A DNA stretch of 58,446 nt from Solirubrobacter phytolaccae (GTDB lineage: Bacteria > Actinomycetota > Thermoleophilia > Solirubrobacterales > Solirubrobacteraceae). Numbering within the stretch: the stretch's first letter is position 1; the number at the start of each line of letters is the position of its first letter. Made by a program: the position numbers and the translations under genes. The DNA lies in the NCBI RefSeq assembly GCF_027587195.1, contig NZ_JAPDDP010000047.1, positions 1 to 58,446 on the forward strand, in the 5' to 3' direction. Of this stretch, positions 1-58,446 are shown piece by piece. Under the pieces are notes generated by a model. It had not been told where the DNA came from and did no database searches. It saw nothing but the letters and a program-made list of their open reading frames with translations.

Positions 1-176
1 AACGCGGGCGGCACGCCGGTCGCCTTCGCCAGGCCGAGCCCGAAGAAGCTCGCGCAGCGCTCGACGAGATGCGACGTCGCGCGCACCTTGGGCGCCCACG
101 CGAACGTCAGCGCACGCCCGCCGCGCGGGCGGCGTGGGGCGCGGGGCGCGGGCGCGCTGCGTGAGAACTTGCTCAT
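1..176 (-). CDS. N-terminal part of an unrecognised protein, cut by window start
   Basis: An open minus-strand frame starts at an ATG at 176-174 and runs 58 codons to the window edge without a stop. The first 25 residues are rich in Arg, Pro and Ala and look like a disordered or exported leader. The part after that (FAWAPKVRATSHLVERCASF) looks like ordinary folded coding sequence. It would be transcribed divergently from the terC gene, with about 23 bp between the two starts. No function can be assigned; the coding call rests on the open frame and codon style only. Confidence 0.4.
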   Translation of the reverse strand, partial: MSKFSRSAPAPRAPRRPRGGRALTFAWAPKVRATSHLVERCASFFGLGLAKATGVPPA

Positions 177-199
177 GTTGAGCGGGTAGCACTGGTGGT

Positions 200-1207
200 G
201 TGCTCGAAGTCACCACCGCCGGCTGGGCGGTCACCCTCGGCCTGATCGCCGGCCTTTTCGTCCTGGACCTGCTCGTCTCCGGAGGTCGACGCGCCCATGT
301 CGTCGGCTTCCGGGAAGCGGTGGGGTGGTCGCTGTTCTACATCGGCGTGGCGGTGGGCTTCGGGGTCGCGTTCGGCTTCATCGCGGGCTGGGACTACGGC
401 GCGGAGTACTTCGCGGGCTACGTCGTCGAGAAGAGCCTGTCCGTCGACAACCTGTTCGTGTTCGTGGTGATCATGAGCACGTTCGCGGTGCCGCCCGTGC
501 ACCAGCAGAAGGTGCTCACGATCGGGATCCTGCTGGCGCTCGTGCTGCGTGCGATCTTCATCGCGCTCGGCGCGGCGCTGCTGGCCGCGTTCAGCTTCAT
601 GTTCCTGATCTTCGGCGCGCTGCTGATCTTCACGGCCGTCCAGCTGTTCCGGCACCGCGAGCAGGACCCGAGCGTCGAGGACAACGCGCTCGTCACGTTC
701 GCGCGCAAGCGGCTGCCGTTCACCGACCAGTACGACGAGGGCAAGCTGCGCACGCGGATCGACGGCCGCAAGGTGTTCACGCCGCTGTTCCTCGTGCTGC
801 TGGCGATCGGCAGCACGGACATCCTGTTCGCGCTGGACTCGATCCCCGCGATCTTCGGCATCACCGAGGAGGCGTTCATCGTCTTCGCCGCGAACGCGTT
901 CGCGCTGCTCGGCCTGCGCGCGCTGTTCTTCCTCGTCTCCGGCCTGCTGGACCGGCTGGTCTACCTGTCGACCGGCCTGTCGCTCATCCTCGCGTTCATC
1001 GGCGCGAAGCTGATCCTGCACTTCGGCCACCTGCAGAGCGACGACATCCCGGAGATCGAGACGTCGACGAGCCTCGTCGTGATCGTGGTGATCCTCGTCA
1101 TCACGACGGTCGCGAGCCTGATGAAGTCGCGCCGCGACCCGGACGCACGCGCGCACGCCGGCTCGATCCGCGATCACTCGAAGCGCAAGGACACGCACGG
1201 GTCCTGA
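200..1207 (+). CDS. TerC/Alx family integral membrane protein
   Basis: A 335-residue polytopic membrane protein starting at GTG. It has eight or nine hydrophobic segments and the TerC-family acidic membrane motifs: the stretch around EKSLSVDNLFVFVVI (residues ~75-90) and GSTDILFALDSIPAIFGIT (~203-222). Family members are linked to tellurite resistance and to metal (manganese, calcium) export during secretion or pH stress. The length is normal for the long TerC/Alx form and the C-terminus is a short basic tail. The 22 bp upstream leave no room for the yybP-ykoY manganese riboswitch that precedes many terC genes. The 3' end overlaps the convergent reductase gene by 34 bp. Family call is firm; substrate unknown. 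Confidence 0.9.
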   Translation: MLEVTTAGWAVTLGLIAGLFVLDLLVSGGRRAHVVGFREAVGWSLFYIGVAVGFGVAFGFIAGWDYGAEYFAGYVVEKSLSVDNLFVFVVIMSTFAVPPVHQQKVLTIGILLALVLRAIFIALGAALLAAFSFMFLIFGALLIFTAVQLFRHREQDPSVEDNALVTFARKRLPFTDQYDEGKLRTRIDGRKVFTPLFLVLLAIGSTDILFALDSIPAIFGITEEAFIVFAANAFALLGLRALFFLVSGLLDRLVYLSTGLSLILAFIGAKLILHFGHLQSDDIPEIETSTSLVVIVVILVITTVASLMKSRRDPDARAHAGSIRDHSKRKDTHGS

Positions 1208-1491
1208 TCGTCGCCCCGCACCGTGCCGACCCCGGTGCGGCGGGAGCCGCCGATCCACACGCCCACCGGCGCGCCGCCGCGCAGGTTGCGCCACCACGTG
1301 CGGCCCGGCCGGCTCCGCACGATGAGCTCGCCGGCCCGCTCACCCGGGAGGGCGGTGACCGGGACCCGGAACACCCGCCCGCTCCGTCGCCCGCGGACCT
1401 CGAGCAGCACCGTGTGCCGGCCCGCGAGCGCGTGAAAGCGCGAGCGCAGCAGCCGGTCCATCACCGGGTTCACGACGCGCCGCATCAGCAT
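1174..1491 (-). CDS. nitroreductase/F420-dependent (Ddn-like) deazaflavin oxidoreductase family protein
   Basis: A 105-residue protein with the compact split-barrel pattern of the Ddn-like deazaflavin-dependent nitroreductase family. It has an N-terminal helix (MRRVVNPVMDRLLRSRFHAL), then VLLEVRGRRSGRVFRVPVTALP, then a strand with WWRNLRGGAPVGVWIGG. The TLRGRRSG-like turn and the W-W-x-N-L motif are typical of F420-binding members in actinobacteria. These proteins use reduced F420 to reduce quinones or nitro compounds at the membrane. It is slightly shorter than the usual 120-150 residues. It converges on terC and overlaps its 3' end by 34 bp. The substrate cannot be inferred. Confidence 0.75.
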   Translation of the reverse strand: MLMRRVVNPVMDRLLRSRFHALAGRHTVLLEVRGRRSGRVFRVPVTALPGERAGELIVRSRPGRTWWRNLRGGAPVGVWIGGSRRTGVGTVRGDDQDPCVSLRFE

Positions 1492-1596
1492 GGCCCGAGC
1501 CTAAGCGCGGGCGGGCGCTGAGGACTGCGGGAAACCCGCGATCGGCCGCGGAGAGCTCCGGATCACCCGTCCGCCGGATCCGGCGATGGTCATCCC

Positions 1597-2733
1597 ATGA
1601 GCTCACGGATGCAGCAGAAGGAGGCCGCACGCAAGCGGCGGGAAGCGATCGAGGCCGAGGAACGCCAGGCCACGCAGCGGCGTAGAGCGCGCCGGCGACT
1701 GGTCGTCGTCGCGGCGGCCGCGCTCGCGCTCACCGCGGGAGCGATCACCGTCTCGCGCCTCTCCCAGCAGGACGCCGTCGCGCAGCCGCAGGCCGTGAGC
1801 GCGCGCTTCGCCGGGCTCCCGCAGGACGGCATCCGGCTCGGCTCGCCGTCGGCGCCCGTGACGCTCGTGGAGTTCGCCGACCTGCAGTGCCCGTTCTGCG
1901 GCGCCTACGCCCGCGACGTGCTCCCGACGATCGTCGAGCGCTACGTCCGTCCCGGCAAGCTCAAGCTCGAACTGAACCTGCTCACGTTCGTCGGCGAGGA
2001 CTCCGTCAAGGCCGGTCAGCTGGCCGCCGCGGCTTCCAAGCAGGACCGCTTCTGGGGCTTCACCGACGCGTTCTTCGCCGCCCAGGGCCAGGAGAACACG
2101 GGCTACGTCACCGACGACTTCCTCAAGGCGACCGCGACCGCCGGTGGCGTCGACTACGAGGCCGCCAAGCGCGACACGAGCACCGCCGACCGCGTGCTCG
2201 AGCAGGCCCAGGACGCGGCGGACCGCCTCGGCGTGAGCTCCACGCCCACGTTCTTCCTGCGCCGCGGCCACGACGAGACGCCGCTGAAGATCGACGACCT
2301 CACACCGGAGACGTTCACGGCCGCGCTCGACGAGGCGCTGCGACGAGCACGCGGGTGGCCACGGCGGTGCTCGCCGCGGTCGGGGTCGCCGTCGCGGGCT
2401 ACCTCACGTGGTCCACTACGCGGGGCTGGAGCCGTTCTGCGTCGGCGGCGGTGGCGGGTGCGAGCGCGTGCAGAGCTCGGAGTACGCGGAGCTGTTCGGC
2501 GTGCCGGTCGCCGTACTCGGCCTCGGCGGCTACCTCGCGCTGCTCGGCTCACTCGCGCTGCCGGACGAGCTGAGCCGGACGTCGGCCGCGTTCGTCGCGC
2601 TCGTCGGCGCGGCGTTCAGCCTCTATCTGACGTACGTGGAGATCGCCGAGATCCAGGCGATCTGCCAGTGGTGCGTCGTGAGCGCGGTGCTGATGGTCGC
2701 GCTCGCGGGCGTGAGCGTCGCGCGGCTCAGTAG
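1597..2733 (+). CDS. membrane-anchored DsbA-family thiol oxidoreductase (reads through into a spurious tail)
   Basis: The true protein is about 249 residues: a basic charged N-terminus, one membrane anchor (~35-52), then a DsbA/thioredoxin-fold domain. The domain has the CPFC active site at C98-C101 and a cis-Pro loop (GVSSTPTFFL). It would oxidise or isomerise disulfides outside the membrane. After residue 249 (base 2343) the frame continues to 2733, but that tail is an Arg-rich shadow of the VKOR gene. The expected stop is a TGA overlapping an ATG (ATGA) at 2343-2346, where the sequence has ACGA. One T-to-C difference would remove both this stop and the VKOR start. Domain call is firm; the literal C-terminus is doubtful. 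Confidence 0.8.
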   Translation: MSSRMQQKEAARKRREAIEAEERQATQRRRARRRLVVVAAAALALTAGAITVSRLSQQDAVAQPQAVSARFAGLPQDGIRLGSPSAPVTLVEFADLQCPFCGAYARDVLPTIVERYVRPGKLKLELNLLTFVGEDSVKAGQLAAAASKQDRFWGFTDAFFAAQGQENTGYVTDDFLKATATAGGVDYEAAKRDTSTADRVLEQAQDAADRLGVSSTPTFFLRRGHDETPLKIDDLTPETFTAALDEALRRARGWPRRCSPRSGSPSRATSRGPLRGAGAVLRRRRWRVRARAELGVRGAVRRAGRRTRPRRLPRAARLTRAAGRAEPDVGRVRRARRRGVQPLSDVRGDRRDPGDLPVVRRERGADGRARGRERRAAQ

Positions 2734-2749
2734 GACGCCTTCGGCATGA
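2343..2749 (+). CDS. vitamin K epoxide reductase (VKOR) family protein, frameshifted in this sequence
   Basis: VKOR re-oxidises DsbA-like partners using quinone. The conserved body is in the frame from 2408: a loop with two Cys (FCVGGGGGCERVQ), membrane helices, and the CQWC redox motif near the end. The first membrane helix (TRVATAVLAAVGVAVAGYLTW) is in a different frame, read from 2343, so one base is missing at about 2411: TGGTCC where TGGGTCC would restore Trp-Val-His. The natural start would be an ATG at 2343, but ACG is present. Adjacent to its redox partner DsbA, as is usual. Either a genuine pseudogene or a sequence error in a G run. The 3' end overlaps the convergent pspC gene by 23 bp. 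Confidence 0.7.
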
Positions 2750-2918
2750 CGATCCAGAGGCCGATGTAGAGCAGGATCTGCGGGCCGGGCAGCAGGCAGG
2801 AGATGACGAACAGCGCCCGGACCTGCCACGGCTTCATGCCGAAGCGGCGGGCGAGTCCGGCGCACACGCCGGCGATCATGCGGCCCCGGGCGGGGCGGAC
2901 GAGCGCGGTGGAAGCCAT
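2727..2918 (-). CDS. PspC domain small membrane protein
   Basis: 63 residues, essentially one PspC domain. It has an N-terminal basic stretch, the motif GRMIAGVCAGLARRFGMKPWQVRALFVIS (residues ~12-40), and a hydrophobic helix LLPGPQILLYIGLWIVMP. PspC-domain proteins act in envelope stress signalling; small stand-alone forms are common in actinobacteria and their role there is poorly defined. It converges on the VKOR gene. No partner genes of a Psp system are seen nearby. Confidence 0.85.
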   Translation of the reverse strand: MASTALVRPARGRMIAGVCAGLARRFGMKPWQVRALFVISCLLPGPQILLYIGLWIVMPKASY

Positions 2919-2997
2919 GCGGCCAACGTAGCCGAACGCGCCTGTTCACAACCTAAGTGACGAAACGGGCCGGAGCGTCCGGTAGGTTTGCGGCCAT

Positions 2998-4674
2998 ATG
3001 GCAGCACGGCAGGGCGTGCTGGCGGGGATCATCGCGTTCGCGGTGATGGCTGCGCCGGCGGAAGCGACGATTCGCTCGGGCGAGGGCCAGGACCGCGCCT
3101 CAGACACCATCAATGGCGGCACCAGCGGCCATGACATCCTCCAGGTCGCCGCGGCGACCAACGACACGGGCGTCGCCGCGGTCGCGATGCGGCTGGCAGC
3201 CGCTCCGGCGGCCAGCGGCTACCCGGTGGGGGTCCTCGGGACGAGAGCCACCGACGGGTCCTGCGGGACGCCGGCGGCCGTGTTCCTCGGGTCCGTCGGC
3301 TCCGGCGCCGCGTCCTACGCGGTCACGGGCGGCAGCGCCAAGACGGCGAAGCTCACCGTCGAGGGCACGACGTTGACCCTGTCGGCGAGCAACGACCCGC
3401 AGCTCGGCGCGCCGTTCGACTGCGCGCTCGCGGGCATCGCGACAAGCGTGAACGCGACGAGCTTCTTCGACGAGATCGACGCGATCGTGCCGCTGGTCGC
3501 CGAGACGCCGCCCGCGGCGACCCCGACGCCCACGCCGACCCCGAGCCCGACGCCCGCGGCGCCGGCGCCCCTTCCGGTGCCCGCGCCGACCACGGCGAAC
3601 ACGCCGCCGGTCAAGGTCCCGGCGTCCGCGAAGCTCACCGTCTCACTCAGCGGTGCCCCGTCGACGATCAAGCGCAACAAGACGATGCGCCTGAAGCTCA
3701 AGATCGCCAACGACGGCTCCAAGCAGTCGTCGAAGGTGACGATCTCCGCCGGCAAGGTCCGCGGGCTCTCGGTCGGCAAGGTCAAGACGCTCGGCGCGCT
3801 CAAGCCGGCCCAGAAGCGGACGGTCACGCTGATGGTGAAGCTGACCAAGCGGGCCAAGACCTCGACCTCGCTGAAGATCACGGTCAAGTCCGGCAAGCAG
3901 AAGGCGTCGAGCACGCTGCTGCTGAGGATCGGCAAGGCCAAGAAGCTCGCGCCGAACCCCCAGCCACAGGAGCAGGCCAAGAAGAGCCCGATCGTCGGCA
4001 CGTTCTGGTGGCGCAACGTCAACCACGTCGACTGGGCGTGGGACAACCGGGCGCTCTACTTCGTGGACGGCGGCACCGTGTTCAGCGGCTTCCCGACCGG
4101 CGGGCTCCCCGCGGCGTGCACCACGGCGGCCGCGAGCCCCGAGGACGAGTTCGACACGCGCGACGGCTGCCTCCTCTACACGTACGACGAGAAGACCGGC
4201 GCGGTCACGATCGGCGACAAGGCCGGCACCTTCAAGGACGGCAAGCTCACGATCGACGGCGAGGAGTACTGGCCGCTCGCGCTCGCCCAGCCGGGCCAGC
4301 GCTTCACGATCAACGAGCACAAGCACACGTCCTTCCGCGGCATGTGCGGCCTCATCACGGGCTGCTCGGTCACGCAGGAGTACCTGTCGCTCTCACCCGA
4401 CGGCCAGTTCATCAAGAGCCGCAGCACGACGACGACGGTGGGCGACCCGGGCATGGGCCCGTGGACCGCGGTCGGCAGCTACCCGCCCGACCAGCGCGGC
4501 ACCTACGAGGTGCTGGCCGGCGGGAAGATCCGGCTCGCTTTCGCCGACGGCACGGTCAAGGAAGAGACGTTCGCGATCGACACGAACCACACGACACGCC
4601 AGCCCGACCCGCTCGGCGAGGGCGTGTTCATCGGCGAGGACAACTTCTACCCCGACCCGTTCCCCGACGACTGA
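2998..4674 (+). CDS. secreted multi-domain protein with Pro/Thr linker and CARDB/Ig-like domain
   Basis: 558 residues. A Sec signal peptide (residues 1-24, cleavage near AEA) is followed by a small beta-rich domain (~25-165). A Pro-Thr-Ala-rich linker (~168-205) leads to a Lys-rich beta-sandwich (~208-310, KLTVSLSGAPSTIKRNKTMRLKL...) that resembles CARDB/Ig-like adhesion domains. A C-terminal domain (~325-558) is rich in aromatic and acidic residues, with repeated short beta-turns like those of lipocalin-type or secreted beta proteins. It probably acts at the cell surface. No catalytic motif is visible. The stop lies 1 bp before the end of the convergent neighbour. Function unknown. Confidence 0.8.
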   Translation: MAARQGVLAGIIAFAVMAAPAEATIRSGEGQDRASDTINGGTSGHDILQVAAATNDTGVAAVAMRLAAAPAASGYPVGVLGTRATDGSCGTPAAVFLGSVGSGAASYAVTGGSAKTAKLTVEGTTLTLSASNDPQLGAPFDCALAGIATSVNATSFFDEIDAIVPLVAETPPAATPTPTPTPSPTPAAPAPLPVPAPTTANTPPVKVPASAKLTVSLSGAPSTIKRNKTMRLKLKIANDGSKQSSKVTISAGKVRGLSVGKVKTLGALKPAQKRTVTLMVKLTKRAKTSTSLKITVKSGKQKASSTLLLRIGKAKKLAPNPQPQEQAKKSPIVGTFWWRNVNHVDWAWDNRALYFVDGGTVFSGFPTGGLPAACTTAAASPEDEFDTRDGCLLYTYDEKTGAVTIGDKAGTFKDGKLTIDGEEYWPLALAQPGQRFTINEHKHTSFRGMCGLITGCSVTQEYLSLSPDGQFIKSRSTTTTVGDPGMGPWTAVGSYPPDQRGTYEVLAGGKIRLAFADGTVKEETFAIDTNHTTRQPDPLGEGVFIGEDNFYPDPFPDD

Positions 4675-4675
4675 G

Positions 4676-5044
4676 CTAGCCGTTGGGGACGACGTAGTCG
4701 AACGTGACCGTCGTCTTGCTCTTGGTGCCGCGCAGGCGATAGGTCTGCGCGGCGTTCGGGGCGAGCTCCTTCCAGCGGAAGCCGCCGGCGGTCTTCGGCA
4801 CTTCGAGCTCACCCTCGCCGCGCAGCGACGCCTCGAACTTCGCCATCCACGCGTGTGCGGCGTGGTGGCCCGTCATGCACGACGCGCCGGTGACCTTGAG
4901 CTTGAAGACGCCGAACGTCTTCGGCCCACCGGGCTCGAACGGGTAGCGCAGGTCGGCGGACGCGCAGCTGCGCGTCTTGGCCTCGGCCGCGGGGGCGACG
5001 GCGAGGACGGCGAGAATGGCGAGAGCGGGGAGGAGGAAGCGCAT
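4676..5044 (-). CDS. small secreted protein, unknown function
   Basis: 122 residues with a clear Sec signal peptide (MRFLLPALAILAVLAVAPAAEA). The mature part has about 100 residues with two Cys (in RSCASAD and GASCMTGH) that could form one disulfide. The body is mostly beta, ending in TTVTFDYVVPNG. Many short exported proteins of this pattern occur in Solirubrobacterales-like genomes. Its end abuts the neighbouring secreted-protein gene on the other strand. No enzyme motif is seen. Confidence 0.7.
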   Translation of the reverse strand: MRFLLPALAILAVLAVAPAAEAKTRSCASADLRYPFEPGGPKTFGVFKLKVTGASCMTGHHAAHAWMAKFEASLRGEGELEVPKTAGGFRWKELAPNAAQTYRLRGTKSKTTVTFDYVVPNG

Positions 5045-5366
5045 GAGCGGCCCCGAGCCTACGGCCGTGCACCGGGCCGTCGCGATGGGGATGCCCGTAC
5101 GCGTGGACGGGAGCTGGCACGCAGGCGGAAGTCCGGCGCGTCCGCGTGCCGGACGGAAGCGAGTGGGTCAGACTCACGGGGAGCCCGTTCGCAGAGGCGG
5201 TGACGGGGAGAACCGCCGGCACGCAGACGCGCGGACCTCATTCCCAGCGTTTCGACTGAGCAAACATTCTCGCCTCACCGATTCTCACGATGTGCGCGCT
5301 CGAACAACGGGCCGTTCACGTTGCCCGACCCGCCGCGGACCGGGTCTTACTCGAGGACGGTGACGT
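5045..5366. other. non-coding stretch, promoter region of the small secreted protein
   Basis: No convincing gene: the open frames crossing it are Arg-rich shadows. It should carry the promoter of the minus-strand gene starting at 5044. A weak inverted repeat (GGCGGT 5196-5201, ACCGCC 5212-5217) is the only structure I see. Close to 5347-5394 a minus-strand frame ends in a protein-like string (see the rejected list). Confidence 0.4.
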
Positions 5367-6071
5367 TCACGCTGTCGACGACCCAGCCGTAGCCAGGATC
5401 TCGTTCGCGACGTCCGCGGCGCGCCGGCGAGAGCTGCGCGCCGCGGAGCGGAGCCGCTCGAAGGCGGACAGGGCGTCCAGCGCGTGACGCTCCATCAGCA
5501 CCCCGACCGCGCGCTCGATCACCACCCGGTGCTCGAGCGCGTGCTCGAGCTGGCGGACGGTCTCCTCGTGACGCTGCGCGCGCATCGCGGTCAGTAGCAG
5601 GCGCTCGATCAGCTTCGCGTACGCCTGCAGGCCCTCGACGGTCTCGTCCGTCCACACGTGGGGCACGTGGCAGTAGGCGTCGAGCGAGCCGACGACCGAG
5701 CCGCCGAGGTGGATGGGAACGCCGACCACGCCGCGCACCCGTGTGGACTCCAGGTCCGCGTGGATCTCCGGCCAGCGCTCGTCGGCCGTGACGTCCTCGG
5801 TCTTGACGACCTCGTTGGTCACGAGCGACTGCACGCACGGGCCGGTGCCGGCACGTGTCTGCGCCTTCTCCAGCTCGCGGCCGTGGCCGTCGCTCGCGGC
5901 GGCGTAGTGGAGCACCTGCGCGTCGTCGATGAACATCACGCCGCAGCCGGTCACGCGGAACACGGCGGTGGCGGATTCGACCGCGTGCTGGATCGCCTCG
6001 ACCAGCGGGGTCGACTCGTTCAGGGTCTCCAGCTCGCGCAGGGTCTTGTGCAGGTGCTCAGCCGTATCCAC
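5367..6071 (-). CDS. GAF and ANTAR domain protein (predicted RNA-binding antiterminator)
   Basis: 234 residues. The N-terminal GAF domain (~15-160) has the core CGVMFIDDAQVLHYAAASD and GVVGVPIHLGGSVVGSLDAY. The C-terminal ANTAR domain (~165-225) has RQLEHALEHRVVIERAVGVLMERHALDALSAFERLRSAARSSRRR, the three-helix RNA-binding fold. Known ANTAR proteins bind paired hairpins in nascent RNA and prevent termination; the GAF part should sense a ligand. It lies 11 bp downstream of the Crp/Fnr gene on the same strand, so the two are probably co-transcribed. No ANTAR target hairpin pair was identified. Confidence 0.85.
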   Translation of the reverse strand: MDTAEHLHKTLRELETLNESTPLVEAIQHAVESATAVFRVTGCGVMFIDDAQVLHYAAASDGHGRELEKAQTRAGTGPCVQSLVTNEVVKTEDVTADERWPEIHADLESTRVRGVVGVPIHLGGSVVGSLDAYCHVPHVWTDETVEGLQAYAKLIERLLLTAMRAQRHEETVRQLEHALEHRVVIERAVGVLMERHALDALSAFERLRSAARSSRRRAADVANEILATAGSSTA

Positions 6072-6082
6072 GGCTGAGCATT

Positions 6083-6859
6083 TTACGTCGGCACGAGCCG
6101 CCGACGCTGCGCGACGCTCTCCGGCGCGGGCCGGGGCGCGGTGTCCCGGTCGCGCAGGAGCCAGGTGCCGTCGCTGCGGCGGACGAGCCGGCCGGACCGC
6201 TCCAGGGTGGCCGCCGCCGTGGAGACCGACGGCCGGCGCGCGCCCACGAGCTCACCCAGCATGCGATGGCTCAGACACAGAGGCAGCAGCACCCCTTCGC
6301 CCGTCACCCGACCCCAGCGCTCGCAATAGTGTCTCACCAGCGCGACGAGCCGCTCGTCCACGCGCGTGAGCTGGGCGATCGCCTTGACGGTCGCCAGGCG
6401 CCGCGCCCGCGCCTCGATCCGCTCCATCAGCATCGCCGCGATCCCCGGGTACTGCGCGGCGCGGCCCATGAAGCCCGCGTCGAGCATCGCGACGCGTCCA
6501 CTGCCGATGACGTTCCAGCGCACCGTCGTGTCCAGCAGCTGCGCGTCGCCACCCCCGCCGAACGGTCGGATGAGGTCCCCGGTGCCGAGCAGCTCGGTGC
6601 TGACGTCGCCCGCGAGCGTGACCTCGCGGGCGACGACACCACTGAGGACGAGCAGACCGGCGTTCGCGCACGACGCCGCGCTGAGTCGGCGCACGTCCCA
6701 CGGCCCGGTCTCCAGGGGCGCCCAGCTCACGCTCAGCTCGGCGCGAGCGCGCTGCAGCGCGGCAGGATCCAGCAGGCCGCCCAGCTCGGAATCGGCCTCT
6801 AGAAGCAGGATGCGGGGGCGTTGACGACCGCCGCCGGAGGATGTTGCAGGTTGAAGCAC
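6083..6859 (-). CDS. Crp/Fnr family transcriptional regulator
   Basis: 258 residues. The central cyclic-nucleotide-binding-like beta roll (~40-140) includes GDLIRPFGG and RVAMLD. A long helix follows, then a winged HTH (~185-240: LCLSHRMLGELVGARRPSVSTAAATLERSGRLVRRSDGTWLL) typical of the Crp C-terminus. There is no Fnr-type N-terminal Cys cluster, so a 4Fe-4S oxygen sensor is unlikely. It sits beside cytochrome bd genes, which Crp/Fnr proteins often control. A 23-bp palindrome lies 23 bp upstream of its start and could be its own operator. Ligand unknown. Confidence 0.85.
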   Translation of the reverse strand: MLQPATSSGGGRQRPRILLLEADSELGGLLDPAALQRARAELSVSWAPLETGPWDVRRLSAASCANAGLLVLSGVVAREVTLAGDVSTELLGTGDLIRPFGGGGDAQLLDTTVRWNVIGSGRVAMLDAGFMGRAAQYPGIAAMLMERIEARARRLATVKAIAQLTRVDERLVALVRHYCERWGRVTGEGVLLPLCLSHRMLGELVGARRPSVSTAAATLERSGRLVRRSDGTWLLRDRDTAPRPAPESVAQRRRLVPT

Positions 6860-6881
6860 TTGCCCTGATCCCTACGTGACT

Positions 6882-6904
6882 CGAACGTGTTTGGCTCACG
6901 TTCG
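6882..6904. promoter_or_regulatory. 23-bp palindrome upstream of the Crp/Fnr gene
   Basis: Perfect 8-bp arms CGAACGTG (6882-6889) and CACGTTCG (6897-6904), separated by 7 bp. It lies 23-45 bp upstream of the regulator's ATG and 67 bp beyond the cydB stop. The GTG-N7-CAC core resembles a Crp/Fnr site (GTG-N8-CAC) with one base less in the spacer. An autoregulatory operator is the simplest reading. Confidence 0.5.
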
Positions 6905-6970
6905 CGGGGTCAAGGCGAACCAGAGAAATAACCTAGCAACGACTACGGCGACGCGGCGCCGACGGATCAC

Positions 6971-7963
6971 TCACGCCGGATCCACGGCCACCCTTCGCCG
7001 GAACACCCAGTACGTCCAGCCCTGGTAGAGCAGCACGAGCGGGGTGAAGATCGCCGCCACGACGGTCATCACCTGCAGCGTGTAGGGCGTCGAGGCGGCC
7101 ATGTGCAGTGACAGCGCCGGGCCCTCGCTCGCGGCCATCGCGTTCGGGTACAGCCACGCGAACAGCGAGGCGAAGAGCGCGGCGACGGAGAGCGCGGAGC
7201 CCGCGAAGGCCCAGCCCTCGCTCCCCAGGAGCGCTCGCCACCAGGCGGCGCCCGCGGCGAGCACCGCGACCCCGGCCAGCACCGCGGACAGTGGCTCGAT
7301 CCCGTCCATCCGCGCCAGCGTCCAGACGCTGAACGCGAGCACGACCGCGAACGCGACCGGCGCGAGGCGTCTCGCGAGCGTGACGGCGCGCGCGTGCAGC
7401 TCGCCCTCCGTGCGCAGCGCGAGGAAGTGCGAGCCGTGGGCGAGGAAGAGCACCAGGCTCGTGACGCCGCCGGCCAGCGCGTACGGGTTCAGGAGCGTCC
7501 AGAACGTGCCGGCGAACTCGCCGTCGTCGGTCAGCGGCACGCCGCCGGCGATGTTCGCCCAGGCGACGCCGAGCAGGACGGCCGGGAGCGCGCTGCCGAC
7601 GACGATCGCCCACTCCCAGCGGGACTTCCAGCGCGCGCCGGTGTCCTTGCCCCAGAACTCGACGCCGACGTTGCGGATGATCAGCGCCACCAGCAGCAGG
7701 AACAGCGCGAGGTAGAAGCCGCTGAACAGCGTCGCGTACCAGTGTGGGAAGGCGGCGAAGGTCGCGCCGCCGGCGACGATCAGCCACACCTCGTTGCCGT
7801 CCCAGACCGGGCCGAACGTGCGCAGCAGCGCGCCGCGCTCCTCGGTCGTCTTGCCGAGCACGCGCACGAGCGCGCCCGCGCCGAAGTCGAAGCCCTCCAG
7901 CACCAGGTAGCCGATCCACAGGACGCAGATCAGCAGGAACCACACGATCTCAAGGGTTGTCAT
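6971..7963 (-). CDS. cydB: cytochrome bd ubiquinol oxidase subunit II
   Basis: 330 residues with about eight or nine membrane helices. Characteristic CydB stretches are the N-terminal WFLLICVLWIGYLVLEGFDFGAGAL, RTFGPVWDGNEVWLIVAGGATFAAFPHWYA and a GKDTGARWKSRWEW loop. It pairs with CydA to form the terminal quinol oxidase of high oxygen affinity. The start is 3 bp beyond the cydA stop, so they are translationally coupled. No cydX-like small ORF and no cydDC assembly transporter follows in the window. Confidence 0.95.
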   Translation of the reverse strand: MTTLEIVWFLLICVLWIGYLVLEGFDFGAGALVRVLGKTTEERGALLRTFGPVWDGNEVWLIVAGGATFAAFPHWYATLFSGFYLALFLLLVALIIRNVGVEFWGKDTGARWKSRWEWAIVVGSALPAVLLGVAWANIAGGVPLTDDGEFAGTFWTLLNPYALAGGVTSLVLFLAHGSHFLALRTEGELHARAVTLARRLAPVAFAVVLAFSVWTLARMDGIEPLSAVLAGVAVLAAGAAWWRALLGSEGWAFAGSALSVAALFASLFAWLYPNAMAASEGPALSLHMAASTPYTLQVMTVVAAIFTPLVLLYQGWTYWVFRRRVAVDPA

Positions 7964-7966
7964 GGC

Positions 7967-9352
7967 TCAGTACGCGAGGGTGAGTTCGGAGGTGGGCGTG
8001 GCTTCGTCCGGGCGTGGCGCGCCCTTGGCGGCGGTGCGCGCGAACAGCGCGAACCCGATCACGGCCAGCACGCCGTACAGCAGCGTGAAGCCGGCCATCG
8101 TGATCAGCACCGACGTGGCGTTGACCGTGGGGGAGACGGCGTCGGCGGTCTTCAGCAGGCCCTGGACCGCCCACGGCTGGCGGCCGACCTCGGTGAAGAT
8201 CCAGCCCGCGCTGTTGGCGATGAACGGCAGCAGCGCCGCGGGGACCATCAGCCACAGCAGCTTGCGGCGCTCGACCAGCATGTTCCGGCGGGCGCGGAAC
8301 AGCAGCAGCGCGGTGAGCAGGATCATCGCCGTGCCCGCGCCGATCATGGCCCGGAAGGACCAGTACGTGAGGCCGACGATCGGCGCGTACTGGCCCGGGC
8401 CGTACTTGGCCTGGTACTCGGCGTTGAGGTCGTTGATGCCTCTGACCTCGGCGTCCCACTTGCCGGTGGCCAGGAACGAGAGCAGGTCCGGGACCTGGAT
8501 GTCGACGTTGGTGCGCTCCGGGTTCGGCGTCCAGTCGCCGGTCGCGAACAGCGAGAACGGGGCCGGCCCGGCGGTCTCGAACAGCGCTTCGGCGGCGGCC
8601 ATCTTCATCGGCTGCTGCTCGACGAGGAGCATCCCCTGGTAGTGGCCGACGATGCTGGTGGCGATGGTCGCGACGAGCACGATCGGCGCGGCGAGTTTGA
8701 CCGACGGCCCGAACACGTCGACGTCACGGCGCCGCAGCAGATGCCAGGCGGAGACGGCGATCACGAGCATCCCGGCCGTGGCGAAGGCGCCGAGGATCGT
8801 GTGCGGGAAGGCGTACAGCAGCGTCGAGTTCGTGAGCACGTCGAAGATCGACGTCAGCTCGGCGCGGCCGCTCATCGGGTTGATCTCGTAGCCGACCGGG
8901 TGCTGCATCCACGAGTTGGCGGCGAGGATGAAGTAGGCGGACAGCGCGGTGCCGATCGCGACCATCCAGATGCAGGCGACGTGCAGGCCGGGGGAGAGCT
9001 TGTCGCGGCCGAAGATCCACAGGCCGAGGAACGTGGACTCCAGGAAGAACGCGGCGAGACCCTCGATCGCCAGGGGCGCTCCGAAGATGTCGCCCACGTA
9101 GCGCGAGTAGTCCGACCAGTTCATGCCGAACTGGAACTCCTGGACGATGCCGGTCGCGACGCCGAGCGCGAAGACGATCAGGAACAGCTTGCCCCAGAAG
9201 CGCGCCATCCGGTCGTAGGCCTCCTTGCCCGTCCGCCAGTAGAGCGTCTGGCAGAGCGCGACGTAGGAGGCCATGCCGATCGAGACCGGCACGAAGAGGA
9301 AGTGGTAGACGGTGGTGATCGCGAACTGCCACCGCGCGAGGTCGACGTTCAT
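7967..9352 (-). CDS. cydA: cytochrome bd ubiquinol oxidase subunit I
   Basis: 461 residues from the ATG at 9352. The upstream in-frame extension is the shadow of the USP gene, and this ATG overlaps the USP stop (ATGA). N-terminal ARWQFAITTVYHFLFVPVSIG carries the heme b595 His (H17). GYEINPMSGRAE and the conserved GRQPW motif (EVGRQPWAVQG) mark the quinol/heme region. The Q-loop is of the short type. It oxidises quinol and reduces oxygen at the membrane with hemes b558, b595 and d. The operon order is USP-cydA-cydB, which ties respiration under low oxygen or stress to the neighbouring regulators. Confidence 0.95.
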   Translation of the reverse strand: MNVDLARWQFAITTVYHFLFVPVSIGMASYVALCQTLYWRTGKEAYDRMARFWGKLFLIVFALGVATGIVQEFQFGMNWSDYSRYVGDIFGAPLAIEGLAAFFLESTFLGLWIFGRDKLSPGLHVACIWMVAIGTALSAYFILAANSWMQHPVGYEINPMSGRAELTSIFDVLTNSTLLYAFPHTILGAFATAGMLVIAVSAWHLLRRRDVDVFGPSVKLAAPIVLVATIATSIVGHYQGMLLVEQQPMKMAAAEALFETAGPAPFSLFATGDWTPNPERTNVDIQVPDLLSFLATGKWDAEVRGINDLNAEYQAKYGPGQYAPIVGLTYWSFRAMIGAGTAMILLTALLLFRARRNMLVERRKLLWLMVPAALLPFIANSAGWIFTEVGRQPWAVQGLLKTADAVSPTVNATSVLITMAGFTLLYGVLAVIGFALFARTAAKGAPRPDEATPTSELTLAY

Positions 9353-10188
9353 CGCGCGACGGCCACCGGCGCGAGCAGCTCGGCGAGCGGCGCCTCGACG
9401 CCGCGCGGGAGCACGACCACCGGACAGTGCGCGTGGTGCAGCAGCGGCCCGCTCGTCCCGCCGGTGATGACGGCGCGCAGCGGACCGTAGCCGCGCGAGC
9501 CGACCAGCAGCACGTCGAGCTGCTCGCTGTAGGCGGAGAGCGCCGCCCACGGGCGACCGTCGAGCACGATGCCGTCGGCGTCCGGTACGTCCTCGACCGC
9601 GCGGGCGAGCGCTTCACGCAGCGCCGTGTCGAGCTCCGCCTGCGCGTACGCGAGCGTCCCGTAGACCTCGAGCGGGATCACCGTCAGGACCTGCAGCCGC
9701 GCCGCGGTGGCGCGCGCGAGCGCGAGCCCGGTGGTGAACGCAGCGGTGGCCTCGACCGAGCCGTCGTAGGCCACGCCGACGCGGGTGAGCACGCCGTCGA
9801 GGCGCGTGCGGTAGCCGTGCGGCGCGACGGCGACCGCGCACGGCGCGCCGAGCAGCAGTCGCTCGCCGGTCGCGCCGGGGCGCACGCGCCCGAGCCGGCC
9901 GGTGTGGGTGGAGCCGACGACGATCAGCGCCGCGCCCTCGGCGAGCGCGAGGTCGTGCAGTCCGCGGGCGGCGGAGCGACCCTGGACGATCGCGGTGCGG
10001 ATGCGCTCGGGCTCGATGCCGGCGAGCAGGCCGCGCATGCGGCGGACGGTGGCGTGGCCCTCGTCGCGGTCGGGCGTGACGGTCGCGAGGACCACGTCAC
10101 CGGCGCCGAGCCGCGCGAGGCGGCGGGCCAGCGCGACCGCGTCTTCCGACCGCGCGGTGGCGTCGACGCCGATCAGGATTGTGCTCAT
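9349..10188 (-). CDS. tandem universal stress protein (two USP domains)
   Basis: 279 residues with two USP folds. The first starts STILIGVDATARSEDAVALA and has the ATP-type glycine motif GSTHTGRLGRVRPGATGERLL. The second starts VGVAYDGSVEATAAF and has GSRGYGPLRAVITGGTSGPLL. The glycine pattern G-x2-G-x9-G(S/T) suggests nucleotide binding. Its TGA overlaps the cydA ATG. Tandem USPs of this kind are members of the DosR regulon in mycobacteria. Sequence elements at 10236-10284 lie directly upstream. Confidence 0.9.
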   Translation of the reverse strand: MSTILIGVDATARSEDAVALARRLARLGAGDVVLATVTPDRDEGHATVRRMRGLLAGIEPERIRTAIVQGRSAARGLHDLALAEGAALIVVGSTHTGRLGRVRPGATGERLLLGAPCAVAVAPHGYRTRLDGVLTRVGVAYDGSVEATAAFTTGLALARATAARLQVLTVIPLEVYGTLAYAQAELDTALREALARAVEDVPDADGIVLDGRPWAALSAYSEQLDVLLVGSRGYGPLRAVITGGTSGPLLHHAHCPVVVLPRGVEAPLAELLAPVAVAR

Positions 10189-10235
10189 GTCCGCAGCCTC
10201 GCGGGCGTCGAGCCGTCCTGAAACCGGTGTCCGCC

Positions 10236-10261
10236 GCGGACCCGCTCCGTACTTGTCCGCA
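10236..10261 (-). promoter_or_regulatory. candidate operator upstream of USP-cydAB, copy A of a shared element
   Basis: GCGGAC (10236-10241) and GTCCGC (10255-10260) form a perfect inverted repeat around a CCGCTCCGTACTT core. The stretch CGCTNCGTANTTGTCCGCA recurs at 55175-55193, upstream of another USP operon. It lies 48-73 bp upstream of the USP ATG. Likely bound by the NarL-type regulator or the Crp/Fnr protein; which one is inference. Confidence 0.5.
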
Positions 10262-10263
10262 AC

Positions 10264-10284
10264 CTAAAGGCCCAGGGCCTTTAG
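10264..10284. promoter_or_regulatory. 21-bp perfect palindrome between response regulator and USP-cydAB
   Basis: Arms CTAAAGGCCC and GGGCCTTTAG flank a central A. A further CCTTTAGG (10289-10296) is the reverse complement of CCTAAAGG (10263-10270), so alternative pairings exist. It begins 19 bp past the stop of the minus-strand response regulator. It is either that gene's terminator (no U-tract follows) or an operator for the operon starting at 10188. The inner 19 bp share an architecture with 48226-48244. Confidence 0.5.
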
Positions 10285-10302
10285 TCTTCCTTTAGGCTGC
10301 GT

Positions 10303-10959
10303 TTAGAGATCGACGAGCTTGTGCTCGAGCGCGTAGCGGACGAGCTCGGCGCGCGTGGTGCGGCGCAGCTTCTGCTGGATGTGCGCCCGGTGGGTCTCGA
10401 CGGTGCGGGTGGAGAGGAACAGCTGGGAGGCGATCTCGGCGTTGGTGTGGCCGAGCGCGATCAGGCGCAGCACCTCGACCTCGCGCTCGCTCAGATCGTC
10501 CGGCGGGCCGGCGGGCTCGGCCGGGGCGGTGGCGAGGCGGGCGCCGAGGCGCGGGTTCAGGTAGGTGTCGCCGGCCGCCGCGAGCTTGATCGCCTCCAGC
10601 AGCTCCTCGTCCGCGGCCTCTTTGAGGACGAACCCGAGCGCGCCGGCCTGCAGCGCCTGGCGGGCGAACGCCGGGTCGTCCTGCATCGTCAGCACGACGA
10701 TCGCGGTGTCGGCGGCCTGCTCGCGCAGCCGCGGGATCGCCTCGAGGCTCGAGCCGCCCGGCATGTTGAGGTCGAGCACGAGCACGCTGGGCCGGTGCGC
10801 GCGGGCCATCCGCTCCGCGTCGGGCACGGTGCCCGCCTCGGCGATGACCTGCAGGCCGTCCTCGTTGTCGATCAGCATCCGCAGGCCCTGGCGGACGACC
10901 GTGTGGTCGTCGGCGATCACGACGGTGGTCTGGGTGCGGTCGGCTCGTTCTGCGCTCAC
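10303..10959 (-). CDS. NarL/LuxR-type response regulator, DosR (DevR)-like
   Basis: 218 residues starting at GTG. The receiver domain (~10-128) has acidic pair D17-D18, phosphorylation site D63 (VLVLDLNMPG) and the conserved Lys in FVLKEA. The LuxR-type HTH (~152-215) has LSEREVEVLRLIALGHTNAEIASQLFLSTRTVETHR. It lies 67 bp downstream of a USP gene on the same strand. That matches the Rv3134c(USP)-devR order of mycobacteria, with the probable partner kinase divergent at 11993. Expected role: turns the kinase signal into transcription of USP and cytochrome bd genes. Partner assignment is inferred from location. Confidence 0.88.
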   Translation of the reverse strand: MSAERADRTQTTVVIADDHTVVRQGLRMLIDNEDGLQVIAEAGTVPDAERMARAHRPSVLVLDLNMPGGSSLEAIPRLREQAADTAIVVLTMQDDPAFARQALQAGALGFVLKEAADEELLEAIKLAAAGDTYLNPRLGARLATAPAEPAGPPDDLSEREVEVLRLIALGHTNAEIASQLFLSTRTVETHRAHIQQKLRRTTRAELVRYALEHKLVDL

Positions 10960-11016
10960 CCACGGAAGCTTGGCAAGCGCGCGCGTCCGCGGCTGCGTGA
11001 GCGACCGCGGACGTGG

Positions 11017-11033
11017 TCCGTAGAAGCTACGGA
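11017..11033 (-). terminator. hairpin overlapping the USP stop codon
   Basis: TCCGTAG (11017-11023) and CTACGGA (11027-11033) form a 7-bp stem with a 3-nt loop that contains the TAG stop of the upstream USP gene. There is no U-tract. It could attenuate transcription between USP and the response regulator gene. Confidence 0.35.
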
Positions 11034-11893
11034 ATGACGAGGACCGGGCGGGTGGCGGCGTGGACGAGGCCGGTGGCGAAGGAGCCGAGCACGGTCGACG
11101 CGACCGCGCCGTGCCCGCGCGAGCCGACGAGGATCGCGGCCGCGTGGCGCTCCTCGGCGGCCGCGAGCATCGCCCGCCACAGCCCGCGGGTGCCGTCGAC
11201 CGTGGTGGCGGTCGCGTCGAGGCCGGCGTCGCGCGCGAACGCGGCCCCGGCCGCGGCGAGCTCGCTCTCCGGTGGTGCCGGGGGCGTCACGAGCGAGGTG
11301 ACGAGCACCGGCACCGGCCAGGCGTGCGCGACCAGCAGCGGACGGCTGCGCAGGTGGTGGGCGGCGAACTCGAGTGCCGTCTTCGCGTGGTCCGACCCGT
11401 CATAGCCGGCGAGGATCGGGCCGTCGGCCCCGGTCGTGCCCTCCGGGACGACGAGCAGCGGCCGCTCGGCGTGGTGCAACAGGCTCGCCGCGGTGCTGCC
11501 GATCATCACGCGCTCGAACGGACTCGCGCCGTGGGTGCCGCTGACGATCACGTCCACCTTGTGCGCCTCGGCCTGCGCGCGCAGCTCCCGCCACGGGGTG
11601 ACCGCGAACGCGAGCTCCGGGCGGGCGTCGAGGCCGGCGGCGGTGGCGAGCTCGACCCCTTCGTCGACCGCCTTCTGGCCGGCGGCCTGCGCTTCGATGC
11701 GCATGCGCTCGATGCCCTCGCGGACCATCTCGTCGGGGAGCGCGATCCGGGCGAGCGCGCCCGACTCGGGCGACGGCGGCGGCGCGTGCACGTGGGCGAC
11801 GACGGCTTCAGCGGCGGGGAAGAGCGCGCTCGCGAACGTGAGCGCGGCCTTGGCGGAGGACGAGCCGTCATAGGCGATCAGCAGGCGGGTCAT
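11027..11893 (-). CDS. tandem universal stress protein
   Basis: 288 residues with two USP domains. The first is TRLLIAYDGSSSAKAALTFA ... GTHGASPFERVMIGSTAASLLHH. The second begins PILAGYDGSDHAKTALEFA and ends GSRGHGAVASTVLGSFATGLVHAATRPVLVIP. Both carry the G-x2-G-x9-G(S/T) nucleotide motif. It is the first gene of a minus-strand unit followed by the DosR-like regulator, and is divergent from the sensor kinase (99 bp between starts). The 99-bp gap holds GCGGGGAACTACGGGCAG (11952-11969), a weak match to the shared USP element. Confidence 0.9.
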   Translation of the reverse strand: MTRLLIAYDGSSSAKAALTFASALFPAAEAVVAHVHAPPPSPESGALARIALPDEMVREGIERMRIEAQAAGQKAVDEGVELATAAGLDARPELAFAVTPWRELRAQAEAHKVDVIVSGTHGASPFERVMIGSTAASLLHHAERPLLVVPEGTTGADGPILAGYDGSDHAKTALEFAAHHLRSRPLLVAHAWPVPVLVTSLVTPPAPPESELAAAGAAFARDAGLDATATTVDGTRGLWRAMLAAAEERHAAAILVGSRGHGAVASTVLGSFATGLVHAATRPVLVIP

Positions 11894-11992
11894 GCATGGA
11901 TCGTGCCAACACGGGTCCCGACGGACATCCGCGGGCTTCCCCGGCGAGTACGCGGGGAACTACGGGCAGCCGTGAGCTAGCCTCCGGCCGGG

Positions 11993-13534
11993 ATGGATCA
12001 GCACCGTCTGACACGGCTTGTAGAGGTGGGTCGATCGCTCGTCACCGAGCTCGACCCGGACGCCGTATTCAACCGTCTGCTCGAGGTCGCGCGGGAGCTG
12101 ACCGGCGCGCGCTACGCGGCGATCGGCGTGCTCGACGAGCGCCGTGAGCGGCTCGAGCGCTTCCTCACCGCGGGCATCCCCGAGGACGTGCACCGGGCGA
12201 TCGGCGACCTGCCGCGCGGCCGCGGCGTGCTCGGCGTGCTGATCACCGACCCGAAGCCGTTGCGGCTCGCCGACGTCGGCTCGCACCCACAGTCCTACGG
12301 CTTCCCGCTCGCGCACCCGGCGATGACGACGTTCCTCGGCGTGCCGCTGATCATCGAGGGCCAGGCGTGGGGGAACCTGTACCTGACCGAGAAGGACGGC
12401 GGCGAGGAGTTCAGCGAGGAGGACGAGCAGGCGGTCGTCGTGCTCGCGGACTGGGCGGCGATCGCCATCCGCAACGCGCGCCTGTACCGGACCGTGCGCG
12501 AGCGCCGCGACGAGCTCGAGCGCACGATGCGCGGCCTGGAGACGACCACCGAGATCAGCCGCGCGCTGGGCGGCGTGACCGACCTCGGGCGCGTGCTGGA
12601 GCTGGTGGTCAAGCGCTCGCGGGCGCTGATCGACGCGCGCGCGGCGGAGATCTCCCTGCGCGAAGGCGACGAGTACGTGCTCGCCGCGGTCGCGGGTGAG
12701 CACGGCGACGACGGCGGCGACCGGATCGTCGCCCCGATGGTGTTCCGCAACCGCGAGGTCGGGACGTTGACGGTGATCGACCGCCTGCACGGCGACCGGC
12801 CGTTCAACGAGGAGGACGAGCGGCTGCTGCAGGCGTTCGCCGCCAGCGCCGCGACGGCCGTGGCGACCGCCCAGAACGCGAGCGAGGAAGCGCTGCGGCG
12901 CTCGATCGAGGCCTCCGAGGCCGAGCGGACGCGCTGGTCGCGCGAGCTGCACGACGACACGCTCCAGCAGCTCGCCGGACTCCGCATGCTGCTTTCGGGC
13001 GCCCGTCGCAGCGGCGACGCCGACCGCATGAGCGGCGCGATCGAGCAGGCGCTCGAGCAGATCACCACCGCGGTCGGCGACCTGCGCTCCCTGATCACCG
13101 AGCTGCGCCCGGCCGCGCTGGACGAGCTCGGGATCACGCCCGCGCTCGAGTCGCTCGTGGCCCGCTTCGTGCGCCAGACCGACCTGGAGACCGAGCTCGA
13201 TGTCGCGTTCGCGGAGCCTCGCTTCGCGCCCGAGATCGAGTCGACGGTCTACCGCCTCGTCCAGGAGGCGCTGACCAACATCGCCAAGCACGCCCGCGCT
13301 GATCGCGTCTCCGTCCGCCTGCGTGACCGCGACGGCGACATCGACCTGATCGTCCGCGACGACGGCGCCGGGTTCGACCCCCAGCACCGGTCGAGCGGCT
13401 TCGGCCTGATCGGCATGCGCGAACGGCTCGCGCTCGTCAACGGCACGCTCCACGTGGAGTCCTCACCCGGCGCCGGCACCGTCCTGCGCGCCTCGATCCC
13501 GGTGCGCCGAAGCCATGCCGCCGCCGTTGCGTGA
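11993..13534 (+). CDS. DosS/DosT-like sensor histidine kinase (GAF-GAF-HisKA_3-HATPase)
   Basis: 513 residues, soluble. GAF-A (~20-165), GAF-B (~185-295), HisKA_3 with H320 in SRELHDDTLQQL, and an HATPase domain (~395-505). GAF-A matches mycobacterial DosS closely over HPxSxGFPxxHPxMxxFLGVP and GNLYLT. Aligned by eye without gaps, H108 falls on the DosS heme ligand H149, Y130 on distal Y171, and G46 on DosS E87, which is Gly (G85) in DosT. So a heme-based O2/NO/CO sensor of DosT type is likely. Divergent from the USP-regulator pair it probably controls. The alignment uses DosS as remembered, so residue equivalence should be checked. Confidence 0.88.
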   Translation: MDQHRLTRLVEVGRSLVTELDPDAVFNRLLEVARELTGARYAAIGVLDERRERLERFLTAGIPEDVHRAIGDLPRGRGVLGVLITDPKPLRLADVGSHPQSYGFPLAHPAMTTFLGVPLIIEGQAWGNLYLTEKDGGEEFSEEDEQAVVVLADWAAIAIRNARLYRTVRERRDELERTMRGLETTTEISRALGGVTDLGRVLELVVKRSRALIDARAAEISLREGDEYVLAAVAGEHGDDGGDRIVAPMVFRNREVGTLTVIDRLHGDRPFNEEDERLLQAFAASAATAVATAQNASEEALRRSIEASEAERTRWSRELHDDTLQQLAGLRMLLSGARRSGDADRMSGAIEQALEQITTAVGDLRSLITELRPAALDELGITPALESLVARFVRQTDLETELDVAFAEPRFAPEIESTVYRLVQEALTNIAKHARADRVSVRLRDRDGDIDLIVRDDGAGFDPQHRSSGFGLIGMRERLALVNGTLHVESSPGAGTVLRASIPVRRSHAAAVA

Positions 13535-13718
13535 AGGGGCGGACGTAACGGTGACGTGGCTCGGCACGACCGAGCCGGGCGTGATCGAGCGCCTCGAGGA
13601 CGAAGGCCGCGTCGCGATAGTGGTGACCGAGGCCGGCGAGGTGCTGCGGTTCGTGCTGATGGCGAGCGCGGACTACTTGACCGTCGACCGCTCCGCGCGG
13701 TTGACCGTCAGGCGCTGA
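13515..13718 (+). CDS. small hypothetical protein overlapping the kinase 3' end
   Basis: 67 residues, starting inside the last 20 bp of the kinase gene. After an initial PPPL the sequence is beta-strand-like ([50 protein letters not shown]) and resembles a small SH3-like barrel. Codon use looks genuine. Its 3' end overlaps the convergent hybrid kinase by 11 bp. Probably translated with the kinase; role unknown. Confidence 0.55.
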
Positions 13719-16023
13719 GCGCGGGAGCGGTCGCCGCGTAGGCGGCGCGGAGCTCGTCCGCCACGCCCGGCGTGATCGCGTCCGCGTACTGGACCGACCG
13801 GGCCAGTTCCGCCAGCCGGACCGCGCCGACGCTCGCCGAGCTGCCGGCCAGCGTGTGCGCGAGCTTGCGGGCGCTCGCGAGCTCCCCGGCCTCGAGCGCG
13901 TCCACGAGCTCGTCCACGCGCGCGGCCGCATCGCTCACGAAGAGCTCGACGATCGTTGCGGCGATCACGGGATCACCGAGCTGGCCCAGGACGTCGTGGT
14001 CCACCCACGCCGGCTCATGCACCGCCTCGGCGCCGCGGACCCAGCGGCCGAGCGCCTCGTCCAGGTCGGAGGCGTGCAGCGGCTTGGCCAGGTAGTCGTC
14101 CATGCCGGCGGCGAGGCACTGCTCGCGGTCGCCCTTCATGGCGTTGGCGGTCATGGCGATGATCGGGACGGTCACGTCGGCGCGGCGGAGCTCACGCGTG
14201 GCCTCGTAGCCGTCCAGCTCGGGCATCTGGCAGTCCATGAAGACGGCGGCGTACGGGCGGGCGAGGACCATGTCGACCGCGGCGCGGCCGTCGGCGGCGT
14301 GCTCGACGGTCAGCCCGCGCTTGCGGAGCATCTCGGTGGCGACGATCCGGTTGACCGGGTTGTCCTCGGCGACGAGCACGGGCAGCTCCGCATCGAGGGC
14401 CACCGGGGCGACGCGGGCCACGCCGACCTCGACCGCGGCCTCCGCGGCGGGCAGCGGGACGGTCAGCAGGAACGTGCTGCCCTCGCCAGGCGTGCTCGTC
14501 GCGGTGAGGGAGCCGCCCATCAGCTCGGCCAGCTCGCGCGAGATGGCGAGCCCCAGCCCGGTGCCGCCGTAGCGGCGCGTGGTCGTGGCGTCGGCCTGGG
14601 CGAACGGGTCGAAGAGGCGCGGGAGCACGTCGGCGGCGATCCCGACACCGGTGTCGACGACGCGGATCAGGACCTCGTCGCCGGCGCCGCGCGTCGCGGT
14701 GACGTCGACGCGGCCGGCCGCGGTGAACTTGACCGCGTTGCCGACGAGGTTGGTCAGGACCTGCCGCACGCGGACCGGGTCGCCGCTGACGAACTCCGGC
14801 ACGTCGGGGGCGAAGCGCACCGTGAGCGCGACGCCCTTGGACTCCGCGTCGAGGGCGAGCAGCGCGCGCACGTCGCCCAGCGCGCCGGGCAGCGAGAACG
14901 CCACGCGGTCGAGCTCCAGCTTGCCCGCCTCGATCTTGGAGACGTCAAGGATGTCGTCGATGATCGTCAGCAGCGCCGCGGCCGACCCGCGCACCTGATC
15001 GGCGAACCCGCGCTGGCGCGCGTCGAGCGACGTGTCGAGCAGCAGCTCGGTCATGCCGATCACGCCGTTCATCGGCGTGCGGATCTCGTGGCTCATGTTC
15101 GCCAGGAAGCTCGACTTGAGCTTGGAGCCCGCGAGCGCCTCGTCGCGGGCGGCGGCCAGCTCGCGCTCGAGCGCGTCGCTCGCGTCCCGGTGCAGCGCCA
15201 GCACCAGGACCAGCGAGCTCACGACGCCGATGAACGCCTGCGCGAGCATCACGCGCACCTGCGGGGTCTGGTAGGCGAACGGGCCGTGCCCGGCCATCGT
15301 CATCCCGATCAGAAGCGAGCCGATGAACAGGCCGTGCAGCGCGGCGAGCGTGGTCTGGTAGCGCAGCGCCACCCAGACGCTCAGCGGCACCACGAGGAAG
15401 GTCAGCGGCACGCCCTCGGTCAGCCCGAAGGCGAGCACGTAGCCGCCGCCGGCGAGCACCGTGACGACGAAGAACTCCAGGCCGCGCTCGAGCTTGAACT
15501 CGCGCGCCCGGACGTGATCCCGGATCCGCAACCCGACGCCGGCCACGACGATCGTGCCGGCCGCGTTGCGCAGGATCCACGACAGGGGGCCAACCGGCCA
15601 GTGGTCGTCGGTCAGCAGCCACACGGCCACCGGTCCGATCACGGCGCTCAGGACCGCGCCGGCGACCGCCGCGACCAGCAGCGCACGCACGTCCGCCGGC
15701 TTGGACATGCCCCAGCCGTCCGGGCGCAGCCGCGCGAACACGACGCACGAGCCGTAGGCCAGCACGAGGTTGGCGACGCCGAAGAACACCGACAGGGAGA
15801 AGACCGCGCCGGTCAGCAGGTTGCCGGCGACCGTCGCCGCGAACAGCAGCACGAGGTTCAGCCGGCGGATCCGCGGCACGGCCCAGCCGTCCGCGAGCCA
15901 CAGGAAGGCGACGCCCGCCGCGGGCCAGACGAGCGCGAGCTGGGTGCCGTCGAGGCGCGTCGCGCGGCCGAGCGCGACCGCGGCGAGATACACGACGACA
16001 TAGACGGCGATGCGCACGGGCAC
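13708..16023 (-). CDS. hybrid sensor histidine kinase: MASE1-HisKA-HATPase-REC-Hpt
   Basis: 771 residues. A MASE1-like membrane sensor with about eight helices (~1-280) contains [24 protein letters not shown], the family hallmark. HisKA follows with H312 ([15 protein letters not shown]), then HATPase (N-box near 425, G boxes DTGVGIA and GGTGLGLAI), a receiver with D597 ([12 protein letters not shown]), and a C-terminal Hpt with H723 ([15 protein letters not shown]). All four phosphorelay stations except the final response regulator are in one chain, so an unlinked output regulator must exist. The MASE1 ligand is generally unknown. Converges on the small gene at 13515. Confidence 0.92.
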
Positions 16024-16108
16024 GTGAACGGAATCGGCAGCCCGCGCCGGGCCTTGACCCCTCAGGATCGGGTTCTGACGTGCGGATCGAGCGGCGCGAC
16101 GAGGTGCC

Positions 16109-16342
16109 GATGTCCTCGACCCGGTGCACGACGTACGCGACCGCGCCGTCGGCGCCGAGCACGGGCGAGTTGACCGGGCTTCAGTGGCGCACCTCGAACG
16201 TGCCGTCCGGGCGGCGGATGTCGTACTTCTGCACGGGCATCGTGTCCGGGCGGCCGTGCTCGAGCACGCGCCGGAGCGACGCGCCGAGGTTGTTCTCGCC
16301 GCTCGCGTCGGGGTCGTCCGGGTTGTCCGGGAAGACGTCGCC
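16109..16342 (-). pseudogene. remnant of a PAS-domain protein with an in-frame stop
   Basis: The minus frame reads [18 protein letters not shown], then [31 protein letters not shown], a TGA at 16183-16181, then [24 protein letters not shown]. Intact PAS proteins of this type have RHWSPVN, so Trp TGG has become TGA. Sequence before and after this ~78-residue block is unrelated, so both ends are lost. It lies between the hybrid kinase start and the GH42 start and fills most of the gap 16024-16372. Probably the residue of a deleted histidine kinase; not expected to make a functional protein. Confidence 0.65.
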
Positions 16343-16372
16343 CTGGACGGTGAACTGCGATAGAACTCGCAC

Positions 16373-18271
16373 GTGTCTGGGTGGAGGCTGTCGACGGGAC
16401 GCGTCGCCTACGGCGGCGACTACAACCCCGAGCAGTGGCCGGAGGAGACGTGGCTCGAGGACGTCCGGCTCATGCGCGAGGCGGGCGTGAACCTCGTGAC
16501 GGTCGGCGTGTTCTCATGGGCGACGCTGCAGCCGGAGCCCGAGACGTACGACTTCGGGTGGCTGGACCGGATCCTCGACCTGCTGCACGCCAACGACGTG
16601 CGTGTAGATCTCGCGACGGCCACCGCGTCACCGCCCCCGTGGTTCAGCCGCCGCCATCCCGAGTCGCTGCCCGTCACCCGCGAGGGCACGACGCTGTGGC
16701 CGGGCGGGCGCCAGGCCTATTGCCCGAGCAGCGGCGCCTACCGCGAGGCGGCGACCAAGCTCGTGCACCGGCTCGCCACGCGCTACGCCGAACACCCCGC
16801 GCTCGAGCTGTGGCACGTAAATAACGAGTACGGCTGCCACGTCAGCGCCTGTTACTGCGACGTCAGCGCGGCCGCGTTCCGCGCCTGGCTGCGAGACCGC
16901 TACACCACGCTCGACGCGCTCAACGACGCCTGGGGCACCGCGTTCTGGAGCCAGCGCTACTACGACTGGGAGGAGATCCACCCGCCGCGGGCCGCACCGA
17001 CCTTCCCGAACCCGTCGCAGCAGCTGGACTTCGCGCGCTTCAGCTCGGACGAGCTGCTGGAGTGCTACCGGGCGGAGCTCGCCGTGCTGCGCCGCGTCAC
17101 GCCCGACGTGCCGGTGACGACGAACTTCATGACGCCGTCGTTCAAGCCCGTCGACTACTTCGCGTGGGCGCCTGACGTCGACGTCGTCTCCACCGACCAC
17201 TACCTGCGCCCGCACGAGGGCGACGCGAACCTGGACCTCGCGCTCTCCGGCGACCTCACGCGCGGGCTCGCCGGCGGCCGGCCGTGGCTGCTGATGGAGC
17301 ACTCCACGAGCGCCGTCAACTGGCAGCCGGTGAACCTCGCCAAGGCGCCCGGGGAACTGCGCCGCAACAGCCTCGCGCACCTCGCCCGGGGCTCGAACGG
17401 CGCGCTGTTCTTCCAGTGGCGCGCGTCCCAGCGCGGCGCGGAGAAGTTCCACTCCGGGCTCGTCCCGCACGCGGGCACGGACACCCGACTGTGGCGCGAG
17501 GTCGTCGCGTTGGGGGAGGAGCTGGAAGGGCTGAGCGCCGTGCTCGACCAGCCCGTGCACGCCGAAGTCGCGCTCGTGTGGGACTACGAGAGCTGGTGGG
17601 CGGTCGAGCTGGACTCGCACCCGTCGGACCAGGTCAGTTACCTGGACCGGGTCCGCGCCTTCCACGGCGTGCTCTGGCAGGCCGGCGTCACGGTCGACGT
17701 CGCCGCACCCGGGGCCGACCTGAGCGCCTACAAGCTCGTGCTCGTCCCGAGCCTGTACCTCGTGCGCGACCCGGACTTCCTGGACGACTACGACGGGCAC
17801 GTCGTGATCTCGTACTTCAGCGGCATCGTCGACGCCAACGACGGCGTCCTGCTGGGCGGCTACCCGGGCGCGTTCCGCGAGCGGCTCGGGATCCGCGTGG
17901 AGGAGTTCCGCCCCTTCGTCGGCGAGCGCCGCGTGGGGGAGTTCACGGCGACGGTCTGGAGCGAGGACGTCCGCCTGGAGGGCGCCGAGGCGCTGCTGCG
18001 CTTCGACGACGGCACGCCGGCCGTGACCCGCCACGGCGACGCCTGGTACCTCGCCACGCGGCTCGACGAGGCCGGGACCACGCACGTGCTCCGCTGGGCG
18101 TGGCAGGCCGCCGGCGTCCAGCCGCTGCTCCCCGAGCTGCCGCTCGGCGTCGAGCGCGTCCGCCGCGGCGACCACGTCTTCGTCTTCAACCACACCGCCG
18201 AAGCGGTCGACGTCCCCGGCCACGGCCCGCTCGAGGCGGGCGGCGCGGCCGTCATTGCCCCGGCGCGATGA
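16373..18271 (+). CDS. GH42 family beta-galactosidase
   Basis: 632 residues starting at GTG. TIM-barrel GH42 catalytic domain: acid/base E152 in WHVNNEYGC, nucleophile E309 in [13 protein letters not shown], plus [17 protein letters not shown]. The trimerisation domain and a small C-terminal beta domain follow. It hydrolyses terminal beta-galactosides, probably oligosaccharides taken up by the ABC system at 19171-22233. No signal peptide, so cytoplasmic. The length is slightly below the usual 650-690. Its 3' end overlaps the convergent DeoR-type regulator gene by 20 bp; that regulator is likely to control this locus. Confidence 0.92.
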
Positions 18272-19028
18272 GCAGCTCGCCGACGTGCTCGGCGAGCACC
18301 TCGCGGGCCTCCGGCGGCATCCCGCTGTCGGTGACGAGCACGTCCGCCGCGCCGAGCGACGCGATGGTGCTGAGCCCGACGATGCCCCACTTGGTGTGGT
18401 CGGCGACGACCACGAGCTGCCGTGCTGAGCGCAGCAGCGCGCGGTTGGTCTCGGCCTCCAGCAGGTTCGGCGTCGTGAGCCCCGCGCGTTCGTCCATGCC
18501 GTGCACGCCCATGAACAGCAGGTCCACGTGCATGTTGCGCAGCGCGGCGTCCGCGACCGGCCCGACGAGCGCGTCCGACGGCGTCCGCAGCCCGCCCGTG
18601 AGCACCACGGACAGGTCGGTGCGCCCGCTGTGGCGCATGATCTGGGCGACCGGGATCGAGTTGGTGACCACGGTGAGGTTCGGGATGTCGCGCAGGTAGC
18701 GGGCGAGCGCCCACGTCGTCGTCCCCGCGGTGACCGCGATCGCCGTCCCGGGCTTGACGAGCGCCGCGGCCGCGACCGCGATCGCCTCCTTCTCGGGCTG
18801 TTCGCGCAGGGACTTGGCCTCGAAACCCGGCTCGTCCGCGCTGCGCTGGGAAGCGATCGTCGCGCCGCCGTGGACCTTGTCGACGAGCCCGCGCTCAGCC
18901 AGCGCGTCCAGGTCGCGCCGGATCGTCATGTAGCTCACCTGGAGCTCCTCGGTGAGGTCTGAGACACGGACCCCGCCGGAGGCACGCAGAGCCTCGAGGA
19001 TCCGCTCCTGGCGCTGGCGGGCGAGCAT
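18252..19028 (-). CDS. DeoR/GlpR family sugar-responsive regulator
   Basis: 258 residues from the ATG at 19028, where the protein begins MLARQRQERILEAL; an in-frame ATG 69 bp upstream would add an atypical tail. The N-terminal HTH_DeoR (~5-60) has VRVSDLTEELQVSYMTIRRDLDALAERGLVDKVHGGA. The C-terminal DeoRC sugar-phosphate sensor (~75-235) has AVTAGTTTWALARYL and GVHGMDERAGLTTPNLLEAETNR. It is divergent from the sugar ABC operon and convergent with GH42, and most likely represses both. Candidate operators lie at 19049-19106. Confidence 0.88.
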   Translation of the reverse strand: MLARQRQERILEALRASGGVRVSDLTEELQVSYMTIRRDLDALAERGLVDKVHGGATIASQRSADEPGFEAKSLREQPEKEAIAVAAAALVKPGTAIAVTAGTTTWALARYLRDIPNLTVVTNSIPVAQIMRHSGRTDLSVVLTGGLRTPSDALVGPVADAALRNMHVDLLFMGVHGMDERAGLTTPNLLEAETNRALLRSARQLVVVADHTKWGIVGLSTIASLGAADVLVTDSGMPPEAREVLAEHVGELLIAPGQ

Positions 19029-19048
19029 CGGGGGGCGAGTCTTCCGCA

Positions 19049-19114
19049 AGTTCCACCAGAAATCAACAACCGGAGCGCTCAGACTTGACAGTTCCACCAG
19101 TCAAGTGGTGTTAT
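19049..19114 (+). promoter_or_regulatory. promoter and DeoR-type operators of the sugar ABC operon
   Basis: A sigma70-like promoter, TTGACA (19085-19090), 18 bp, TGTTAT (19109-19114). The -35 and spacer sit in an inverted repeat ACTTGAC (19083-19089)/GTCAAGT (19100-19106). The spacer also holds AGTTCCACCAG (19090-19100), an exact direct repeat of 19049-19059, 41 bp apart or about four helical turns. Repressor bound here would block the polymerase; spaced direct repeats suit DeoR-family looping. Confidence 0.6.
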
Positions 19115-19170
19115 GCGGGAGGCTTTTGGTAGGTCCCGTGGTTTTGCGGGAGCTCACGAGAGGAGAGAGC

Positions 19171-20499
19171 ATGCTGGATGCGGAGGCGGCGACGCTCAGC
19201 CGTCGCAACCTGCTGTTACGGGCTGCTGGAACGGCGACGGCGTTCGCGCTGCCCGGCGTGCTCGCGGCCTGTGGCGGAGACGACGCGCCGACCGGAGCTT
19301 CGGGAGGCGGCGGGGCGAGCGGCGCCAAGGAGGCCGTGGGCACGGTCTCGTTCGGCTCCAACGCGTCCGACCCGGTCCCGAAGGAGGCTTACGCGAAGGT
19401 CTTCGAGGCCTTCAAGACGGCCACGGGCGGGACCGTGAAGGTCAACACGGTCGACCACAACACCTTCCAGGAGCAGATCAACAGCTACCTGCAGGGCAAG
19501 CCGGACGAGGTCTTTACGTGGTTCGCCGGCTACCGGATGCAGTTCTTCGCCGAGCGCGGCCTGGCGACGGACATCTCCGACGTCTGGGGCGAGGTCGGCG
19601 GCAACTACTCGGACGCGCTCAAGCAGGCGTCGACGGGGCTCGACGGCAAGCAGTACTTCATCCCGTTCTACTACTACCCCTGGGCCGTCTTCTACCGCAA
19701 GAGCGTGTGGGAGGAGAAGGGCTACGAGGTGCCGGCCACGCTCGACGAGCTCAAGACGCTCGGGGCGAAGATGAAGGCCGACGGGCTCGCGCCGATCGCG
19801 TTCGCCGACAAGGACGGCTGGCCCGCGATGGGGACCTTCGACATCCTCAACCTGCGCATCAACGGCTACGACTTCCACATGCAGCTGATGAAGGGCGAGG
19901 CGTCCTGGCAGGACCCGAAGGTCGTCAAGGTCTTCGAGACCTGGCGCGAGCTCCTGCCGCTGCACCAGGAGGGTTCGCTCGGCCGCACGTGGCAGGAGGC
20001 GGCGCAGAGCGTGGCCACCAAGAAGGCCGGCATGTACTTCCTCGGCATGTTCGTCGGCCAGCAGTTCGAGGGCGCCAACCGCGACGACCTGGACTTCTTC
20101 AACTTCCCGGAGATCGACTCGACCATCGGCGCCGACACGCTGGACGCGCCGATCGACGGCTTCATGCTCTCCAAGAAGCCCGAGAACGAGGACGGGGCGA
20201 AGGCGCTGATGAAGTACCTCGCATCGGCGGCCGCGCAGGGCACGTACCTGCAGTCGGACCCGAACAACATCGCCACCGCCAACGACGCCGACACGAACAG
20301 CTACAGCGCGCTGCAGAAGAAGGCGGTCGAGCTGATCAACGGCGCGTCGAACATCACGCAGTTCATGGACCGCGACACGCGGCCGGACTTCGCCTCGACG
20401 GTGATGATCCCGTCGCTGCAGGACTTCATCAAGAACCCCGACGACGTGGCCGGGCTGACGAAGAAGATCGAGGACCAGAAGAAGACGATCTTCACGTAG
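19171..20499 (+). CDS. sugar ABC transporter substrate-binding lipoprotein
   Basis: 442 residues from the ATG at 19171, with AGGAGAG 4 bp before it; the longer open frame upstream covers the promoter and is not coding. A Tat-like SRRNLLLRAAG start and a lipobox LAAC with C34 indicate an exported lipoprotein. The mature part is a solute-binding protein of the extracellular family 1 type (TVKVNTVDHNTFQEQINSYL, FTWFAGYRMQFFAERG, IPFYYYPWAVFYRKSVWEEKG). It is first in an operon with two permeases. Sugar specificity is likely a beta-galactoside, from the adjacent GH42. Confidence 0.93.
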   Translation: MLDAEAATLSRRNLLLRAAGTATAFALPGVLAACGGDDAPTGASGGGGASGAKEAVGTVSFGSNASDPVPKEAYAKVFEAFKTATGGTVKVNTVDHNTFQEQINSYLQGKPDEVFTWFAGYRMQFFAERGLATDISDVWGEVGGNYSDALKQASTGLDGKQYFIPFYYYPWAVFYRKSVWEEKGYEVPATLDELKTLGAKMKADGLAPIAFADKDGWPAMGTFDILNLRINGYDFHMQLMKGEASWQDPKVVKVFETWRELLPLHQEGSLGRTWQEAAQSVATKKAGMYFLGMFVGQQFEGANRDDLDFFNFPEIDSTIGADTLDAPIDGFMLSKKPENEDGAKALMKYLASAAAQGTYLQSDPNNIATANDADTNSYSALQKKAVELINGASNITQFMDRDTRPDFASTVMIPSLQDFIKNPDDVAGLTKKIEDQKKTIFT

Positions 20500-20503
20500 G
20501 CGC

Positions 20504-21385
20504 GTGCGTCTTCCGAAGACCGACAAGCTGGTCCTCGCCGTCATGTGCGGGGTGCCCACGGTGCTGCTGCTGGCGTTCGTGTGGTTCCCCGCCCTGGCCT
20601 CGGTCGGGCTGTCGTTCACGTCCTGGGACGGGATCGGCGGCGTCGGCACGATCGAGTGGGTCGGCACCCGCAACTACTCGCAGATCTTCTCGATCTACCC
20701 GCCGTTCTGGCCGGCGCTGCGCCACAACCTCTATTGGCTGGCGTTCTTCATCCTGATCCCGACGACGTTCGGGATCTTCCTCGCCGTCGTGCTGGACCGC
20801 GCGATCCGCTTCAGCCGCCTCTACCAGAGCGCGCTGTACCTGCCGGTGATGCTCTCGCTGGTGCTGGTCGGGTTCATCGCCCAGCTCTTCTACTCGCAGG
20901 ACCAGGGGTTCATCAACGGGCTGATCGGCCAGCAGGGGACGGGGCCGGACTGGCTCGGCAACCCGGACCTGAACCTGTGGGCGATGATGATCGCGGCGAG
21001 CTGGCGCCACGTCGGGTACATCATGGTCCTCTACCTCGCCGGGCTGAAGAGCGTCGACGAGTCGCTGCGGGACGCCGCGCGGGTGGACGGCGCGAACGAG
21101 TGGCAGACGTTCCGGCAGGTGATCTTCCCGGTCCTGAAGCCGATCAACGTCGTCGTGCTCGTGGTCACGGTGATCGAGTCGCTACGGGCGTTCGACATCG
21201 TCTACGTCGTCAACGGCGGCAAGAACGGGCTCGAGCTGCTGTCCGTCCTGGTGTACGACAACATCGTCGGCGAGGCCAGCCGGATCGGCTACGGGTCGGC
21301 GATCGGGACGATCCTGCTCGTCCTGGCGCTCGGGTTCATCGTCACCTACCTGGTCCAGAACTTCCGCCGGGAGCAGCGCCCGTGA
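20504..21385 (+). CDS. sugar ABC transporter permease (MalF-like)
   Basis: 293 residues, GTG start 4 bp after the binding-protein stop. Six membrane helices. The cytoplasmic EAA loop is near DESLRDAARVDGANEWQTFRQVIFPVLKP (~182-210), which docks the ATPase. A CUT1 family importer subunit with the binding protein upstream and the second permease overlapping by 4 bp. No ATPase gene follows, so a shared MsmK-like ATPase elsewhere is expected. Confidence 0.93.
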   Translation: MRLPKTDKLVLAVMCGVPTVLLLAFVWFPALASVGLSFTSWDGIGGVGTIEWVGTRNYSQIFSIYPPFWPALRHNLYWLAFFILIPTTFGIFLAVVLDRAIRFSRLYQSALYLPVMLSLVLVGFIAQLFYSQDQGFINGLIGQQGTGPDWLGNPDLNLWAMMIAASWRHVGYIMVLYLAGLKSVDESLRDAARVDGANEWQTFRQVIFPVLKPINVVVLVVTVIESLRAFDIVYVVNGGKNGLELLSVLVYDNIVGEASRIGYGSAIGTILLVLALGFIVTYLVQNFRREQRP

Positions 21386-22233
21386 AGCGCTCGCGCGTCG
21401 GCGTCCACTGCTTCCTGGCCGCGGTCACGCTGCTGTGGCTGTTCCCGGTGCTGTACGCGCTCTACACGTCGCTGCGGCCCTACAGCGACACCGCCGAGCA
21501 CGGCTACGTGTCGATCGCGCACACGCTGACGTTCGAGAACTACCGAACGGCGTGGACGCAGGCGGACCTGCCGCACTACTACCTGAACTCGCTGATCGTG
21601 ACCGTGCCCGCGATCCTGCTGACGCTGACGTTCGCGAGCGGGGTCGCGTTCACGGTCTCGCGCTTCTCGTGGAAGTTCAACCTGCCGCTGCTGATGCTGT
21701 TCACGGCCGGCAACCTGCTCCCGCAGCAGGTGATCATCACGCCGCTGTACCGGCTGTTCCTGGAGATCCCGCTGCCCGAGTTCATGAGCGACAGCGAGTC
21801 GCTCTACGACTCCTACTGGGGGATCATCGGCATCCACGTCGCGTTCCAGCTGGGCTTCTGCGTCTTCGTGCTGTCGAACTACATGAAGACGATCCCGATG
21901 GAGCTCAACGAGGCCGCGATGGTCGACGGCGCGAACGTCTGGCGCCAGTTCTGGCAGATCGTGATGCCGCTGTGCCGGCCGCCGCTCGCCGCGCTCGCGA
22001 CCCTGCTGTTCACCTGGATCTACAACGACTTCTTCTGGGCCCAGGTGCTGATGCAGACCGGCGACAAGCGGCCGATCACGTCCGCGCTCGCCGGCCTGCA
22101 GGGGCAGTTCTTCACCGACAACAACCTGATCGCGGCGGCGTCGCTCGTGGCCGCGCTCCCGACGCTCGCCGTCTACTTCGCGCTCCAGCGGCATTTCATC
22201 GGCGGCCTCACGCTGGGGGCGACCAAGGGCTGA
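21382..22233 (+). CDS. sugar ABC transporter permease (MalG-like)
   Basis: 283 residues, starting at the GTG that overlaps the previous stop (GTGA). Six membrane helices. EAA motif PMELNEAAMVDGANVWRQFWQIVMPLCRP (~172-201). A periplasmic loop between helices 3 and 4 (EIPLPEFMSDSESLYDSYWG) is slightly longer than usual. Last gene of the transport operon; the next gene starts 29 bp later and is unrelated in function. Confidence 0.93.
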   Translation: MKRSRVGVHCFLAAVTLLWLFPVLYALYTSLRPYSDTAEHGYVSIAHTLTFENYRTAWTQADLPHYYLNSLIVTVPAILLTLTFASGVAFTVSRFSWKFNLPLLMLFTAGNLLPQQVIITPLYRLFLEIPLPEFMSDSESLYDSYWGIIGIHVAFQLGFCVFVLSNYMKTIPMELNEAAMVDGANVWRQFWQIVMPLCRPPLAALATLLFTWIYNDFFWAQVLMQTGDKRPITSALAGLQGQFFTDNNLIAAASLVAALPTLAVYFALQRHFIGGLTLGATKG

Positions 22234-22261
22234 ATACTCGGGGAACGGGCATAACGGCGAC

Positions 22262-23812
22262 GTGCCACGACTCCTGCTCGCCGTCCTCATCATGCTGGTC
22301 GTTCCCGCGTCCGCCCAGGCGCGTGCGTGCCTCGTCACCGGCCCGGAAGAGCGGGCGGAGCAGACGCTGCGCGACGAGATCCGCGTCCGCGACGCCCACG
22401 GCTTCCGGCAGGACCGCGCGTACGTTGCGAAGCTGATCGCGGCCGGCCCGCCCTCCCGCCGGCACGGCATCCGCGTGACCAAGGCCGAGGACCGCTATTT
22501 GGACCTGCGCAACCGGCTCGGCGTCGGCGCGAAGGTCGGCCGCTACATGCGGGCACGGCCGGAGATCAACGCGTTCTGGGAGGTCAAGGACGACTGGCCG
22601 CGCGGCCCGTACATGGCCGTGTTCGTCGCCGGCGACCCGGCCGCGCATCGCGCCGCGATCCTGCGCCGCGCGTCCTATCCGCGCCACACCCGGGTCGTGC
22701 GGGTGCGCTACAGCTACGACGCCAAGGATCGCATCCAGAAGCGCATCCAGGACGACGACAAGGCCCTCGCGCGGGCGGGGTTCGAGGTGGTCGGCTCCGA
22801 CACGGACTGGGGGCTCGACCGGATCGACGTCGAGGTGATCACCAAGCGCAAGGACGCCGTCCGCTACTTCGCCCGCCGCTACGGCTCGGTCGTGCGCGCG
22901 CGCCCGCGCACGTCGAAGACGTTCGAGCGCTGCACGACCGCGTCGGGGTACGAGATCGCGCCGGACGGGATGAGCGTGACCGTGAGCTGGACGGACGCGC
23001 CCGAAAAGCCGGTGCGGGTGGAGCTCACCGAGCGCGGCGACCGCGTGGCGATCGGGATCGTGTCCGCCTTCAGCGTCTACCCGGGCTTCGGCGACTCCGG
23101 CGGCAAGGCGGTCGTGCGCCTGTCGGCACCGCTCGGCGACCGTCCCGTGATCGACGCCGCGAACGGCGTGCGGCTCGTCCAGACCGGCCCTTCACCCGGC
23201 GCGCCGCCGTGCCCGGTGCGGCCCGTGCGGACGCCGCTCGAGTCGCTCATCCGCGAGCGCGCCGAGCAGGGGATGAACGCCGACCCGGCGTTCGTGCAGA
23301 CGCTGATCGACGCCGAGCAGCGCTACACGCCGGAGGAGCAGCGCTGGCGCGACGAGGTCCAGAAGGTGGACTTCGACCGCGACGTGCACGACTACGTGTT
23401 CGGCGGGCGCGTGTACCCGGACTGGGGTGGGACGACGCTGGTCGCCCGCTATCCGGAGCCGCCGTACCTGATCGTGCGCTTCATCCGCCGCTTCGCGTTC
23501 CACGTGCGGGAGCTCGAGAAGCTGACGGACGCGCCGATCCGTTTCGAGCGCTCGACCGTCCCACGCGACTGGTTCGACGCGCTCGCGCAGTACATCGGCG
23601 ACGACGCCCGCGCGGGTGACGGGTACCTCGAGGACTTCTACGTCACGCAGGCCGAGCAGGGCGAGTCCGAGCAGGTGGTCCACGTGTACGTGATCACGCG
23701 GCGCACGCAGGCCGAGGCCGACGCGTACTTCAAGGGTCGCTACGGCGGGATCGTGCGCGTGCACATCATCGGCGACCGGGTCGAGTGCCGCGGGGGCTAC
23801 TCGACCCGGTAG
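22262..23812 (+). CDS. secreted protein with two internally duplicated domains, unknown function
   Basis: 516 residues starting at GTG with a signal peptide (1-21, ASAQARA). Two related blocks, ~36-214 and ~325-505, each run: a short helix pair (RAYVAKLI/PAFVQTLI), a helix (AEDRYLDLRNRL/AEQRYTPEEQRW), a beta unit (PYMAVFVAGDPAAH/PYLIVRFIRRFAFH), and a closing strand-helix (DVEVITKRKDAVRYFARRYGSVVR/HVYVITRRTQAEADAYFKGRYGGIVR). The closing unit resembles a small ferredoxin-like alpha-beta fold. A beta-rich linker with Cys (~220-310) separates them. No catalytic motif. Expected at the cell surface or secreted. Confidence 0.75.
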   Translation: MPRLLLAVLIMLVVPASAQARACLVTGPEERAEQTLRDEIRVRDAHGFRQDRAYVAKLIAAGPPSRRHGIRVTKAEDRYLDLRNRLGVGAKVGRYMRARPEINAFWEVKDDWPRGPYMAVFVAGDPAAHRAAILRRASYPRHTRVVRVRYSYDAKDRIQKRIQDDDKALARAGFEVVGSDTDWGLDRIDVEVITKRKDAVRYFARRYGSVVRARPRTSKTFERCTTASGYEIAPDGMSVTVSWTDAPEKPVRVELTERGDRVAIGIVSAFSVYPGFGDSGGKAVVRLSAPLGDRPVIDAANGVRLVQTGPSPGAPPCPVRPVRTPLESLIRERAEQGMNADPAFVQTLIDAEQRYTPEEQRWRDEVQKVDFDRDVHDYVFGGRVYPDWGGTTLVARYPEPPYLIVRFIRRFAFHVRELEKLTDAPIRFERSTVPRDWFDALAQYIGDDARAGDGYLEDFYVTQAEQGESEQVVHVYVITRRTQAEADAYFKGRYGGIVRVHIIGDRVECRGGYSTR

Positions 23813-23821
23813 CGCCGCGGC

Positions 23822-25390
23822 CTACGGGTTCGTCGTCGAGAGCGTGAACGTCACGGTCGTCGAGTACGAGCCGGTGCGCAGCGGGTCCGTGCGCTTGACG
23901 AGCTGCTTGAACGTGACGCCGACCTTCTCGCCGGAGGTCGGGCCGTTCCAAGCGGCCTTGGCCGGCTCGACCCGCAGCGGCTCCACGAGGCTGAACGCGC
24001 CGTTGGTCAGCTTCCCGGCGGGCGTCGCGCTGAGCGCCGCGTCACCGGCGGTGGAGGTCACGGTGACGTCGGTGGTCGCCGTGTAGTCCTGCTCGACGCC
24101 CGGCGTGAAGGTGCCGAATGTCGCCGGCGCGCCGAGCGTGAGGCTGAGCGTCGCCGGCACGGTCCCACCGACGGTGCCGGGAAGCTCGGTGCTCAGCGCG
24201 CCGACGAACACCGCGACCGTGCTGCCCGTGCCGAGGTCGACCGGGATCGTCAGGCTCCCGTCCTGCGCGGCGGTGACCGCGGCGCCGTTGGCCTTGTACT
24301 GCTTGCCCGCCGGGTAGAGCCCGGCTGGGGTCTTGACGGTCGCGGCGCCCTTGCCCGTGAGCGTGAAGCCGGTGGCGTCGGCGCGGGCGAGCGTCGTCCA
24401 CGCGAGCGGCCGTGCGCTGTCGAAGCCGACCGACCAGCCCCAGCGCGTCCACTGGTTGTCCGGCAGCGAGACGTTCACCTGCGCGGGCGTCGCGACGTCA
24501 CCGTCGAACACCCGCTGGAACTCCGGCAGCGCCTTGCCCAGATCGCGCTCCCAGTACGGCCACGTGTGCGTGCCCGGGAACTCCTCCCACGTGTGCGCGA
24601 TGCCGGCCGCGGTGAGCTTGTTGTGCATGTTCGTGTTCTGGGCGTAGAGCGACTGCTCGAGCGTGTCGACCGGGCGGGTGGGCGCGTCGAACGGGCCGGG
24701 CTGGCCGGTGCCGGTGCGCAGCCCGAAGTGCGCGTAGGTGCGGTAGTTCGGGATCAGGTACGTGCCGTCACTGCCCTCCCAGCGCGCGATGTTCTCGGGC
24801 GTCTTGGGTCCGAACACGTTCTCGCCCGGGCCGAGCTGCGTCGGGTTGACGACGCCGCTGAACGCCTCGGCCGCCGCGAACAGGTCCGGGTGCCGGCCCG
24901 AGTAGGCCGCGGTGCCGTGGCCGCCCATGGACAGGCCGGCGATCGCGCGCTCGCTGCGCTCCGGCTTGGTGCGGAAGGTCGCGTCGGCCCACGGGATCAA
25001 CTCGCCGATGTGGAAGGTCTCCCACTGCGGTCCGTTGTTGACGTGGTTCGCGTACCAGCCGAACGTGCCGCCGTCGGGCATCACGATGATCATCTGATGC
25101 GGCTCGCTCACGCGCTCCGCGAAGCCCTTGTCGACCCACGAGCGGTAGTCGTCGAACGCGCCGTGCAGCAGGTACAGGACCGGGTAGCGCCGGGTCGGGT
25201 TCTCCGCGTAGCCCGTCGGCAGGATCACGCGCAGCCGCGTGGTCCCGTTCAGCGCCACGCTCGTCCCGACGTACTCCTTCACGCGTGGCGTGAGGTCCGT
25301 CGAGCTGGTCGTGGTGAGCTGCGCGCTCGCCGTAGCGGGCACGACCAGTGCCAGCGCCGCCCCGGCGACGCCAAGACTCCTCCGCAACAT
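23822..25390 (-). CDS. exported esterase/antigen-85-like alpha/beta hydrolase with C-terminal beta domains
   Basis: 522 residues from the ATG at 25390, preceded by GGGGAGAG; a start nine codons upstream lacks such a site. Signal peptide 1-23. An esterase-family (PF00756-like) domain (~30-320) has nucleophile S154 in AGLSMGGHG, PVLYLLHGAFDDYRSW for the oxyanion region, and a His in PGTHTWPYW. Two beta-sandwich segments follow (~330-522, rich in Thr/Val/Ala), probably for surface or carbohydrate binding. Could deacylate polysaccharide or transfer acyl chains as antigen 85 does. Substrate unknown. Confidence 0.85.
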   Translation of the reverse strand: MLRRSLGVAGAALALVVPATASAQLTTTSSTDLTPRVKEYVGTSVALNGTTRLRVILPTGYAENPTRRYPVLYLLHGAFDDYRSWVDKGFAERVSEPHQMIIVMPDGGTFGWYANHVNNGPQWETFHIGELIPWADATFRTKPERSERAIAGLSMGGHGTAAYSGRHPDLFAAAEAFSGVVNPTQLGPGENVFGPKTPENIARWEGSDGTYLIPNYRTYAHFGLRTGTGQPGPFDAPTRPVDTLEQSLYAQNTNMHNKLTAAGIAHTWEEFPGTHTWPYWERDLGKALPEFQRVFDGDVATPAQVNVSLPDNQWTRWGWSVGFDSARPLAWTTLARADATGFTLTGKGAATVKTPAGLYPAGKQYKANGAAVTAAQDGSLTIPVDLGTGSTVAVFVGALSTELPGTVGGTVPATLSLTLGAPATFGTFTPGVEQDYTATTDVTVTSTAGDAALSATPAGKLTNGAFSLVEPLRVEPAKAAWNGPTSGEKVGVTFKQLVKRTDPLRTGSYSTTVTFTLSTTNP

Positions 25391-25447
25391 CTCTCTCCCC
25401 CTGAGGTTGGTGTGCACGAGGGAGGTTACACGTGTAATCGCAGTTTG

Positions 25448-26059
25448 TCAGCGCCGCGGGGAGCAGCCCACGATGAGCAGCGTGCAGTTCTCGACACGGC
25501 CGAGGATCCAGTCCTCGGGCACCGGGCCCCAGAACCGGCTGTCGTCCGAGGCGCCGCGGTTGTCGCCGAGCATCACGTAGTGGTCGACGGGAACGGTGAA
25601 CTCGGTGGGGAACTCGCACGCGGTGTTCTCGCCCGCCACGCACGCGGCGACGAACGGCTCGCGGGCCGGCGTGCCGTTGCGGATCACCCGGCCGTCTCCG
25701 TCCATCGCGACCCGATCGCCCGGGCCGGCGACCACGCGCTTGATGAACTTGACCGTGCTCGGCTCACCCGTGGGCTTCCCGCACATCTGCCCAGCCGGCG
25801 GCGGTCCGCCGCCGCACGCGTTGGTCTCGGCCCCGTCGGGCGGATGGAAGATCACGATGTCGCCGATCGCGGGCTGCGTGTCGCCGCCGTAGGCGCGGTG
25901 ATTGAGCGCGACGTGGGCGCCGACGCCGGTGCCCGGGACCATCGACTCCGACGGCACGCGAAAGCGCTCGTACGTCGTGACGCCGTAGACGACGACGGCG
26001 ATCACGACGACCCCGAGCAGGGTGAGGATGGACAGGACCGTTATGAGTCGTTTGGACAC
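25448..26059 (-). CDS. lepB: signal peptidase I
   Basis: 203 residues from the GTG at 26059; longer in-frame starts would overlap the divergent gene at 26098. One N-terminal membrane anchor (~5-27). Catalytic Ser S39 in RVPSESMVPG and the general base Lys in KFIKRVVAGPGD. Box E is VMLGDNRGASDDSRFWG. It cleaves Sec and Tat signal peptides outside the membrane. An insertion with two Cys (CGGGPPPAGQMCG) and another Cys pair (VAACVAGENTACEF) are typical of actinobacterial forms. Confidence 0.92.
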   Translation of the reverse strand: MSKRLITVLSILTLLGVVVIAVVVYGVTTYERFRVPSESMVPGTGVGAHVALNHRAYGGDTQPAIGDIVIFHPPDGAETNACGGGPPPAGQMCGKPTGEPSTVKFIKRVVAGPGDRVAMDGDGRVIRNGTPAREPFVAACVAGENTACEFPTEFTVPVDHYVMLGDNRGASDDSRFWGPVPEDWILGRVENCTLLIVGCSPRR

Positions 26060-26097
26060 GGAACAGTAATCGGCACCGTGGGTATGTCCTAAACGCG

Positions 26098-26772
26098 ATG
26101 ACGCGCGTTCAGTGGCTGGCACTCGGCGGCTACGTGGCCCTCGTCTACCTGGCGCTCGGGCCGCCGCTCAACGACGGCACGCTCAACGCCACGGTCGTGG
26201 CGCTGGCCCATCTGCTGCTCGGGCTCGGCGTGGCGCGCTGGTGGGTGCTGGGCGTCCCGGTCGCCGTCGCGCTCGCCGGCCTGTACCTCGCGACCGACGA
26301 CTTCGGGCTCCTGGCGCTCTTCGGCGGGCCGATCTGCGTGCTGCTCACCGCCGTGGGGCGCGGGCTGGCCTACGCGCCGCCGAAGCTCCGCGCCGGTGTG
26401 GCCGCGCTCTGCGCCGCCCTGATCGCGTTCGCGTTCCTGGGCGACGTCGTGACGGAGCTGCGCAAGGGCCCGCCGCTCCCGGCGACGGTCCAGCGCGAGC
26501 TGCCGGTGCAGTACAGCCTGGTCGTGCTCTGCCCGTGGTCCGACGAGGACCAGACGCGGGCGCGGGCCTCGATCGACGTCCTGATCAGGGAGCTCGACGC
26601 GCGCCCCGACCACACGCTGACCTACACGGTCCACTGGGCGCACGGCGACGAGGACGTGCGCGACATCACGGTCCGCCAGCTGGCCGACATCACGCTCGAC
26701 GACCTCGAGCACGGCGACGTCCGCGGCCCGTGCGCGCCGGACCTGCAGCGCCGGATCCGCGCGGCCCTCTAG
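26098..26772 (+). CDS. membrane protein of unknown function
   Basis: 224 residues. Four hydrophobic helices (about 5-22, 27-45, 48-66, 75-115 region) are followed by a soluble C-terminal part (~125-224) with an RELPVQYSLVVLCPWSDEDQTRARASIDVLIREL stretch. Divergent from lepB with 38 bp between starts, and its stop overlaps the end of the convergent TetR gene. No known domain recognised. Confidence 0.7.
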   Translation: MTRVQWLALGGYVALVYLALGPPLNDGTLNATVVALAHLLLGLGVARWWVLGVPVAVALAGLYLATDDFGLLALFGGPICVLLTAVGRGLAYAPPKLRAGVAALCAALIAFAFLGDVVTELRKGPPLPATVQRELPVQYSLVVLCPWSDEDQTRARASIDVLIRELDARPDHTLTYTVHWAHGDEDVRDITVRQLADITLDDLEHGDVRGPCAPDLQRRIRAAL

Positions 26773-27338
26773 CCGAGCAGTGCTTCGAGCTGGCGGCGCA
26801 CGGCGGCGCGGACGCGTGGCTCGTCGAGCTCGCCCGAGGCCAGGGCGGTCATCCGCAGGCCGTCGAGCGCGGCGATCACGAGCCGCACGTCGAGCTCGGA
26901 GGCCTCGCCGAGCACCTGGTCGCCGAGCGCGCGGAGCCCGCGACCCCACTGGCGGTGCACGGCCAGCGCGCCCGGGGAGCCGAGCAGCTCGGCCTGCAGC
27001 CGGTACAGCGCCACGGTCGCCTCGCGCTCGGGGCCGAGCTGCTCGAGCAGCCAGTCCGCGAGCTCGTCCGCCCACGCGCCGACGTCGAACGCGTCCAGCC
27101 GCTCGGCGATCGCGCCAATCCGCGCGACCTCGTGATCGGCGCTCCAGTGCAGCGCGGCCTCGAGGATGTCGGCCTTGGTCGCGTAGTGCCAGGTGGTGGA
27201 GGACAGCGACACCTCGGCCTCGGCCGCGACCCGCCGGTGCGTGACGGCCGCGACGCCCTCGCGCGCGACGATCCGCACCGTCGCCTCGACGATCGACTCA
27301 CGGACGCGCTGAGAGGCCTCGGCACGGGTGGCGGGCAT
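26769..27338 (-). CDS. TetR family transcriptional regulator
   Basis: 189 residues. N-terminal TetR HTH (~8-55: RVRESIVEATVRIVAREGVAAVTHRRVAAEAEVSLSSTTWHYATKADILEAAL), helical ligand domain after it (TetR_C_6-like). It is divergent from the multicopper oxidase operon, with 69 bp between starts holding two perfect palindromes. It therefore most likely represses itself and that operon. The inducer is unknown; a phenolic compound or copper stress would fit the laccase-like neighbour, but this is inference. Confidence 0.9.
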   Translation of the reverse strand: MPATRAEASQRVRESIVEATVRIVAREGVAAVTHRRVAAEAEVSLSSTTWHYATKADILEAALHWSADHEVARIGAIAERLDAFDVGAWADELADWLLEQLGPEREATVALYRLQAELLGSPGALAVHRQWGRGLRALGDQVLGEASELDVRLVIAALDGLRMTALASGELDEPRVRAAVRRQLEALLG

Positions 27339-27355
27339 CGCGCTGAACGGTACAG

Positions 27356-27391
27356 GTACGTTCGTACTTGCGGACGGAGTACGCCCGTACT
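27356..27391. promoter_or_regulatory. twin TetR-type operators between regulator and copper operon
   Basis: Two perfect palindromes, GTACGTTCGTAC (27356-27367) and AGTACGCCCGTACT (27378-27391), share the core GTACG-NN-CGTAC and are centred 23 bp apart, about two helical turns. They occupy the middle of the 69-bp divergent promoter region. Strong candidates for the TetR binding sites. Confidence 0.7.
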
Positions 27392-27407
27392 AGATTCCGC
27401 GCCGGTC

Positions 27408-28463
27408 ATGCGCGAATCGCCACAAAGTACGCGACGCTCGTTCTTCGGGCTGGCGGGCGGAGTCGCGCTCTTGTGCACGATCGGCGGGGAGGAGATCGAC
27501 GTCTCCGCGCCCAACGGCCTCGAGCGCGCGGACCGGGCCGCCGCGCGCGTGCAGAAGCCGCTCGGCGCCTCGCTCAAGCAGGACATCCCGCAGATCCAGC
27601 CGCAGCCCGGCGGCATCCGGCGCGAGTACTGGATCCAGGCCGAGACGGCGCGCTGGGCGATCACGCCCTCCGGCAAGGACGAGTGGCACGGCCGCGCAAC
27701 CGGCGGGCGCAACGCGTTCACCGCGTTCGTCTACCGCGCGATGACGCCCGGGTTCGCCTCCTACCTCGTCGACCACCCGACCATCCCCGGCCCGCTGCTC
27801 ACCGGCGAGGTCGGCGACGTGCTCGTCGTGCACTTCCGCAACGCGGACACCAAGCTCGACCAGGCCGTGACGATGCACCCGCACGGCGTCAAGTACAACC
27901 CGGAGTACGACGGCGCCTACATGGGCGAGTTCACGCGCGACGGCGGCTTCGTCGCGCCCGGCGAAAGCTTCACCTACCAGTGGGAGTGCACGCCGGACTC
28001 GGTCGGCGCCTGGCCGTACCACGACCACGGCCCCAACCACACGCTCAACTCGTTCCGCGGGCTCTTCGGCGCGATCATCGTGCGCGAGAAGGGCGCGAAG
28101 AAGCCCGACCGCGTGCACAACCTGTTCGCGCACCAGCTCGCGCCGCCGGTCACGCGTCTGGAGCGCAACTTCCACTGCTTCAACGGCCGCGCGTACGCGG
28201 GCAACACGCCGACGCTGACCGCCAGGCCGGGCGAGGACGTCGAGGTCAACGTCTTCGGGCAGGACTCGAACTTCCACACGTTCCACATCCACGGCCACCG
28301 CTGGAAGGACGCGGCGGGGGCCTTCACCGACAACCCGGGGTTCGGGGCGAACGAGTGCGTCAGGGCTCGCTTCACCGAGGACAACCCCGGCCGCTGGCTC
28401 TACCACTGCCACGTCTTCTCCCACCAGGACGTCGGGATGGCCGGTTGGTACCTCGTCGAATAA
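27408..28463 (+). CDS. two-domain multicopper oxidase (laccase-like), Tat-exported
   Basis: 351 residues from the ATG at 27408. Tat signal STRRSFFGLAGGVALL. All four copper motifs are present: HPHG (H157, H159), HDHG (H205, H207), HTFHIHGH (H290, H293, H295) and HCHVFSHQDVGM (H333, C334, H335, H339, M344). That supplies one type-1 site and a trinuclear cluster, so an oxygen-reducing oxidase is more likely than a nitrite reductase. The length fits two-domain laccases, which work as trimers. First gene of a three-gene operon behind TetR operators; the cupredoxin at 29747 may be its electron donor or acceptor. Confidence 0.9.
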   Translation: MRESPQSTRRSFFGLAGGVALLCTIGGEEIDVSAPNGLERADRAAARVQKPLGASLKQDIPQIQPQPGGIRREYWIQAETARWAITPSGKDEWHGRATGGRNAFTAFVYRAMTPGFASYLVDHPTIPGPLLTGEVGDVLVVHFRNADTKLDQAVTMHPHGVKYNPEYDGAYMGEFTRDGGFVAPGESFTYQWECTPDSVGAWPYHDHGPNHTLNSFRGLFGAIIVREKGAKKPDRVHNLFAHQLAPPVTRLERNFHCFNGRAYAGNTPTLTARPGEDVEVNVFGQDSNFHTFHIHGHRWKDAAGAFTDNPGFGANECVRARFTEDNPGRWLYHCHVFSHQDVGMAGWYLVE

Positions 28464-28472
28464 GGAGCTCAG

Positions 28473-29750
28473 ATGCGCCGCACCGCCGTCGTCATCGCAG
28501 TCGCCGCCGCCGTGCTCGCCGGTCCTGCCGCCGCGCAGGCCCAGACGTACCCCGAGCCGAGCGAGCCGGGCAAGGTCCAGGCCAAGCCCAAAGGACCGTT
28601 CAAGACCCACACGGTCTGCAAGGCCAAGGGCCGTTGTGACTTCACAACGATCCAGAAGGCCGTCGACAAGGCCAAGGCCGGCGACACGATCCGCATCAAG
28701 AACGGCACCTACCGCGAGGCGGTGCGGATCACGGGCACCAAGAAGCGCTACCTGAAGCTGATCGGCAACGCCAAGAGCCCCGACAAGGTGCTCCTGCTGG
28801 CCAAGGGCAAGATGCAGAACGGCGTCGCCGTCAACGAGGCCGACGAGGTCACCGTCGACGGCTTCATGGCCCGTGGCTACAAGGCCAACGGGTTCTTCTT
28901 CACGAACGTCAACGGCTACTCGATGAACCACCTGATCGCGCGCCAGACCGGCGTGTACGGGCTGTACGCGTTCAACTCGATCGGCGGCGAGATCCTCAAC
29001 TCCGAGGCCTACTACGTCAACGACGGCGCGTTCTACATCGGCCAGACGCCGCCGCAGACGTCCCCGATCCGCACGATGGTCCGCAACGTCAAGGGCTGGG
29101 GGAGCCCGCTCGGGTTCAGCGCCACGAACATGCGCTACGTGACGATCACGAAGTCCAAGTTCTTCAACAACGCGCTCGGGATCGCGCCCAACGCCCTCGA
29201 CGGCGAGAAGTACCCGCCGGCCGAGGACAACGTGATCATCGACAACGACATCTTCTGGAACAACTTCAACTTCCACACCGGCAACCCGCCGTTCGCCAAG
29301 CGCGACAGCGGCGTGGCGGCGCTGGCGCCGGTCGGCACCGGGGTCATCCTGCTCGGCGGGCGCGGGAACCGGATCGAGAACAACCGGATCTTCGGCAACT
29401 ACCTCGCGGGTGTGGTCGCCGTCGAGAGCATCCTCGTGGAGAAGACGCCCGAGGCGCGGGTGCTGCGCAACAACGTGATCCAGAACAACGTGTGGGGCCT
29501 GAACGGGACCGACCTCAACGGCCGCGACGTCGTCTACGACGGCAGCGGCACCAACAACTGCTTCAGCGGGGCGACCTCGACCTTCCCGGCCGACGGCTCG
29601 ACGCTGGCGGGCTGCGGCGGCACGAACGCGTTCAGCGCCGACGCGCGGGCCACGATGCTCGGCTGGACGGGCATCGGCGCGCTCAACGGCTGGGTCAAGC
29701 GTCCGCACCCGGCCCTCGAGGGGTACACCCCGCTCGAGGTGTTCAATTGA
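28473..29750 (+). CDS. secreted right-handed parallel beta-helix protein
   Basis: 425 residues. Signal peptide 1-23 (AAAQAQ). The body begins with the Pbh1-type start FTTIQKAVDKAKAGDTIRIKNGTYREAVRI and continues as about ten coils with Asn ladders (NNVIQNNVWGLNG, NRIENNRIFGNYLAGV). Such folds occur in pectate lyases, NosD and other polysaccharide-binding proteins. No lyase catalytic set can be assigned. Nine bases after the oxidase stop, and overlapping the cupredoxin start, so co-expressed with two copper proteins, as NosD is with nos genes. Confidence 0.85.
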   Translation: MRRTAVVIAVAAAVLAGPAAAQAQTYPEPSEPGKVQAKPKGPFKTHTVCKAKGRCDFTTIQKAVDKAKAGDTIRIKNGTYREAVRITGTKKRYLKLIGNAKSPDKVLLLAKGKMQNGVAVNEADEVTVDGFMARGYKANGFFFTNVNGYSMNHLIARQTGVYGLYAFNSIGGEILNSEAYYVNDGAFYIGQTPPQTSPIRTMVRNVKGWGSPLGFSATNMRYVTITKSKFFNNALGIAPNALDGEKYPPAEDNVIIDNDIFWNNFNFHTGNPPFAKRDSGVAALAPVGTGVILLGGRGNRIENNRIFGNYLAGVVAVESILVEKTPEARVLRNNVIQNNVWGLNGTDLNGRDVVYDGSGTNNCFSGATSTFPADGSTLAGCGGTNAFSADARATMLGWTGIGALNGWVKRPHPALEGYTPLEVFN

Positions 29751-30097
29751 TCAAAAGAAGCATCGCCGCTGCCGTCGGCGTCGCGGTCCTGGCCGCGACG
29801 CCGGGCGTCGACGGCGCGACCAAGAAGACGATCGCGCTCGGCGACAACTACTACGCGCCGAAGACGCTGACCGTGAGCAGGAACACGACGGTGACGTGGC
29901 GCTGGCCCGGCTTCGAGGAGGCCGGCGACGTGCACGACGTCAAGCTGAAGTCGGGGCCCAAGGGCGTCAAGAAGTTCCACTCCGAAGGCGCCGCCACCGA
30001 CTACGAGTTCAAGCGCAAGCTGACCGTCGCCGGGACCTACAAGATCGTCTGCACCCTGCACGAGGAGATGACGATGACGGTCAAGGTGCGAAAGTAG
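29747..30097 (+). CDS. exported cupredoxin (plastocyanin/azurin-like blue copper protein)
   Basis: 116 residues. The start is a TTG at 29747 that overlaps the beta-helix stop (TTGA); it is followed by IKRSIAAAVGVAVLAATPGVDGA, a signal peptide. Type-1 copper ligands are H63 (DVHDVKL), C102, H105 and M108 (CTLHEEM). An electron-transfer role with the multicopper oxidase is likely. The rare TTG start suggests low or coupled translation. The frame upstream of the TTG is a shadow of the beta-helix gene. Confidence 0.85.
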   Translation: MIKRSIAAAVGVAVLAATPGVDGATKKTIALGDNYYAPKTLTVSRNTTVTWRWPGFEEAGDVHDVKLKSGPKGVKKFHSEGAATDYEFKRKLTVAGTYKIVCTLHEEMTMTVKVRK

Positions 30098-30105
30098 GCG
30101 CTCCC

Positions 30106-30123
30106 GCGCGGTTTTGACCGCGC
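30106..30123 (+). terminator. terminator-like hairpin after the copper operon
   Basis: GCGCGG (30106-30111) and CCGCGC (30118-30123) with loop TTTTGA, followed by TTAC. It begins 9 bp past the cupredoxin stop and 23 bp before the next start. A short stem with little U-tract, so only moderately convincing. Confidence 0.45.
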
Positions 30124-30145
30124 TTACATTGGCAACGTTAATCCA

Positions 30146-32830
30146 GTGACCCGCGGACTCACCGCTCGGCTCGTCCTGGTGGGCAGCATCGCCTTCCTGC
30201 TGTGCGTAGCCACGTTCGCGGTGGTGCTGTCGTTGGTCAACGACGCGCGCGACGCGTCCGACAGCCTGCAGGTGTCCAACGACCGCACCGCGGCCGCAGA
30301 CCGCACGCTCGCGCTCGTCGTCGACCTCGAGACCGGGCTGCGCGGCTACGTGGTCACCGGCGACGACACGTTCCTGCAGCCGCACGCCCACGCGATCACC
30401 GCACTGCCCGGTGCGCAACGTGACCTGCTCGACGCCACCGCGAGCGACCCGCGGCAGGCGAGCACGGCCGGCAGGCTGGTGGAGCGCAGCAACGCGTACC
30501 TGGAGTGGCAGCGCGACCAGCGTGCGCGGGCGGAGCGTGACCCCGCGGCCGCCGCGATCGTGATCGCCACGGGCGCGGGCAAGCGTCAGGTCGACGCGAT
30601 CCGGGTGCTCGTCCGCGACCTCGTGAGCCGGGAAGACCGGGCCGCGCGGGAGGAGCGTCAGCACCTGGAAGGGTCCACGTCGCGGGCGATCACGCTGGCG
30701 ACGATCGGCCTGCTCGGCATCCCGCTGCTGCTGGCGGCGCTCGTCTACGCGAGCGCGCGCCGCGTCTCACGCCCGCTCCAGCGCCTGTCCCGTGCGGCGC
30801 GGCGGGTCGCCGGGGGTGACCTGGAGGTGCGTGTCGACGAGTCCGGCGCGAGCGAGATCGCCGAGCTCAGCCGCTCGTTCAACTCGATGGCGGAGTCGCT
30901 GGCCGTCGCGCGCCAGGAGTCCGAGGTGTACAACGCCGAGCTCGAGGCCCAGGGCGCCGAGCTCGCGGTGACGATCAACGCGCTCGAGCTGGAGAAGGCG
31001 CGGATCGAGACCTTCCACGACGTCGTGTCGGCGTTCACCTCCGAGGTGGAGCTCGACCGGCTCGCCCCGCTGCTGCTGAGCAAGCTGCGCGCGGCGGCGG
31101 GTGCGCGCGGCGGGGCGCTGTACGTCGCCGATCCGGTCACGCCCGAGAACGGGCTGCGGCTGCGTGAGACCGCCGCGCTCGACCGGAGCGAGCTGCCGGA
31201 GCGGCTGACGGCCGACGTGATCGCGGACGAGCTCGAGCGCCACCTGCTGCTCCCGCTCGCGAGCTCCGGGCGCCCGCTCGGCGCGGTCACGCTGCTGGAC
31301 CCGATCTCCAAGGACCTGGCGACGTTGCAGCGGATGGCCGACGCGGCCGCGGTCGCGCTCTCGAACGCGCTCGCGCTCGAGTCGGCCCGGTACGCGGCCG
31401 AGATCAACCGCGCCGTGCTGGAGACCGCTCACGACGCGTTCGTGGCGGTCGACGCCGACCGCCGGATCACGGCCTGGACGCCGCAGGCCGAGGCGCTGTT
31501 CGGCTACTCGGAGTGGGAAGCGCGCGACCAGCTCGTCGACGAGCTGCTGATCCCGGCGCGCTGGCGGGACGCGTACCGCACCCAGCACGAGGAGCTGCTC
31601 GCGGCGGGCATGGAGACCCGGCGCTTCGAGGTGCCCGCGCTGCACCGCGACGGGCACCGCATGAACATCGAGGTCTCCGTGTCCCCGCTGAAGGTCGGGG
31701 ACTCCTGGCAGGTCAACGGCTTCGTGCGCGACATCGGCGAGCGCGTCGCTCACGAGCGCTCACGCGAGGCCCAGCGCGCTGTCAGCCAGGCGCTGGCCGA
31801 GACCGCCGCCACCGAGGACGTGGTGCCGCGCATCCTGGAGGCGCTCGGGCGCACGCTGCGCTGGCCGCTCGCCACGCACTGGGTGCCGGACCCGCTCGCG
31901 GGCGAGCCGCGGCGCGCCGCGGAGTGGCAGGACCCGGACTACGCGGGCGAGGACCTGCCCGTCTCCGTGTCGATCCCGATCTCCAGCGGCCCGACCGGGT
32001 TCGGCCTGTTCGAGTTCTGGCAGCGCCGCCGCGTGGCGGTGGACGACGACCTGAGCGAGGCGCTCGACGCGATCGGCAAGCTCGTCGCCGAGGTGCTCGA
32101 GCGCCGCCGCGCCGAGGCCGAGGCCGATCGGCTCAAGAACGAGTTCTTCGCGCTCGTCTCGCACGAGCTGCGCACGCCGCTGACGTCGATCATCGGCTAC
32201 CTGGAGCTCGTGCTCGAGGAGGAGGCGGGGGAGGTGCCGGAGGAGCAGCGGCGCTTCCTGAACGTGATCGAGCGCAACGCGCGCCGGCTGCAGCGGCTCG
32301 TCGGCGACCTGCTGTTCGTCGCCCAGGTCGAGGCCGGGACGCTCAGCCTGGACCGCCGCGACGTCAACCTGGAGTCGGTCGTGCTCGAAGCCGTCGAGGC
32401 CGCCCGCCCGCGCGCCGAGCAGGCCGGCGTCGAGCTGGTCGCCGAGACCGAGCCGCTCCCGGCGCTCGACGGCGACCCCGACCGGCTGTCCCAGGTCGTC
32501 GACAACCTCGTGACGAACGCGGTGAAGTTCACACCCACGGGCGGTCGTGTCACGGTGTCCTCCAAGCGGTGCGAAGGAGCGGCCGTGATCACCGTGACCG
32601 ATACGGGCATAGGCATACCCGAGGATGAGCAGGACCGGCTGTTCGAGCGCTTCTACCGAGCCCGTGGCGCCACCGACGCCGAAGTCCAGGGCATCGGGCT
32701 CGGGTTGTCGATCGTGCGCGCGATCGCCCGCGGGCACGGGGGCGAGGTCAGCCTTCGCAGCGAGCCCGGAAGCGGTACGACTTTCACGGTGGAGCTCCCC
32801 ATTCCGATCCACGAGGTGACGCGACTATGA
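30146..32830 (+). CDS. membrane sensor histidine kinase: CHASE3-HAMP-GAF-PAS-GAF-HisKA-HATPase
   Basis: 894 residues, GTG start. Membrane helices at ~8-30 and ~182-202 bracket a CHASE3 domain (DLETGLRGYVVTGDDTFLQP). HAMP ~203-256, GAF ~285-415, PAS ~420-535 (ETAHDAFVAVDADRRITAWTPQAEALFGYS), a second GAF-like block ~545-655, HisKA with H673 (ALVSHELRTPLTS), and HATPase (N box DNLVTNAVKF, GIGLGLSIV). First gene of an operon with a receiver, a HEAT protein and a glycosyltransferase. It probably phosphorylates the overlapping receiver and so controls polysaccharide synthesis. The signal is unknown. Confidence 0.92.
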   Translation: MTRGLTARLVLVGSIAFLLCVATFAVVLSLVNDARDASDSLQVSNDRTAAADRTLALVVDLETGLRGYVVTGDDTFLQPHAHAITALPGAQRDLLDATASDPRQASTAGRLVERSNAYLEWQRDQRARAERDPAAAAIVIATGAGKRQVDAIRVLVRDLVSREDRAAREERQHLEGSTSRAITLATIGLLGIPLLLAALVYASARRVSRPLQRLSRAARRVAGGDLEVRVDESGASEIAELSRSFNSMAESLAVARQESEVYNAELEAQGAELAVTINALELEKARIETFHDVVSAFTSEVELDRLAPLLLSKLRAAAGARGGALYVADPVTPENGLRLRETAALDRSELPERLTADVIADELERHLLLPLASSGRPLGAVTLLDPISKDLATLQRMADAAAVALSNALALESARYAAEINRAVLETAHDAFVAVDADRRITAWTPQAEALFGYSEWEARDQLVDELLIPARWRDAYRTQHEELLAAGMETRRFEVPALHRDGHRMNIEVSVSPLKVGDSWQVNGFVRDIGERVAHERSREAQRAVSQALAETAATEDVVPRILEALGRTLRWPLATHWVPDPLAGEPRRAAEWQDPDYAGEDLPVSVSIPISSGPTGFGLFEFWQRRRVAVDDDLSEALDAIGKLVAEVLERRRAEAEADRLKNEFFALVSHELRTPLTSIIGYLELVLEEEAGEVPEEQRRFLNVIERNARRLQRLVGDLLFVAQVEAGTLSLDRRDVNLESVVLEAVEAARPRAEQAGVELVAETEPLPALDGDPDRLSQVVDNLVTNAVKFTPTGGRVTVSSKRCEGAAVITVTDTGIGIPEDEQDRLFERFYRARGATDAEVQGIGLGLSIVRAIARGHGGEVSLRSEPGSGTTFTVELPIPIHEVTRL

Positions 32831-33219
32831 GCGATGATCCGCGCACGGTGCTGGTGGCCGACGACGACGAGGACATCCTCCAGCTCGTCGCGTTCCGCCT
32901 CGAGCGCGCCGGCTACACGGTCGTGACGGCGGCGGACGGGCAGCAGGCCGTGGCCGCCGCGCGCGAGCACCTGCCCGACCTCGCGGTCCTGGACGTGATG
33001 ATGCCGGGCCTGAACGGCTACGAGGTGACGCGCCAGCTGCGCGCGGACGCCGCCACCGCGCACATCCCGATCATCCTGCTCACCGCGCGCGTCCAGGAGG
33101 CGGACGTCAGCCGCGGCTTCGAGGCGGGCGCCGACGACTACCTGCGCAAGCCGTTCAGCCCGGCTGAGCTGCGTTCGCGCGTACAGGCGATCCTGGCCAG
33201 ACGCTCGAGCGTCAGGTGA
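32827..33219 (+). CDS. single-domain response regulator
   Basis: 130 residues, ATG overlapping the kinase stop by 4 bp. A receiver domain only: acidic cluster at 12-14, D56 in LAVLDVMMPG, Thr in LLTAR, Lys in LRKPF. No output domain, so it must act by protein contact, most plausibly with the HEAT-repeat protein that overlaps its 3' end or with the glycosyltransferase. Confidence 0.93.
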   Translation: MSDDPRTVLVADDDEDILQLVAFRLERAGYTVVTAADGQQAVAAAREHLPDLAVLDVMMPGLNGYEVTRQLRADAATAHIPIILLTARVQEADVSRGFEAGADDYLRKPFSPAELRSRVQAILARRSSVR

Positions 33220-34262
33220 TCGAGCTTCTCCAGCTCTTCGGCGCCGCGCTGTCCGTGCTGGCGCTGGCGACGATGTTCGTGCTGGTCGGCCGGCGGGTCG
33301 CCCTGAGTCGCCGGGAACGCCGGCGCGCCAGGCTCGAAGCGGAGCTGCGCCCGGTTGCGCTGGCGCTCGTGGACGGGGAGGAGGTCGACCTGCCGCGGCT
33401 CGGCACCGCCGAGGCCCGCGCGCTCGCCGCCATTCTCGGCCGCTACGCGCGCAAGCTGCGCGGCGAGCCCCGGGAGCGCATCGCGACGTTCTTCGAGGAA
33501 CGCGGGGACGTGCAGCGCGAGCTGCGCCGCGTGCGCTCCCGGCGCTCCGCACAGCGCGCGGCGGCCGCGTTCGCGCTCGGCGACATGGGCTCGGATTCCG
33601 CGATCGAGGCCTTGATCGGGGCGCTCGACGACCGCGCGCGCGACGTGCGTAGCGCCGCCGCGCGCAGCCTCGGGATGCTCGAGGCCGAAGCGGCCGTGCC
33701 GCGGCTCGTGGGGTCTTTGGCCGAGCATGAGGTGCCGCGCGCGATCGCCGGCGGCGCGCTGCTGGCGATGGGCTCGCGGGCTGCGCCGGGGTTGCGCTCG
33801 CTGCTGGACGCGGACGAGCCCGCCGTGCGTGCGAACGCGATCGAGCTGCTCGGCTTCACCGGCGACGCGAGCGACGCTGACCGGCTGGACGCGGCGCTGC
33901 GCGAGGACCACGCGATCGCGGCGAGCCGCTGGCGCGAGTTCGCCGAGGTCCGCGCGGCGGCGGCGCGGGCGCAGGGGCGGATCGGGACCCGGCGCGCGGC
34001 CGGCGGGTTGCGTGCGGCGTTGAACGATCCCGCGCCGTTCGTGCGCACGGCCGCCGCGCACGCGCTCGGGCGGATCGGCGACCGTGATGCGTTCGACGCG
34101 CTGGCGCGCCAGGCCGGCGACGACCTGTACGACCCCGCGCAGGCCGCCGCGCAGGCGCTCGCGGCGATCGACCCGGTGCGGGCGATGCGGCTCGGCGGCG
34201 ACGAGGGTGCGAGCCCGCACCTGGCCGAGGCCGCCGCGCTGGCCGAGCTGGAGCCCGCCTAG
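33216..34262 (+). CDS. membrane-anchored HEAT-repeat protein
   Basis: 348 residues, GTG start overlapping the receiver stop (GTGA). One N-terminal membrane helix (~5-24) followed by a basic stretch (RRVALSRRERRRARLEAEL). Then HEAT/PBS-lyase-type repeats (~105-330) of the form AAAFALGDMGSDSAIEALIGALDD and AAAHALGRIGDRDAFDALARQ. A cytoplasmic scaffold at the membrane. Between a stand-alone receiver and a membrane glycosyltransferase, it may couple the phosphosignal to the synthase; this is inference from order. Confidence 0.85.
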   Translation: MIELLQLFGAALSVLALATMFVLVGRRVALSRRERRRARLEAELRPVALALVDGEEVDLPRLGTAEARALAAILGRYARKLRGEPRERIATFFEERGDVQRELRRVRSRRSAQRAAAAFALGDMGSDSAIEALIGALDDRARDVRSAAARSLGMLEAEAAVPRLVGSLAEHEVPRAIAGGALLAMGSRAAPGLRSLLDADEPAVRANAIELLGFTGDASDADRLDAALREDHAIAASRWREFAEVRAAAARAQGRIGTRRAAGGLRAALNDPAPFVRTAAAHALGRIGDRDAFDALARQAGDDLYDPAQAAAQALAAIDPVRAMRLGGDEGASPHLAEAAALAELEPA

Positions 34263-34315
34263 ATGCATCCGCGAAGCGATGCATCAAGCGACCGAAGCAA
34301 CCGGCGAAGCCGGTT
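34262..34315. repeat. paired small hairpins before the glycosyltransferase
   Basis: GATGCATC occurs at 34262-34269 and 34278-34285. The word is self-complementary, so the two can form an 8-bp stem with loop CGCGAAGC. A second hairpin AACCGGC-GAA-GCCGGTT (34299-34315) follows. GCGAAGC-like words recur. They end 16 bp before the ATG of the GT2 gene. Possibly a REP-like element or an RNA-processing or attenuator site inside the operon. Confidence 0.45.
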
Positions 34316-34330
34316 CGCAAGGATCGCCTG

Positions 34331-35758
34331 ATGCGGGACATCGTCGAGGTCTTCGGCGTCATCGTCATCGGCTACTTCGCGGCGCTGAACCTGATCTACA
34401 TCGGGTTCACGGCGTTGGCGTGGCGGTCGATCACGCGCTACCTGCATTCGCTGGAGTACGCCGCGATCGACGAGGCGCTCGCTTCACCCCTGACGCCGCC
34501 GATCTCGATCCTGCTCCCGGGCTACAACGAGGAGGCCGGGATCGTCCAGAGCGTCAACGCGCTGCTGCAGCTGCGCTACCCCGAGTTCGAGGTGATCGTC
34601 ATCAACGACGGCTCCAAGGACTCGACGATGCAGCAGCTGCAGGACGCCTTCGACCTGGTCGAGGCGCCGCGGGCGCTGCGCGGGACGGTCCAGCACGCGC
34701 CGATCCGCGGCACCTACCGCGCGGCGCGCCACCACGAGCTGCTGGTCGTCGACAAGGAGAACGGCGGCAAGGCCGACGCGCTGAACGCGGGCGTGGACGC
34801 GGCCCGGTACCCGTACGTGTGCGCGGTCGACGCCGACGCGATCATCGAGCCGGAGGCGCTGCTGCGCGTCGCCAAGCCGCTGCTCGACGATCCCGACCTG
34901 GTGATCGCGACCGGCGGCATCGTGCGGATCGCGAACGGCTGCACGGTCGAGGACGGGCGCGTGACCGAGGTCCGGCTGCCGTCCAGCCGGCTCGCGACGC
35001 TGCAGGTGGTCGAGTACTTCCGCGCGTTCCTGGTCGGCCGAGTCGGGTGGAGCCAGCTGCACGCGCTGCTGATCATCTCCGGCGCGTTCGGTCTGTTCCG
35101 GCGCTCGACGGTCGAGGCGGTCGGCGGCTGGGACCACACGACGGTCGGCGAGGACATGGAGCTCGTGGTGCGCATGCACCGGTACATGCGGGAGAACGGC
35201 AAGCCCTACCGCGTGCAGTTCGTCCCGGATCCCGTGTGCTGGACAGAGGCGCCGGAGACGCTGAAGGTCTTGTCGAGGCAGCGCCGGCGCTGGCAGCGCG
35301 GGCTGTTCGAGACGCTGTGGCGGCACAAGCGGATGACGCTGAACCCGAAGTACGGCGCGCTGGGCATGCTCGCGATGCCGTACTTCATCGTCTTCGAGCT
35401 GCTCGGCCCGCCGCTCGCGCTCATCGGCTACCTGGTGCTGCCGATCTCGTGGGCGATCGGGCTGCTGTCGTGGCCGTTCGTGCTCGCGTTCTTCGTGTTC
35501 GCGGTGATGCTGGGCCAGCTGCTCTCGATCTCCGCGCTGGCCCTGGAGGAGTTCTCGTTCCGGCGCCACCCGCGGGGCCGCGAGATCCTGCGCATGTCGG
35601 TCTACGCCGCGGTCGAGAACCTCGGCTACCGGCAGCTCACGGATCTCTGGCGCGGCCTGGCCTTCTGGGACCTCCTGCGCGGCAAGAAGTCCTGGGGCGA
35701 CATGCAGCGGCGCGGCTTTCAGACCGCGCCGACGGATCAGTTGTCGAAGAGCAACTGA
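34331..35758 (+). CDS. processive family 2 membrane glycosyltransferase (PgaC/BcsA-like)
   Basis: 475 residues. An N-terminal helix (~8-30), a GT2 catalytic domain with D93 (INDGSKDST), D167-x-D169 (CAVDADAII), the acceptor-base motif GED (D275, TVGEDMELV) and QRRRW (317-321) that marks processive synthases. C-terminal helices follow (~345-420). It should polymerise a beta-linked surface polysaccharide such as poly-GlcNAc or a glucan. No PilZ domain, so control may come from the kinase-receiver-HEAT genes upstream rather than c-di-GMP. Its end overlaps a convergent secreted protein by 22 bp. Confidence 0.9.
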   Translation: MRDIVEVFGVIVIGYFAALNLIYIGFTALAWRSITRYLHSLEYAAIDEALASPLTPPISILLPGYNEEAGIVQSVNALLQLRYPEFEVIVINDGSKDSTMQQLQDAFDLVEAPRALRGTVQHAPIRGTYRAARHHELLVVDKENGGKADALNAGVDAARYPYVCAVDADAIIEPEALLRVAKPLLDDPDLVIATGGIVRIANGCTVEDGRVTEVRLPSSRLATLQVVEYFRAFLVGRVGWSQLHALLIISGAFGLFRRSTVEAVGGWDHTTVGEDMELVVRMHRYMRENGKPYRVQFVPDPVCWTEAPETLKVLSRQRRRWQRGLFETLWRHKRMTLNPKYGALGMLAMPYFIVFELLGPPLALIGYLVLPISWAIGLLSWPFVLAFFVFAVMLGQLLSISALALEEFSFRRHPRGREILRMSVYAAVENLGYRQLTDLWRGLAFWDLLRGKKSWGDMQRRGFQTAPTDQLSKSN

Positions 35759-37026
35759 GCGCTCGACGCGCGGATCAGCAGCCAGGAGCCGGCGGCCGAC
35801 GTGCCCCACGTGTGGTACTCGCCCCATTCCTCCGAGCTCGAGTCCTTGTCGGCGCCGACCGGACCCGTGTTGGTCTTGACCGTGCCCGCGATCTGCAGCA
35901 CCGCCGCGTTCGCCGCGGTCGCGCTCAGGCCGAGCAGGCTGGTGCGGTCCAGCGCCAGCGAGGCCTGGATCGTGCCCTCCGACCAGATCACGTCGGGCGC
36001 GCCGGTCCCGGAGTATGGGCGGAAGCCGGAGAGCGTGCCGATGCCGGTCGCCGCGCGCGGCGCGACGTAGAACCGCTGCTGCAGGTAGTTGGCGACCTGC
36101 GCGGCGCGACCGTCGCCGCGGGCCTGCAGGTACATCGCGCCGAGCGCCTGCACGTCGGCCGGGATCTTCACGTCGCCGACACCCTGGCGGAAGTACGCGA
36201 GCGAGCCTTCCTGCACGATCAGGTTGGCGAGGATCGCGTTGCCGAGGCTGTTCGCGGCGTTGTTGACCTCTGTATAGGAGAGCCCGGTCCCGAGCGTCCC
36301 GCGCGTGCCGAGCTTGGCCGCGAGGTCACGCAGGAAGCCGGTCGCGAGCAGGTTGTGCTGGGTCGAGACCCAGTTCACGTCCGGGCCGCCCTTGATCAGG
36401 CCCGAGCTGTTGCGCAGCGTCAGCAGGTAGCGCGCGACGCCCGCGATCACGGCGTCGTACTTCGTGGAGTCGTAGACCTTCTTGTACGCGAGCGCGGCGT
36501 ACCCGACCCACGCCATCGCGCCCGCACGGACCTGCGCGGCGCTCGTCCCGCTCTTGACATTGAACGCGTACTCGATCGACCCGTCCGTGCGCTGGAGCGC
36601 CTTGAGCTGGTCGAGCAGCTGCACGGCCTGCGACTGCGCGCCGACGCTCAGGAACGCGAACGTGGCGAGCGCGTTGTCGTACGTGTAGCTCGCGTCGGTC
36701 AGCCGCCCGTACGCGGCGTCGCTGATCGGGATGTCGAACGAGCGGATCAGCAGCAGGCTGTTCCCACCCGCGCTCTGCGCGGCGAACGCGACGTTCGACT
36801 TGCTCGACCGCCGCTTCTTGGTCGTCGGCGTCGTCGGCCCGACCTGCCGCGCGAGCCAGCGCACGAGCGGCTTGCTCGGAGCCTTGCGCTTGGCGTCCGC
36901 CGGCCATGCCTCACGCACTTCCCCACCACGACGCTTGGCCTTCTGCGCGTGCGCGACATCGGCGCTTCCTCCCAGCGCGACACCAAGAACCAGGGGGACG
37001 ATGCAGGCACGACGAATCCGGAACAT
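35737..37026 (-). CDS. secreted alpha-helical (alpha/alpha toroid-like) protein, possibly glycan-active
   Basis: 429 residues with a signal peptide (1-27, VAHAQ). A basic linker (~28-80) precedes a body of repeated helix pairs with DASYTYDNALATFAFLSVG, DGSIEYAFNVKSG, MAWVGYAALAYKK and SSEEWGEYHTWGTSAAGSWLLIRA. This pattern resembles six-hairpin glycosidases and terpenoid-cyclase-like toroids, with acidic and aromatic residues lining helix ends. It converges on the GT2 synthase gene, suggesting a hydrolase or lyase for the same polysaccharide. Family not identified; enzyme role is inference. Confidence 0.7.
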   Translation of the reverse strand: MFRIRRACIVPLVLGVALGGSADVAHAQKAKRRGGEVREAWPADAKRKAPSKPLVRWLARQVGPTTPTTKKRRSSKSNVAFAAQSAGGNSLLLIRSFDIPISDAAYGRLTDASYTYDNALATFAFLSVGAQSQAVQLLDQLKALQRTDGSIEYAFNVKSGTSAAQVRAGAMAWVGYAALAYKKVYDSTKYDAVIAGVARYLLTLRNSSGLIKGGPDVNWVSTQHNLLATGFLRDLAAKLGTRGTLGTGLSYTEVNNAANSLGNAILANLIVQEGSLAYFRQGVGDVKIPADVQALGAMYLQARGDGRAAQVANYLQQRFYVAPRAATGIGTLSGFRPYSGTGAPDVIWSEGTIQASLALDRTSLLGLSATAANAAVLQIAGTVKTNTGPVGADKDSSSEEWGEYHTWGTSAAGSWLLIRASSAQLLFDN

Positions 37027-37068
37027 AAAGGGTTCTTCCCCGGATTCTTCGTCCCGTCAACGTTCCTG

Positions 37069-37087
37069 GACGCGCCGTTGGCGCGTC
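37069..37087 (-). terminator. hairpin downstream of the gene at 37111
   Basis: GACGCGCC (37069-37076) and GGCGCGTC (37080-37087) form a perfect 8-bp stem with loop GTT. It lies 24 bp past the stop of the minus-strand gene and 43 bp upstream of the next minus-strand start. No U-tract, as is common in high-GC actinobacteria. Confidence 0.5.
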
Positions 37088-37110
37088 GCCACCCGTCCAG
37101 ACCAGTTCGG

Positions 37111-37713
37111 CTACGCGAGGCCTCCGTCGCCGATCTGCCGGCCCAGTGCCGCGTTGGTCACGCGCAGCGTGAAGTCCGCGTGCTTGCGGCGGTGCTTGTC
37201 GGGGGCGAAGCAGAGATCCCACGGGTAGGCGCTCGCGCCGTGGCCCTCCGCGACGAGGGCGTGGAGATCGAGGTCCTCGGCGAAGCCCGTGAGGTCGACC
37301 GCGTAACAGCGGGTGATGTGCAGCGCGCTCACCGCCAGGCCCAACGTCGTCCTGACGACGTGCGCCTGCTGCTCGTCCGACGTGCCGTCCAGCGCGAACA
37401 TCCAGTAGCGCAGCTCGCCGGGCAGGCGCCGGACTTCGCCGTAGGCCGCACTCGCGGTGCCCTCGGGCCACCACTGGAAGCTGAGCTGCTCGGCTGCGGC
37501 CGCTCCGGCCCCGAGGATCTCCGCCTGCCGGGCGCGAAGGGCCTCGCGCTCGATCCGCACCGGTTCGCCCTCGTCGTCAATGAGCGCGGCGCGCCCGGTC
37601 TCCGGGTGGGTGTCGGTGATGCCGAGCCGGCTCAGGGTGCCGACCGTCCCCGCGAACGTCGCGGCGCTCATCGGCGCCGTCCACCAGTGGATCGAGCGGC
37701 TCACCGCGCGCAC
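37111..37713 (-). CDS. hypothetical protein
   Basis: 200 residues if the GTG at 37713 is used; an ATG at 37671 would give 186. I do not recognise it. The sequence looks genuinely coding (aromatic-rich: SFQWWPEGTASAAYGEVRRLPGELRYWMFALDG, then LDLHALVAEGHGASAYPWDLCFAPD). No signal peptide and no membrane helix. Mixed alpha-beta composition with several His and Trp. Downstream of the PhoX gene on the same strand with a 49-bp gap, so possibly co-transcribed. Confidence 0.55.
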   Translation of the reverse strand: MRAVSRSIHWWTAPMSAATFAGTVGTLSRLGITDTHPETGRAALIDDEGEPVRIEREALRARQAEILGAGAAAAEQLSFQWWPEGTASAAYGEVRRLPGELRYWMFALDGTSDEQQAHVVRTTLGLAVSALHITRCYAVDLTGFAEDLDLHALVAEGHGASAYPWDLCFAPDKHRRKHADFTLRVTNAALGRQIGDGGLA

Positions 37714-37762
37714 TCTGCCACGCTCGCCGGGCGAACCACCCCGGCGAGCGTGGCTCAGGCGG

Positions 37763-39970
37763 CTAGGAGCGGCGGAAGCTCAGGCGCTTCGTGCGGGTCG
37801 CCTTGTTGCCCGCGGCGTCGGTCGCGGTGACCGCGAGGGAGGCCGGGACGGCGCGCTCACGGCGCAGCAGGACGCGCAGCGCGGCCGACGGGCGCAGGCG
37901 CACGGTGACCTCGCCCGAGACGTTGACGCGCTGGGTGACGCGGGCGAGCTGGCGGGGCTTGCCGCGGCGGCCCTTGCGGGTCGTGAGCTGGCCGTAGAGC
38001 GTCACGGTCAGGGTCGCGGGCTCGTCGACGCGGAGCTTGAAGTCCAGGCCCGTGCCGGTGAGGGAGGCGAGGTTCTGGCGGCCCGACGAGACGAAGGACA
38101 GGCGCGCGGGGGTGCCGTCGTTGCCCGGGGTCGGCGGCGTCGGGGGTGCCGGGATGACGTTGCTCGGCGGCGGGGTGTCGTCGCCGTCCGGGTCGGTCTC
38201 CACGTCCGGGAGCTTGGTGATCGCGACGAGGGACGGGATCGGCTTGGACGGGTTCTGGCCCGTGGTCTTGTTGCCCTTGGGCCAGTAGGAGGTGTAGGTC
38301 TCGACCGTGCCGTAGACGCCGCCACGGTTCGGGGTCTCCTCGCCCGGGTGCTGGACGTTGATGAACAACGTCTGCTCGTCCGGGGTGAAGTAGGGACCGG
38401 TGGCCTCGGCCTCGAGCGGCATGTTGGCGAAGCGGAAGGCGACGCCGGCGTTCGGGCCCGAGCGGGGGAGCATGAACACCGCGTTGTTGCGGTGGTAGGC
38501 GTTCGGGTTGGTCGGGTTGTTGAGGACGCTCGACGAGATGTCGGTGACGACCCAGAGGTTGCCGGCCTTGTCGAAGGTCAGGTTGTCGGGGGAGGAGAAG
38601 CCCTGCTCGCCCGTGCCGGGGCGGCCGGTCGGGCCGCCCGCGGCGTAGTCCTCCCAGGTGAACTGCGCGCCCTGGCCGACCGCGGTCGGGTCGTTGCCGG
38701 CCTCGTGGAGGCGGCGGATCGAGCCGTGCGTGTCGTTGGCGGTGCTGTTGTTGGTCAGCGCGATGTAGACCGTGCCGTCCTCGTCGACCTCGACGTCCTC
38801 GGGGCGGTTGGTCGCGTAGTGGAGCTGGAACTCGGCGCTGCCGACGCTGGCGGCGATCCGCGCGTTGGTGTCGACGAGCTCGGCCTCGGTCACCTCGCGC
38901 CAGTAGCCCGTGCCGCCCGTCGGCGACGTCAGGTTGCCGCCGGGCGCGTCGAACGTACGGCGGCTCTGCGGCGCCCAGTAGGCGATGTAGAGCTTGCCGG
39001 ACGTGAGGATCTTCAGGTTCTCCTCACGCCGACCGGGGCGGAAGCGCAGGTCGGAGACGAACTTGTAGACGCCGCCGTTGTTGACGTCGTCGCCCATGTA
39101 GAGGACGAACGGCTTGTCGGCGACGGCCCGGAACGCCGTGTTCTCGTGCCGGAAGCGCCCCAGCGCCGTGTGCTTGCGGCCGACGAAGCTCGGGTCGTAC
39201 GGGTCGTGCTCGCACACCCAGCCGTACTTGGCGGGCGAGGTGAGCGTGGAGCCGTTGCCGTTGACGTAGTCGGTGGTGCCGGTGCGCGCCTGGTCCCAGC
39301 CGAGACCGGGGTAGTCCTGGTAGTTCTCCTCGCAGCTGAGCGCCGTACCCCAGGGCGTGATGCCGCCCGAGCAGTTCGCGAGCGAGCCGCTTGCGGTCTC
39401 GCCGATGCCCGGGTAGGCGGCGTTGTCGGCGAGCGGGCCGGTGAACTGCAGCGTGGGCGAGTTGCCCGTGATCCGGCGGTTGTAGCGCGACGGCGAGACG
39501 ACACCCCAGATGCCGTCGGCGTCACGCTTGACGTGCAGGATCGAGTTGCCGACCGAGTCCTGCTCGAGCTGGACCTGCGCCGCGGTCTTGTTGGCGGCGT
39601 TGGTCACGCCGTGCTGGAAGAACGGCGCCGGGTACTCGTGGTTGATGAACAACAGCCCCTCTTGGGACCCGTTCAGCGGGAAGTACGCGAGGTAGTCGTT
39701 GTTGAAGCCGTACGTGAGGGTGCCGTCCTCGTTGGCGAACTGGTCGCCGTACCCCGCGATGACGTGGGCGCGATAGCCCTCCGGCACCTCGAAGGCGTCG
39801 GCCGCGGAGGCGGCGAGCGCGCGGAAGGCCGAGAAGTCGCTCGGCTCGGCGGTGTTGGCCAGTGCCGTCGCCGTGTCGAGATAGCCGGTACGTTCCAGGG
39901 CCACCGCGGCGACCGATGAGGCTCCTGCGGAGGCAATGCCCCTGATGAAGGAGCGGCGAGTCGAGTCCAT
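37763..39970 (-). CDS. PhoX family phosphatase (DUF839), Tat-exported
   Basis: 735 residues from the ATG at 39970, which gives the Tat leader MDSTRRSFIRGIASAGASS directly; the frame open upstream would overlap the divergent kinase gene. PhoX beta-propeller blocks are visible: LTYGFNNDYLAYFP, GLLFINHEYP, GGITPWGTALSCEENYQDY, NRPEDVEVDEDGTVYIALTNN and SSPDNLTFDKAGNLWVVTD. The Glu and Asn residues in these blocks are those that hold Ca/Fe in known PhoX. A Pro-rich hinge (~620-640) and a C-terminal beta domain follow. It releases phosphate from organic phosphates outside the membrane. No pho box was identified. Confidence 0.92.
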   Translation of the reverse strand: MDSTRRSFIRGIASAGASSVAAVALERTGYLDTATALANTAEPSDFSAFRALAASAADAFEVPEGYRAHVIAGYGDQFANEDGTLTYGFNNDYLAYFPLNGSQEGLLFINHEYPAPFFQHGVTNAANKTAAQVQLEQDSVGNSILHVKRDADGIWGVVSPSRYNRRITGNSPTLQFTGPLADNAAYPGIGETASGSLANCSGGITPWGTALSCEENYQDYPGLGWDQARTGTTDYVNGNGSTLTSPAKYGWVCEHDPYDPSFVGRKHTALGRFRHENTAFRAVADKPFVLYMGDDVNNGGVYKFVSDLRFRPGRREENLKILTSGKLYIAYWAPQSRRTFDAPGGNLTSPTGGTGYWREVTEAELVDTNARIAASVGSAEFQLHYATNRPEDVEVDEDGTVYIALTNNSTANDTHGSIRRLHEAGNDPTAVGQGAQFTWEDYAAGGPTGRPGTGEQGFSSPDNLTFDKAGNLWVVTDISSSVLNNPTNPNAYHRNNAVFMLPRSGPNAGVAFRFANMPLEAEATGPYFTPDEQTLFINVQHPGEETPNRGGVYGTVETYTSYWPKGNKTTGQNPSKPIPSLVAITKLPDVETDPDGDDTPPPSNVIPAPPTPPTPGNDGTPARLSFVSSGRQNLASLTGTGLDFKLRVDEPATLTVTLYGQLTTRKGRRGKPRQLARVTQRVNVSGEVTVRLRPSAALRVLLRRERAVPASLAVTATDAAGNKATRTKRLSFRRS

Positions 39971-40007
39971 CAGGCGACCCTGATCCTTGGCGGTAGATGA
40001 GCCGTGA

Positions 40008-41672
<1,665 letters not shown>

Positions 41673-41700
41673 CAGCGGCCGCGCGCCGCGGGAGCGAGCG

Positions 41701-42660
41701 CTAGCGAGCTGCCGACAGCGAAGGCGAGCGCCCAGCGCGAGCGTTCGCCCGCCATCGGCCGGGCGCGACCCCGTGGTGGCGCTTGAACGCCGCCGCGAAG
41801 CTGAACTCGGACGCGTAGCCCAGCGCTGACGCGACAGCGGCGATCTGGTCGCTCGTGTCGCGCAGCTGCTCACGCGCGAGCGCCATCCGCCAGCCCGTGA
41901 CGTAGGCCAGCGGGGCCATGCCGAGCGCGGCGGTGAACCGGCGGGCGAACGCCGCGCGTGACAGGGCGGCTTCGGCGGCCAGGGACTCGACCGTCCACGG
42001 TCGCGCCGGGTCGGCGTGCACGGCGCGCAGCGCGGGGCCCAGCTGCGGATCACCCGACGCCCGATACCAGCCCGGTGTGTCGGACGCCGCCGCGAAGTGC
42101 TCACGCAGCATCTGCACGAGCGCGACGTCCAGCAGCCGATCCAGCAGCGTCTGCTGGCCGGGGAGGTCCTGCTCCATCTCGCGCGCCAGCAGGTCCAGGG
42201 TCGTGCGCAGCTGGCTGCCGGCGGCGGGGCGCAGGCGGATCGTGTCCGGGAGCACGCGCAGCAGCTCGGTGCAGACGTCGCCCTCGAACAGGTAGGCGCC
42301 GCAGCAGAACACGGACGCGTCGCCGTCCTCGCCGGCGAGGTAGCGACGGTCGGACACCCGCGCGGTGGCCATGTAGTCCGCCAACGGCCGGCACGCCTCG
42401 TCGCCGCTCGTCGCGAGCTGGTGCTCGAGCCCACCGCGCACGAGCACGATGTCCCCGCCGATCAGTCGCAGCGGCTGCGCCGGGTCGTCCGTCCACAGCT
42501 GCACCTCACCCTCGACGATCGCGTGCACGGCGAGCCCGGACACGGCGGGGAACGTCAGCCCGAACGGTCCATGCACAGTGGAGTGCGAGAACGCGGCGCC
42601 GTGGGCGCGGGCGCGTTCCAGCAAGTCGGTGAGCACGTCCACGCCGTGAGACGATGGCAT
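41701..42660 (-). CDS. AraC family regulator with cupin-type sensor domain
   Basis: 319 residues from the ATG at 42660; the longer frame covers the divergent promoter and reductase gene. N-terminal cupin_6-like domain (~10-185: GLAVHAIVEGEVQLWTDDPAQPLRLIGGDIVLVRGGLEHQLA). The C-terminal double HTH (~215-310) has LAAEAALSRAAFARRFTAALGMAPLAYVTGWRMALA and IAAVASALGYASEFSFAAAFKRHHGVAPGRWR. This AraC type usually controls the adjacent short-chain reductase, here divergent at 42719. A direct repeat GATCCGC (42685-42691 and 42698-42704) lies in the 58-bp gap and may be part of the operator. Confidence 0.88.
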   Translation of the reverse strand: MPSSHGVDVLTDLLERARAHGAAFSHSTVHGPFGLTFPAVSGLAVHAIVEGEVQLWTDDPAQPLRLIGGDIVLVRGGLEHQLATSGDEACRPLADYMATARVSDRRYLAGEDGDASVFCCGAYLFEGDVCTELLRVLPDTIRLRPAAGSQLRTTLDLLAREMEQDLPGQQTLLDRLLDVALVQMLREHFAAASDTPGWYRASGDPQLGPALRAVHADPARPWTVESLAAEAALSRAAFARRFTAALGMAPLAYVTGWRMALAREQLRDTSDQIAAVASALGYASEFSFAAAFKRHHGVAPGRWRANARAGRSPSLSAAR

Positions 42661-42718
42661 ATGTGATCGCGACTTTCCAGCATGGATCCGCACACCGATC
42701 CGCGATGTAGTGCTCGCC

Positions 42719-43582
42719 ATGAGCACGATCCTGATCCTGGGCGGCACCGGCAAGACCGGTCGTCGCATCGCGCCGCTCCTCCGCGACGCCGGCGCCACGG
42801 TCCGCACCGCGGCCCGCAACGGCGCCGACGTGCACTTCGACTGGTCCGACGCCGCCACCTACGACGCCGCGCTCGCCGGCGCCGACGCCGTCTACCTGGT
42901 GCCGCCGGCGCTGGACCTGGGCTACGTCCCGCGCGCGCTCGAGCTCCTGGACCGCGCCGAGGCCGCGGGTGTCGGCCACGTCACGTTCCTGAGCGCACGG
43001 GGCGTCGAGCACGCGCCGCCGGAGGCCGCGCATCGCGCCGTCGAGCTCGAGCTCGGTCGCCGCACCGCGTTCACCCACTCGATCCTGCGTCCCGGCTGGT
43101 TCATGCAGGACTTCAACGAGTACTTCTTCGCGCCCTCGATCATCGAAGAGGGCATCGTCGCGGTGCCGTCCGGCGACGGCGCCGAGGCGTTCATCCACGC
43201 CGACGACATCGCCGAGGTCGCAACCGCGACGCTGCTCGACCCCGACGCGCACGCCGGCGCCGAGTACACCCTCTCAGGCCCGGCCGCGCTCACCTTCGCG
43301 GACGTGGCGGCCAAGCTCTCCACCGCGACGGGCCGGGAGATCCGCCACGTGGACCTCCCGCGGGAGGACTGGATCGCCGGGCTGATCGCCGCCGGCGTGC
43401 CCGACGACTACGCGGCCATGCTCGGCGGCCTGAGCGACAACCTGCGCGCGAGCGCGACGGCGGCCCTCACCGGCGACGTCGAGCGCGTGACCGGCCACGC
43501 GCCGCGCTCGTTCGACGACTACCTGGCCGACCCGGCGGTGGTCTCGGCGCTCACGGCGCCGAGCGCGGTCAACGCCGCATAG
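42719..43582 (+). CDS. NmrA/SDR-type NAD(P)-binding reductase
   Basis: 287 residues from the ATG at 42719. Rossmann motif ILGGTGKTGRRIAPLL, then an atypical SDR body (VTFLSARGVEH, SILRPGWFMQDFNEYF, FIHADDIAEVATATLL) typical of the NmrA-like family, which either reduces quinones or senses NAD(P). Divergent from an AraC-type regulator. Its last 64 bp overlap the end of the convergent gene at 43519, which is a large overlap; both frames look genuine. Confidence 0.88.
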   Translation: MSTILILGGTGKTGRRIAPLLRDAGATVRTAARNGADVHFDWSDAATYDAALAGADAVYLVPPALDLGYVPRALELLDRAEAAGVGHVTFLSARGVEHAPPEAAHRAVELELGRRTAFTHSILRPGWFMQDFNEYFFAPSIIEEGIVAVPSGDGAEAFIHADDIAEVATATLLDPDAHAGAEYTLSGPAALTFADVAAKLSTATGREIRHVDLPREDWIAGLIAAGVPDDYAAMLGGLSDNLRASATAALTGDVERVTGHAPRSFDDYLADPAVVSALTAPSAVNAA

Positions 43583-44298
43583 AAGCAGTTGTCGGCCTCG
43601 GTGCGCGCGTTGCCGAGCGCGACGAGGTGCAGCTCGCCCGTCTCCTCGAGCGTCTCGAGGCCGTAGGCGATCACGCCGGCGCGCGCGAGCGGGTTCCAGC
43701 CGGTCCCGGTCGCGCGCAGCGCGGAGACCGCCTCCCGCCAGTCCTCGTCGATGCCGAGCGCGGTACCGGCCCGGAAGGCGTTGGCGCGCAGCGCGAGCAG
43801 CGTCGCGTGGGCGTGCTCCTCGGGCGCGGCGCTCGGGCCGACGGCGACGGCGTGCCCGTCCTCGTCGAGGGCGAAGTCCACCGCGAAGCCGCCGACCTGC
43901 CCGTCGGCGGCAAGGCGCGCGCCCGTCCGGGCGCCGTAGCGGTAGAGCTCGTCGATGTACGCCGAGCCGGAGGACAGGCGCGTGCCGCCGTCCGGCAGCA
44001 CGTCGTGCGCCGAGAGCACCTGGACGGAGCGATCGGGACGGATGCGCACGCGGACGGTGGCCGCGGGCCGCGCGTCCTCGTCGGCGAGTGGCACCCGCGC
44101 CGCCCGCAGGTCGTTGAGGGTGACGACCGCGGGCGTGGGCTCGACGTCGCCGTCCAGAGCGACGTCCACCCGGTCTCCGGCACCGATGCCGATCAACTCG
44201 AGGTAGTAGGAGACGAGCGCGGGCTCGACCGGCCCGGGCACGACCACGCGAGCCGAGGGGGATCGGAGCTCGAGGAGTCGGTGCAACGGGAAAGCCAT
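43519..44298 (-). CDS. hypothetical protein
   Basis: 259 residues, soluble, not recognised. Starts MAFPLHRLLELRSPSARVVVPGPVEPALVSYYLELIGIGAGDRVDVALDGD. Then an alternating alpha-beta region and a helical C-terminal half with NAFRAGTALGIDEDWREAVSALRATGTGWNPLARAGVIAYGLETLEETGELHLVALGNARTEADNCFYAALTALGAV. No motif that allows a functional call. Divergent from osmC with a shared 61-bp region that contains a perfect palindrome, so the two may be co-regulated. The C-terminal 64 bp overlap the NmrA-type gene. Confidence 0.65.
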   Translation of the reverse strand: MAFPLHRLLELRSPSARVVVPGPVEPALVSYYLELIGIGAGDRVDVALDGDVEPTPAVVTLNDLRAARVPLADEDARPAATVRVRIRPDRSVQVLSAHDVLPDGGTRLSSGSAYIDELYRYGARTGARLAADGQVGGFAVDFALDEDGHAVAVGPSAAPEEHAHATLLALRANAFRAGTALGIDEDWREAVSALRATGTGWNPLARAGVIAYGLETLEETGELHLVALGNARTEADNCFYAALTALGAVSAETTAGSAR

Positions 44299-44313
44299 AT
44301 GCGTAGAGTATTC

Positions 44314-44331
44314 GAAACCCGACCGGGTTTC
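44314..44331. promoter_or_regulatory. 18-bp palindrome in the osmC divergent promoter
   Basis: GAAACCCG (44314-44321), AC, CGGGTTTC (44324-44331): perfect 8-bp arms. It sits in the middle of the 61 bp between the starts at 44298 and 44360 and is well placed to control both. The TATTCG before it (44309-44314) and GGATTTAT after it (44334-44341) are the most AT-rich words nearby and may be promoter parts. The regulator is not in the immediate neighbourhood. Confidence 0.6.
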
Positions 44332-44359
44332 CAGGATTTATCGAGGGAGGACTAGACGG

Positions 44360-44863
44360 ATGTCCGTCACCGCCGCGATCGCAGCCAACGAAGAGGCCAT
44401 CACCGCCGAGGCGGGCAACGCCCGCGTGGTCTTCCGGACCGAGGGCGCCTTGGAGGGCCCGACGCTGGTCAAGCTCGTGTCCCGCAACCACACGATCGAG
44501 GTCGACGAGCCCGACGTCCTCGCGGGTGGCGACGCGCACGCCAACCCGGTCGAGTACGCGCTCGCCTCGCTCGCGTCCTGCCAGGCGATCACCTACCGCT
44601 TCTGGGCGGCGAAGCTCGGCATCGCGCTCGACGGGCTCGAGGTCGTGGCCGAGGGCGACCTCGACCTGCACGGCTTCTTCGGCCTGGACTCGGACGCGCG
44701 GCCGGGCTTCACCGGCATTCGGCTCGAGGTCACGCCGCTCGGGCCCGAGTCGCCCGAGCGCTACCAGCAGCTGGCCGACGCCGTGGACGAGCACTGCCCG
44801 GTGCTCGACCTGTTCCGCAACCCGACGCCGGTGGAGCGGCGCCTCGCGGTACCGACGGCCTGA
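44360..44863 (+). CDS. OsmC family peroxiredoxin-like protein
   Basis: 167 residues with GGGAGG 9 bp before the ATG. OsmC fold with the two conserved reactive Cys: C74 in LASCQAITYRFW and C146 in DEHCPVLDLF. These reduce organic hydroperoxides. The motif NPVEYALASLASC is characteristic of the YhfA/OsmC-like branch. The upstream palindrome suggests specific transcriptional control, for example by an oxidative-stress regulator elsewhere. Confidence 0.92.
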   Translation: MSVTAAIAANEEAITAEAGNARVVFRTEGALEGPTLVKLVSRNHTIEVDEPDVLAGGDAHANPVEYALASLASCQAITYRFWAAKLGIALDGLEVVAEGDLDLHGFFGLDSDARPGFTGIRLEVTPLGPESPERYQQLADAVDEHCPVLDLFRNPTPVERRLAVPTA

Positions 44864-44905
44864 TCGCACACCGCCCGGCGGCGTGCGCCTCTAGCATCGT
44901 CGGGG

Positions 44906-45832
44906 GTGGGGCACGACCACGATCATCACGGCCATAGCCACAGCCACGCGCCGTCCGCGGACGCCGATCGCCGCTGGCTGAGCATCGCCCTTGCGCTGAT
45001 CGCGGGGTTCATGCTGGTCGAGGTCGTCGTCGGCATCATCGCCTCGTCGCTGGCGCTGCTCTCCGACGCCGCGCACATGCTCACGGACGCGGGGGCGATC
45101 GGGCTCGCCCTCGTCGCCGCGTCCCTGGCCCGGCGCCCACCGTCCGGGCGCTTCACGTTCGGTCTGGGCCGCGCCGAGATCCTCGCCGCCCAGGCCAACG
45201 GCGCGACGCTGCTCGTGCTGGCCGGGGTGCTCGGCGTCGAGGCCGTGCAGCGCTTCTTCGACTCGCCCGAGGTCGAAGGCGGGCTCGTGATCGTGGTCGG
45301 CGTGCTGGGCGCGCTCGTGAACGTCGCGGCCGCGTGGGCGCTGTCGCGGTCGGAGCGCCGCGGGCTCAACGTCGAGGGCGCGATGGCGCACGTGATCACC
45401 GACCTGTACGGCTCGCTCGCCGCGGTGATCGCCGGCGTGCTGATCGTGACCACGGGCTTCGGCGCGGCCGACGGCATCGCCGCGCTGCTCGTGTCCGCGC
45501 TGATGGTCCGGTCGGGCTGGAGCCTGCTGCGCGACTCGAGCGCGATCCTGCTCGAGGGCTCCCCGCGCGAGATCGACGTCGAGGAGGTCGGCAACGCGCT
45601 CGCGCGAGCCGACGGCGTGATCGAGGTCCACGACCTGCACGTGTGGGAGGTCACGTCGGGCTTCTCGGCGCTCGCCGCGCACGTGCTCGTCCGCGAGGGC
45701 GACGACTGCCACGGCCGCCGGCGTGAGCTCGAGCTGCTGCTCGACGACCGCTTCGGCATCCACCACACGACGCTCCAGGTCGACCACGAGCACCCGGAAC
45801 AGCTGCTGAAGCTGGACAGCGCGTCGGCGTGA
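44906..45832 (+). CDS. cation diffusion facilitator (zinc/cobalt exporter, CzcD/ZitB type)
   Basis: 308 residues, GTG start. A His-rich N-terminus (GHDHDHHGHSHSHA) binds metal. Six membrane helices follow, with the site-A residues in HxxxD form: SDAAHMLTDAGAI (helix 2) and AHVITDLYGSLAAV (helix 5). The cytoplasmic C-terminal domain (~215-308) has DVEEVGNALARADGVIEVHDLHVWEV and closing HHTTLQVDHEH. Exports Zn or related divalent cations. Overlaps the MFS gene by 4 bp. Confidence 0.93.
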   Translation: MGHDHDHHGHSHSHAPSADADRRWLSIALALIAGFMLVEVVVGIIASSLALLSDAAHMLTDAGAIGLALVAASLARRPPSGRFTFGLGRAEILAAQANGATLLVLAGVLGVEAVQRFFDSPEVEGGLVIVVGVLGALVNVAAAWALSRSERRGLNVEGAMAHVITDLYGSLAAVIAGVLIVTTGFGAADGIAALLVSALMVRSGWSLLRDSSAILLEGSPREIDVEEVGNALARADGVIEVHDLHVWEVTSGFSALAAHVLVREGDDCHGRRRELELLLDDRFGIHHTTLQVDHEHPEQLLKLDSASA

Positions 45833-46998
45833 GCGCCGAGGGCGCGGCCGTTCGTGCGGTCTACGCGGCGTTCGCCGTCAACGGCTTCGCGTTCGCCAGC
45901 TGGGCGTCCCGGATTCCGCAGGTCAAGGACCAGCTCGAGCTGAGCGCGGCGGAGCTGGGGTTCGTGCTGTTCGGGATCGCGGTCGGCTCGGTCGTCGGGC
46001 TGCCGCTGTCCGGGCCACTCATCCATCGGTTCGGCTCGCGGCGGGTGGTGATGACGGCGAGCGCGGTCGGGGGGTTCGGGCTGATCGGCGCCGGCGCCGG
46101 GATCGAGGCGGGCGTGCTCCCGGTCGTCGCGGCGCTTGTCCTGACCGGGTACGCGATGGCGAGCTGGGACGTCGGCATGAACGTCCAGGGCGCGCTCGTC
46201 GAACAGCGGATCGGGCGGTCGATCATGCCGCGCTTCCACGCGGGCTTCAGCCTCGGCACGGTCGCGGGCGCGCTCGGCGGCGTGGCGATGGTCGCGCTGG
46301 GCGTGCCCGTCTCCGTGCACCTGGCCGTGGTCGGCGTGGCCGTGACGCTGGGATTGCCGCTCGCCGTCCGCGCGTTCCTGCCCGACCGGGAGGCGCACGA
46401 GGAGCCGACCGACCACGGGATGAAGGCCTGGGGCGAGCGCCGCACGCTGCTCGTCGGCGTGTTCGTGCTGGCGTTCGCGTTCGCCGAGGGCGCCGGGAAC
46501 GACTGGATCGGCGTCGCGTTGATCGACGACTACGGCGCGCACGAGGCGGTCGGCACGCTCGGGCTCGCCGCGTTCCTGACCGCGATGACGATCGTGCGCT
46601 GGATCGGCCCGGACCTGCTCGCCAAGCACGGCCGCGTGAAGGTCGTGCGCGGGCTGGCCGTGATCTCGGTCGCCGGGCTCACGCTGTTCGTCTTCGGACC
46701 CAACGTGGAGACCGCGATCGCCGGCGCCGTGCTGTGGGGCGCCGGGCTCGCGCTCGGGTTCCCGGTGGGGATGAGCGCCGGGGCGGATGACCCGGCGCTC
46801 GCCGCCCCGCGCGTGAGCGTCGTCTCCTCGATCGCCTACTGCGCGTTCCTCGCCGGTCCGCCGGGAATCGGGTTCCTCGGCGAGCACAGCTCGGTGACGC
46901 GGGCGCTGATCGCGGTGATCGTGCTGCTCGGGCTCGCGGCCCTGATCGCCGGGACCGTGCGGCCCCTGGCTAGCTCCCCGCCACCGCCACGACGATGA
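45829..46998 (+). CDS. MFS transporter
   Basis: 389 residues, GTG start overlapping the CDF stop. Twelve hydrophobic segments. The start reads AVYAAFAVNGFAFASWASRIPQVKDQLELS, the hallmark of the FucP/YbjJ-like MFS branch. The loop between helices 2 and 3 has PLIHRFGSRRVV. A putative sugar or drug transporter; the substrate is not evident. Its end overlaps the convergent membrane protein gene by 29 bp. Confidence 0.88.
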   Translation: MSAEGAAVRAVYAAFAVNGFAFASWASRIPQVKDQLELSAAELGFVLFGIAVGSVVGLPLSGPLIHRFGSRRVVMTASAVGGFGLIGAGAGIEAGVLPVVAALVLTGYAMASWDVGMNVQGALVEQRIGRSIMPRFHAGFSLGTVAGALGGVAMVALGVPVSVHLAVVGVAVTLGLPLAVRAFLPDREAHEEPTDHGMKAWGERRTLLVGVFVLAFAFAEGAGNDWIGVALIDDYGAHEAVGTLGLAAFLTAMTIVRWIGPDLLAKHGRVKVVRGLAVISVAGLTLFVFGPNVETAIAGAVLWGAGLALGFPVGMSAGADDPALAAPRVSVVSSIAYCAFLAGPPGIGFLGEHSSVTRALIAVIVLLGLAALIAGTVRPLASSPPPPRR

Positions 46999-47485
46999 CC
47001 AGGATGTAGAGCGCCCAGAAGAACAGGCCGATGCCGACGAGGACCTTGTCGAGCGTGTCCAGCGGCGCGTCGGTCGCCTGGCCGTTGGTGGCGGCCCGGT
47101 GCGCGTCGTTCAGCCGCGACTGCACAGACGGGTACGTGAACAGCGCGACGAACGGGATGATGATCGTCAGCACGAAGTACAGGACGACCGAGAAGCTCTG
47201 CGAACGGGCGCGCTGGGCGTACTTGTCGATGTCCTGCCAGGCCAGGAACAGCATCACGTAGTTGACGATCGGGATGATCATCAGCACGGTGCGCAGCCCG
47301 GGGGAGGGCGGCGGCTGGTTGACCCTGGAGGAGACCTCCTTGGTCGTGTGGTACATCCAGGCGAAGGACCAGAGCCCACCGCTGGCGATCAGCAGCAGGA
47401 TGCACTTCCCCACGCTGCGAATCACCGCGGTGCTCTCGGAACCCTGCGGTTGCTGCGCGTAGCTGTCCGGCATCGCTGTGGTCAT
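46970..47485 (-). CDS. small membrane protein (DUF4234-like), last gene of the eight-gene operon
   Basis: 171 residues. A Gln/Ser-rich N-terminus, then four hydrophobic helices (~24-46, 64-84, 98-122, 146-170). The first reads SVGKCILLLIASGGLWSFAWMYHTTKEVSSR, the pattern of DUF4234-type proteins. Its ATG overlaps the stop of the upstream glycosyltransferase-like gene (ATGA). Role unknown; it might anchor or export the product of the glycosyltransferase operon. Confidence 0.75.
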   Translation of the reverse strand: MTTAMPDSYAQQPQGSESTAVIRSVGKCILLLIASGGLWSFAWMYHTTKEVSSRVNQPPPSPGLRTVLMIIPIVNYVMLFLAWQDIDKYAQRARSQSFSVVLYFVLTIIIPFVALFTYPSVQSRLNDAHRAATNGQATDAPLDTLDKVLVGIGLFFWALYILVIVVAVAGS

Positions 47486-48213
47486 GTGCGCATCAGTACC
47501 GCGCGGGCGTGCTGGTCGTCAAGTTGGCGCGGGAACGCGACCGCGGTGTGCCGGTCCCGGTAGGGCTCGGTCTCGTGCATCGCATTGAAGCCGGCGCCGG
47601 TGATGATGCGCTCGGCGTGGGCGAGGTGCGGCTCGGCCGGGTACACGTCGTGGTGGCGCGGATGGACGACGACGGTGTTGCCTTCGGCGAGCGCGAGCAG
47701 CTGCTGGAGCTCGTGATCCGGGCCGGCGTGGACGACGAGCGTGTGCGGCTGCGACGCGAGCGGCTCACCGGGCGGCGCGTGGGGGAGCGTGAGCGGCTCG
47801 ACCGGCCCGGGCGGGTCGTAGCCGAGCTCCTCCAACTGGTGCACGGTCGCGTACCGCGGGAGCGGCCCGTCGAGCCGCTGCGCGTACACGTCCCAGCGCA
47901 GCCGCCGTGCGATCAGCCGCGCGCTGGGAAGCTCCAGCCCGCACAGCTCGCCGAGCACGCCGCCGGGGAACGCGTCTACGAGCAGCTCATCGGGCTGAAG
48001 GTCGGCGAGGAGCGCCTCGATCCAGCCGCGGAACGCCGCCCGTTCGTGCCCGAGCCGTCTCGGCACGGGGATGACGGGCCGCCCGGCGGTGACCCGCGGG
48101 TCCCGCGCATGGCCCGAGGCCGTGAGCAGCACCGCGTCTTCACGGTCGCCGAGCACCTTGCGCGCCCGCGTGAGATGCCCCAGCCCGCCGCCCAGGGCGT
48201 AGTAGAGGATCAC
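47482..48213 (-). CDS. MGT-like predicted glycosyltransferase (short)
   Basis: 243 residues from the GTG at 48213, overlapping the upstream stop (GTGA). Starts MILYYALGGGLGHLTRARKVL, the GT-B N-terminal nucleotide-independent glycine loop of MGT/MurG-like enzymes. It ends with LVVHAGPDHELQQLLALAEGNTVVVHP and ERIITGAGFNAMHET, the nucleotide-sugar side motif. It is shorter than usual (350-400) because both Rossmann halves are compact. Probably transfers a sugar to the same acceptor as the two GT4 enzymes of the operon. Confidence 0.75.
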   Translation of the reverse strand: MILYYALGGGLGHLTRARKVLGDREDAVLLTASGHARDPRVTAGRPVIPVPRRLGHERAAFRGWIEALLADLQPDELLVDAFPGGVLGELCGLELPSARLIARRLRWDVYAQRLDGPLPRYATVHQLEELGYDPPGPVEPLTLPHAPPGEPLASQPHTLVVHAGPDHELQQLLALAEGNTVVVHPRHHDVYPAEPHLAHAERIITGAGFNAMHETEPYRDRHTAVAFPRQLDDQHARAVLMRT

Positions 48214-49355
48214 GTCGCAGGAAGATAAACGTCCAGGACGTTTAACTTCGTGTGGGTCAGCGCGTCGACGTAGGCGTCGAGCTCCGCGTCGCCGTCGAGG
48301 GTCGTGCGGGCGAGCTGGCGGCAGGCCTCGGCCATGCGGTCGTGCTCGGCGGGCTCGAGGCGGGCGGCGCGTTGGAGGGCCCAGGCGGCGCGGGCCTCGT
48401 CGCCGGGCTCGAACAGGAAAGCGGTCTCGCCGTCGGTGAGCACGTCGGCCATCCCGTCCACGCGCGAGGCGAGCATCGGCACGCCCAGCGCCGCCGCTTC
48501 GACTAGCACGTTCGGCAGGCCGTCGTAGAAGCTCGGGATCGCGAGCCAGTCGCACGCCGCGTACCAGGGCAGCAGCTCGTAGCGGTCCAGGAACGGCAGC
48601 GTCGTCACTTCCAGCTCGCCGTCGTGGTCGGCGAGCCACGCCTCCATGTCCGGCGCCATCCAGCCCGCGAGCAGCAGGTGGAAGCGGTCGGCGACGCCGG
48701 AGCGGGTGAGCGCGTCGAGCAGGAAGACGCCGCCCTTCTTGGCCTTCAGCTGACCGAAGAGTCCGAGCGTGAGCCGGTCGTGCGACGCGCGGAACTCCGC
48801 CGCCTGGGCGAGGTCGGAGGGCGCGAGCGTCCAGTCGCGCTCGATGCCGTTCGGGATCCAGCGCGTGGGCGTGGCCGGGTGCATGGCGGCGATCCGCTCG
48901 ACCTTCGAGCGCGAGTTCGCGATCACGAGCGTGGAGCGGTGCAGCGCCTCGTCGAGGATCGGCCGCCGGCGCGTGGAGAAGACCGCGGCGTCGAAGTCGT
49001 TGCCGCGGATCAGGGTGATCAGGGGCACGCCGAGCCAGGCGGCGAGCACCGGGCCGGCCATGATCGGCCGCGAGCCGCCGAACGCCACCACGTGCGTGTA
49101 GTCGACCGGCCGGGCCTGCAGCGTGGTCCAGGCGCGGTTGAGCGCGTGCGCCGGGTCGTCCTCGATCGGGCACGCGAGGTAGCGACCGCCCGCCTGCTCC
49201 TCGATCGTCCACGCGCGCCCCCGGGCGGTGGGGACGAAGTGCAGGACGTCGACGAGCACGCCGCGCCGGCGCAGCCCGCGCACGATCCGGTCGCACGACT
49301 GCGCCATCCCGCCCCGGCTCGGCGGGTAGGTCTCAGTCAGCCACAGCGCTCTCAC
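48210..49355 (-). CDS. family 4 glycosyltransferase
   Basis: 381 residues, GTG start overlapping the previous stop. GT-B fold: N-terminal MRALWLTETYPPSRGGMAQSCDRIVRGLRRRGV; C-terminal donor domain with LGLFGQLKAKKGGVFLLDAL and the E-x7-E region PSFYDGLPNVLVEAAALGVPMLAS. Retaining enzyme using a nucleotide sugar. The 3' end encodes a perfect 19-bp palindrome. Second of two GT4 genes in the operon. Confidence 0.9.
   Translation of the reverse strand: MRALWLTETYPPSRGGMAQSCDRIVRGLRRRGVLVDVLHFVPTARGRAWTIEEQAGGRYLACPIEDDPAHALNRAWTTLQARPVDYTHVVAFGGSRPIMAGPVLAAWLGVPLITLIRGNDFDAAVFSTRRRPILDEALHRSTLVIANSRSKVERIAAMHPATPTRWIPNGIERDWTLAPSDLAQAAEFRASHDRLTLGLFGQLKAKKGGVFLLDALTRSGVADRFHLLLAGWMAPDMEAWLADHDGELEVTTLPFLDRYELLPWYAACDWLAIPSFYDGLPNVLVEAAALGVPMLASRVDGMADVLTDGETAFLFEPGDEARAAWALQRAARLEPAEHDRMAEACRQLARTTLDGDAELDAYVDALTHTKLNVLDVYLPAT
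48226..48244. repeat. 19-bp perfect palindrome in the 3' end of the GT4 gene
   Basis: TAAACGTCC-A-GGACGTTTA (48226-48244). It lies within the last codons of the GT4 gene (KLNVLDVYLPAT) and 13 bp before the start of the next gene. The same layout (TAAA-N3-CC-A-GG-N3-TTTA) is found at 10265-10283. Could be a terminator or pause hairpin that sets the level of the two last genes. Confidence 0.5.
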
Positions 49356-49696
49356 GAGTCGCCGAAGCCGCCGCCGTCGTCATCGTCGTTGCCCTCGTAC
49401 CAGCGGTAGTCGGTGTCGTTCCAGTACGGGTCCGACGTGCCCCACCAGACCGGCGAGTAGTTGCTCGAGCCGTACCAGCGCTGGCGGGAGCGGATCGCGT
49501 AGGTGGTCGAGGTCTCGTCGAGCGCCGCGTCCTCGGAGCGCTTGGCGACGCACTCGACGCACAGGCCGGCCTGCGTGATGTGCTCGGCGCAGATCCGCCG
49601 CGAGCAGGCGCTGCAGCTCGTGACCGCCGAGTTCGCGCAGTCGCGCAGCGTGAAGAAGCCCCGCTTGCAGGAGCACAGGTCCAGCGCGAAGCTCAC
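49352..49696 (-). CDS. Cys-rich putative zinc-binding protein (B-box-like)
   Basis: 114 residues from the GTG at 49696 (GTGA overlap with the upstream gene). The N-terminal half has nine Cys and one His arranged C-x-C, C, C-x2-C, C-x2-H, C-x2-C (CSCKRGFF, LRDC, SCSACSRRICAEHITQAGLCVECV), fit for one or two zinc sites as in B-box or cross-brace fingers. The C-terminal half is Trp/Tyr/Asp-rich (SPVWWGTSDPYWNDTDYRWYEGNDDDDGGGFGDS). Function unknown; possibly a protein-interaction adaptor for the neighbouring 253-residue protein. Confidence 0.7.
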   Translation of the reverse strand: MSFALDLCSCKRGFFTLRDCANSAVTSCSACSRRICAEHITQAGLCVECVAKRSEDAALDETSTTYAIRSRQRWYGSSNYSPVWWGTSDPYWNDTDYRWYEGNDDDDGGGFGDS

Positions 49697-50454
49697 AGCT
49701 TCTTCCTCCGCACCGGGGCCACGCGCTCGTAGGCGCCGGAGATGAGCTCGATCAGCGACTCGAGCTGGGGGACCGCATCCACCTGCTTGGCGACGAGGGT
49801 GCCGCCGACCGTGACCTTGGTGTGCTTGTCGCTCGGCTTGAGCTTCTGCTTGGGCAGCGGGCGCGACCCGGTGGCGGGCGCGTACAGGCGGTTGGGGACG
49901 GTGAGCGTGACCGTCATCTCCGTCTTCTTCTTGTTCTTGGTCTTGCGCTTGATCTTCCCGCGCGGGTTCTTCTTCTCTTTGAAGGTCGAGCGCACGTGGT
50001 CGATCACCGCGAACTGGAGCTGCGCGCCGTCGGCGAAGCGGGTGCGGACCTGCAGCCAGGCGTCGTCGTAGAAGGTGTCGACGACCTTGCGGTACGCGCC
50101 CTTCTTGTACGGCTCCGAGTGCCGCACGGCCTTCGTCGACACGAGTGGTCCTGTGAGATCGACCCACAGCTCCAGGGGCGCGCCGGGCTCCATGTCCTCG
50201 CGCAGGATCGGCAGCAGCGGGATCGCGAACGTCCGCAGGCCGTTGGGCACGTCGTTCTTGCGCGCGTAGCGGCGCTCGAAGAACCCGCCGCCGCCCGCGC
50301 GGGTCTCGTCGGCCTGGCGGTCGTAGTCGGCGATCGGGCTGAGGAGCGCGAGCCACTCGTCGGGACTGCGCGCGCCGGAGAAGCGGCGGGCGCGGACGAT
50401 GTCCTGCTGCTCCGGGCTGAGGGCGTTGAACGCCTGCTTCACGCGGTTGGCCAC
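49693..50454 (-). CDS. hypothetical protein in glycosyltransferase operon
   Basis: 253 residues, not recognised. The helical N-terminus has NRVKQAFNALSPEQQDIVRARRFSGARSPDEWLALLSP, followed by a Gly-rich loop (AGGGGFFERRYARKND). A beta region (RTFAIPLLPILREDMEPGAPLELWVDLTGP) and a long Lys/Arg-rich segment (FKEKKNPRGKIKRKTKNKKKTEM) could contact membrane or nucleic acid. Starts 16 bp inside the end of the upstream GT4 gene and overlaps the Cys-rich gene by 4 bp. No signal peptide. Confidence 0.65.
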   Translation of the reverse strand: MANRVKQAFNALSPEQQDIVRARRFSGARSPDEWLALLSPIADYDRQADETRAGGGGFFERRYARKNDVPNGLRTFAIPLLPILREDMEPGAPLELWVDLTGPLVSTKAVRHSEPYKKGAYRKVVDTFYDDAWLQVRTRFADGAQLQFAVIDHVRSTFKEKKNPRGKIKRKTKNKKKTEMTVTLTVPNRLYAPATGSRPLPKQKLKPSDKHTKVTVGGTLVAKQVDAVPQLESLIELISGAYERVAPVRRKKL

Positions 50455-51572
50455 GCGGGCATCCTCTCACCGTAAAGCCGTTGGAGTCGAGCCACGCTCG
50501 CGTCCCACGTCAGGTGCGCCTGCACGTGCGCCCGCGCCGCGGCGCCCATCCGCTCCCGCTCCTCGGGGTAGTCGAGCAGGACGCGGATCGCCCGCGCCAG
50601 CTCGCCCGGCCGGTCCGGCGCGACGAGCCGGCCGTGCACGCCGTCCGTGAGCAGCTCGCGCACGGCGGGCAGGTCGGAAGCGACGACCGGCACGCCGGCG
50701 GCCATCGACTCAAGGATCTTCAGCGGCGCGCACCCCTGCACGGCGTTGCGCGAGCAGTCCCGCAGCGGCGCGAGCGACAGCAGCGCGTGGTCGCGCCACG
50801 GCGCGAGCTCCTCCTCGGGCAGCGCGAAGTGCCAGTGCACGCGCGCCTCGATCCCGAGCTTCTCCGCGAGCTTGCGGTACGGCTTGGCGCGGCGCTGGTG
50901 GACCGACGCGCAGATCACGAGGTCCAGCTCCAGCCGGGCGACGGCACGCAGGGCGGTGTCCACGCCCTGCCACGGCTGCAGCGCGCCGAAGTACAACAGG
51001 TAGGGGCGGTCGAGTGCCGGTCGCTCGCTGCGCGGCCGGAGCTCGGCGCCGTTCGGCACCACGTGGGCGGGCACCGGGAGCCGATCGGCGGTCACCTGCG
51101 ACGGCGTGATGACCAGGTCGGCGGCGTGCAGGCAGCGGAGCTCCATCTCGGCGATCTGCTCCAGCAGGGCGTTGGGGATCGCCGGATACAGGAACGGCAG
51201 CTCGATCGACGGCAGCCCGTTGACCTCGTAGACCTTCAGGTGGTCCCCGTCGTGCTCGACGATCGGCAGCCCGCTCCACGGGTCGCGGAAGTGGGCGATC
51301 TCCAGGTCGGGCAGCTCGTCCAGCAGCGCGCTGAGCCGCGCGCCGTAGCCCGCGGCGCGCTCGAGCACGTGGTCGGCCTCGCGCATGTAGCGGACGATCT
51401 CGACGTCGCCCTCGCGCTGGTAGCTCGGCAGCCCTTCGCCGCCGAGCACGTACAGCAGCCCGCCGCCGCTCCGCTCGAACAGGGCCCGGGCGAAGCGGTC
51501 GATGTGGACGGCGCTCCCCTTGCGCGACGGGAAGCGGTCGAACGCGGCGTAGAGCGCCCGCGCGCCCCTCAC
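50439..51572 (-). CDS. family 4 glycosyltransferase
   Basis: 377 residues from the GTG at 51572 (GTGA overlap with the oxidoreductase stop). GT-B fold with N-terminal ALYAAFDRFPSRKGSAVHIDRFARALFE. Donor-site half: RPYLLYFGALQPWQGVDTALRAVA, and the E-x7-E region GCAPLKILESMAAGVPVVASDLPAVRELL. First of two GT4 enzymes here. The sugar and acceptor are not predictable. Confidence 0.9.
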   Translation of the reverse strand: MRGARALYAAFDRFPSRKGSAVHIDRFARALFERSGGGLLYVLGGEGLPSYQREGDVEIVRYMREADHVLERAAGYGARLSALLDELPDLEIAHFRDPWSGLPIVEHDGDHLKVYEVNGLPSIELPFLYPAIPNALLEQIAEMELRCLHAADLVITPSQVTADRLPVPAHVVPNGAELRPRSERPALDRPYLLYFGALQPWQGVDTALRAVARLELDLVICASVHQRRAKPYRKLAEKLGIEARVHWHFALPEEELAPWRDHALLSLAPLRDCSRNAVQGCAPLKILESMAAGVPVVASDLPAVRELLTDGVHGRLVAPDRPGELARAIRVLLDYPEERERMGAAARAHVQAHLTWDASVARLQRLYGERMPAWPTA

Positions 51573-53050
51573 TTCAGTGCCGCGCGCGCGGCTGCATCTC
51601 CCGGTACGCCGTGGACGGCTCCGCCGGGGAACGCGGCGGCGCTCCCGATGAACAGCCCCTTCAAGGGCGTCGAGTACGGCGTGAGCTTCGGCAGCGGGCG
51701 GAACACGACCTGGTGCAGACGATAACTGCCGCCACCGACGTCGCCGCCGACGAGGTTCGGGTTGCGCGCCTCCAGCCCGGCGGGGCTGAGGACGTGCCGC
51801 GCCAGGATGCGGTCGCGGAAGCCCGGCGCGAAGCGCTCGACCTGCGCCTCCATGCGCTCCACCACCAGCGGCGTGTCGCGCTCCCAGTCGACGCCCTGCT
51901 GCGGGCCGTGCGTGTACGCCCAGGCGGTGTGCTTGCCCTCGGGCGCGCGCGTCGGGTCGGCGACGCTCTGCTGGCCGAGCAGCAGGAACGGATGGTCGGA
52001 GAGGCCGTCGTGGGCCTGCTTGACCGAGTGCAGGAACTCGTCCTCGCCGCCCGCGACGTGCACGGTGCCGGCGCCGCTCACGGCGGGGTTCGCCCACGGG
52101 ATCTGCCCGTCCAGGGCCCAGTCGACCTTCACGGTGGAGGCGCCGATGATGTACCGGTTGAGCGCGGTCGAGTACCACTTCGGCAGGTCGGCCATCTTGG
52201 TCAGCGCGCCGGGCATGACGTCGCCGATCACGGTCTTCGCCTCGAACCGCTCGTCCGCGGTCTCGACGCCGGTGACGCGGCCGTTCGCGCTGGTGATGCG
52301 GGTGACGCGCGCGTTGGTGCGGATCTCGCCGCCAAGGCTCTCGAAGTAGCTCACGAGCGCGTCGGTCAGGTGCTGCGCGCCGCCCTTGGGCGACGGCCAG
52401 CCGACCGCGTGGCCGAGCAGGTTCAGGTAGAAGGCGGCGATCGCCGAGCCCGCGCCGTCCGGCGGCGTGTCGCCGTGCATCGCGGCTCCGTAGAGCCACG
52501 CGCGCGAGCCCTGGTCCTCGAACAGGCGCTTGCCGAGGCCGACCGCGCTGCCCGGCAGCAGCCGCGCGAAGTCCAGCAGCCGCAGGGGGCCGGCGCCCGT
52601 CAGCAGCTTGATCGGCCCGCCGACGGGCGGGAAGCCGGTCAGCATCGTCGCCTTCACGGCTTCGAAGTTGTCCAGGAACGGCTTGGCGAACTTGACCCAC
52701 TTGGGACCGTCGACCGGGCCGAGGCTCTCGGCGGTGCGCAGCAGCGAGCCGTAGAGGAGCTTCGCCTCGCCGTTCGGCAGCGGGTGCGCGTACGCGGCCT
52801 CCGGGTGCACCCACTCCAGGCCGTGCTCGGCCAGCGGCATGCGGCCGAACACGGGGGAGGCGGCGCTCGCGGGGTAGACGGAGCTGAACGTGTCGTGCTT
52901 GAAGCCCGGCAGCGTCAGCTCCTCGGTGCGGACGGCGCCGCCCGGTGCGTCCGAGGCTTCGAGGATGAGCACCTGGCGGCCGGCCTCGGCGAGCCGGATC
53001 GCTGCGGCCAGGCCGTTGGGCCCGGCGCCGATGACGACCGCGTCGCTCAC
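51569..53050 (-). CDS. phytoene-desaturase-like FAD-dependent oxidoreductase
   Basis: 493 residues from the GTG at 53050. N-terminal dinucleotide motif DAVVIGAGPNGLAAAIRLAEAGRQVLILEA with the second motif GGAVRTEELTLPGFKHD; C-terminal FAD motif LFIGSAAAFPGGAVHGVPGDAAARAAL. This is the CrtI-like group of actinobacterial NAD(P)/FAD oxidoreductases that act on isoprenoid or other hydrophobic substrates. No crtB or other carotenoid gene is near, so a carotenoid role is not supported. The substrate may be the lipid acceptor that the glycosyltransferases decorate. Confidence 0.88.
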   Translation of the reverse strand: MSDAVVIGAGPNGLAAAIRLAEAGRQVLILEASDAPGGAVRTEELTLPGFKHDTFSSVYPASAASPVFGRMPLAEHGLEWVHPEAAYAHPLPNGEAKLLYGSLLRTAESLGPVDGPKWVKFAKPFLDNFEAVKATMLTGFPPVGGPIKLLTGAGPLRLLDFARLLPGSAVGLGKRLFEDQGSRAWLYGAAMHGDTPPDGAGSAIAAFYLNLLGHAVGWPSPKGGAQHLTDALVSYFESLGGEIRTNARVTRITSANGRVTGVETADERFEAKTVIGDVMPGALTKMADLPKWYSTALNRYIIGASTVKVDWALDGQIPWANPAVSGAGTVHVAGGEDEFLHSVKQAHDGLSDHPFLLLGQQSVADPTRAPEGKHTAWAYTHGPQQGVDWERDTPLVVERMEAQVERFAPGFRDRILARHVLSPAGLEARNPNLVGGDVGGGSYRLHQVVFRPLPKLTPYSTPLKGLFIGSAAAFPGGAVHGVPGDAAARAALK

Positions 53051-54123
53051 TTGGTCGGCGCCCCGAGCGCGATCGCGATCTGGTGCAGCATGCTGACCTC
53101 GGGGTCCTCGCCGACGCCCCAGAACGCGTGCTGCGCGTCCTTGCCCTGGCTCTCGTACGCCTTGCTCAGGTGCCAGCTCATCGGGTCCCACGTGCCGGCG
53201 GCGCGGACGTAGGCCTTGCCGTCGAGCGTGTAGAGCACGAGGCGGTTGTGGCCGGAGCCCATGAAGTGGCCGGCGTGCGTGGTCAGGTCGAAGCCGACGA
53301 GCGGCTCGCCGCCCTCGGGCACGATCGACGGCTCGCCGTGCTCCTTCATGCCGACCTCGAGCGCCTCGAACCAGTTGTGCAGCGCCTTCTGGTCGTCGGG
53401 GGTGACGAGCGTCGTGATCGTCACGTAGCCGCGGGTCCACAGCGGCACGGCCTTGTCGTAGCCGGCGACGACCTCGATCTCGAACGTCTGGCCGAGCAGC
53501 CCGCCCGGGCGCAGCGGCGTGAAGCGGCCCAGCGCGCTGGCGTACTCCGGCCACGTCTCCGGCTGGGTGATCGCGGCGATCAGCCCCTCGGCCGACGGCA
53601 CCTCGACGGGGTCGTAGGTGTGCCAGACCTGCTGGTCCAGCGGCGCGCTCTCGGCGGTGAGGTCGCCGATCTTGGCCAGCTTGAACCGGTAGCTATGGTC
53701 GTAGGCCGCCTTGTCCTCGGGCGTCTCGAACGCGATGCCCCAGCCCTTCCGGGCCGGGTCGGCGTAGGCGGCCGGGAACCAGTCGCCGAGCAGGGTGACC
53801 GCGCCGCGCTCCAGCGCCTCACGGCTCAGGCGGCCGTTCGCGGCGAACCGCTCGGCGCCGAACGCCTTGTGGAAGGCGGGAAGATCGGTCACGCGCAGCC
53901 GGCGCGTCGGGTCCTTGCGGTACCAGTAGGTCGTCAGCACGCTGAAGGCGAACCGCAGATCGTCGGCCTGGCGCTCGGCCGGCTCGCGCCGGTAATAGGC
54001 CGCGTTGAGGAAGTCGGTGACCCAAGGAGCGGCGTCACGGCCCGCGATCGAGGAACCGGCCATGCGGGCGAAGCCCAGGGCGCCGGGCTGATTGGCGGTG
54101 TTCGTCTCGTCAGTCGTCGTCAT
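53047..54123 (-). CDS. hypothetical protein, first gene of the eight-gene operon
   Basis: 358 residues, not recognised; no signal peptide or membrane helix. A helical N-terminal part (WVTDFLNAAYYRREPAERQADDLRFAFSVLTTYWYRKDPTRRLRVTDLPAFHKAFG) is followed by a beta-rich part (GLLGQTFEIEVVAGYDKAVPLWTRGYVTITTLVTPDD, GEPLVGFDLTTHAGHFMGSGHNRLVLYT) that looks like a lipid-binding or lipase-like beta barrel. Overlaps the oxidoreductase start by 4 bp, so the two are likely a functional pair. An inverted repeat lies 20 bp upstream of its start. Confidence 0.7.
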   Translation of the reverse strand: MTTTDETNTANQPGALGFARMAGSSIAGRDAAPWVTDFLNAAYYRREPAERQADDLRFAFSVLTTYWYRKDPTRRLRVTDLPAFHKAFGAERFAANGRLSREALERGAVTLLGDWFPAAYADPARKGWGIAFETPEDKAAYDHSYRFKLAKIGDLTAESAPLDQQVWHTYDPVEVPSAEGLIAAITQPETWPEYASALGRFTPLRPGGLLGQTFEIEVVAGYDKAVPLWTRGYVTITTLVTPDDQKALHNWFEALEVGMKEHGEPSIVPEGGEPLVGFDLTTHAGHFMGSGHNRLVLYTLDGKAYVRAAGTWDPMSWHLSKAYESQGKDAQHAFWGVGEDPEVSMLHQIAIALGAPTK

Positions 54124-54143
54124 GTCCTAGATGGTCGTCGCGG

Positions 54144-54175
54144 ATTGCGGCCTCCCCGTCAGGGTCTGCCGCAAT
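54144..54175. promoter_or_regulatory. inverted repeat upstream of the eight-gene operon
   Basis: ATTGCGGC (54144-54151) and GCCGCAAT (54168-54175), perfect 8-bp arms around 16 bp, lying 20 bp upstream of the operon's first ATG. Either an operator or a leader hairpin. The gap 54124-54190 has no other feature except the hairpin that overlaps the preceding USP stop. Confidence 0.45.
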
Positions 54176-54179
54176 GTTG

Positions 54180-54198
54180 CTCCGTGCAAACTACGGAG
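54180..54198 (-). terminator. hairpin overlapping a USP stop codon
   Basis: CTCCGT (54180-54185) and ACGGAG (54193-54198) with a 7-nt loop; the TAG stop (54193-54191) of the USP gene lies in it. Similar to the hairpin over the USP stop at 11017-11033. No U-tract. Confidence 0.35.
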
Positions 54199-54895
54199 TC
54201 GGGGCGGCGACTGCCCTCGGGACGACGATCACCGGGCACCGCGCGGTGCGCATCAGGCGGCCGCTGACGGCGCCGACGATCACCGAGCGCAGCGGGCCGT
54301 AGCCGCGCGATCCGGTGACGAGCAGGTCGAGGTCGGCGCTGTGGATCGCCAGCGCGTCGGCGGGCTCGCCGTGCAGGCGGACGATCGTGCCGTCGACGTC
54401 GAAGGGCAGCGTGCGGAGGGCGCGCTCGAGGCGGACCTGGACGGTGCGCGCGCTGTCGTCGTCCTCGTACGGGTCGGGGTTGGCGACGCCGATCAGGTCG
54501 AGGGTCGCGCCGAGGTGGCGGGCGAGCTCGGTCGCGTGCGTGAGCGCGGCCTCGGCTTCGGGCGAGGCGTCGTAGGCGACGCCGATGTGGTCGATCGGCC
54601 GGTCGACGTGGCCGCGGGGCACGACGGCGACGGCGCACGGGGCGCCGTGGAGAAGGCGCTCGCCGGTGCTGCCGGGGATGACCCGGCCGAGGCGGCCGGT
54701 GTGGCTGGAGCCGAGCACGACCAGGCGTGCGTCCGTGGCTTCGGCGCGTTGGTGCAGCAGCTGGGCCGCGGACTCACCGCGGTGGGCGGAGACGTGCTGC
54801 AGGTCCGCGCCCTCGGCGTCGGCGAGAGCGCGGGCGAAGGCGATCGCTTCGTGCGCCGGCGCGGCGGGATCGACGCCGACGAGGATCGTGGTCAC
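54191..54895 (-). CDS. tandem universal stress protein (short first domain)
   Basis: 234 residues with two USP units. The first is truncated to about 95 residues: it lacks the middle strands and goes straight from TTILVGVDPAAPAHEAIAFARALADAEG to DARLVVLGSSHTGRLGRVIPGSTGERLLHG. The second is complete and ends GSRGYGPLRSVIVGAVSGRLMRTARCPVIVVP. The glycine motif is nearly identical to that of the USP at 9349-10188, so the two are close paralogs. Overlaps the small membrane protein gene upstream by 4 bp (ATGA). Confidence 0.88.
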   Translation of the reverse strand: MTTILVGVDPAAPAHEAIAFARALADAEGADLQHVSAHRGESAAQLLHQRAEATDARLVVLGSSHTGRLGRVIPGSTGERLLHGAPCAVAVVPRGHVDRPIDHIGVAYDASPEAEAALTHATELARHLGATLDLIGVANPDPYEDDDSARTVQVRLERALRTLPFDVDGTIVRLHGEPADALAIHSADLDLLVTGSRGYGPLRSVIVGAVSGRLMRTARCPVIVVPRAVAAPTP

Positions 54896-55119
54896 TGCGA
54901 CTCGTGGTCTTCCGGGCCGATCGTCTGCATGACGGCGAAGATGACGCCGCCGGTCACGGCGAGGGCGAGGAAGATCGTGGCGACCATGGCCACCATGCCG
55001 CCGAAGGCGACGAACGCCGCTTCGGCGATGACGACGCCGAGGATGGCGACGGCGATGAGGCCGAGCAGGCTCTCGCCGGCCTTCTCAGGAGTGGGGGTGT
55101 GATGGGCTTCGGAGATCAT
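54892..55119 (-). CDS. small two-helix membrane protein co-transcribed with USP
   Basis: 75 residues. A polar N-terminus (MISEAHHTPTPEKAGESL), then two hydrophobic helices (LLGLIAVAILGVVIAEAAFVAFGG and VAMVATIFLALAVTGGVIFAVMQ), then an acidic tail. No known domain. First gene of a two-gene unit with a USP; the shared USP element (55165-55193) is 46 bp upstream. May tether or signal to the USP under stress. Confidence 0.65.
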   Translation of the reverse strand: MISEAHHTPTPEKAGESLLGLIAVAILGVVIAEAAFVAFGGMVAMVATIFLALAVTGGVIFAVMQTIGPEDHESQ

Positions 55120-55164
55120 GGCGCCAACGTACGGGCGCCATGAGCCCCTGCCTTCCGGCGGTTC

Positions 55165-55193
55165 TGCGGATTCCCGCTACGTAGTTGTCCGCA
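55165..55193 (-). promoter_or_regulatory. candidate operator upstream of the second USP operon, copy B of the shared element
   Basis: TGCGGA (55165-55170) and TCCGCA (55188-55193) bracket a core with CTACGTAG. CGCTNCGTANTTGTCCGCA matches copy A at 10243-10261 with only the two N positions differing. An outer CGGCGGT (55156-55162)/ACCGCCG (55193-55199) extends the dyad. It overlaps the stop codon of the APC permease. Predicted to be bound by the same regulator as copy A. Confidence 0.5.
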
Positions 55194-56640
55194 CCGCCGT
55201 CGCGTCCCCGTACGGCGCTTCGCTGCGCTCGTACGGGCGCCCGAGCAGCATGTACAGCAGGCCGACGCCCGCCACGATCGAGCAGCCGAGCACGACGATC
55301 CACTTGTCGTACCAGGCCGCGTCGCCACGCGGCCAGGCGAGGTTGAGCGCGCCACCGACGCCGTAGATCAGCGCCGCAACGTTGATCGCGAAGCCGTAGC
55401 GGCCGAGCGTGAACTTGCCGCGCGGGACCCAGCCGCGACTGCGGGCGATCAGCGCCGCGACGACCACGAGCTGGAAGGCGATGTAGATGCCCGCGGAGGC
55501 GAACGAGATGACCTTCAGCAGCGCGCTGTCGCTGACGATCTCGGCGATGGCGACGATCGCGGCGGGCAGCAGGCAGGCGACGGCGAGCGCGACGGGCGGC
55601 ACGTGCCGCTCCTTGCTGAAGCGCGAGAGCGCGCCGCTCGCGACGATCATGTCGTCCCGCGCGTAGGAGTAGATGAGCCGGCTCGCCGCGGCCTGCAGGC
55701 TCAGGATGCAGGACACGAACGAGATCAGCACGATCACCGTGATCACCTTCGCGCCGACCGACCCGAAGACGTCGGTGAACACGTTGCCGACGGGGTCGGC
55801 GTTCTCGCCGCTGATGATCGCGTTGAAGTCCGGCTGGGCGAGGATGAGCGCGGCCGTGATCAGCAGCGCCGCGGCGCCGCCGACGTAGATCGTGCGGCGC
55901 ATCGCCTTCGGGATCGTCCGGCCCGGGTCCGGGACCTCCTCGGCGACGTCACCGCAGGCCTCGAAGCCGTAGAACAGGTACAGGCCCAGCAGGGAGGCGG
56001 CCAGGAACGCGCCGAGGTAGCTGCCGTCGCCCTCGGTGCCGAGGCTGTCGAAGAACACGCTGAAGTCGTGGTGGCGTTCGAAGAGCAGCAGCCAGAGGCC
56101 GACGAACAGCGCGCCGATCAGCTCCGCGGCGAAGCCCGCCATCGCGACGCGGCCGAGCGTCTTGGTGCCCGTGAGGTTGATCAGCAGGCACAGCACCATC
56201 AGGCCGGCCGCGATCAGCACCGTCGTGAAGCGGGACGGCGTGAAGCCGAACAGCGAGCCGACGAACACGACCGCGCCGGTGGAGACCGACGCCACCGTGG
56301 CGATCAGCGCCCAGCCGTAGATCCAGCCCGTGATCCACGCCCAGCGCCGGCCGATCAGCCGCCGCGCCCACGGGTAGATCCCGCCCGCAACCGGGAACTG
56401 GGCGACGATCTCCGCGAACACGAGCGCGACGAGCAGCTGCCCGATGCCCGCGATGACGATGCTCCAGATCATCGGCGGGCCGCCCGCGACGAACCCGAGC
56501 GCGAACACGGAGTAGATGCCGACCACGGGGGACAGGTACGTGAACCCGAGGGCGAAGTTCTCCCACAGGCCCATCCGGCGCTCGAAATGGCTCTCGTAGC
56601 CGAGCTCGGCCAGGCGTGCAGCGTCGTCGGTAGTCGCCAT
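55177..56640 (-). CDS. APC superfamily amino acid permease
   Basis: 487 residues from the ATG at 56640; earlier in-frame starts lie in the divergent promoter. Twelve membrane helices. Sequence GFTYLSPVVGIYSVFALGFVAGGPPMIW and FPVAGGIYPWARRLIGRRWAWITGWIYGWALIATVAS, then FYGFEACGDVAEEVPDPGRTIPKAMRR, are typical of the AAT/GABA-permease (BAT1-like) branch. Imports an amino acid or polyamine; which one is not clear. Divergent from the GT39-like gene, with 115 bp between starts. Confidence 0.9.
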   Translation of the reverse strand: MATTDDAARLAELGYESHFERRMGLWENFALGFTYLSPVVGIYSVFALGFVAGGPPMIWSIVIAGIGQLLVALVFAEIVAQFPVAGGIYPWARRLIGRRWAWITGWIYGWALIATVASVSTGAVVFVGSLFGFTPSRFTTVLIAAGLMVLCLLINLTGTKTLGRVAMAGFAAELIGALFVGLWLLLFERHHDFSVFFDSLGTEGDGSYLGAFLAASLLGLYLFYGFEACGDVAEEVPDPGRTIPKAMRRTIYVGGAAALLITAALILAQPDFNAIISGENADPVGNVFTDVFGSVGAKVITVIVLISFVSCILSLQAAASRLIYSYARDDMIVASGALSRFSKERHVPPVALAVACLLPAAIVAIAEIVSDSALLKVISFASAGIYIAFQLVVVAALIARSRGWVPRGKFTLGRYGFAINVAALIYGVGGALNLAWPRGDAAWYDKWIVVLGCSIVAGVGLLYMLLGRPYERSEAPYGDATAVRTTT

Positions 56641-56755
56641 GCGCGGGACGATCTCACCCCGGGCGGACGGATCGTGGCAATTGCGACTTGAACCTCTCAG
56701 GAAGCTCTGAGGGAACGCCCAGCCCGCTCGCAGCGCGCGGGTCGATGGTGACCAC

Positions 56756-58446
56756 ATGTCGACCCTCGCCATCCCTCAGCCGCGCCACCGGGCCGGTTCT
56801 CTCTCGGCGCTCCGCGCGCTCGTGTCCAGGCCCGAGTTGGTGCTGCTGCTGGTGCTCGCCGGCGGGCTGAACCTGTGGGCGCTCGACCTCAACGGCTACG
56901 CCAACGACTACTACGCCGCGACCGTGCGGTCGATGACGCAGTCCTGGCACGCGTTCCTGTACGGCTCGTTCGACGCGGCCGGGCTGCAGACGGTCGACAA
57001 GCCGCCGCTCGCGTTGTGGGTGCAGGCGCTGTCCGCGCGCGCGTTCGGGTTCAACTCGTGGGCGCTGCTGGTGCCGCAGGCGCTGATGGGCGTGGCCACG
57101 GTCGCGTTGACCTATGACCTCGCGCGCTCGCGCTTCGGCCGTGCCGCCGGCTTCGTGGCCGGGGTGACGCTGGCGCTGACGCCGATCACGGTCGCGATGT
57201 CGCGCCACAACAACCCGGACGCGCTGCTCGTGCTCTGCCTCGTGGCGGCCGTGTGGGCGCTGGATCGTGGCCTGCGGCAGGGCGGTTCTCTGAAGTGGCT
57301 CGTGTGGGCCGGCGTGTTCGTCGGGCTCGGGTTCGAGACGAAGATGGCGGCGGCGCTGATGGTCGTCCCGGGCATGGCGCTCGCGTGGTTCTGGGTCGCG
57401 CCTCGCGGTCGGATGATCGCCTTCAAGCAGCTGCTCGTGGGTGGAGCCGCCATGGCGGCAGTCGGCCTGGCGTGGCCGGTGCTGATGTGGCTCACGCCCG
57501 CCAGTGACCGTCCCTACATTAGCGGCACCGACGACAACTCGATCTGGTCGCTGATCCTCGGCTACAACGGCCTCGGCCGACTCTTCGGCCAGGACGGCGG
57601 GCCTGGCGGTGGCGGCGGCATGGGTGGCGGCGGCGCGACGTTCGGCGGCGAGGCCGGCCCGACGCGCCTGCTCAACGCCGCACTCGGCGGCCAGGCGGGC
57701 TGGGTGATCGGCTTCGCGCTGGTCGCCGGCCTCGGCGTGCTGCTGATGAGCAAGCTGCGCCGCACGGACGAGCGCACGGGCTACGTGATCGCCGTCGGCG
57801 GCGCGTTCCTGGTCACCGCGGTCGCGTTCAGTCGCGCGGAGGGCATCTTCCACCCGTACTACGTCTCCGCGCTCGCGCCGTTCACCGCGCTACTCGTCGG
57901 CGCCGGTTGGAGCCTCATCCGCCACCGCGCCTGGGGTCCGCTGCTGCTCGCGGGCGGCATCGCCACCGAGCTGGTCGTGATCGCCAACGCGGCGACCGAC
58001 CTCGACTGGATGACGGGCGTGCTGCTCGTCGGCGGCGCGCTCGCGGCCGTCGGCATCGTGTTCGCGCCCAAGCTGCGCACGGCCGCGGCGACCGCGGGCA
58101 TCGGGCTGCTGCTGCTCGCGCCCGCCTCCTGGGCGGTGCAGACGCTCGGCCACGCGACGAGCTCGACGTTCCCCGCGGGCGGCCCGACGTCCTCGATGGG
58201 CATGGGCGGCGGCGGTCGCGGCGGGTTCGGTGGCGGCCAGCCGCCGGCCGGCATGACCCCGCCGAGTGGGAATGGGCCGGGCACCGCCAACGGTGGCGGG
58301 TTCGCGCCGGGCGCGGGCGGCGCGGCGGGCGGCCAGTCCGGCTCGTCCGGCACGAACAGCGGCGGCGCGGCCGGCGGTGCGAACGGCAGCTGCGGCCCGG
58401 GGTCGAGCCGGGCGCGCGGCGGTTGGCCGACGCGCTGCGAGCGTGC
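56756..58446 (+). CDS. GT39/ArnT-like membrane glycosyltransferase, C-terminus cut by window end
   Basis: At least 563 residues from the ATG at 56756. Many membrane helices. Conserved family parts: LDLNGYANDYYAATVRSMTQSW with the catalytic Asp of the first loop, TVDKPPLALWVQALSARAFG and TVAMSRHNNPDALLVLC. A Gly-rich lumenal insertion (GGPGGGGGMGGGGATFGGE, ~281-300) and a second Gly/Ser-rich stretch near 480-540 are typical of the actinobacterial YkcB-like mannosyltransferases, which use polyprenyl-phosphate sugars to glycosylate surface protein or lipid. Near 58399 the frame becomes Arg-rich while the next frame reads VEPGARRLADALRAC, which hints at a missing G. Confidence 0.85.
   Translation, partial: MSTLAIPQPRHRAGSLSALRALVSRPELVLLLVLAGGLNLWALDLNGYANDYYAATVRSMTQSWHAFLYGSFDAAGLQTVDKPPLALWVQALSARAFGFNSWALLVPQALMGVATVALTYDLARSRFGRAAGFVAGVTLALTPITVAMSRHNNPDALLVLCLVAAVWALDRGLRQGGSLKWLVWAGVFVGLGFETKMAAALMVVPGMALAWFWVAPRGRMIAFKQLLVGGAAMAAVGLAWPVLMWLTPASDRPYISGTDDNSIWSLILGYNGLGRLFGQDGGPGGGGGMGGGGATFGGEAGPTRLLNAALGGQAGWVIGFALVAGLGVLLMSKLRRTDERTGYVIAVGGAFLVTAVAFSRAEGIFHPYYVSALAPFTALLVGAGWSLIRHRAWGPLLLAGGIATELVVIANAATDLDWMTGVLLVGGALAAVGIVFAPKLRTAAATAGIGLLLLAPASWAVQTLGHATSSTFPAGGPTSSMGMGGGGRGGFGGGQPPAGMTPPSGNGPGTANGGGFAPGAGGAAGGQSGSSGTNSGGAAGGANGSCGPGSSRARGGWPTRCER

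What the first reader, a model, noticed from the sequence alone, without database searches (positions are those of the whole stretch)
46970..54123. Eight-gene overlapping operon with three glycosyltransferases and unknown proteins
From 54123 down to 46970 every junction overlaps, mostly as GTGA or ATGA, which implies tight co-translation. Order: unknown 358-residue protein, CrtI-like oxidoreductase, GT4, unknown 253-residue basic protein, Cys-rich zinc-type protein, GT4, MGT-like transferase, DUF4234-like membrane protein. I know no described pathway with this set. It could oxidise and then glycosylate a lipid or isoprenoid for the envelope. That product is inference only.
Basis: partly seen in the sequence, partly recalled or inferred. 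Interest (0 to 1): 0.65.

Follow-up and report, generated by a model that had tools for sequence, protein, structure and literature searches.

The report
Glycosyltransferase cassette joined to oxidoreductase pair
This eight-gene bacterial operon is two older gene sets joined end to end in one soil genus: an oxidoreductase with an unknown partner, and a five-gene sugar-transfer cassette that holds two unnamed protein families and also occurs on its own in distant relatives.

Summary
The eight genes and their overlaps are real in this genome, and the order is kept in 5 of the 7 genus genomes sampled (Solirubrobacter). The single-pathway reading is not supported: the operon is composite. Module A is the 358-residue protein plus a FAD oxidoreductase that fails the CrtI and CrtO cut-offs; gene 2 lies directly behind gene 1 in 22 of 26 loci. 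Module B is GT4, 253-residue basic protein, acidic zinc-type protein, GT4, short GT-B-like protein; its order is the same in 10 of 10 genomes read, including S. soli, two Patulibacter and two genomes of a distant actinobacterial family. Three of these were searched for gene 1 and lack it; S. soli has A and B on different contigs. Gene 8 is a fast-evolving genus add-on. The A/B seam overlaps in 1 of 5 genus operons. Best reading, inferred: module B is a compact glycan-assembly cassette whose basic and acidic proteins form an accessory complex; product unknown. Pfam, NCBIfam and PDB searches name none of genes 1, 4, 5 and 7.

The parts
53047..54123 (-). Module A gene 1: 358-aa protein of unknown family (P0001)
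   Evidence: No Pfam or NCBIfam match (relatives against Pfam); full-length matches in 14 of 61 genomes and matches in 18 of 296 genomes of the phylum
51569..53050 (-). Module A gene 2: FAD oxidoreductase of the CrtI/CrtO superfamily (P0002)
   Evidence: PF01593 70.7 bits over cut-off 19.8; under the cut-offs of CrtI (109 vs 238) and CrtO (161 vs 1000); directly behind gene 1 in 22 of 26 loci, one of them broken
50439..51572 (-). Module B gene 1: GT4 glycosyltransferase (P0003)
   Evidence: PF00534 92.2 bits; best PDB sequence match a D-inositol-3-phosphate glycosyltransferase, E 1e-14
49693..50454 (-). Module B gene 2: 253-aa basic protein of unknown family (P0004)
   Evidence: No significant family match; pI 10.2; long hydrophobic insert in the two Patulibacter copies; model pLDDT 78, no significant fold match
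49352..49696 (-). Module B gene 3: 114-aa acidic zinc-type protein (P0005), eight invariant Cys/His and an invariant C-terminal Asp-Ser
   Evidence: Alignment A8 of seven sequences; this protein has no Pfam match at E 1
48210..49355 (-). Module B gene 4: second GT4 glycosyltransferase (P0006)
   Evidence: PF00534 66.5 bits, PF13692 77.9 bits
47482..48213 (-). Module B gene 5: short GT-B-like protein (P0007)
   Evidence: GxGxGHxxRA N-terminus and DDQxxR C-terminus invariant in 7 sequences (resemblance to GT-B enzymes recalled); only a weak PF13528 match, E 0.07, in 2 of 7 members
46970..47485 (-). Trailing gene: DUF4234 membrane protein (P0008), genus-only add-on
   Evidence: PF14018 27.8 bits vs 25.3; not found beside the cassette in S. 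soli, Patulibacter, G218, G349; dN/dS 0.62-0.66

Best explanation
The locus is a composite operon, made inside the genus Solirubrobacter by placing a two-gene unit (A: unknown 358-aa protein plus FAD oxidoreductase) in front of a five-gene glycosyltransferase cassette (B), with a membrane gene (DUF4234) behind it. Shown: the separate conservation, order and distribution of the two units. Inferred: cassette B makes a short glycan or glycoconjugate at the inner face of the membrane, the two GT4 enzymes and the short GT-B-like enzyme adding sugars in turn. The basic 253-aa protein and the acidic zinc-type protein, coupled by an overlap of their genes in the ten module B loci, form an accessory complex that holds or regulates the transferases or their acceptor; in Patulibacter the basic protein carries its own hydrophobic insert. 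Module A does a separate redox reaction in which the 358-aa protein is a partner or substrate-handling subunit of the oxidoreductase. Co-expression in this genus is an expression link, not a shared pathway. About 0.9 for the composite structure and 0.45 for the glycan-assembly mechanism with an accessory complex; the figure below is for the whole statement.
For: Genes 3-7 in the same order in 10 of 10 genomes in which gene 4 was found and whose region I read: window, L026-L029, L030/L046 (S. soli), L032/L048 and L047 (Patulibacter), L049 and L051 (family f33) (gene 5 of f33 was cut short by my gene caller and read by eye, aligned in 52). Nearby genes change: histidine kinase, SMC-type and SRP54/FtsY-type GTPase, GGDEF/EAL protein and epimerase, or module A. 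Module A pair adjacent in 22 of 26 loci of six families, no other neighbour family in more than 3 loci. B without gene 1 in G024, G218 and G349. Gene 1 without gene 4 in 8 of 54 relatives outside the genus. Seam overlap in 1 of 5 genus operons. Genes 4 and 5 overlap by 1-4 bases, with the starts I chose, in all ten module B loci. pI of gene 4 products 9.8-10.7, of gene 5 products 4.4-5.6, six genomes. dN/dS 0.15-0.51 for genes 1-7 in two comparisons.
Against: The A-B adjacency has lasted in four independent genus genomes (genes 1-7 are 79-92% identical between the window and two of them), so a shared function in this genus is not excluded. In 4 of 26 loci gene 1 has no gene 2 behind it, and in one more gene 2 is broken. 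No activity, acceptor or donor is known for any gene. Gene 7's transferase identity has no significant library support. A complex of genes 4 and 5 rests on adjacency and charge only.
Confidence: 0.5

Rival explanations
1. One eight-gene pathway: the oxidoreductase oxidises a lipid or isoprenoid that the three transferases then glycosylate for the envelope.
For: All eight genes are kept in order and orientation in 5 of the 7 genus genomes sampled; several overlaps are kept.
Against: Gene 1 and gene 4 occur apart in every carrier found outside the genus and in S. soli; gene 2 is no CrtI or CrtO by cut-off and a CrtI over the cut-off lies elsewhere in the genome.
Confidence: 0.12
2. The small zinc-type protein is not an accessory but the acceptor: its invariant Gly/Asp tail ending in Asp-Ser is glycosylated in turn by the three transferases, giving a ribosomally made glycoprotein.
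For: It sits inside the cassette in 10 of 10 genomes; the terminal Asp-Ser and two Gly of the tail are invariant in 7 of 7 aligned.
Against: No gene of the cassette looks like a protease or exporter (though three of the five have no family); eight zinc-type ligands point to a folded intracellular domain; an acidic tail fits a docking peptide as well.
Confidence: 0.1
3. Module B is an ordinary fragment of a capsule or exopolysaccharide locus.
For: Two GT4 enzymes and a third likely transferase; epimerase-type genes near the cassette in Patulibacter and G218; a PMT_2/YkcB-like membrane glycosyltransferase three genes upstream of the window operon.
Against: None of the flanking genes scanned with Pfam is a flippase, polymerase or chain-length gene (only part of the flanks was scanned), and the flanks change from genus to genus while the five genes stay.
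Confidence: 0.18

Closest known systems
GT4 glycosyltransferases (MshA / GlgA type)
   Same: Genes 3 and 6 match Pfam Glycos_transf_1 well over cut-off; best PDB sequence matches are a D-inositol-3-phosphate glycosyltransferase (gene 3) and glycogen synthase (gene 6).
   Different: No NCBIfam model reached its cut-off among the 24 and 25 listed, so donor and acceptor are unknown.
CrtI / CrtO carotenoid desaturase-ketolase superfamily
   Same: Gene 2 is nearest to the CrtO and CrtI models and to phytoene dehydrogenase sequences in the PDB.
   Different: Far under both cut-offs; paired with an unnamed 358-aa partner; the genome's CrtI over the cut-off is elsewhere.
Compact bacterial glycan-assembly gene sets (general kind, recalled)
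   Same: Several transferases in a tight operon with accessory proteins.
   Different: Two accessory families without a Pfam or NCBIfam name, one of them zinc-type; no export or polymerisation gene recognised in the five-gene set.

Membership tests
GT4 glycosyltransferase (P0003, P0006) | Pfam Glycos_transf_1 over gathering score | tested here: met
   92.2 and 66.5 bits against 26.4
CrtI phytoene desaturase (P0002) | TIGR02734 score over 238.1 | tested here: not met
   109.1 bits; a gene elsewhere in the same genome scores 458.1
CrtO beta-carotene ketolase (P0002) | NF045689 score over 1000 | tested here: not met
   160.7 bits
Flavin amine oxidase superfamily (P0002) | PF01593 over gathering score | tested here: met
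   70.7 bits against 19.8
MGT / GT28-like glycosyltransferase (P0007) | Match to a GT-B family model or structure | tested here: inconclusive
   PF13528 E 0.07 in 2 of 7 members; no PDB sequence match better than E 1; no structure was predicted
Cross-brace zinc domain such as B-box (P0005) | Eight ordered Cys/His ligands | tested here: met
   C8, C20, C28, C31, C36, H39, C46, C49 invariant in 7 of 7; that these bind metal is not tested
Cross-brace zinc domain such as B-box (P0005) | Match to a curated zinc-finger model | tested here: inconclusive
   The window protein has none at E 1; relatives: C5HCH in 3 of 7 (best E 0.0092), zf-AN1 in 2 of 7 (best E 0.034)
DUF4234 (P0008) | PF14018 over gathering score | tested here: met
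   27.8 bits against 25.3
Wzx/Wzy or ABC-type polysaccharide locus (module B) | Export and polymerase genes within the five-gene set | tested here: not met
   Two GT4 and three proteins without family; none has several strongly hydrophobic segments in the window copy (one segment in P0006). Flanks were scanned only in part
Known fold for P0004 | Significant structural match | tested here: inconclusive
   Foldseek: 0 matches at E 0.001 or better; best VIA-align Z 8.1, about the tool's stated background

The most novel reading that the evidence does not exclude
The five-gene cassette is a new kind of genetically encoded glycoprotein maker: the small zinc-type protein is both scaffold and acceptor, sugars are built in turn on its invariant Gly/Asp-Ser tail by the three neighbouring transferases, and the basic 253-aa protein presents it at the membrane.
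Probability: 0.1. Interest if true: 0.72.

Novelty: new variant of a known kind. Interest (0 to 1): 0.42.

Why it matters
It turns one odd operon into two testable units. Module B is a rare but order-conserved five-gene cassette shared by distant actinobacteria, with two protein families that have no Pfam or NCBIfam name held between two GT4 genes. Such conserved sets can reveal new surface glycans or new glycosylated proteins. Module A pairs a carotenoid-desaturase-like enzyme with an unnamed 358-aa family in six actinobacterial families, which suggests an unrecognised two-component oxidoreductase. The split also shows what to delete separately.

Tried and rejected
Defence system: the only PADLOC matches under E 0.01 is gene 2 to a desaturase model (C3a186, E 5.6e-14), which I read as a superfamily match; the other two listed matches are at E 0.018-0.019. 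Plasmid carriage: no match for genes 4, 7 or 1 in 72,556 plasmids; gene 3 matched 148 plasmid records, all under 60% identity; the 30 listed are glycosyltransferases or unannotated. Viral contigs: 53 stretches matched a gene 5 pattern, none encoded a relative. Fold of gene 1: the model was useless (pLDDT 31.9, three close sequences). Fold of gene 4: usable model, but matches to actin-capping proteins, type III chaperones and YbjN lie at background Z; no fold is claimed. Weak matches not counted: short gene 1 hits in G026, G038, G047 and on a second G011 contig (the G038 and G047 ORFs look like methyltransferases by eye), and three gene 5 hits near E 4e-4 to 5e-4 in G227, G266 and G295, which I did not follow. 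Absences in the phylum and class searches are soft: only the best first-look candidates were scored (at most 9, 40, 11 and 6 per genome). Carotenoid role of gene 2 set aside as the simple reading. Papers: seven searches, listings seen only, no paper opened, no listed title or abstract start concerns these genes; most subscription journals are not held. In one search the pI rows are labelled one gene too high (rows 'P0005' and 'P0006' are genes P0004 and P0005), and its gene-6 identities and overlaps for G218 and G349 came from a wrong frame; one search gives corrected identities (44% to the window). The gene 4 start in G218 and G349 was set by hand at a non-start codon, which slightly affects its pI and identity. 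The first gene table used a poor caller and only one query protein and was replaced.

Full report
What was checked. The window lies in a 7.7 Mb genome whose genus mates include Solirubrobacter (contigs named have the same lengths as the contigs of G001, G004, G005, G006 and G024 that carry gene 4). Eight minus-strand genes run from 54123 to 46970 as described, all seven junctions overlapping. Outside the operon 7 of 26 same-strand neighbour pairs in the window overlap.

Gene identities. P0003 and P0006 are GT4 enzymes. P0002 is a FAD oxidoreductase of the CrtI/CrtO superfamily but far under both curated cut-offs. P0008 just passes for DUF4234. P0001, P0004, P0005 and P0007 have no significant match in Pfam or NCBIfam. 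Their relatives were scanned against Pfam only: nothing significant for P0001, P0004 and P0007, and weak zinc-finger matches (best E 0.009) for P0005. PDB sequence searches with profiles of the four families gave nothing better than E 0.3. P0007's transferase label rests on motifs that I recall from MurG/MGT-type enzymes plus a weak PF13528 match in 2 of 7 members.

Distribution. P0004 is in 7 of 61 genomes: 6 of the 7 genus genomes sampled and one family member, G024. P0001 is full-length in 14 of 61. In samples drawn evenly from the phylum, P0004 is in 2 of 296 genomes (own and G218), P0005 clearly in 2 of 396, the same two, with three weak hits not followed, and P0001 in 18 of 296. In the family of G218, 2 of 5 genomes have P0004, and in its class 2 of 66. 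The profiles contained G218 and G349 rows, so those hits are not independent there; one search used a profile without them. In some searches only part of the first-look candidates was scored, so absences are soft. A scan of the genome collection with P0005 patterns gave six loci, four Solirubrobacter and two Patulibacter; its patterns do not fit the G218 and G349 proteins.

Two modules. Regions around the hits were read with a codon-usage gene caller. Genes 3-7 keep the same order in 10 of 10 genomes: five genus operons (two with the same strain number), S. soli, P. minatonensis, P. medicamentivorans, G218 and G349. Identities between the window and G218 over aligned positions are 48% (gene 3), 28% (gene 4), 42% (gene 5), 44% (gene 6) and 43% (gene 7). 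Nearby genes change: a histidine kinase in S. soli, SMC-type genes and an SRP54/FtsY-type GTPase in Patulibacter, an epimerase and a GGDEF/EAL protein in G218. Genes 1-2 form another unit. In 26 loci examined (one of the genus operons, S. soli, eight other family members and 16 loci of other families) gene 2 lies directly behind gene 1 in 22, one of them broken (L038); L035, L039, L040 and L080 lack it there. The other genus operons also have it but were left out of this count as near relatives. Of the eight family members outside the genus with full-length gene 1, four have an intact gene 2 behind it (L033, L034, L036, L037). G024, G218 and G349 have module B and no gene 1; G313 has the A pair (L089) and no gene 4; G003 lacks genes 1 and 4; S. 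soli has A and B on different contigs, each more than 50 kb from the contig ends. The simplest history, inferred, is a fusion inside Solirubrobacter after S. soli branched off.

The seam. In the five genus operons the 4-base overlap between genes 1 and 2, the 16-base overlap between genes 3 and 4, and the 4-base overlaps between genes 4 and 5 and genes 7 and 8 are present in 5 of 5. The overlaps between genes 2 and 3 (the A/B seam) and between genes 6 and 7 are present only in the window. Between genes 5 and 6 the answer depends on the start chosen. Gene 8 is 55-60% identical where genes 1-7 are 79-92% identical, has dN/dS 0.62-0.66 against 0.15-0.51 (simple Nei-Gojobori, window against L026 and L028, no test), and G+C 0.653 against 0.722.

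Clues to mechanism. P0005 has eight invariant Cys/His columns in a cross-brace-like order and an acidic, Gly-rich tail whose final Asp-Ser is invariant in 7 of 7 sequences. It is acidic (pI 4.4-5.6) and P0004 is basic (pI 9.8-10.7) in six of six genomes computed (rows mislabelled as explained). The two genes overlap by 1-4 bases in all ten module B loci, with the starts I chose. P0004 of both Patulibacter species carries a strongly hydrophobic stretch of about 45-65 residues, long enough for two membrane helices; the window and S. soli copies have none, and G349 has a weaker C-terminal one. This suggests work at the membrane. AlphaFold gave P0004 a mostly helical N-terminal part followed by several long strands (mean pLDDT 78), with no significant fold match. 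From these I infer a P0004-P0005 accessory complex serving three transferases. No interaction was modelled.

Isoprenoid idea. The genome holds two SQS_PSY-type genes. One stands beside a CrtI over its cut-off (458 bits), a second CrtI/CrtD-like gene under its cut-offs and a CruF-like gene under its cut-off. P0002 is therefore not needed as the carotenoid desaturase; its substrate is open.

Verdict. What remains interesting is the rare, order-conserved five-gene cassette with two unnamed families, and the wider gene 1-gene 2 pair. The literature searches run here list nothing on them (listings only).

Noticed in passing
46970-46998: The last operon gene and the convergent MFS gene overlap tail to tail by 29 bases; convergent overlaps of 17-29 bases occur in the four other genus operons.
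   Followed up: partly
56840-58446 (+), and L026:14874-19000, L028:350-4695: A PMT_2/YkcB-like membrane mannosyltransferase lies beyond an amino acid permease upstream of the operon; in relatives a prokaryotic RING-finger protein (764 aa in L028, cut by the locus end in L026) lies next to it.
   Followed up: partly
L048:4381-7759 and L047:58-1800: In Patulibacter the cassette follows directly after SMC-type ORFs; in L048 the N-terminal and C-terminal SMC parts lie on two ORFs, a split gene or a frameshift.
   Followed up: no
L096:5175-9575: Carotenoid-type locus of the window's own genome: CrtI, phytoene-synthase type, CruF-like and a second CrtI/CrtD-like gene.
   Followed up: partly
L038:8354-8912: The gene 2 homolog behind gene 1 is broken in this family member (G011): two pieces in different frames, covering residues 3-236 of 493.
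   Followed up: no
L049:13098-14396 and L051:11768-13084: A protein with a signal-like start and weak BNR-repeat match follows the cassette in both f33 genomes.
   Followed up: no
G227, G266, G295 (L056-L058): Weak matches to the zinc part of gene 5 (E 4e-4 to 5e-4) in three other families; could be distant relatives or chance zinc ribbons.
   Followed up: no
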